Notes under the pieces: generated by a model
The model's database searches: none
The model's input: the letters and a program-made list of their open reading frames with translations, nothing else
Told to the model about the DNA's origin: nothing
Translations under genes and position numbers: made by a program
Shown: piece by piece, positions 1 through 36,116 of the stretch
Position numbering within the stretch: position 1 is the first letter of the stretch
Layout of the letters: each line of letters begins with the position of its first letter
Assembly: GCA_009602725.1 (NCBI GenBank)
Contig: WELB01000031.1
Span: 913,483-949,598 of the forward strand
Reading direction: 5' to 3'
Length of the DNA: 36,116 nt
Source: Spirogloea muscicola
Lineage: Eukaryota; Streptophyta; Zygnematophyceae; Spirogloeales; Spirogloeaceae

Positions 1-447
1 CTACACAGGCAAAGCACTAGCGCATAGGCGCAGCGGAAGACAGGCCCCGTGGCGCCGCCGTCCGGCGGCGACTCCACCTCCTGGGCGCAGGCCGGCGCAG
101 CAGGCCCCGCAGCAAGGTGCGGCGGCGGCTGCGGCGGCGAGCAGCGGCAAGGCTGCTCCTGGGCTTCACCGGCTCGAACTCCTTCTGAGCCTCAGCCCCC
201 AAGGCTCTTCGTGCTTCCCCGTGCCACCCCCCCTCCAGGGGTGTGAGCGGGTCGCCCCAAGGCCTGTCCTTGCGGGCGGGCCCAGATTCTCCCTTGAACG
301 GGCGGATCCTAGCGAGGGTATTTCTGGACGGGCGGGCCACTTGCCCGGCAAGCCAGCCCGCCACCTGGCGGGCCCACTTGTCCCAAATAGCCGGTTATGT
401 CACGCCAACGGAGCCATGTGGCTCGAACAAACGGCTGGTTCATTACA
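1..447 (-). mobile_element. Family 1 LTR, 3' LTR of element A (cut by window start)
   Basis: On the minus strand the LTR starts TGTAATGAACC at 447 and runs off the window at position 1; about 90 bp are missing compared with the full copy at 5852-6393. The polypurine tract of element A lies immediately upstream (450-461), so this is the 3' LTR. The same sequence recurs in both orientations through the first 20 kb. Identity is judged by eye. Confidence 0.85.
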
Positions 448-449
448 TA

Positions 450-461
450 CCTCCCCACTCT
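450..461 (-). promoter_or_regulatory. Polypurine tract of element A
   Basis: The minus strand reads AGAGTGGGGAGG directly before the LTR start TGTAATG. This is the expected place and composition for the plus-strand DNA primer of an LTR retrotransposon. The same tract is conserved beside the LTRs at 18923 and 19456. Confidence 0.8.
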
Positions 462-505
462 GGTGTTCACGTCCTCGGGAACAACGAGAAAACAGCCGAC
501 AGGTA

Positions 506-1023
506 TTAAGATGCCCGACGGCTGCTGCCTCTACCAAGCCTAGGAGAATTACCACCCTTGGCCAGGTATTCCCTGAGAGCATCTGGACAATTTGCCAAAT
601 TGGCCGCAGGCTCCCACGTGTTGTGCTCAGGCCCATACCCGAGCCACTTCACCAGATACTCACGTGTCTTACGCCCTCGAGGCTTGTCCCTGTGAGACAA
701 GATCTCTTCCACCTCAAACTCAAGATCATCCTCGATGACTAGTGGAGGTGGGGGCGGTTGGACACGACCATCCGAAAGGAAGGCCCTCAGCTGAGACACA
801 TGGAAGACGTTATGGACCTTCCAATGCACCGGTGTCTTCGACTCGTAGGACACCTTGCCCACAGGGCGTACTACTGCAAATGGTCCAACCCACTTGGGCA
901 GCAACTTGCACCCACAGCCCGCAAGGATAAGTGCTTCGTGCTCAGCAGCACTTGCGCACCAACATCGAAGGACACGTCCTTCCGATGTTTGAAGATGTCC
1001 AAGCAGCGTACGGAACGCCGACT
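506..1023 (-). pseudogene. Integrase C-terminal region plus chromodomain (element A pol 3' end)
   Basis: The open stretch 904-506 holds the end of a Ty3/gypsy integrase (LLPKWVGPFAVV, a GPY/F-like module, then VHNVFHVSQLRAF), followed by a chromodomain. The chromodomain shows FEVEEIL, REYLVKWLGYG and NTWEPAANLANC, which supply the three aromatic cage positions. Upstream, 1023-905 still encodes integrase sequence (DVSFDVGAQVLLSTKHLSL), but a frameshift near 905 separates it. In intact chromoviruses this domain targets integration to marked chromatin. The RT core, RNase H and catalytic integrase that should precede it are deleted near 1010. Coding ends at 506, 45 bp before the polypurine tract. 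Confidence 0.85.
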
Positions 1024-1371
1024 TCAGAACATCCGCAGGCGTGATTCGAATTTGGTGATACCCACTTGCCAGGGGATTGGCATTTCTCGAAATTCGAGAC
1101 GGCTCAGCCGATACATGGGACGGAAAGGCGGGTTGGCGCCTGGCTTCAATGGAATTGTATGAGCCACACCTCGGTGAGGAGGTAGACCGTCCGGAAGAGA
1201 GTCGGGGAACACATCCGCAAATTCTTCCAGCAGCTTATCAAGATCAAGAACCCCGCCATGTGAATCCGCAGCATTCACACACAAGTCAGGCTTAGACTCG
1301 TCGTTCAACGCCACTATCACAAGAAATGCCATTTGGACAGTGTTCTTGTGAATCAATCGCTTCATCTGCAT
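1024..1371 (-). pseudogene. Reverse transcriptase N-terminal stump (element A)
   Basis: The minus frame shows the typical linker before Ty3/gypsy RT: EEFADVFPDSLPDGLPP, then GVAHTIPLKPGANPPFRP and YRLSRLEFREM. After EFREM the sequence jumps to the later RT segment GYHQIRITPADVLKSAF in another frame, with about 60 residues missing compared with the RT at 11276-10854. It then jumps straight to integrase C-terminal sequence. The YxDD catalytic motif and RNase H are absent, so no polymerase can be made from this copy. Confidence 0.8.
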
Positions 1372-1544
1372 GGCGGACAGCAGAATGGAAGCCCCTGCCG
1401 CCCGAGGCGGTGCACAGGGAAGCTGCTTGCAAAGGACAAAGCGCCGTGCGCCACGTTGTACCGTGCAAGAATGGCGTTCAAAATCAAGGCATGCTGATGT
1501 GGCTCAAAGTCAGTCATCTCCCAATATCACATCAAAGGCGACAG

Positions 1545-1925
1545 TCAACGCAATGGCATAACAAGGCACCTCGGCTTTGTATTGGTGGATGCGCCTTGCA
1601 CCTTGCACAGGCCCAATACATCGGTGGGGTGGCCATCGGCCAATGTCACTCTAGGCAGGCCATCTGCTTGCAAATGCAAGCCAGTGGAGCACACCAAATT
1701 CCTTTTGACAAAGGACACCGAGGCCCCTGAGTCTATGAGGCTCCTAGCTGGTGCCGCAGCAACCAGCCCCTCGAAAAGCATAGTGTGTCCCCCATGGACA
1801 CTGCCAAGAAATGGGGTGCAAGCGACATATACCCTGACCATTGTCGGGTAAGGCCGAAGCCGAGTGGCATCAACACTACGCCTAAGGAGCCTGTGTCCCG
1901 CCTCGTGCGAGCACAACAGCAACAT
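1545..1925 (-). pseudogene. Retropepsin-like aspartic protease (element A)
   Basis: The 126-residue frame contains LIDSGASVSFVKRNL, the D-S/T-G-A active site of retroviral-type aspartic proteases, and a second-half segment VTLADGHPTDVLGLC. It would cleave the Gag-Pol polyprotein. It lies between the gag zinc knuckle (about 2280) and the RT stump, the normal Ty3/gypsy order on the minus strand. It is out of frame with both neighbours. DSG rather than DTG is common in this group and need not be inactivating. Confidence 0.8.
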
Positions 1926-2011
1926 CCCAGCGGAGCTTGATCAACCACGCCACGCTTTTGTGGCACAGAAGAAGAACAGCATTTCTTCAGGCCGACGGCA
2001 CTCAGGCCAGC

Positions 2012-2850
2012 TCAGATGAACATCTGCAGCCTCTTGCAAGTCATTGTGGGCAACTCACACAAATAGAGGCCCTCCGGCCTCCAACCTTGCAATGAAGCAG
2101 AAATGGAGCGCACAACCGGTATGTTGGTTGGCGGGCAAGCAATGCCAGCAAGATCAAACAGCTCAAGTGCGTCTGGCTGAATCAGATGGCTTGCAGAGGC
2201 AGGGGTCAAGCACTCACGCTTGCCCTTGAAATTGCCCTGGTCCCGGCCTATAGGGCTGTGACGTGGCCGTGAGGAATGGGGACCTGCCGCCGGGCAGTCC
2301 CTGAGCTGATGGCTCTTGGCACCGCACTTGAAGCAGCGAGCGCCATCCACCCGCGTCTTGGGGAAGTCGCCTTGAGGTCGAGCGTTCAAGCCGTGCCTTG
2401 GGTCGAACCGCTTCTTGCCTCGCTCTGCATCAAAGCCGCCTGCCTCCCACAGGGGACGCTTGCTGGGACCGGCAATGTCCGGCGTGCTGAGCACCTTGAG
2501 GGCGTGCTCCACCATCTTGGTGAAGTCCGCGACAGGTTGCGCCGTTGCGGAATCCACCGCGACCCAATTGCGGAAGCGAGTAGGCAGTCCAGCCTTGAAT
2601 TGCTGGCATTGGTCAATTGGCTTCATGGGCTCGCTGCGTAGCTTAGACAGCAGCAGACGGAATCGCCGCACGTAGGGCTCAAAGCCCTCGCTTCCCTCGC
2701 CCCTTATGCGGAGAGCATCCAGCTTATCGGGCGCGCAGTTCTGCGTGTAGGTCGCCATACCCCGACGTAAGCAAGCTGCAAATGAAGTCCCAGCCACCGT
2801 ACTCCTCGGGCGTAAAGCCCTTCTTCAAAGTGTTCCAGCATCCCCGGAGT
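2012..2850 (-). pseudogene. Gag C-terminal half with CCHC zinc knuckle (element A)
   Basis: From 2850 downward the minus strand encodes the Gag capsid region (WNTLKKGFTPEEYGGWDF, then YGDLHAELRAR). A one-base slip near 2735 follows, then the frame YVRRFRLLLSKLRSEP, and the nucleocapsid knuckle CFKCGAKSHQLRDC (CX2CX4HX4C). Such Gag proteins form the virus-like particle and bind the element RNA. The N-terminal half is separated from it by 1 kb of inverted sequence (2852-3880); its own frame is at 3885-5353. The homologous capsid segment in element B (8240-8390) supports the assignment. Confidence 0.8.
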
Positions 2851-2851
2851 T

Positions 2852-3880
2852 GCGCGCTGCCTTACTTGCTCGCTCGCTGGTGCACACCAGTCTTGCGATG
2901 TCCTCGCCGTCGCCGTACACGGCGCCTTTGGCGCCAAATGGCTGACCTACTTCACCGCCTTGCGCGGCGAGCAGCGGCCTGCCGCCACGGGCAGCAGGGC
3001 GAGCAGCCTGGCTTCCATGTCGCCGGGTCCCTCGCCCAAGTTTTCCGGACGCGCCTGGGCTTTTGCGGTCCACTTGCGCGCAGGCCGCGCTCTGGCGGCG
3101 GCTCCAGCTTCCGTCAGGGCGACGTCTTTCCGCCTGCTAGCTACTCAGATTTGCATCTACTGACGAGAGGTTACTGAGAGTTCGCTTACTGCTGTCTCAG
3201 TCCTTAGCACTCCGACTCCTTCAGACCATGTCCATTCTTTTGGGCTGGCCTCTCCCAGCCACCAGTCAATCTGGCCGCGCTTGCTAGTGCACGGCCGAGC
3301 CCTCCTCGGGAGGCAGAGCGGTCGGCTGCTGTGGCAGCGGCTGCTGCAGGGCCAGCTGCTGCGGCAGTGGCTGCTGCGGAGCACGCCCAAGAGGGGCACG
3401 CCCACGAGGGGCACGCCCACGAGGGGCTCGCCCAAGCGGGGCTCGCCCACGAGGGGCACGCCCACTAGGGGCACGCCCAAGCGGGGCACGCCCAAGAGGG
3501 GGCACGTCGAGGTGGGAGCCGGAGGCCAGGAGGGCTTGTCGGCCGGGGTCTTGCAACGCGTTGCACTCCTCACTCGGGATCTGGCAGCAGCCCAGTCTAC
3601 GACGGATCCAGCTCAACACCGGCTTCTTGCGAAGATCTGCGCAGAGCAGCGCGCCCTCGTCCGGCAGGCGCTGAAGAGCGGCACATGCAAGAGGTGGATG
3701 CCTCGTTGCATCTGATGCGCAAGAGCAGCGGCAACCCTGAGCATGGACTTGCCAGGGCCCATGAACCCAGACAATTCTCAGGTCACGATGATCGGGGAGG
3801 GTTGCAGCCATGGCTGGATGAAATGGACGAATGGTCCGTGTGCTCCAACACGGACGCGGGGGCGCGCGTGCGCCTCCAGC
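2852..3880 (+). repeat. Inverted copy of a retroelement 5' region: leader plus Gag N-terminus
   Basis: This plus-strand block mirrors 5489-3956 of the minus strand. Positions 2852-2905 match the reverse complement of 5427-5488 almost base for base (TTGCGCGCTGCCTT...GATGTCCT). Positions 3288-3868 match the reverse complement of the Gag N-terminal region. The intervening leader 2905-3287 has no counterpart in the minus arm, but resembles repeats at 13262-13466 and 14490-14800. The Gag copy carries an in-frame TAG in its repeat (3464-3466) and frame slips, so it is not functional. Confidence 0.75.
3381..3500 (+). repeat. 15-bp minisatellite, 8 units, coding a His-rich Gag repeat (inverted copy)
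   Basis: Eight units of exactly 15 bp, consensus GCACGCCCACGAGGG, stand head to tail. In the gag frame each unit encodes HA(H/Q)(E/A)G. The sixth unit has a GAG-to-TAG change. The minus-strand counterpart is at 4324-4434. Confidence 0.9.
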
Positions 3881-4323
3881 CACCGCACTCCTCGGGCTCA
3901 GAGCGCTTCTTCAAAGTGTTCCACCACTCCCGGGGCTCCCCTGAGAGGTAGGTGGCGCGCGCCCCCGCGTCCGTGTTGGAGCACACGAACCATTCGTCCA
4001 TTGCATCCAGCCATGGCTGCAAACCTCCCCGATCATCGTGACCGGAGAATTGTCTGGGTGCATGGGCCCTGGCAAGTCCATGCTCAGGGTTGCCGCTGCT
4101 CTTGCGCATCAAAAGCAACGAGGCATCCACCTCTTGCATGTGCCGCTCTTCGGCGCGCTGCCAGACGAGGAGGGCGCGCTGCTCCGCGCAGATCTTCGCA
4201 AGAAGCCGGTGTTGAGCTGGGTCCGTCGTAGACTGGGCTGCTGCCAGATCCCGAATGAGGAGTGCAACGCGTTGCAAGTCCCCAGCCGACAAGCCCTCCT
4301 GGCCTCCGGCTCCCAGCTCGACG

Positions 4324-4434
4324 TGCCCCTCTTGGGCGTGCCCCGCTTGGGCGTGCCCCTCGTGGGCGTGCCCCTCGTGGACGAGCCCCGCTTGGGCGTG
4401 CCTCTCGTGGGCGTGCCCCTCGTGGGGGTGCTCC
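4324..4434 (-). repeat. 15-bp minisatellite coding HA(H/Q)(E/A)G in Gag
   Basis: About seven 15-bp units, read on the minus strand, encode a run of His-Ala-His-Glu-Gly variants within the Gag N-terminal half. One unit has diverged (LVHEG). It is the minus-strand partner of the array at 3381-3500; unit number differs between the two arms. Confidence 0.85.
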
Positions 4435-4484
4435 GCAGCCACTGCCGCAGCAGCTGGCCCTACAGCAGCCGCTGCCACAGCAGC

Positions 4485-5292
4485 TGTAACGTTCCCGCCG
4501 TTACGGGACGCTTAACTTCGAGTTAAGCGCCGCGCGAGGTGTCGCGCGGTGTGACGCGCCTGCTGACGATGTGACGTGCAGGCGCGCCGCCTCCAGCCGA
4601 GGCGGCGAACCTGGTCTCCCAGAGCGGAGCTTCTCGGCATATTCCTGATTCTGCCGTCGTGTCCACAATGACGTGTATGGGACACGTGTCGCGCGCCTGT
4701 GACGCCGCGCGACACCCGTGACTCACTGGTGGCGCCGCAAGCTGGCGCCGCAAGGCGCCGCCGCGAGGCGGCGCCGCAGGGCGCCGCTCGGCGGCGCCGC
4801 AGGGGCGGCCGCCGCCACCAGAAGGGAGCCGCGTGGTCCGCCCTCGCACTAGATTCCCCGTATCGGGCCCGCCTTCCGAAGGTGGGCCCTGAGACGAACC
4901 CCCCAGAAACCCCTGGGGAGGGTGGCACATGAAGCACTATAAGTAGGGCTGAGAGCGGACTCAGAGGGAACTCGGTCAGTCTCAGTGAAGCCCGCGAGAG
5001 AGAGGCGCGGCCCTGCTGCCGCCTGCTGCTGCAGCCCGTCGCCGCATCCCGTCGTCGCGGACTTTCGACGGCTCTCTCTGAGTAAGACACTGGCTGCTCC
5101 CTTGGGGACAGTCGCTGGCCCGTACCTGAGAGGTGAGTCGCTGCCTGTCGGCAGCGCTCCAGGGCGAGACTTCCGCTGCGTATCACACGTGGTGCTTCAC
5201 TGTGCTGGGGGTTTGTCTCTAAACCCCAGCGACCGAAACCAAAAAGGACGTACTGACCCCTGACTGTGCTGTTAAGGGTCAGGGCCGTTACA
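4485..5292 (+). mobile_element. Family 2 solo LTR inserted in gag
   Basis: It begins TGTAACGTTCCC at 4485 and ends GGCCGTTACA at 5292, with TG...CA ends and matching inverted termini. It is flanked by a perfect 5-bp target duplication GCAGC (4480-4484 and 5293-5297). The flanking Gag coding sequence continues across the insertion. No internal retroelement sequence is present, so this is a solo LTR left by LTR-LTR recombination. It holds a TATA box at 4938-4942. Related copies are at 6600-7104, 12190-12797 and 15436-16138. Confidence 0.93.
4937..4943 (+). promoter_or_regulatory. TATA box of family 2 LTR
   Basis: CTATAAG lies in the middle of the solo LTR, after a GC-rich U3-like part. The related LTR at 6600-7104 has the same CTATAAGTAG context at 6705. 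This is the likely core promoter of the family; activity here is unknown. Confidence 0.6.
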
Positions 5293-5353
5293 GCAGCCGA
5301 CCGCTCTGCCTCCCGAGGAGGGCTCGGCCGCGCACTGGAGGTGTGCGATACCA

Positions 5354-5836
5354 TGCTGGCTGAAGGACACTGAGTGATCAATTCAGGCTCCGACAGTGAG
5401 CAAATCACACACTCCATACTGCAATACAGGACATCGCAAGACTGGTGCACCAGCGAGCGAGCAAGCAAGGCAGCGCGCAACTCCGCACCTCAATCAGCAG
5501 GCAGGCAGACAGCCGCAGATATGACCAGGACCGATGCACACGGTCACAGCTGGCCACACGACTGACCTTACCACACAAAGGCTGCAGGCTCAAGCCACAC
5601 CTCAAAAGAAGCGAACGCAGCAAGTGGTCCTCAAGGATCAGTCGGTCAATCTGGGGTCGGTAGTTGCTACCTCACTGCGCGAAGATAGCTCCGCACCCAG
5701 CGCTTCCGCTGAGCCACCTCACGGACCGACGTCTGGCAAGCACTTTATCTTTGACAGAAAAAAGTCAGGCCATCAGGGTGATCCTTGTATCATCAGCGGC
5801 GAGCACATAAGTCACAAGTGCGATGGATGCAAGACC
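5354..5836 (-). other. Untranslated leader of element A
   Basis: This stretch lies between the primer binding site and the Gag ATG on the minus strand. I see no conserved coding frame in it. The part 5427-5488 is the outer arm of the inverted duplication shared with 2852-2905. An open plus-strand frame (5534-5914) crosses the PBS and LTR boundary and is probably fortuitous. Confidence 0.6.
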
Positions 5837-5849
5837 GCCTCTGATACCA
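5837..5849 (-). promoter_or_regulatory. Primer binding site (initiator tRNA-Met type)
   Basis: The minus strand reads TGGTATCAGAGGC two bases inside the LTR end at 5852. TGGTATCAGAGC is the standard PBS complementary to the 3' end of plant initiator tRNA-Met. This fixes 5852-6393 as the 5' LTR and the element as minus-strand. Confidence 0.9.
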
Positions 5850-5851
5850 AA

Positions 5852-6393
5852 TGTAAGGAACCTCGCCCTACACACGCAGTCAGGGTGAGCAGTCCTTCTC
5901 GAGTTCGGCTGTAGGGGGGTTAGGGAGCAACCCACTACACAGGCAAAGCACTAGCGCATAGGCGCAGCGGAGACAGGCCCCGTGGCGCCGCCGTCCGGCG
6001 GCGACTCTACCTCCTGGGCGCAGGCCGGCGCAGCAGGCCCCGCAGCAAGGTGCGGCGGCGGCTGCGGCGGCGAGCAGCGGCAAGGCTGCTCCTGGGCTTC
6101 ACCGGTTCGAACTCCTTCGAGCCTCAGCCCCAAGGCTCTTCGTGCTTCCCCGTGCCACCCCCCTTCCAGCGGTGTGAGCGGGTCGCCCCATGGCCTGCCA
6201 GGCGGCGGGCCGAAGATCCTCCCTTGAACGGGCGGATCCTAGCGAGGTTATTTCTGGACGGGCGAGGCCCGCCTCTGGGCGGGCCACTTGCCCGGCAAGC
6301 CAGCCCGCCACCTGGCGGGCCCACTTGTCCCAAATAGCCGGTCATGTAATGCCAACAGAGCCATGTGGCTTACCAAATGGCTGGTTCATTACA
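5852..6393 (-). mobile_element. Family 1 LTR, 5' LTR of element A (complete)
   Basis: On the minus strand it runs TGTAATGAACC (6393) to GGTTCCTTACA (5852); the termini form an 11-bp imperfect inverted repeat. Length is 542 bp. It is followed by a canonical PBS. It is nearly identical to the 3' LTR at 1-447, apart from small indels around 6190-6290. No clear TATA box is visible; the equivalent position reads GCACGAAGAGCC. Confidence 0.92.
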
Positions 6394-6578
6394 CGTACAG
6401 TGCCAGCAGCTGGTCGTACGAGCTGCTGGTGAAGATCAACATCCTGGAGGCATCCAACATTCACCTCATTGCTCTCCTGCAAGGTACTGGCGTTTACGAC
6501 TTGTACCCCATCCTCCACCTTCTCAAGAAGAACGGCAAAATCTTCATCCTTGCCAACACCAAGGCAAGGCGGGCCTGA
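6394..6578 (+). other. Unrecognised coding-like segment between two LTRs
   Basis: Between the family 1 LTR and the family 2 LTR lies about 185 bp that resembles neither. One plus frame is open throughout and reads like ordinary protein (SWSYELLVKINILEASNIHL, then VYDLYPILHLLKKNGKIFI), ending with TGA at 6576. It begins after GTACAG, a possible splice acceptor. It could be a fragment of a host exon or of an unknown element. I do not recognise the family. Confidence 0.4.
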
Positions 6579-6599
6579 AAGCGCCAGAGGCATTGTCGT

Positions 6600-7104
6600 G
6601 CGTCCTGCTGTCTTCACTAAGAGCCCGGATGGCCATATTCTCCCTGCTCCTCCCCTTGGGGCTACCCTCGTCACGGCCTCCGGGGAGGGGTGGCAGGTGG
6701 AACGCTATAAGTAGAAGGCCGAAGCCAGACTTTGCAGTCGGACCAGTGACGACCAGAGTGAGGTATAGCCCTGCTTGCCAGCTGCTTGCCGCCGCCCATA
6801 GCTCTGCTGCTGCCGTCTGCTGCCCAGCCCGTCGCTGCAGCCTGTCGCTGCGGACATCGCCGACTCTCCGTAAGTGCCACGGTGGGCCCATGTGGGGCCA
6901 GCTACTAAACCCAGACCCTCCGTAGAGTCGCCGCCTTCTGGCGGCGCCTCAGGGTAAGACTTCCGCTGTGCTATGTGATGCACTTGAGTGCACCGTGTGC
7001 GTTGGCGCTCCACTATGTAGGGGGGTAGTTCCGAAACCCCCTAGGTCCGAACTCAATAAGGACGTACTGACCCCTAACTGCGAGTATAGGGATCAGGACG
7101 TCAC
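6600..7104 (+). mobile_element. Family 2 LTR, 5' LTR of element B (5' end unclear)
   Basis: The right part matches the solo LTR at 4485-5292. It has the TATA context CTATAAGTAG at 6705, a GTAAGTGCC stretch, the CCGAAACCCCCTAG block, AAGGACGTACTGACCCCTAA, and a CACA end at 7104. A degenerate PBS follows at once. I could not find the TGTAAC start, so the left boundary is approximate and the LTR is probably truncated. Confidence 0.75.
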
Positions 7105-7106
7105 AT

Positions 7107-7118
7107 TTGCTTTCAGAG
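7107..7118 (+). promoter_or_regulatory. Degenerate primer binding site of element B
   Basis: TTTGCTTTCAGAGG after the LTR end aligns with the element A sequence TTTGGTATCAGAGG. The following bases CCTTGCATC also match element A (CTTGCATC). It is a decayed initiator-Met-type PBS. Confidence 0.6.
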
Positions 7119-7697
7119 GAGTCCTTGCATCTGGCTAGCCTAGTATATGTTGTGATGATACGACTGACCATGCAAGGTTTCTTCTGATGCTCTGACACTG
7201 ACTAGTCTCTTGTGGTTGAGACCCCTTGCCAGACCGTTCTTGTGGATCTGCATCGGCGGGCTGATTGATACTGTTGTCCACTCGCCCGCTGCATCCACAC
7301 GCCCGGGGTCGGACAATGTCGAGTTTTCCTCCACCCCGGCAGCCATCGCAACTGCCAGGTCAGTACTCGCCTGCGTAAACCACCTGCGGTCGGCGGATTG
7401 CCTGTCTTCTGACAAGGAGGTGAAACTGACCGCCGATGGGCGGCGAGTCTGGCCATGTGCCAGAGGCTGGTCCGTACTCCAGTTCTGGCCCCTCTCTCAG
7501 CTGCGCGTACTGCTTTGCGTTTTGGGGTTATGACTTGTGCGCTGCCATGTTTGCATTGCTTTTCTGCTGGGGCACCAGCTTGCTTAGTATATAAGTACCC
7601 GCGCCAGTCGTATTCTCATTGTGCGGGTCCGCCCCTCTTCGTTGTGTCTTTCTTATGCCCTCCACTGCCTTGGCCCTCAGTGTGTTGGTGTAAAGGC
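7119..7697 (+). other. Leader of element B with internal TATA motif
   Basis: This is a non-coding stretch of about 580 bp before the Gag ATG at 7698. TATATAAG occurs at 7588-7595, about 105 bp before that ATG, and could act as an internal promoter (inference). Nothing else is recognised here. Confidence 0.5.
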
Positions 7698-8660
7698 ATG
7701 GAGTCCGAGGACTCAAGTGTGCAACCTAGCGCCCCTACGCCGGCAGTACCAGCGGCCGAGGTCGAGGAAATGTCTATTGAGATGGCGGAGCTCCAAGCGC
7801 CTGGACCAAACGGCCTTACAAAGGCTGATGCGCAGCCCCTAAGGCGCCTGAGGGAGCTCGTCGAGGCCGCGATCCCTGGTGGGAATCCGCTCGTAACCCC
7901 CGTATTGAAGGCGCTGAGCGAGGGTGTACGGGCCCTGATCAGCCGCATGTGCGCGGATGAGCAGCGTACTCGTCGCCTTCGAGCCAAAGTAAGCCATGGT
8001 GCGCGGTTGGGCCGCGCCCAGCCGTGCCAGCCCTCGAAGTCCGATGGGACGGGGAGCCTCGCAGCATGGATCCGGAAAGTGAACGCATGGTTTGTACTGT
8101 GCGAGGCGCCGGTGAAATCCCGCGTGGGTATTGCCGCCACCTACCTCACTGGAGATCCAGCCGCCATATGGGAAAGTACGAAATCGTCCTCAACACCCAC
8201 AGTGTACAACACTTAGGACTTTTTCACCCGATCGTTGACCTCTTTGTATGGTGAGGTACATGCAGAGCTCAACGCTCGGAATCAGCTCGACGCCATCCAA
8301 ATGGTCGACGACGACTTCGAGGACTATGTACGGCGTTATCATCTCATCTCGATGAAGTGTGGTGACATGAATCCCATTGACCAGGGATTTCGACTGTGAA
8401 ACGTCTCAAGCCTAGGAACGGCCACGGTTGTAGACTTCGGCCGCCACCCTGGTTGCAGGTAGTGCCCAAGGGAAGCCGAAGTTCGTCCCTGAGGAAGATC
8501 GTGCATGCTACCGTTGTGACTTGAAGGGGCACCGCATACGGGACTGCCCACAGCCGCCAAAGCCGTCGACGTCGTCTACGCCATCCTCCACCTGCCCGAA
8601 GGGCCAGTACAAGGACAAGGGAAAAGGGAAAGTGACCCTTCCTTGTCTCCCTTATGTGTG
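7698..8660 (+). pseudogene. Gag with CCHC zinc knuckle (element B)
   Basis: The frame starts at the ATG at 7698 (MESEDSSVQPSAPTPAVP). It carries the capsid motif GSLAAWIRKVNAWFVLC and IAATYLTGDPAAIWES, homologous to element A Gag. A TAG at 8214-8216 stands where the relatives have Trp before a conserved DF pair. The frame then continues with SLYGEVHAELNARNQLDA to a second stop near 8397. After a deletion of the middle part, 8480-8660 encodes RACYRCDLKGHRIRDC (CX2CX4HX4C). The gene is a nonsense- and deletion-broken Gag. Confidence 0.8.
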
Positions 8661-8931
8661 ATCCAGCAGCGTGGTGTGAAAGTGCTGTTTGAATTGATAT
8701 GACGAGTATGTCCAGAGTCTGTGTGTCGGTAGTACGCTCTGTGCATGTGCTTATTATGCAAGCGCTGTGGAACGAAGGCCCCCTTGTTGTATCGGCTATC
8801 TTCTAAATCAGATGCAGGAAGCGGCAGGCATGTACTTGAGCTGGATCAGTCTACACGGTACTAAACCGGTCTTCTTTATCGTGCCGTGCAGTGGCGGAGT
8901 GAAACCTCTACCTCCATAGGGGCTGGCCTTC

Positions 8932-9360
8932 TTGTGTTGCCGGAAGGCGGGCCAACTCCACGTGAAGTACAAGGGGGAGGATGTTTCTCCGAGACCTCCT
9001 GAACTGCTCGTATCTCTAGCTCGTAGTTATATTCTGACGGTAGTAAGTGCCCCGGCACTCAGCGCTGACGCGCCAACTATGTCGTTCTCAGGACTGGTGG
9101 CTAGTCAGCCAGCCCAGATCCTTATGGATACGGGAGCCACAGATCCTTATGGATACGGGAGCCACAGTCTCCGGTGTTAGTAACGATCTTGTGAGCGACA
9201 ATGGTTTGATTATAAACCCCACTGGTATCTCGCAAGTACATTGGCAAATGGACAAAGTGCCAAAGTCATGGGCCTGTGTCAAGTCCCTCTACACATTCAG
9301 AATGATACGGTTGTGCCTTGCCATGTCATTCAGTTGGCACTGGGCTTTGATGTGATATTG
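8932..9360 (+). pseudogene. Retropepsin with duplicated active site (element B)
   Basis: The plus frame reads GLVASQPAQILMDTGAT, the DTGA active site of the retroviral protease family, before going off frame. A perfect 25-bp tandem duplication (AGATCCTTATGGATACGGGA plus GCCAC) spans the catalytic codons at 9116-9165. Because 25 is not a multiple of three, the second copy resumes in another frame (ILMDTGATVSGVSNDLV). The protease cannot be translated whole. It sits between gag and the RT linker, as expected. Confidence 0.8.
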
Positions 9361-9594
9361 GAAGGATGACTGGTAATGTGCTACTGCGGCCATCCTCGAT
9401 TTTGACGAGCAAACTTGCTCGTGCCGACAGAGTGCTTGTCGCTTTGTACTGCTCAAAGACGCTCCCCTTATATCATCGCCTGTGACAGACTCCTCTATTC
9501 AGCTGTCGGCTGTGCAGTTTAAGAGGGTTCTTCACGCAGAACCCACCTCGGCTGTGTATCTGCTAATGATGATGAAAGATGAGTCCCCCCTGAC

Positions 9595-9765
9595 TCAGTA
9601 GTAGCGAGTAATGTGGCCTCACATGGTGCGGCTCTTGACAGTTTCTTGGCGGAATTGTTGGATGTGTTTCCCAATGCTCTTCCAGACGGTTTGCCTCCTG
9701 ACCGAGGCGTGGCTCATACAATTTTATTGGAGCCCGGCGCTTTGCTGCCGTACCGTCCGCTGGCC
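9595..9765 (+). pseudogene. RT N-terminal linker (element B), truncated at 9765
   Basis: The frame from 9613 encodes AELLDVFPNALPDGLPPDRG and VAHTILLEPGALLPYRP, equivalent to the stump in element A. At about 9765 it stops resembling RT and becomes GGCCGTTCCCAGCCCCTAT. That sequence also occurs on the minus strand near 16650-16670. Opposite-strand RT sequence follows from 9899. This is a rearrangement breakpoint. Confidence 0.75.
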
Positions 9766-9898
9766 GTTCCCAGCCCCTATACTCTACGGGCGAGCACGTC
9801 TTCTTTGCGGTTGAACGGCAGCAATGCCGGTCAAGAGGCGTCACACATCAGCTCATACGTTGCGCGTCTCAAGGTAAGTCAAAGACCGGGCGGAGACG

Positions 9899-10312
9899 TC
9901 AGAGCCCCTTGATTAGCCTCGACTGCCACTTGGCATCAGATGTCACTTTCAGGGAGAAAATTAACGAGTGAGCTTCGTGAAAATCAGTGCCATATACGCG
10001 TAGTCCTGTAAAAATTTGCGGCAATACCTCGTGAAAGTTGCGCAAAAGTAGCGCAACTGCGGCACATTTCGCGGCACAGGCCAGTCCAATACGAATAGAG
10101 ATCACTATCGGTCAACGCAAACCCACTTCTGCCTACTTCCCTTAAGTATGCCCACTTTGATCTATTAGACACACACTTGGTTCGTTTCGCGTACAACCGA
10201 TTTTCACGAGAAACTGCAGCACTCCTCGCAGATGCACCACGCATTCTTCATGTGTGTGAGACTGACCACCAGAATAGTTTCCAAGTATGCGAGCACGATA
10301 TCATACAAGATA
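9899..10312 (-). pseudogene. Second, more diverged RT fragment (minus strand)
   Basis: On the minus strand, IVLAYLETILVVSLT aligns with FVLVYLDDILVFSKT of the neighbouring RT, and RLYAKRTKCVSNRSKWAYL with its QLYAKIETCLFNQPKLTYL. The YxDD catalytic pair is replaced by ET. Down to about 9990 the DNA parallels 10670-10500. It is an older RT copy fused to the end of the next fragment at about 10312. Confidence 0.65.
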
Positions 10313-11276
10313 CCGATGCCGATCAAAGAGGCGTCATATACTACTTCAAAAGGCACGCCTTCTCGAGGCAAGACCAAAACGGGTGGATGCACCAGGACCC
10401 GTTTGATATTCTCGAATGCCTTCTGGCATTCGGACGTCCACACCCAGCTGACGTCCTTACGAGTGAGCTTCATAAGAGGGGATGCCATACTTCCGTATCC
10501 TTGTAGAAAATTGCGGAAGTCATTTGCGAATCCCAAGAAGGAACGCAACTGTGGCACATTCCGTGGCACTGGCCAGTCCTTTACTATTGCAGTCTTTCTG
10601 GGGTCGACGCGTACCCCGTCTTTGCCCACAACACGCCCTAAGTATGTCAGCTTAGGCTGATTAAAGACACGTTTCGATCTTGGCATACAACTGCTTTGCA
10701 CGCAGTAATTGCAGCACTTGCCGCAGGTGTCGTAAGTGCTCCTCAGGCGTCTTACTGAATACCAGTATGTCATCCAAATAGACCAGCACAAAGTCATAGA
10801 GTAGGGGGCCAAAGACTTCGTTATCACAGCCTGAAATTCGACAGGTGCATTGGTTAGACCATAGCTGAGCACCTCGAACTGGGAGTGACCGAGCGGCGTC
10901 GGAACGCCGACTTCGGGACGTCCTCAGGGGTGACACGAATTTGATGATGACCGCTTTGCAAGTCGAGGGAGCTGAACACACTAGCTCCTGCTAGACGTTC
11001 GAACAGGTCATCAACTCGAGGCAAAGGATACCGATTCTTGGCAGTGAGCTTGTTCAGGGCTTGATAATCAAGGCACATTCGAAGACTACCATCCTTTTTT
11101 TTCGCGAAGAGGATTGGTGCACCGTATGGCGACTGGGAAAGCTCTATGTGCCCTTTCCGTAGCAGTTCCTCCACTTGGGACTGCATCTCCCGAAACTCGG
11201 GAGGACTCAGTCGATACTCAAAAAGAATGAACGAGGTTCGAGGGGGCTTGGGGAAGCGCTCAACTAAAACAAGCAC
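10313..11276 (-). pseudogene. Reverse transcriptase core to start of RNase H (minus strand)
   Basis: The minus strand encodes EEQ-type Ty3/gypsy RT blocks in order: [55 protein letters not shown], then VYLDDILVFSKT (catalytic YLDD near 10780) and LRSFLGFANDFRNFLQGYG. FEVVYDAS, the beginning of RNase H, is last. Frameshifts lie near 10870 and 10680. It starts abruptly at 11230 (YRLSPPEF) and ends abruptly at 10312. The catalytic residues are intact but the gene is not. Confidence 0.85.
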
Positions 11277-11509
11277 AAAATGAAATAAGCAGCTACGAAA
11301 TCTCAGTAACTTCTGCTAAGCAGCCGCGCAGGTCAGAGAACTGGCCTCCTGGTAGCGGGTCCCCTGGCTAGGGCCAGAGGCGGCAGCAAGGGCTCCACCG
11401 GCACGGAGATGCAACGCGCGAGTCCAAAAAGCTGCAGCGAGACGGCCAAGCACCTGCGATGCACCTGCGCAAGACACTCGGCTGCATGAAAGTCCACCGG
11501 TCCCCATGG
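11277..11509 (-). repeat. Dispersed non-LTR repeat block
   Basis: Positions 11318-11377 are nearly identical to 16768-16829 (core CTCCTGGTAGCGGGTCCCCT). The rest (11378-11509) resembles the leader-like blocks at 2905-3160 and 14490-14800. It lies between the minus-strand RT fragment and a truncated LTR. It looks like an internal untranslated part of one of the retroelement subfamilies. No function is seen. Confidence 0.5.
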
Positions 11510-11959
11510 AAAGGCAAAGCACTAGCGCATCCGCGCAGCGGAAGACAGGCCCTGTGGCGCCGCTGTCCGGCGTCAACTCCACCTCCTTGAGGCGCAGGCC
11601 GGCGCAGCAGGCCCCGCAGCAGAGTGCGTCGGAGACTGCGGCGGTGAGCAGCCGCAAGGCTGCTCCTGGGCTTCACCGGTTCGAACTCCTCCTGTCGAGC
11701 CTCCGCCCCAAGGCTCCTCGTGCTTACCCATGCCACCCCCCCTCCAGGGGTGTGAGCGGGTCGCCCCATGGCCCGCCTTGCGGCGGGCCAAAGATCCTCC
11801 CTTGAACGGGTGGATCCTGGCGAGGGGTATTTCTGGAGGGACGGGGCCCGCCTCTGGGCGGCAAGCCAGCCCGCCACCTGGCGGGGCACTTGTCCCAAAT
11901 GGCCGGTCATGTAATGTCAACAGAGCCGTGTGGCTAAGCCAAACGGCTGGTTCATTACA
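11510..11959 (-). mobile_element. Family 1 LTR, truncated
   Basis: The minus-strand start TGTAATGAACC is at 11959. The copy ends early at about 11510 (GGCAAAGCACTAGCGCA), so the last 90 bp of the LTR are missing. Element B RNase H sequence resumes directly at 11960. Confidence 0.85.
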
Positions 11960-12189
11960 GGGTCAGCCCGTAGCTTTTGCGAGTTGCCTGCTTCATCCAG
12001 CAGAGTGCAAATTATACTTCAGGAGAGCAAGAGCTCTTGGCTGTTGTGCACGCCTACATGTGTGGCGCTGCTATCTCGAGGACTTGAATCCGCGGTCGTC
12101 ATGGATCATTGCACGTTTACCTGTTCTCATATGAACAGCATCATCTGAGCCGGCGTCAAGCTCGATTAACAGACAGTATGGCATCATTC
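11960..12189 (+). pseudogene. RNase H fragment (element B)
   Basis: The plus strand encodes PVAFASCLLHPAEC, then (one frame over) EQELLAVVHAYM, then VWRCYLEDL and HHLSRRQARLTDSMAS. These are the standard order and wording of Ty3/gypsy RNase H. At least two frame slips are visible. It belongs with the plus-strand element whose RT start is at 9595 and whose integrase is at 13614. Confidence 0.75.
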
Positions 12190-12797
12190 TGTAACCTCCC
12201 CGTCATTATGTGACTCTTAGCTGGGGTAAACGCAAACGTGTAGTAGCAGTGGCGCAGCACAGTATCGATATACTCCCGCGCCCTCCCTGACGCGCGAATG
12301 AGGCTCGCGCGAATGACGCGTGCGCCGCGCGCCACACTGACGCGCGGGTGACGCGCGCGCGACTGACGCGTGCGACGCGCGAGTAATGCGCCGCCTCGGC
12401 GCTGCTGCTGCGCGACCGCCGCGCCGCTCCCAGAAGAGGAGCTGCTCGGCGGCGCCGCCGTACTTGTAGTGGCACGCATGTGACACGTGTGGCTCGCCTG
12501 CGACTCCGCGATGCGCCTGTGACGTAGGGCGGCGCCACTTCCAGAAGGAAGCCGCGTGGCGTGGTTCTCGCGAAGTGCCTGTCCTCATAATCGCTTCCCC
12601 CTTGTCGGGCCCGCCTTTTCGAAGGTGGGCCGTGAGGCGAGCCTCCCAGAGACCTCTGGAAAGGGTGAAACATGAACCACTAGAAGTAGGGCTGAGACCA
12701 GACTCGGGGCACCCGGTCAGGTTCAGGGAAGCCCCGCGAGAGAGAGAGAGGCGCGGCCCTACTGCTGCCTGCTGCCGCAGCTCGTCGACGAGCTTGT
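12190..12797 (+). mobile_element. Family 2 LTR, 3' truncated
   Basis: It starts TGTAACCTCCCCG at 12190 and follows the solo LTR at 4485 through the GC-rich part, the GAACCACTAGAAGTAGGGCT block (decayed TATA) and GCGAGAGAGAGAGAGGCGCG. It breaks off near 12797, where minus-strand family 1 LTR sequence begins. The GCGCGxxTGACGCG-rich part at 12290-12390 is unusually CpG dense. Confidence 0.75.
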
Positions 12798-13261
12798 TGA
12801 GTTCGGCTGTAGGGTGTTCAGGCACCAACCCACTACACAGGTAAAGCACTAGCGCATCGGCGCAGCGGAAGAGAGGCCCCGTGGCGCGGCCGTCCGGCGG
12901 CGAATCCACCTCCTGGGCGCAGGCCGGCGCAGCAGGCCCCGCAGCAGAGTGCGGCGGCGGCTGCGGCGGCGAGCAAAGGCAAGGCTGCTCCTGGGCTTCA
13001 CCAGTTCGAACTCCTCCAGTCGAGCCTCCGCCCCAAGGCTCCTCGTGCTTCCCCGTGCCACCCCCCCTCCAGGGGTGTGAGCAGGTCGCCCCATGGCCCG
13101 CCTTGCGGCGGGCCAAAGATCCTCCCTTGAACGGGTGGATCCTGGCGAGGGGTATTTCTGGACGGGCGGGGCCCGCACCTGGGCGGGCCACTTGCCCCAA
13201 ATGGCCGGTCATGTCATAACAACAGACCAGTGTGGCGTGACCAAACGGCTGGATCATTACA
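12798..13261 (-). mobile_element. Family 1 LTR, 3' truncated
   Basis: The minus-strand start TGTAATGATCC is at 13261. The copy continues to GAGTTCGGCTGTAGGG near 12805, where it abuts the family 2 LTR. The last 45 bp or so of the LTR are missing. It is close in sequence to 11510-11959. Confidence 0.85.
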
Positions 13262-13466
13262 GGTGGATCCTGGCGAGGGCGACGTCTATCGGCCTGCTAC
13301 CTACTCTGACTTGCACTTACTGACTCGAGGTTACTGAGAGCCCCCTTGCTGCCGTCTTATCAATTGATATCTGCTCATCGCGCCATCCGGCCCCTTCAGC
13401 CCGTGTCATTCTTTTGGGCTAGCCTCTTACAGCCACCGATTATCTGGAAGCGCTGTTTCTGTTACA
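13262..13466 (+). repeat. Dispersed leader-like repeat block
   Basis: Positions 13277-13440 match 3118-3265. Shared signposts are CGACGTCT...CGCCTGCTA, GGTTACTGAGAG and CATTCTTTTGGGCTxGCCTCT. A similar sequence occurs on the minus strand at 16650-16690. It is a recurrent internal piece of these retroelements, here inserted between two LTR fragments. Confidence 0.55.
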
Positions 13467-13613
13467 GGACGGGCGGGGCGCGCACCTGGGGCGGGCCACT
13501 TGCCTGGCAAGCCAGCCCGCCATCTGGTGGGCCACTTGTCTGTTATACGGCTAGCGGTCATGTAACGCTAACAGCACCGTGTGGGTTAAGCAGACGGCAG
13601 GCTCGTTTCAATA
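13467..13613 (-). mobile_element. Family 1 LTR fragment (147 bp)
   Basis: This is the 5' end of a minus-strand family 1 LTR (GGACGGGCGGGG to the decayed start at 13613). It carries the subfamily change CTAGCGGTCATGTAACGCTAACAGCACCG, also seen in the plus-strand LTR at 19456. It abuts GTTACA on the left, an LTR-like terminus. Confidence 0.65.
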
Positions 13614-14117
13614 CGGGTCAGGATCTAACACATTCCGTTTCCAGTTGTTGTACCGCCCTGGAAGATTGAGTGTCGCGGACTCGGTGAGCAGCCACATTGC
13701 AGGGGCTGCTCAGGTGGCTGCCTTGTGCACTTTAGAAATCCACGCGGACGTGCGTAATACTCGTGGCGTCTCTTGGCAACCTATCTCCAACCTCTCTGAG
13801 GTGTACGTGCGAACACATAACGGGTATGGCACAGACCCCGCTTTGCTGTTGCATCCCATGTACGCATGGTCAATGATGACGATGATTTTCACTTGGCAAT
13901 GTGACACCATCTTAGTTCGGAACTGCAATGCTCCACACTAGGCTCATGCAGGAGTTGCATTCGATGGCCTGCAGTGGTCATCTGGGTGTTGGAAAGACCA
14001 AAGAAGGCAGTAAAGCCGTATGTTTTGGTGGCCAGCTTGTTCGGCCCAAGTACACACCTTTGTACAGAGTTGTGACACGTGCCAGCGTATGTCTGCCTGA
14101 ACCAGATTACTGCTGAA
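13614..14117 (+). pseudogene. RNase H tail and integrase zinc-binding domain (element B)
   Basis: The frame gives FQLLYRPGRLSVADSVSS, the end of RNase H (consensus Y-x-P-G-x-x-N-V-A-D). A linker follows, then MQELHSMACSGHLGVGKTKE, the HHCC zinc-binding start of retroviral-type integrase, and one frame over SCDTCQRM with the paired cysteines. A frameshift near 14020 separates the His and Cys halves. The catalytic core is not present downstream. Confidence 0.75.
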
Positions 14118-14838
14118 GGAGATCACAATGCATCGAACGAGGCATGCCTCCCAACAAGTATGTCATTTTCGTAACGTCGTGTGTCTGCTGTTTGCAGCAA
14201 GCTTATGCTCATGCTTTGCACCGGAAAGAGAAGCTCGACTGAAGAGTCGCTCTCCCAAAGGGGCCAAGGGCTATGACCAGGAAAGTGATAAAGCTTCAGC
14301 TGGGGGCCAGAAGGGCTTGTCATTTGCCGTCCAGTTTATTGGCATCAGCTAGCAACCTCTACGTGCTGACTCGTGGAGACCGAGGGGGTCAGCTTAGCAG
14401 CAGCGCATGCACATCTGTCGATGTGCTTGCTTTTCTGCTTGACCACTCAAGCCCTCCACCACTCTACAAACGCTCCAGCGCCTCCAGGGTTTCTAAAGTC
14501 ACCGAGGTAAGAAGGAACAGCTCTTCCAGGATAAGGTGATGAATGTGCAAGGCCAAGCGACAGGGATGGACAAGGTCTGAGAAGGCTCGCCCCGTGAGGA
14601 GCGTGCATGACGAGGGAGCACGTCGGATACTTGCAGCTGGAAACGAGTCACTTCGACGACACTCAGAAGCAGCAGCCAAAGTGCCTGCCCCCGGATGCAG
14701 TCCATGAGCCTGGCGCTGCACGCGGAAAACCTGGGCAATCGACCCGGCAGCATCGAAGCCGTGCCAGTTCACCTTGCTGTGTGACACGATTGATTGCCCG
14801 CTGTGCAAGCCGCTGCAGGAGTAAGCAGCAGGGTCCTG
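14118..14838. other. Degraded retroelement sequence, no intact gene
   Basis: Positions 14281-14340 faintly resemble the Gag N-terminal segment of element A (GGGCCAGAAGGGCTTGTC). The minus strand 14800-14490 resembles the leader block at 2990-3160 in nucleotide and translated form (GFDAAGSIAQVFR against GFHVAGSLAQVFR). Otherwise nothing is recognised. Confidence 0.45.
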
Positions 14839-15405
14839 TCACCGACTGCCCCCCGGCCTGTCCGCCACCACCGAGGTCAGCAGCAAAGTAACGAGGACCA
14901 CCGACCACCGTAACATCCTTAGATGTGTAGGCCAGTAAGCAGAACGCACGCCCGGCACATCAGTCCCGGTGACTTCATTAACCTTCTTTTGCTCGGCCAG
15001 CTTTGCACAGCCGGTCTCGAAAGTGAAGGCCGTTCTTTCGGAAGTCATTGGTGAATAAAACGTCCACGGGAGCCGTTCACCACCTCCAGACGCCGCCCAC
15101 CAGGTCAAACGCCTCGTGTAATGGACAGGATGCAGAATTTGACGACCAGCCCCGGTGCTCTTCCAAGCCTCAAAGCCAATGGAAGAATGTTCATTCAAAG
15201 GGGCTGTGAAAAAGTCGATCATGTCAGAGGGGAAAGGGTAGAATATGACGAAGCACATTAGGCTTCTAGACGTCGTACTAGATGCTGTAGTGACAAAAGC
15301 CAGCCCGAAAAAATGTACAAGATCCAGAGGACCGAGATGCACTGAAACACAACTGAAGAAACCTATTTCAATCCAATCCCTGCATGACGTCATGCATAGC
15401 ATCAC
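14839..15405 (-). CDS. Unrecognised 188-residue ORF
   Basis: This open frame reads like real protein in its middle (about residues 66-150: IGFEAWKSTGAGRQILHPVH, then ERLPWTFYSPMTSERTAFTF). A hydrophobic stretch near the C-terminus (WSVVLVTLLLTSVV) could be a membrane segment. Its base composition is less GC-rich than the retroelements around it. CGACTTTTTCACAG inside the frame would make a good splice acceptor, so the true gene model may be an exon rather than this whole ORF. It could be a host gene remnant or captured sequence. I do not recognise the family. Confidence 0.35.
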   Translation of the reverse strand: MMLCMTSCRDWIEIGFFSCVSVHLGPLDLVHFFGLAFVTTASSTTSRSLMCFVIFYPFPSDMIDFFTAPLNEHSSIGFEAWKSTGAGRQILHPVHYTRRLTWWAASGGGERLPWTFYSPMTSERTAFTFETGCAKLAEQKKVNEVTGTDVPGVRSAYWPTHLRMLRWSVVLVTLLLTSVVADRPGGSR

Positions 15406-15435
15406 GCAGGAGGATGTGGTAGCGCGTGCGCTGAC

Positions 15436-16138
15436 TGTAATGTTCCCACCAGTTGTGAGCGCTAACAGCGCTGTTCACAGTTACACGAGTGGAGACGCAC
15501 GGTACTAGCCGTTTCGGCACCATTCCGTTCTATCGCGATCTGGTTCTGCCATGTGGCTACAGGTGGGTCCCACCCAAGAGCGTAGGTGGCTCCAGGTGGG
15601 TCAGTTTCGCCCGTGCTAGACGCCGCTTCATGTCGCAGTAGTTGTGCAACCAAAGCGCCGCTGCGTGCCTCCAGCGATTGAAAGCGGATGCGCCACTTGG
15701 TGTAGCGCACCGGCACAAATCCCCATTCGTCCGGTACTACCCTCGGGTAGGCCAAGGGGCGACCTCCACACACCCAAGGAGAGGGAGGCACGGAGGAGCA
15801 CTACAAGGGTCTGGCCTCGACCCGGCTGAGGGAGTTCGGACTTCGAAGCCAGACAGAGGCGCAGCCCTGCTGCTGCTTGCTGTCGCAGCAGCGCCGGCAG
15901 ACTGCTATCGGGGTGCTGCGAGGCGACCTTGGCTGGTCCTTGGTGGACTAGCTGCAGGCTGGTACCCAGGATGTGAAAACGCTGCCTGACGACAGCGCCA
16001 CAGGGCGAAGACTTTCGCTGCGCTGACGCACGAGTGCTTCTTCCTGTAGGAGGTTTGCTCCGAAACCCCCCATGTCCCAAATTAACAGGGCATTAACCTG
16101 ACACCCTAATTGCCTGTGTACAGGGTCGGGTCGTTACA
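15436..16138 (+). mobile_element. Family 2-like solo LTR with perfect target duplication
   Basis: It begins TGTAATGTTCCC at 15436 and ends GGTCGTTACA at 16138 (703 bp). It is flanked by the 5-bp duplication CTGAC at 15431-15435 and 16139-16143. The right part shares the CCGAAACCCCCCATG and GGGCATTAACCTGACACCCTAA blocks with the other family 2 copies; the left part is divergent. The TATA equivalent reads CACTACAAGG near 15800. No internal element sequence is attached. Confidence 0.92.
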
Positions 16139-16143
16139 CTGAC

Positions 16144-16982
16144 TGCCTTTGAAACGTCTGAGCAGGCGGCCGCCAGATTTCACTGTTTTTTCCTCAATGT
16201 TGGCACATGTCCTCCAATGAATGCTGCAGACTGACAAACCCGGGCTGTCAGTGAAGCATAAAGAGAGCGGAAGGCAATGAAATGGCTGCAACGCCTAAAT
16301 TGGCAACCCATACTGCGGAGGGAAAGGTCCATGACTCCGAGTAGTGAGTCCCTTATCTCGGGAATGCTGGTGAATTCCTAGCTCGCCAGAGAGCTGGGTC
16401 TTACTGTCAGGATCAATTAATAATAAAGCTCGACGGACTCCGGGTCTCCCCGCCAGTGGCCCTACTGGCCCGCATGGGACCGGACTAGGCAGGCTCGAAG
16501 GTGTTGGGAAGTGCAAGATCTGCCTGCGCTCTAGTGTGAAGACCTGGGCCCAGACCGCGTGGGAAGCTCGTGGGTCTATGCGGAGATCGCGTGGGGGGGA
16601 TGAGCTGGGTCGGCCTGGCCGGCAGATAAAGTGAAGTGCTCGCCCATAGAGGATAGGGGCTGGGAACGGCCAGCCCAAAAGGAATGAACAAGATTCGAAG
16701 GGACAGGGGGATGCGCAAAAACCAAGCACAATCACAATTAAGCAGCTACGAATTACTCAGTAAACCCTGCTAAGCAGCCGCAGGTCAGAGAAACTGGGCT
16801 CCTGGTAGCGGGTCCCCTGGCTAGGGCCAATAAGCAGGCCTGGCCGACCCAGCTCTGATCTGGTAGCCAGCGTAGGGGACCCATGCTATCCATGCACGCT
16901 GACACTAACCAAACTTTCCGAATCCAAAGCGCTAGACGTCGTCTAAAACTGTCAGCGCTACAGCGCAGCTCCACAAGGACAA
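16144..16982 (-). repeat. Dispersed repeat block and unassigned sequence
   Basis: Positions 16768-16829 match 11318-11377, and 16640-16690 carry the GGCCGTTCCCAGCCCCTAT / TTCATTCCTTTTGGGCTGG sequence. The two halves of that sequence flank the opposite-strand RT block in element B (9770 and 11225). This copy therefore appears to show the uninterrupted arrangement. Positions 16144-16480 hold nothing I recognise. Confidence 0.45.
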
Positions 16983-17207
16983 TCAGATCCGACCGTATGG
17001 AGATAACAGTCGAGAATTGACATAGTACACTCTGTCCGACTCTCCCACACTAGCAAGCATGGGTCTGGAGCATCTACTTGCTACCCTCAAACTGATTACC
17101 ACTGGCCACAAGCTGACTTTGTACACCCACTTGTAACCCAGCGCCTTCCTGCGCTTCGGCAGATCCATCAGCTCCCACTGCTCCGCAGGGTACATAACTC
17201 TGGACAT
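16983..17207 (-). pseudogene. Ty1/copia-type RT N-terminal fragment
   Basis: The minus frame reads EQWELMDLPKRRKALGYKWV followed by YKV. This is the first conserved block of Ty1/copia reverse transcriptase (W-x-L-V-x-L-P-x-x-x-K-x-I-x-x-K-W-V-[FY]-K). It is the only copia trace I see in the window. After YKV the sequence no longer looks like RT. It is the first unit of the tandem array that follows. Confidence 0.6.
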
Positions 17208-17465
17208 TGACTTGAAGCCAATCGCCTTCTTGCGCTACTGCTAAATTTTCAGCTCTCACGGCTCCGCAGGGTACCTGACCTTGTACAGACCCACTTGCAG
17301 CCAATTGCCTTCTTGCGCTTCGGCTGGTCCACCAGCTCCCACTGTTTTGCAGGGTACCTGATTCTGGACACCCATTGGAGCCAACTGCCTTCTTGCGCTT
17401 TGGCTGATCCATCAGCTTCCATTGCTCAGCAGGATACCTGACTCTATACACCCACTTGCAGCCTG
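17120..17465 (-). repeat. 81-bp tandem repeat built from a copia RT motif
   Basis: At least four units with starts near 17128, 17209, 17292, 17373 and 17453 (spacings 81, 83, 81, 80) each encode a variant of YPAEQWxLMDxPKRxKAxG on the minus strand. The 81-bp unit equals 27 codons, and one 2-bp gain shifts the frame between units two and three. One unit has lost the pattern in its middle. Confidence 0.8.
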
Positions 17466-17532
17466 TGGCCTTCTCCCGCTAGTGCACTCCTCAACACCTG
17501 TGGCCTTCTCCCGCTAGTGCACTCCTCAACAC
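17463..17532 (+). repeat. Perfect 35-bp tandem duplication
   Basis: CTGTGGCCTTCTCCCGCTAG plus 15 further bases occurs twice without a mismatch (17463-17497, 17498-17532), at the end of the 81-bp array. It is recent, or maintained by slippage. Confidence 0.95.
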
Positions 17533-17711
17533 CGAGCCCGCCTAGTCCGGTCGCTCCCAAGTCGCCGCAGCCTCAATGGCCACCGATGCCGCCGCCGCTG
17601 TGCCGCCATGGCATGGGGCATTTGCAATATGATATCAGAGGATTGGTAGGCGGCACGATAACTTCAAGGCGTAGGACTGGCGGACGTGGCGGTGCAAGGT
17701 GGAGGGGACAA

Positions 17712-17777
17712 TGCAGGCGTATCGACTGTGTGGCGTCATCTCGGAGGTGATGACGCCCCACAGACGGTACGCCTGCA
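17712..17777 (+). repeat. Strong hairpin, about 30-bp stem, 6-bp loop
   Basis: TGCAGGCGTA...GGCGTCATC pairs with GATGACGCC...TACGCCTGCA around the loop TCGGAG, with about four mismatches. It lies 55 bp outside the family 3 LTR fragment end. A fold-back element or a small-RNA precursor are both possible; nothing here decides. Confidence 0.7.
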
Positions 17778-17832
17778 ATGCCCAAGTCGGAGGCAGCAGA
17801 TTCAACTCAAGCATGCGTTCCTCGCTGCGCCA

Positions 17833-17935
17833 TGTCGTGCCTGCGCGTATGGCGCTCACTACGCGTCGAGGAGCCACACCTGGAGAAGTCCACCTACAGG
17901 CCAGGACTCTGCCTGACTAACGGCTAGAGATAGCG
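17833..17935 (-). mobile_element. Family 3 LTR fragment
   Basis: On the minus strand it carries CAGAGTCCTGGCCTGTAGG, then CTCGACGCGTAGTGAGCGCC, ending GCAGGCACGACA at 17833. It matches the 3' parts of the LTRs at 22421-22598 and 26685-26848. The shared sequence ends at the same ACA in all three, which sets the LTR boundary. Confidence 0.6.
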
Positions 17936-18309
17936 TCGGATAGAGGCAGTCGAGCGGGCCGCAGAGCCCCGAGGCGCAGGGCGCCAAGTCCTTGTATGTA
18001 CTGCCTTGACCACCCCTCGCGGGGTGGACTCTTCAGAGATTGGACGGCGGAGAGAGGCTATCTCTCTGCAAGCCCCCCGTTGGAGAAAGTCCGAGCGCCG
18101 CCGCCACCGCAGCCAACGCTCCAGGCCAGGGTGGCCAGGGGGCGGCGAGAGATCCACCGGCGGGGGGAGCACGCAGGTGGCGCGAGATTGGAGGCGGTGG
18201 TCGCAGCGACGAGGAGAGCCCAGGCCGGGCAGACCCTCCGGGAGAGGCCATCTGACTCGCGGAGAGGCCGCGCGCACATCGGGTGAGCAGGGCTTGGATC
18301 TTATCTGGA
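17936..18309 (+). other. Leader-like sequence of element C
   Basis: Positions 18110-18230 resemble 22255-22390 (CAACGCTCCAGGCCAGGGTGGCCAG and the CCGGCGGGG block). Open frames span it, but the wording is Arg/Pro-rich and frame choice is not supported by homology. It is probably the untranslated leader upstream of the Gag ATG at 18309. Confidence 0.4.
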
Positions 18310-18567
18310 TGCCCAAACGGAGCCGCGCACGCTACTCGCTCTCGCCGGCGGACTGGCGGCGCAACGAGGCGGATCCGCAGCCGGACAGGCCGGAGGCCGG
18401 TTCGGTGAGCAGCGACAGCGACTGCGAGGACAGTGTGCCCTTCTTGAGCGCGGAGAGCGGTCCCGGCATGGACCAGGAAAGAGGCTGCGGCGGCAGCAGG
18501 GAAGCGCTACACAGGGAGGTCGGATGGGACCTCCCTGGTGGAGCTCCAGATGAGGGTGGAGGCGTCC
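18309..18567 (+). pseudogene. Gag N-terminal fragment (element C)
   Basis: The frame starts MPKRSRARYSLSPADWRRNE and continues through an acidic stretch with SSDSDCEDSVPFLSAESG, compatible with the start of a Gag. It is cut at about 18567, where family 1 LTR sequence begins. Gag coding resumes only after 20101. Assignment to Gag rests mainly on position before the Gag-like region at 20190; I recognise no motif in this piece. Confidence 0.45.
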
Positions 18568-18923
18568 CCGCAGAAGAGTGCGGCGTCGGCTGCGGCGGCG
18601 AGCAGCGGCAAGGCTGCTCCTGGGCTTCCCGGGCTCGAATTCCTGTCGAGCCTCAGCCCCCAAGGCTCCTCGTGCTTCCCTGTGCCACCCCACCTCCAGG
18701 GGTGTGAGCGGGTCGCCCCATGGCCCGCCTTGCGGCAGGCCAAAGGTCCTCCCTTGAACGGGTAGATCCTGGCGAGAGTAATTTGGGACGGGCGGGGCCC
18801 GCCTCTGGGCGGGCCCTTTGCCCGGCCAGCCAGCCCGCCACCTGGCGGGCCACTTAGCCCAAATAGTCGATTATGTAATGACAACGGAGCCGTGTGGCTA
18901 AATCAAACGGCCGGTTCAGTACA
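18568..18923 (-). mobile_element. Family 1 LTR, truncated, with adjoining element 3' end
   Basis: The minus-strand LTR start is at 18923. The copy ends within the Gly/Ala-coding GC-rich part at about 18568. It is followed upstream by the polypurine tract and pol 3' end (18924-19175), so it is a 3' LTR inserted into element C gag. Confidence 0.8.
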
Positions 18924-19175
18924 TACCTCCCCACTCTGGTGTTCACGTTCTCGGGAACAACGAGAGAACAGCCGACAGGTATTAAGATGCCCGACGGCTG
19001 CTGCCTCTACCAAGCCTAGGAGAATTACCACCTTTGGCCAGGTATTCCCTGAGAACATCTGGACAATTTGCCAAATTAGCCGCAGGCTCCCACGTGTTGT
19101 GCTCAGGCCAATACCCGAGCCACTTTACCAGATACTCACGGGTCTTACGTCCTCGGAGCTTGTCCCTGTGAGAGG
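18924..19175 (-). pseudogene. Chromodomain C-terminal half (minus-strand copy)
   Basis: Nearly identical to 448-700 of element A. The minus frame gives KTREYLVKWLGYWPEHNTWE, then PAANLANCPDVLREYLAKGG, and ends before the polypurine tract. It is one arm of an inverted pair with 19215-19455. Confidence 0.8.
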
Positions 19176-19214
19176 CTTGGAGAAGCCAGCTGAGGATGGG
19201 ATGGTTGCTTTCGC

Positions 19215-19440
19215 CTCGGCGATAAGAACCACCTCATCTAAGTCTTATGAGTCTGGTGAAGTGGCTCGGGTATGGGCCTGAGCACATCACGTGGAGCCTG
19301 CGGCCAATCTGGCACATTGTCCGCCTGCTCTTTTGGAACACTTGGCTAAGGGTGGTGACTCCCTAGGCTTGGTCGAGGCCGCATTCGTCGGCCGTAAAAC
19401 CTGTCGGCTGTTCTCTCATTGTGCCCGAGGACGTGAACAA
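19215..19440 (+). pseudogene. Chromodomain C-terminal half (plus-strand copy)
   Basis: The plus strand encodes a diverged version of the same tail, PAANLAHCP.ALLEHLAKGGDS, after a decayed VKWLGYGPEH. It leads into a polypurine tract (AGAGTGGGGATGTA) and a plus-strand LTR at 19456. It faces the minus copy across a loop of about 65-85 bp. Confidence 0.7.
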
Positions 19441-19455
19441 TAGAGTGGGGATGTA

Positions 19456-20005
19456 TGTAACGAGCCGTTTGGTTATGCCACACGGTGCTGTTAGCGTTAC
19501 ATGACCGCTAGCCATTTCAGCGGGCCCGCCCAGGTGCGGGCAACTCCCGCCAATCCTGGACTGACCCTTGCCAGGTTCCACCCTGCCAAGGTGGGGACCT
19601 TGGGCCCGCCGCAAGGGCAGGCCTTTGGGCGACCCGCTCACACCCCTGGAGGGGGGGGGTGGCACGGGGGAAGCACTACGAGCCTTGAGCCGAGACCTGA
19701 CCTGACATCAGTTTGGACCGGCAAAGCCCAGGAGCAGCCTTGCCGCTGCTCGCCGCCACAGCCGCCGCCGCAGCCTGCTGCGGGGCTCGCTGCGGGGAGT
19801 CCGTGGCTGCGCCCGTTGAGGGCCAATTGCTGGCTCGCGCCCAGGAGGTGGGGTCGCCGCCGGACGGCGGCGCCTCAGGGCCTGTCTTCCGCTGCACTAG
19901 GCGCTAGTGCTTTGCCGTGTAGTGGGTGGATCCCTAAATCCTCTACAGCCGAACTTAACAAGGACGACTCACCCTAATTGCGTGTGTTGGGGCAAGTTCA
20001 CTACA
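19456..20005 (+). mobile_element. Family 1 LTR, complete, plus strand
   Basis: It starts TGTAACGAGCCG at 19456 and ends AAGTTCACTACA at 20005 (550 bp), preceded by a polypurine tract. It is the only full-length plus-strand family 1 LTR in the window. It shares subfamily changes with 13467-13613, so it was not copied from the LTR at 18568-18923. Confidence 0.85.
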
Positions 20006-20101
20006 GGCGGGGCCCGCACCTGGCGGGACACTTGTCCCAAATGGCCGGTCATGTAATGCCAACAGAGCCGTGTGGCTTAATCAAATAGCTGGTTCATCAC
20101 A
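20006..20101 (-). mobile_element. Family 1 LTR fragment (96 bp)
   Basis: This is the 5' end of a minus-strand LTR (GGCGGGGCCCGCACC to TGTGATGAACC at 20101), fused directly to the end of the plus-strand LTR. Element C gag sequence follows. Confidence 0.75.
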
Positions 20102-20910
20102 ATGCGCCTCGCAGCAAAAGAGAAGCCTGTCGCGTATCGGCGGCTGAGGAGGGTTCCTGAGGATAGGGACGCCGGCCAAGCAGGAGCGCCTGCTGGTTGA
20201 CCCCATCGGTCATTTCTGTCAGCTGCTGGCAAGGCCGTTTAAGAGTGACACGGCCGCCAAGGTGGCGGAGCTCGTCAACTTCCGGCGGCTGCCCAGGAGG
20301 ACGTGATGGTCATGGCCCAACGCATGAAGCAGCTGCGGCGGGACACTGGGAGGATGACGGAGGTCGACGGAGCGCAGAAGTCCTGGAGGCGCTGGGTGGA
20401 TGCAAGAAGGGCGCCTGGCTGGAGCAGCAGGTCTTCACCGCCTACGGCAGCAACTTCACCATTGACCAGGGGGCCGAGCTCGCGGGCGAGGTGAAGCGCC
20501 ACTTCGTGAGGAAGGCGGTGGAGGTGGCGGTGTAGGCGAAGGGCGAAGTGAGGCGGGCTGCCCAGCCTCGACAGTGGTCGGTGTCCCTGCCCTGGCAGTG
20601 GCGGGAGCCTACCAAGCCGTCCGCAGCTTGGCGGCAGCGGTCGTGCCAGCGGGGCCGGCTCGGGCCATTCAATGTTACACCTGCGGCCAGCCGGGGCATG
20701 TCCGGCGGGACTGACTGCCCAAGGGGGGCCGGCATGCGGCGCCCGCACTGCGGCAAGGCGGGCCACGGCGCGGACGCATGTTGGACCCTCCACCCCGAGC
20801 AGCGGCCGGCGCACCTGCAGGCGCATGCGGCGCTCCAGGCGGCCAGGCCGCGGCGGCTGCACAAGGGAGGGATGGGCAGGCGCCAGCTGCCGCCCAGGCC
20901 AGCTCATCAA
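20102..20910 (+). pseudogene. Gag middle and zinc knuckles (element C)
   Basis: The plus strand encodes a helical region (DPIGHFCQLLARPFKSDTAA; LEALGGCKKGAWLEQQVFTA; AELAGEVKRHFVRKAVEVAV). A nucleocapsid follows with CYTCGQPGHVRRD interrupted by a 4-bp duplication (GACTGACTGC at about 20710), then a second knuckle-like CGKAGHGADACWTLHPEQ. Several frameshifts are present. The double knuckle and its order before a DTGA protease support Gag. It differs clearly from the Gags of elements A and B, so element C is another lineage. Confidence 0.7.
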
Positions 20911-21299
20911 GCACCGAGGTGGAGCTGGTGAAGAGAGAGCTGAGGGAGTTGCAGGCCACGATAGTGGCCAAAGCTGCGGTGGCGCAGTGGATCGGAGGCG
21001 GAGAGATGACGAGGCGGCGGACCACCACCTTCGCAACGGCTTGGGGGTAGAGGTGGTGGACGCTGGGATGGCGGGACGGCATGGGCACGGCAGCCGCCAG
21101 CCGACAGGGAGCGCGGATCGCCTGGCGGGCGAGGAACACGGCCGGAGGAGCAGGGCACTTGCTACCCGTTGTCCTTGGCACGGGTGGTGGAGGGGGCGGC
21201 GGACGGCCCAGCGGCGGTCTACTCGCAGCCCGCGGTGGCCCGGGCAGGCGCAGGGTGCGTCACCGCACATCGTTCGACGGCCGCGCTCATGAGCACGCC

Positions 21300-22270
21300 G
21301 CTGCCGTCATTGGCGGAGGTGGGCTGCTCGGAGGCGATGCTTCGGAAGGCGCTGCAGCAGCACCCTCTGGGCATGCTGGAGGGCGACGTGACGGGTTCGA
21401 GTGAGCCACCTCAGGCCGCGCGGGGGGCGGACACCCCGACCACCTCCACCATCAGTGGGTCTTCCTAAGGGGGCCCCTGCAGGTCGCTTCAACCTGAGCC
21501 TGGGGTGGAGGAAGCAAATGTACTGCCTGACCAGTTGCTGCGGCGTTCCCTGGCACAGAGCCAGCGGCAGTGGCGCAGTTGCATGCACCCAGCACTCGCG
21601 TTTTGGGGGCTGCCCATGCAGGGGGAAGCCCGTCAATTTCCAAGCGGCGGGTGGCGGAGCGCGTGAGGGTCATCCCCAATGTGGCGCTGTTGGCGAATGA
21701 AGGTGGCTGTATCACCTTCGACGGGAAGGCGCCACAGCGCGTAAAATTGGATACCGGCGCGCAGCCGGTGCTGCTGGGCCGCAGCATGTCGCGACTGCAG
21801 GTCCTGCGCGTGCAGCCTCATTTTACGCGCTGTGGCGCTTTCCCGTTGAAGGTTATACAGCCACCTTCATTCGCCACCAGCGCCACGTTGGGGATGACCC
21901 CACGCGCTCCGCCACCCGCCGCTTGGGAAGCGACGGGCTCCCCCCTGCATGGACAGTTCCCGAGACGCGAGTGCTCGGTGCATGCAACTGCGTCACAGCC
22001 GCCGGCTCCGCAGCAGGGGTTGCCGCAGCAACTGGTGCAGGCAGTACATCCACTTCCTCCACCCCAGGGCATTCAATGCGTGCAGGCTCAGCTTGAGGCG
22101 ACCTGCAGGGGCCCCTTTCGGAAGCCCCATAACTATTAGAGGTGGTCGGATGGTCCGCCCCCTGGGTGGGCTTAGGTGGGTCCACTCGGACCCGCCACGT
22201 CGCCCTCCAGCATGCCCGGAAGGTGCTGCTGCAGCACCTTCCGAGGCATCGCCTCCGCGCAGGCCAACGT
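21300..22270 (+). repeat. Fold-back inverted duplication of the gag-protease region (element C)
   Basis: Left arm 21300-21747 and right arm 21820-22270 are reverse complements over about 450 bp with scattered mismatches. The arms meet at GCGCCACAGCGCGTAAAAT and ATTTTACGCGCTGTGGCGC, leaving a 72-bp loop. The loop carries the protease active site KLDTGAQPVLLGRSM (DTGA codons 21750-21761). The arms contain the upstream protease-linker coding region in both orientations. The second half of the protease lies 2.4 kb downstream at 24160-24457. Confidence 0.85.
21640..21830 (+). pseudogene. Retropepsin N-terminal half (element C)
   Basis: The plus frame reads RVIPNVALLANEGGCITFDG, then VKLDTGAQPVLLGRSMSRL, the aspartic protease active site in its usual setting. 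It turns into the inverted arm after residue 85 or so. The rest of a matching protease (YDVLLGTEFFKPTG) is at 24160-24457. Confidence 0.75.
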
Positions 22271-22420
22271 TCCAGGTCAGGTTGGCCAGAGGGCCAGAGC
22301 GGCGAGACATCCCCCGGCGGGGTGACCACGCGGGAGTGAGTGGGAGGCGCAGGAGGCGCACGCCAGGCCAGGGCAGGTCAGGCCAGGATAGAACCTTGAC
22401 TTGCGAAGAGATAGGTGCGG

Positions 22421-22598
22421 TGTGGTGATGCTTCTTGCCACTTCTTGCCACTGGTGATGCTTCTTTGCATGTTTGCTCAGTTGGTAGTGAGGCCATGCAG
22501 GGCAGGCTGCTGCTACCCAAGCAGAGTCCTGGCCTGTAGGCGGAGTGCCAGGTGTGGCACCTCGACGCATTGTGAGCGCTATACGGTCAAGCACGGCA
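22421..22598 (+). mobile_element. Family 3 LTR (short)
   Basis: It starts TGTGGTGATGCTTC at 22421 and ends AAGCACGGCA at 22598. It shares AGTGAGGCCATGCAGGGCAG, GAGTCCTGGCCT and CTCGACGCATTGTGAGCGCT with 26685-26848. An in-place repeat (CTTCTTGCCACTTCTTGCCA) lies near its start. No target duplication was found, and the preceding 20 bp are purine-rich. Confidence 0.6.
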
Positions 22599-23094
22599 CC
22601 GTCCGCTCCCCTCCCCGTAGGTGTACAACCTGGCAGAGGCTCACAACCCTTGGTTGATGAGGTTGTGACGGAGGCGTACAAGAGTTCCGCATCGACTCAC
22701 ATCGCTGGCTACGCAGTAAAAGGTGCAGAGCAGAGAAAGCTCCTACACTGCCCTGACTACCCCTGCAGTGATGACCTCCTACCAGCTGCAATCGAGACTT
22801 TCAGCTGCATGGTTCTCGCTTCCATACCCTACTTGAGAATATTGCAAGTCTGGAACATGCTCAACGTGAGGATCTGCTTCCAGCTCAGATGGGCATGCCG
22901 GCAGCCTACTTGTCATTCTTGCGACGTCGAGTGTCAGCTGGTCTGCAGCGGGCTCATGCGTTGCATCATAAAGCTGGTCGAGCTTTAGCTGGTAGCTCAA
23001 GAGCTTGTCGATTGCCGTCCGGTAGTCGGGCATCACTTAGCGACCTTCCTGTGCTGACTCGTAATTACTGAGCGGGTCAGCTTGATAGCAGGTG
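22599..23094 (+). other. Unrecognised coding-like sequence
   Basis: Two plus frames look protein-like: EVVTEAYKSSASTHIAGYAV, then LLHCPDYPCSDDLLPAA (22655-22800), and SLEHAQREDLLPAQMGMPAA (22845-22910). The phrase THIAGYAV before paired cysteines is faintly like the C-terminal part of some DNA transposases, but that is too weak to name it. A minus frame (23036-22779) is also open. The end, 23035-23090, carries the GTAATTACTGAGCGGGTCAGC motif of the dispersed leader repeat. Confidence 0.3.
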
Positions 23095-23640
23095 ATGTAC
23101 ATTTGATGATAGCCGCCGCCACGGCGGCGCAGGCGGATCAGAGGCGGAGAGAGGAGGAAGAGGCGGACCATCGCCTTCGCTACGGAATTGGTGTGGAGGT
23201 GGTTGATGCAGCGATGGCGGTGCGGCATGGGCGCGGCAGCCGCAAGCCTCCAGGGGGTGCGGATCCCTTGGCGGGTAGAGAGCACGGCCGCCGTGAGCAG
23301 CAGGGCGCGCGATATCCGTTGTCGTTTGCACGGTTGACGGAGGTGGCTGCAGACGGTCCAGCGGCAGTGAATGCGCAACCAGTGGTGGTCGGAGAGGCCG
23401 TGGGGCAAGTCTCCGCGCGGCAGCTAGCGGCCGCACTTATGAGAACGCCCTTGCTGTCATTGGCAAACGTGTTTGCTCAGAGTTGGCGCTGAGGAAGGCG
23501 CTGCAGCAGCACCTTCCGGGCGCGCTGGAGGGCGACGTGGCAAGGTCGAGCGACACGCCCAAGGCCGCGCGGGGGGTGAAAATTCCCCAACCGCCTTCAA
23601 CAATCAATTAGGGGCTTTCGAAAGGGGCCCCTGCAGGTCG
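23095..23640 (+). pseudogene. Second copy of the gag-protease linker (element C family)
   Basis: The translation EADHRLRYGIGVEVVDAAMA, then GSRKPPGGADPLAGREHGRR, parallels 21010-21180 (EAADHHLRNGLGVEVVDAGM). Further on, ALQQHLPGALEGDVARSS parallels ALQQHPLGMLEGDVTGSS of the first copy. It ends in the shared module at 23605. The two copies have diverged, so this is a separate element or an old duplication. Confidence 0.6.
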
Positions 23641-23930
23641 TCTCTATCTGAGCCTGCACCCAATGATCGGGATGGAGTTGAAGAAGTGGAAGAATTTCTG
23701 CAGCAGTCCTGCATTTGGTGCCGGCGGCAGAGGCACAGTCGCATTCACCGAGCACTGGGGCCCTGGGGGCTCTGCCCATACAGGGGAGAGCCGGGCGCGT
23801 GGGGGCGGACATCCGACCGCCTACAGCGACTCAGGGGCTTCCGATGGGCTCCTGCAGGTCGATTCTACCCCTTCTGCCTGCGCTGGCATCTTTGGGTGAG
23901 AAATTGGTGGCAGTGGAGCAGCCACCAAGC
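23600..23930 (+). repeat. Recurrent 'GGGGCCCCTGCAGGTCG' module, two adjoining copies
   Basis: The sequence around GGGGCCCCTGCAGGTCG (or GGGCTCCTGCAGGTCG) with its flanks is present at 21472, 22110 (reverse), 23617, 23850 and 25858. Positions 23800-23945 closely parallel 25800-25960. It encodes a low-complexity linker next to protease or integrase. Repeated breakpoints fall beside it. Confidence 0.65.
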
Positions 23931-24165
23931 AATCGTGCCGTTGGGCAACGCTACATTCTCATCAAGGCGGAGCATGCAAGCAAGTGGGTGGAAGTTGTGG
24001 CAATCCCAGACAAGTCCAGCTCGCTGATGGCAGCTTGCTTCTTGGATCGGGTGTTGTGCCGCTTTGGGGCCTGCGCGGAGGTGCTGACCGACGGACGCAG
24101 CGAGTTCCGTGGCGACTTCGACGAGCTCGTGGAGGTGGCTCTAATCGACCACCGGACAACTTCGC
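23931..24165 (+). pseudogene. Integrase catalytic core, first half (element C)
   Basis: The plus frame gives RYILIKAEHASKWVEVVAIP, then FLDRVLCRFGACAEVLTDGR and SEFRGDFDELVEVALIDHRT. This is the D...D part of a retroviral-type integrase core, with the second catalytic Asp in LTDG. The first catalytic Asp position appears as Glu (AEH, where relatives have a D-H pair). The frame breaks off at HRTTSR. The segment that should come next (ending in the catalytic Glu) lies 1.8 kb away at 25976. Confidence 0.8.
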
Positions 24166-24457
24166 GCAGGACTTGCAGCCGTCCCCTATCGCCATAAAGA
24201 CGGCAACGGGAGGCGTCTCGGTGGGCCTGCGCCAGACCAAGGAGCCTATCTGTATCACCGTCAACAAGGGTGGTCCGGATGAAGTCAGCCAGGACCTTCC
24301 CTGCTTGCTCACGGAGGCTACTTCCTACGACGTGCTCCTTGGGACGGAGTTTTTTAAACCAACGGGGCGAGTATCGACGTATGGGAAGAGGTGGGGAGAT
24401 ATCGCCCCGGGGCTGCATGCGGAGAGGGGCGTCAGGTGGAGTTCGCACTGCAGCTGA
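24160..24457 (+). pseudogene. Retropepsin C-terminal half (element C)
   Basis: The frame contains SPIAIKTATGGVSVGLRQTK, DLPCLLTEATSYDVLLGTEF and FKPTG. The YDVLLGxxFxKPxG phrase is the conserved second half of Ty3-type proteases. It joins the broken integrase at a short shared sequence near 24165. Coding drifts out of frame at about 24420, but homologous text continues toward the methyltransferase frame (SDLCDMPQDEAATTS), suggesting one polyprotein. Confidence 0.65.
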
Positions 24458-24472
24458 TAGCTGCAGCGGAGG

Positions 24473-25720
24473 ATGGGGCCGCATTCGCTTGCTACGGAGA
24501 AGCCGTGGGTGGGTAGCGACTTGTGTGACATGCCGCAGGACGAGGCAGCCACCACGTCACTGGCACCCGTGCGGCTGGGAGCAGCTGGCGTTGGCCATAG
24601 GCCCGTGGTGCAAGCGAGGCAGGTGGAAGAGCTGGTGGACCGTGCGTGGAAGCAGCTGCCCCTGGTGGCGCAGGAGTTGCCAACGTGTCCGCCGCCGGTT
24701 GTGCAGCTGCACGGAGAGCCGCTGGTGGATAGCACGGTTATTGAGTGGCCGATCCCAGACGGTGGGGTCGTCCTAGTGGAATTCTTTGCCGGCATCGCCA
24801 CCGGGTTGGCGGCGGTGCTGGCTAACGGCGTGCGCGGCAAGCGGTACGTGTACGTTGAACCAAATCTGGTGGCGCAGGCGGCAGCAGCGCACCACACCCG
24901 GCGGCTTATAGACCAGTACCCGGAGCTGCTGACCTCGGAGGCCATCGAGGGGTACCTCACCACCCTGCCGGCTGACATCCAGCTATTGGGCCATAACACC
25001 TGGGGGGATTGGGACAGGTGGACCCGGTGGTTGCAGATTGGGAGTGCCAAGGGCATTCCAGCGCTGGTGCAGGCCGAGGGTTGGCTGACCACCGCTCGCG
25101 GCTCTTCTGGGAGTTGGAGCGTATTTTGGCGCTGCTGTAGGGGGGGCAGGAGGCCCCCCTGGCATACGTGTTGGAGAACTTGCCGGCAGGCGACGACCGC
25201 CGCACAAAAAAGCGGCGTAACTTCCAGGTTGTAGAGAGCCGCATTGGGCGCGGCGTGCCTCTGAACGCAGCTGCTCTGGGCAGCCGCGCGCACCGGCTGC
25301 GAGTGAAGTGGACCAATATGGCGCAGCCAGAGGTGGTGGCAGCTGCGGCTGCGCTAGTCAAGCGCCCAGCCGGGCTGTTAGTGGCGGACATATTGGACCC
25401 AGGAAGGATGCCTCAGCCAGTGGAGGGGGACGACATCCTCCGTTCGCGCTGTGCAACAAGGTGGGGCAGCCGCGGGCGGCGCTGCCCACGCTGGTAAGCT
25501 ACAGGGCGTCTTATGCATTCAGGAGTGGAGGGCCCGGCATGGTCTGGGACAACACCACGCAGCAACTCGAGGAGCCCCTTGCCGACGAGCGGAAGCGGGC
25601 GTTGGGCTTCCGGACCCGCACAACCGCAGCCCCTGGCTCACCGAGAGGCAGAGCCGGAAGATGTTGGGGCAGGCGATGGATCTGAGGGCTCTCAGTGGGG
25701 CGCAGGGGCTCTACATACAG
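24473..25720 (+). pseudogene. C5-cytosine DNA methyltransferase domain in the retroelement (element C)
   Basis: Motifs of DNA (cytosine-5) methyltransferases appear in order. Motif I is VLVEFFAGIATG (SAM binding, 24773-24805), followed by RYVYVEPN. Motif IV is WECQGHS with the catalytic Cys at 25045-25047; the usual Pro before it is Glu. FWELERIL comes next, then motif VI ENLP (25174-25185), an SRAHRLRVKWTN block (25282-25317) like the AHRxRYFWxN block of Dnmt3/DRM enzymes, and a motif X-like ERQSRKMLGQAMDL (about 25643-25684). Breaks are a frameshift in the G6 run at 25002-25007, a TAG at 25138-25140, a one-base loss near 25435 and another slip near 25630. It follows protease-like sequence and precedes the integrase end, so it was part of pol. 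Confidence 0.85.
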
Positions 25721-25779
25721 TGGGCAGCCCGAGCAGGCGCTGGCGGCTTTTCACTGAGGGGTGGGAGTAGAGTCGCAGC

Positions 25780-25975
25780 ACGAACAGTTGGCGCACAAGG
25801 CCGCGTGGGGGGCGGACACCCCGACTGCCTGCAGCAACGATTTGAGGGCTTCCGAAAGGGGCCCCTGCAGGTCGATTCAATTCCTTTTGCCTGCTTCGGC
25901 ATCCTTGGGTGAGGAATCGGTGGCAGTGAAGCAGCCACCAAGCACTCGTGCCGGTGGGGCGGTCCTTGCAAGGGG
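25780..25975 (+). repeat. Recurrent linker module (third plus-strand copy)
   Basis: This closely parallels 23800-23945: GGACACCCCGACTGCCTGCA, GGGGCCCCTGCAGGTCGATT, then GCATCCTTGGGTGAGGAATC. At 23945 the module leads into the first half of integrase; here it leads into the second half. Recombination between the two copies could have split the integrase. Confidence 0.65.
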
Positions 25976-26498
25976 GAGCCCGTCGCTGCATGGGGCCCAG
26001 CAGCAGGCGGATGGGCTGGCGGAGCTGATGGTCCAGACAGTCGAGAAAGGATTGCGGAAGTTTTGCCTGGAGAGGGACACCAGGGATTGGAATCTTTTCC
26101 TTCCTTGGTTGCTGATGCGGTACCGAATGAGTAAGCAGGCGGCGTTGGCGAGCTACTCGCCATACTTCTTGCTCTTTGGCAGGCATCCTCTGCTGCCAGC
26201 TGCCATCCGACCGCAGGTGGAGCCAGTGGTGGACATGAACAGCCCAGGGCGCTGGGTGGCGATCTGCGAGGAGCGCGGGAGGCTCTTCCGCAGGGTCATG
26301 CCGATGGCGATGGACAACCTGGCGGTGGCGCAGCATCGCGACAAGCTGCGTTACGCGCAGGTGCGATCGGCCAAGCACCAGCCACGGGTGATGAAGTTCG
26401 AGAAGGGCGACTACGTGTACGTGCAGCGCCAGCAGCGCAGCACCTTGGACGCGGGTGTCCGGCGGGTCGTCTTGCAAGTGAAGTGTGTGGTGGCTTGA
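25976..26498 (+). pseudogene. Integrase second half and C-terminal domain (element C)
   Basis: The plus frame continues QQQADGLAELMVQTVEKGLR, carrying the Glu expected as third catalytic residue. Next come WNLFLPWLLMRYRMSKQAAL and SYSPYFLLFGRHPLLP (the P-x-x-L-x-x-G-R motif), then HQPRVMKFEKGDYVYVQRQQ of the C-terminal domain. The frame ends with TGA at 26496-26498. The PHD finger lies in the same frame just after that stop. The expected receptor-binding end of the domain seems deleted. Confidence 0.85.
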
Positions 26499-26612
26499 AC
26501 ACCAACTATGCTGCTATGCGATCGTTGTAATGAGGGGTGGCACACTGGCTGCCTGCAACCACCTCTTGCTGAGGTGCCGGCGGGGCAGTGGTTGTGCCCG
26601 CGCTGCGCATAG
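26499..26612 (+). pseudogene. C-terminal PHD finger of element C pol
   Basis: In frame with the integrase, after one TGA, the sequence reads MLLCDRCNEGWHTGCLQPPL then AEVPAGQWLCPRCA and a stop (TAG, 26610-26612). This is the second half of a PHD zinc finger (C-x2-C...W-H-x2-C...W-x-C-x2-C). Such fingers bind histone H3 tails. The first Cys pair, expected upstream, is missing with the deletion at 26496. Position at the end of pol, where chromoviruses carry a chromodomain, suggests a chromatin-targeting role (inference). Confidence 0.75.
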
Positions 26613-26673
26613 CGCTGTCATACTTAGGATGCTTAAACCTCAAAGGATGCAGCTGCCTCAGGTCCAGGCAGCT

Positions 26674-26684
26674 GGGGGGGGGGG
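26674..26684 (+). promoter_or_regulatory. Polypurine (G11) tract of element C
   Basis: Eleven consecutive G directly precede TGTGGTGAC, the family 3 LTR start, 62 bp after the PHD stop codon. Position and composition fit a plus-strand primer. Confidence 0.7.
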
Positions 26685-26848
26685 TGTGGTGACTCTTCTG
26701 CCACAATCTTTGCAGGTCTGCTCATGTGGCAGTGAGGCCATGCAGGGCAGGCTACTGCTAGCTAACAAAGCCGAGTCCTGGCCTTGAGGCAGAGCTTCAG
26801 GTGTTGGCACTTCGACGCATAGTGAGCTCTACACGAGCAGGCACGACA
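26685..26848 (+). mobile_element. Family 3 LTR, 3' LTR of element C
   Basis: It starts TGTGGTGACTCTTC and the similarity to 22421-22598 ends at GGCACGACA (26848). At about 164 bp it is very short for an LTR. The right end is inferred only from where the three family copies stop matching. No target duplication could be tested, because the 5' end of the element is rearranged. Confidence 0.6.
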
Positions 26849-28168
26849 GGGATCATTGAGCGCCCGGTCATAGCAGCTAAGTGATCTGTGTGTTCAGGGC
26901 CCTCTCAAAAGGCTTTCTCCTTGGAACCTTGTCCCGCAATCATACGGGACTGGGTTTGGATAAGCCACCGCCCCTTTTGAAAGAGACTCAGCATTGCTCA
27001 AACAACCCTGGTTGACAGTCGCGTCGTCGTGCCTAGTACCCCCTGGTCAACCGACGCAAGTCATATAAACATCACCGGAAGATGCGGCGCAATGCGTATG
27101 CAGCGAAGATTGTTGGCACGATGAAATTAAACAGTAGCAGCTGAAGCTCGGCCTGCCCGCAGATGCACGGCGAATGCAAGGAAGAGCTGTGAGCGAGACT
27201 GAGAGGGGACTAGGAGACCTTGCTGGGGCCAGACAAGGCACTACTCCAGATCACTTCCAACAGATCACTGCGGTGACGGCGCCCAGCTGCTGCTGAGGGG
27301 GGTGTCAGCAACCCCAACGCCGTCCAGGCTACCAGCAAGTGTATTTTGGTCGGCTAAGGTCGTCTAATATGTGGATGTCAGGATGCACAGCGGCAGCAGC
27401 CTGGCGATCAGAATGGGCAACCGCGATCCCATGGTCTGTGCACGGCAGCCTGGGTACTACGCACAGCAATGGACTAGGCGGCCTGGCCACACTTACAGGG
27501 GTAACCACCAACAAGCGCCACAGCCCCAGGCCTCTCAGCTATCACTTCCTTGTCAAGTGCTTCGTCCTCGCATGCCAACGACTCCTGACTTGCGGACAGT
27601 GCATCCCGGCCTTGCGGGTCAAACGCTCCAACATGAGCTAGACGACGGGTCGTTCATATGACGGCTCTCCGAATCACGTGACATCTGCGTATCATGTAAC
27701 TTTTGCACTTGTCCACTGGGGCTAGAGTCAACAAGATCAAATGATACTCTGCTTCCACGTTAGCTGCAATAATGTCTGTAAGTAGGTAGTCATGTACGGG
27801 GCCTTCACTCTCTGGATCACGTCGAGAACGTCGCTCTAATGAATTGGTCATTAAATTCTTGAATGCAGGAACGGTCAACCCTGAAAGCCGGTGTGCACTT
27901 TGGGGCGTCAGAATCCCATGATGTCTTCTCACTGTCAAGCAGCCTCATCTTGTCCAGTGAGGGCCAAGTGGTACCAAGCACTGGCATCTCGTTCATCAGC
28001 TAACCTCCCTTCGCCTGCAAGTCTCTGTCGCATTTGTCGTGCCATCAAGGAAAGCCCTGCCATGCCATTGCAACCAGCAGCGAGTCCTCACGAAGAACTT
28101 ACTCCAGCATGCCCCAATTCTTAGCAAAGGATCTTGTGATCGTGCAAGCATGGCAGTGCAGTCTGCCT
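26849..28168. other. Spacer, no recognised gene
   Basis: Between the last retroelement and the ABCC stop codon I see no protein family. A nested hairpin lies at 26904-26985 (CTCTCAAAAGG with CCCCTTTTGAAAGAG outside; AACCTTGTCCCG with CGGGACTGGGTT inside). GTCATATAAAC at 27058-27068 is a possible TATA box. A minus frame at 27938-27654 (NVEAEYHLILLTLAPVD) reads like protein but is unidentified. The 3' untranslated region of the ABCC gene must occupy the right end. Confidence 0.6.
26904..26985. repeat. Nested hairpin in spacer
   Basis: The inner stem AACCTTGTCCCG / CGGGACTGGGTT (10 of 12 paired) encloses CAATCATA. The outer, looser stem CTCTCAAAAGG / CCTTTTGAAAGAG brackets it. It could be the footprint of a small inverted-repeat element or an RNA structure. 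Confidence 0.5.

Positions 28169-36116
<7,948 letters not shown>

What the first reader, a model, noticed from the sequence alone, without database searches (positions are those of the whole stretch)
24473..25720. A retrotransposon-borne C5 DNA methyltransferase in a (probable) chlorophyte
Motifs I, IV (catalytic Cys), VI, an AHRxR...WTN block and a motif X-like end occur in order inside a Ty3-type element, between protease and the end of integrase. From memory, retrotransposon-encoded DNMTs have been published for dinoflagellates and charophytes (de Mendoza and co-workers, 2018). A case in what looks like a chlorophyte, paired with a PHD finger, would be a separate acquisition or a wider distribution. 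Motif IV reads WECQ where PCQ is expected. An element that methylates its own DNA could hide from, or bias, host silencing. This copy is dead (three frame slips, one stop), so the claim concerns the family, not this locus.
Basis: partly seen in the sequence, partly recalled or inferred. Interest (0 to 1): 0.92.

Follow-up and report, generated by a model that had tools for sequence, protein, structure and literature searches.

The report
Algal retrotransposons carrying a DNA methyltransferase
The broken gene in this window belongs to a family of retrotransposons, also found in green algae and a liverwort, that carry their own DNA-methylating enzyme and seem to make it in excess by placing it just before a 'leaky' stop codon.

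Summary
Confirmed. The window holds a dead, rearranged copy of a Ty3-type element with a C5 DNA methyltransferase (DNMT). The family is real: in this genome 35 of 42 related RT rows have a DNMT match within 3 kb upstream on the same strand, against 0 of 30 other gypsy RT rows. A well-kept copy reads Gag-protease-DNMT, stop, RT-RNaseH-integrase-PHD. The enzyme is Dnmt3-class by profile and predicted fold.

A separate chlorophyte acquisition is not supported: Klebsormidium (host of the published KnitGypsy-Dnmt3) and Marchantia have the same order and lie on the same side of the DNMT tree, though the RT tree disagrees for Klebsormidium.

Not found described in the library held: (1) the stop between DNMT and RT has a tobacco-mosaic-type leaky context, in frame in 21 of 34 readable copies (shuffles: mean 0.4 in any frame); (2) a second large group has DNMT between RNaseH and integrase; (3) Glu for Pro beside the catalytic Cys ('WECQ') recurs in 94 of 211 rows. 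Self-methylation of new copies is inferred, not shown.

The parts
22462..22598 (+). left terminal-repeat remnant (A-like)
   Evidence: 80% identical to 26707-26848
23106..23648 (+). gag fragment
   Evidence: tblastn with L069 gag, 64% identity, E 3e-53
23952..24167 (+). integrase core fragment (residues 148-219 of the integrase query)
   Evidence: tblastn E 1.9e-21; rve E 1.2e-4, 22.7 bits, below its cut-off of 32.6
24170..24501 (+). aspartic protease remnant, in two frames
   Evidence: matches to L067 and L069 protease pieces
24530..25937 (+). Dnmt3-class DNMT remnant in three successive frames, with stop(s); the match runs past motif X into a repeated stretch
   Evidence: tblastn with L069 DNMT, E 4.8e-170; PF00145 in frame 25000-25140
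25039..25050 (+). motif IV WECQ with the catalytic Cys
   Evidence: direct reading; aligned family
26004..26480 (+). rest of integrase (residues 223-380)
   Evidence: tblastn E 5e-50
26508..26609 (+). PHD finger
   Evidence: tblastn with L067 PHD E 1.4e-8, and with L068 integrase-PHD through 26606
26707..26848 (+). right terminal-repeat remnant (A-like)
   Evidence: 80% identical to 22462-22598; no second B repeat found behind it

Best explanation
The window holds a dead, rearranged copy of an element related to KnitGypsy-Dnmt3: a Ty3/gypsy element carrying a Dnmt3-class DNMT and a C-terminal PHD finger. In well-kept copies Gag, protease and DNMT form the first reading frame; a stop codon in a tobacco-mosaic-type leaky context (TAG or TGA, then CAA YYA) closes it; RT, RNase H, integrase and PHD follow in the same frame (all shown). 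Most ribosomes would therefore make Gag-protease-DNMT and a minority would read through to the full polyprotein (inferred from the conserved context). The methyltransferase would be made at Gag level, enter the particle and methylate the double-stranded cDNA before or at integration, and the PHD finger would help to choose the chromatin target (both inferred).
For: Fused domains in L067 and the other copies; 35 of 42 related RT rows have a DNMT match just upstream, 0 of 30 other gypsy RT rows; Dnmt3-class by profile and by predicted fold; catalytic residues invariant in ten aligned copies; dN/dS 0.11-0.18 in six of the 15 pairs with dS under 1.5, RT controls 0.20-0.21; leaky-stop context in frame in 21 of 34 readable copies, shuffle mean 0.42 and maximum 3 in any frame; CAR YYA called essential for readthrough in TMV (PMC2754532, passages); 26 protease-DNMT frames from other organisms end after the DNMT, several with shared tails.
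Against: No readthrough, methylation or expression was measured. The 34 copies are related, so the motif count shows conservation, not independent origins; 13 of 34 lack the strict motif in frame. Nine of the 15 pairs have dN/dS of 0.25-0.92, seven of them with L026 or L036, and 121 of 136 pairs were saturated or above dS 1.5. Klebsormidium's DNMT gave no activity in yeast, called inconclusive by its authors. In L067 the Gag knuckle and protease fall under Pfam's cut-offs; in L069 they pass.
Confidence: 0.68

Rival explanations
1. The DNMT was captured separately in a chlorophyte lineage, and the likeness to Klebsormidium is convergent.
For: In the second RT tree Klebsormidium P0185 sits beside the downstream form (95/88), not with this genome's RTs; outgroups are thin.
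Against: Same protease-DNMT-RT order, same side of the DNMT tree in 200 of 200 bootstrap trees, split repeats in one copy here as in the KnitGypsy-Dnmt3 legend.
Confidence: 0.2
2. The stop before RT is not read through: RT is made from another message or by reinitiation, and the shared CAAYYA is inherited without function.
For: Readthrough was not measured; L003 has TAC in place of the stop; several foreign copies are one frame without a stop (P0145, P0147, P0155, P0157, P0160).
Against: The amino acid after CAA varies (Leu, Pro, Ser, once Arg) while the bases stay YYA, once CGA, in three subfamilies; both frames stay in one register.
Confidence: 0.2
3. The DNMT is kept for something other than DNA methylation (RNA methylation, a structural or decoy role), at least where motif IV reads ECQ.
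For: Pro beside the catalytic Cys is Glu in 94 of 211 rows; the Klebsormidium enzyme was inactive in yeast (inconclusive).
Against: Cys, Glu-Asn and both Arg are kept; SymbioDIRS-Dnmt3 domains methylate CG in yeast.
Confidence: 0.25
4. Chance juxtaposition of a host DNMT pseudogene with a retroelement.
For: The window copy is itself a patchwork, with the cassette inside the integrase.
Against: 35 of 42 against 0 of 30; open fused frames; the same fusions in other organisms.
Confidence: 0.01

Closest known systems
KnitGypsy-Dnmt3 of Klebsormidium nitens (PMC5890265; P0185 is a K. nitens record)
   Same: Gypsy domain set, Dnmt3-class DNMT without rearranged motifs, protease-DNMT-RT order, DIRS-like A-coding-B-A-B repeats (one copy here), selection on the DNMT
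   Different: Here a stop in leaky context parts DNMT from RT, whereas P0185 is one frame and the paper speaks of the Pol ORF; a PHD finger here, none found in P0185 (a partial record); the RT tree separates them
Downstream-form DNMT-PHD gypsy elements of chlorophytes (P0001, P0028, P0049, P0118, P0121 and others)
   Same: Homologous DNMT, RT, integrase and PHD
   Different: DNMT lies between RNase H and integrase; split from the upstream form by one branch of the DNMT tree (95/78)
SymbioDIRS-Dnmt3 and SymbioLINE-Dnmt of Symbiodinium (PMC5890265)
   Same: A DNMT carried in a retrotransposon frame
   Different: DIRS has a tyrosine recombinase and LINE has neither integrase nor LTR; here a DDE-type integrase (rve)
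Tobacco-mosaic-type leaky stops; gypsy elements proposed to read through, such as rice RIRE2 (named in PMC2754532)
   Same: Stop followed by CAR YYA
   Different: Here a DNMT stands on the Gag side of the stop
Chromoviruses (chromodomain gypsy elements; recalled, and named)
   Same: A chromatin-reading domain behind integrase
   Different: A PHD finger, not a chromodomain; carries a DNMT

Membership tests
KnitGypsy-Dnmt3 | Gypsy pol domains (RT, RNase H, rve integrase) | tested here: met
   L067 second frame: RVT_1, RT_RNaseH, H2C2, rve; the window copy itself lacks RT and RNase H
KnitGypsy-Dnmt3 | Dnmt3-class DNMT with key residues, under purifying selection (paper: Ka/Ks under 0.2) | tested here: met
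   dN/dS 0.11-0.18 in six of 15 usable pairs, 0.25-0.92 in nine
KnitGypsy-Dnmt3 | DIRS-like repeat order A-coding-B-A-B | tested here: met
   One copy, C328: A 96.2%, B 98.6%; the C2 copy shows A and one B only; the window shows only a repeat pair
KnitGypsy-Dnmt3 | DNMT within one Pol reading frame with RT | tested here: not met
   A stop parts DNMT from RT in this genome (L003 has a sense codon), so I call it a relative, not a member
KnitGypsy-Dnmt3 | RT of the same lineage | tested here: inconclusive
   P0185 lies beside downstream-form RTs (95/88), with one gypsy family as outgroup
Dnmt3 class | Best profile and fold match to DNMT3, linear motif order | tested here: met
   DNMT3A E 6.6e-15, M.HaeIII 4.6e-10; the 50 listed fold matches are DNMT3-family entries
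Dnmt3 class | Clade with host Dnmt3 genes | not tested
   The only outgroup was one DNMT3A fragment
Active C5 DNA methyltransferase | Catalytic Cys (IV), Glu-Asn (VI), RxR (VIII) | tested here: met
   Invariant in the ten aligned copies
Active C5 DNA methyltransferase | Pro-Cys dipeptide of motif IV | tested here: not met
   Glu-Cys in the window and in 4 of 6 sister copies scored with it (L023 Gly); Pro-Cys in 11 of 17 rows of this genome
Active C5 DNA methyltransferase | Methylates DNA | not testable with these tools
   -
TMV-type leaky stop | Stop followed by CAR YYA between two frames in one register | tested here: met
   21 of 34 readable copies; none in the window copy, which lacks RT
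TMV-type leaky stop | Measured readthrough | not testable with these tools
   -
Chromovirus | Chromodomain behind integrase | tested here: not met
   PHD there in L067 and L068; no chromodomain family in the scans

The most novel reading that the evidence does not exclude
One old gypsy lineage of the green plants captured a Dnmt3 between protease and RT, turned it into a Gag-level product by a leaky stop, and in one branch moved it to between RNase H and integrase; along the way it repeatedly exchanged the Pro beside the catalytic Cys for Glu while selection kept the domain. Such elements would methylate their own cDNA, so that the parasite, not the host, writes the first epigenetic mark of each new insertion.
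Probability: 0.38. Interest if true: 0.88.

Novelty: new variant of a known kind. Interest (0 to 1): 0.74.

Why it matters
Retrotransposon DNMTs were reported from dinoflagellates and one charophyte as independent events (PMC5890265). The relatives found here suggest a widespread, long-lived family in green algae and bryophytes. The leaky stop gives a concrete dosage hypothesis: the enzyme is made with Gag and not with the scarcer RT and integrase, as expected if it acts throughout the particle. Marchantia, a tractable plant, carries relatives, so whether an element methylates its own new copies becomes directly testable. The recurrent Glu in motif IV is a natural experiment in enzymology.

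Tried and rejected
Tried without gain: Pfam on the other window pieces (besides 25000-25140 only a sub-cut-off rve hit and two matches at E 0.14 and 0.2); relatives of P0001 in viral contigs, none; a B repeat at the window's right end, none; the strict leaky-stop motif in window 24000-26700, none. A first idea that repeats of about 850 bp at 82-84% on both sides of the C2 copy are its LTRs was dropped, because the match between the C2 and C328 copies begins and ends at the A and B repeats.

Rejected: chance juxtaposition; a reassigned stop code (L067 stays open for about 2,290 codons with one in-frame TAG; inference, not tested further); WECQ as decay. The host was not identified. Print was searched (held open-licence library only; listings seen). 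PMC6338049 (passages) says in general terms that DAM- and DCM-encoding Ty3/gypsy and DIRS elements occur in green algae and charophytes, so presence in green algae is not wholly unreported. PMC12344493 (section 5 and passages) mentions DNMT3 in LTR Copia and DIRS elements and 'ChloroDNMTs', with which I did not compare. PMC5890265: outline, abstract, sections 6, 9, 10, 11 and a term search. Other papers opened (PMC3627910, PMC9998398, PMC12542154, PMC9033089, PMC2754532, PMC10952607): passages only.

Full report
WHAT IS THERE. The window (G000:C31:913483-949598 of an unnamed 153 Mb genome in 471 contigs) holds a broken gypsy element between repeat remnants at 22462-22598 and 26707-26848 (80% identity). 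Matches to relatives give gag 23106-23648, an integrase piece 23952-24167, protease 24170-24501, methyltransferase 24530-25937, the rest of integrase 26004-26480 and a PHD finger 26508-26609. The integrase pieces are residues 148-219 and 223-380 of the query, so the protease-DNMT cassette sits inside the integrase, and no RT or RNase H match lies in the element. The DNMT match runs through three frames with at least one stop. The frame at 25000-25140 passes PF00145's cut-off.

THE FAMILY IN THIS GENOME. PF00145 rings at 71 places, some of which may be host genes; two open pieces of the window's DNMT ring at 112 and 76 places, fragments and the window itself included. L067 (contig C2) has one frame with a CCHC knuckle and aspartic protease (both under Pfam's cut-off) and DNMT (46 bits, over it), one stop codon, then a frame with RT, RNase H, integrase and PHD, all over their cut-offs. 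In L069, of the window's subfamily, knuckle, protease and DNMT pass their cut-offs, the knuckle in a separate frame. L068 (C157) has DNMT in one frame and integrase plus PHD in another; no RT matched there. Of the first 42 rows of the RT search (150 listed), 35 have a DNMT match within 3 kb upstream on the same strand; of 30 rows that I picked from the more distant gypsy RTs, 0 do. Seven of the 42 lack one.

CLASS OF THE ENZYME. A profile of ten domains from this genome (A1) finds DNMT3A first in the PDB (E 6.6e-15), then among others M.HaeIII (4.6e-10), HhaI (1e-8), DRM2 (1.8e-6), DNMT2-type enzymes (0.0012 to 0.032) and DNMT1 (1.2). The AlphaFold model of the L067 domain (pLDDT 81.8, pTM 0.84) matches DNMT3A best (8te1_A, E 1.4e-13, TM 0.77 by target length), and the 50 matches listed are DNMT3-family entries. 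The motifs run in linear order, unlike DRM (recalled). Catalytic Cys, the Glu-Asn of motif VI and both Arg of RxR are invariant in the ten. Of 136 pairs of copies, 15 had dS under 1.5: six gave dN/dS 0.11-0.18 and nine 0.25-0.92, seven of these nine with L026 or L036, which look decayed; two RT pairs gave 0.20 and 0.21. So the domain was under selection about as RT was, with later decay.

THE LEAKY STOP. Where the DNMT frame meets RT, copies share a stop codon at one place, followed by CAA and then TTA, CCA or TCA, once CGA. Of 35 distinct copies one is masked. Of 34, 21 have (TAG|TGA|TAA)CA[AG]YYA in frame (all are TAG or TGA with CAA) and 23 in any frame within 105 bases; 300 dinucleotide shuffles average 0.42 copies with a maximum of 3. 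Of the 13 misses, two have the motif out of frame (L057, L066), eight are one or two changes away (L003 with TAC for the stop, L008, L073, L075, L084, L085, L087, L089), and three (L080, L081, L086) show nothing in frame. The amino acid after CAA varies while the bases stay, so the nucleotides rather than the protein seem kept. CAR YYA behind the stop is described as essential for readthrough in tobacco mosaic virus (PMC2754532, passages). All three subfamilies that I distinguish have it, including copies like the window's (L055, L077, L083). The copies are related, so the count shows conservation, not independent origins; readthrough was not measured.

REPEATS. The C328 copy reads A (L092 2995-3382), coding, B (L093 3254-3462), A (3462-3856, 96.2%), B (3858-4066, 98.6%). 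That is the DIRS-like order which a legend of PMC5890265 gives for the K. nitens element. It was seen in one copy; the match of the C2 copy ends after the first B.

BEYOND THIS GENOME. Three protein searches returned 6, 123 (120 listed) and 88 proteins, overlapping. There are two placements. Among the 122 proteins have RT or RNase H before the DNMT, 2 have the upstream form and 6 cannot be assigned (the query was itself of the downstream form). Among P0002, P0003 and P0123-P0199 (79), 41 are upstream form, 32 downstream form and 6 unassigned. Of the 41, 26 are protease-DNMT frames that end after the DNMT. Some of these are partial records, but groups share a tail (GNG[AI]SSSN in four, LSAT[KQE] in six), which suggests the same stop elsewhere; their DNA could not be read. 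Others of the upstream form run on into RT without a stop, among them Klebsormidium P0185, protease-DNMT-RT-RNaseH-integrase.

TREES. DNMT tree, 92 rows: upstream and downstream forms are split by one branch (95/78, 200 of 200 bootstrap trees), with Klebsormidium, Marchantia and this genome upstream; the window's subfamily groups with Marchantia and P0002-like rows (92/90). First RT tree, 58 rows: upstream, downstream and DNMT-less RTs of this genome are each one side of a branch (86/86, 94/79, 100/100). Second RT tree, 59 rows, with more foreign upstream forms: downstream is one clade (97/95), while upstream is not, and Klebsormidium with P0176 sits beside downstream (95/88). This fits an upstream ancestor and one relocation, but the outgroup is a single gypsy family and the DNMT root rests on one long fragment; likely, not shown.

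MOTIF IV. Glu stands before the catalytic Cys in 4 of 17 rows from this genome (the window piece, read WECQ directly, was missed by the pattern), 7 of 38 upstream, 78 of 145 downstream and 5 of 11 unassigned rows, 94 of 211 in all, against Pro in 95; at least six changes are needed on the tree among 77 scored rows. That Pro is near-invariant in other C5 enzymes is recalled. In downstream rows the residue after Glu-Asn in motif VI also varies (Val, Thr, Ala, Ser; 35 of 145 rows did not fit the pattern).

MECHANISM. Shown: fused frames, Dnmt3 class, past selection, a stop in leaky context between DNMT and RT. Inferred: mainly a Gag-protease-DNMT product, packaging, methylation of cDNA, reading of histone tails by the PHD finger. 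The PHD matches KMT2D, KMT2C, CHD4, KAT6A, DPF3, PHF21A, UHRF1 and BAZ2 fingers, several of which read H3 tails (recalled). Self-methylation is the idea of de Mendoza et al., who saw CG methylation in yeast for SymbioDIRS-Dnmt3 and an inconclusive negative for the K. nitens domain.

NOVELTY. Ten searches of an open-licence library brought up PMC5890265 as the one paper that describes gypsy-borne DNMTs in detail; its main text has no hit for chlorophyte, Volvox, Chlamydomonas, PHD, green alga or Ty3. PMC6338049 mentions such elements in green algae in general terms. I found no description of the leaky stop, the PHD pairing, the two placements or the Glu state, but most subscription papers are not held. 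Verdict: new variant of a known kind.

Noticed in passing
window 3328-4484: Large inverted repeats (arms 201 and 163 nt, 96% complementary) with runs of a 15-base tandem repeat in the arms.
   Followed up: no
window 94-264, 6027-6197, 11601-11771, 12926-13096, 18555-18725: A 171-nt direct repeat family of five copies, mostly about 5.6-5.9 kb apart.
   Followed up: no
window 20455-22270: A second gag/protease stretch of the same family, part of it inverted (inverted arms).
   Followed up: partly
window 10285-11216, minus strand: An RT match (30-42% identity) of another retroelement.
   Followed up: no
window 28859-32616, minus strand: Open frames that read like an ABC transporter gene in exons (by eye).
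   Followed up: no
L067 7769-8000 and L091 16-801: About four tandem units of roughly 250 bp beyond the C2 copy.
   Followed up: no
L069 2365-2510 and 4609-4754: Direct repeats of 146 bases (99.3%) on either side of protease-DNMT in the window's subfamily; similar repeats flank the cassette in the window (23793-23945, 25799-25958; 81%), a possible route for the rearrangement.
   Followed up: partly
P0001, P0018, P0019, P0116, P0158: A G-patch domain beside DNMT and integrase in some downstream-form proteins.
   Followed up: no
P0047, P0055: Downstream-form proteins under transcriptome-style EukProt names, labelled complete ORFs, which hints at transcription.
   Followed up: no
L003: The stop before RT is TAC (Tyr) in this copy; TMV's leaky UAG is reported to be read as tyrosine.
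   Followed up: no
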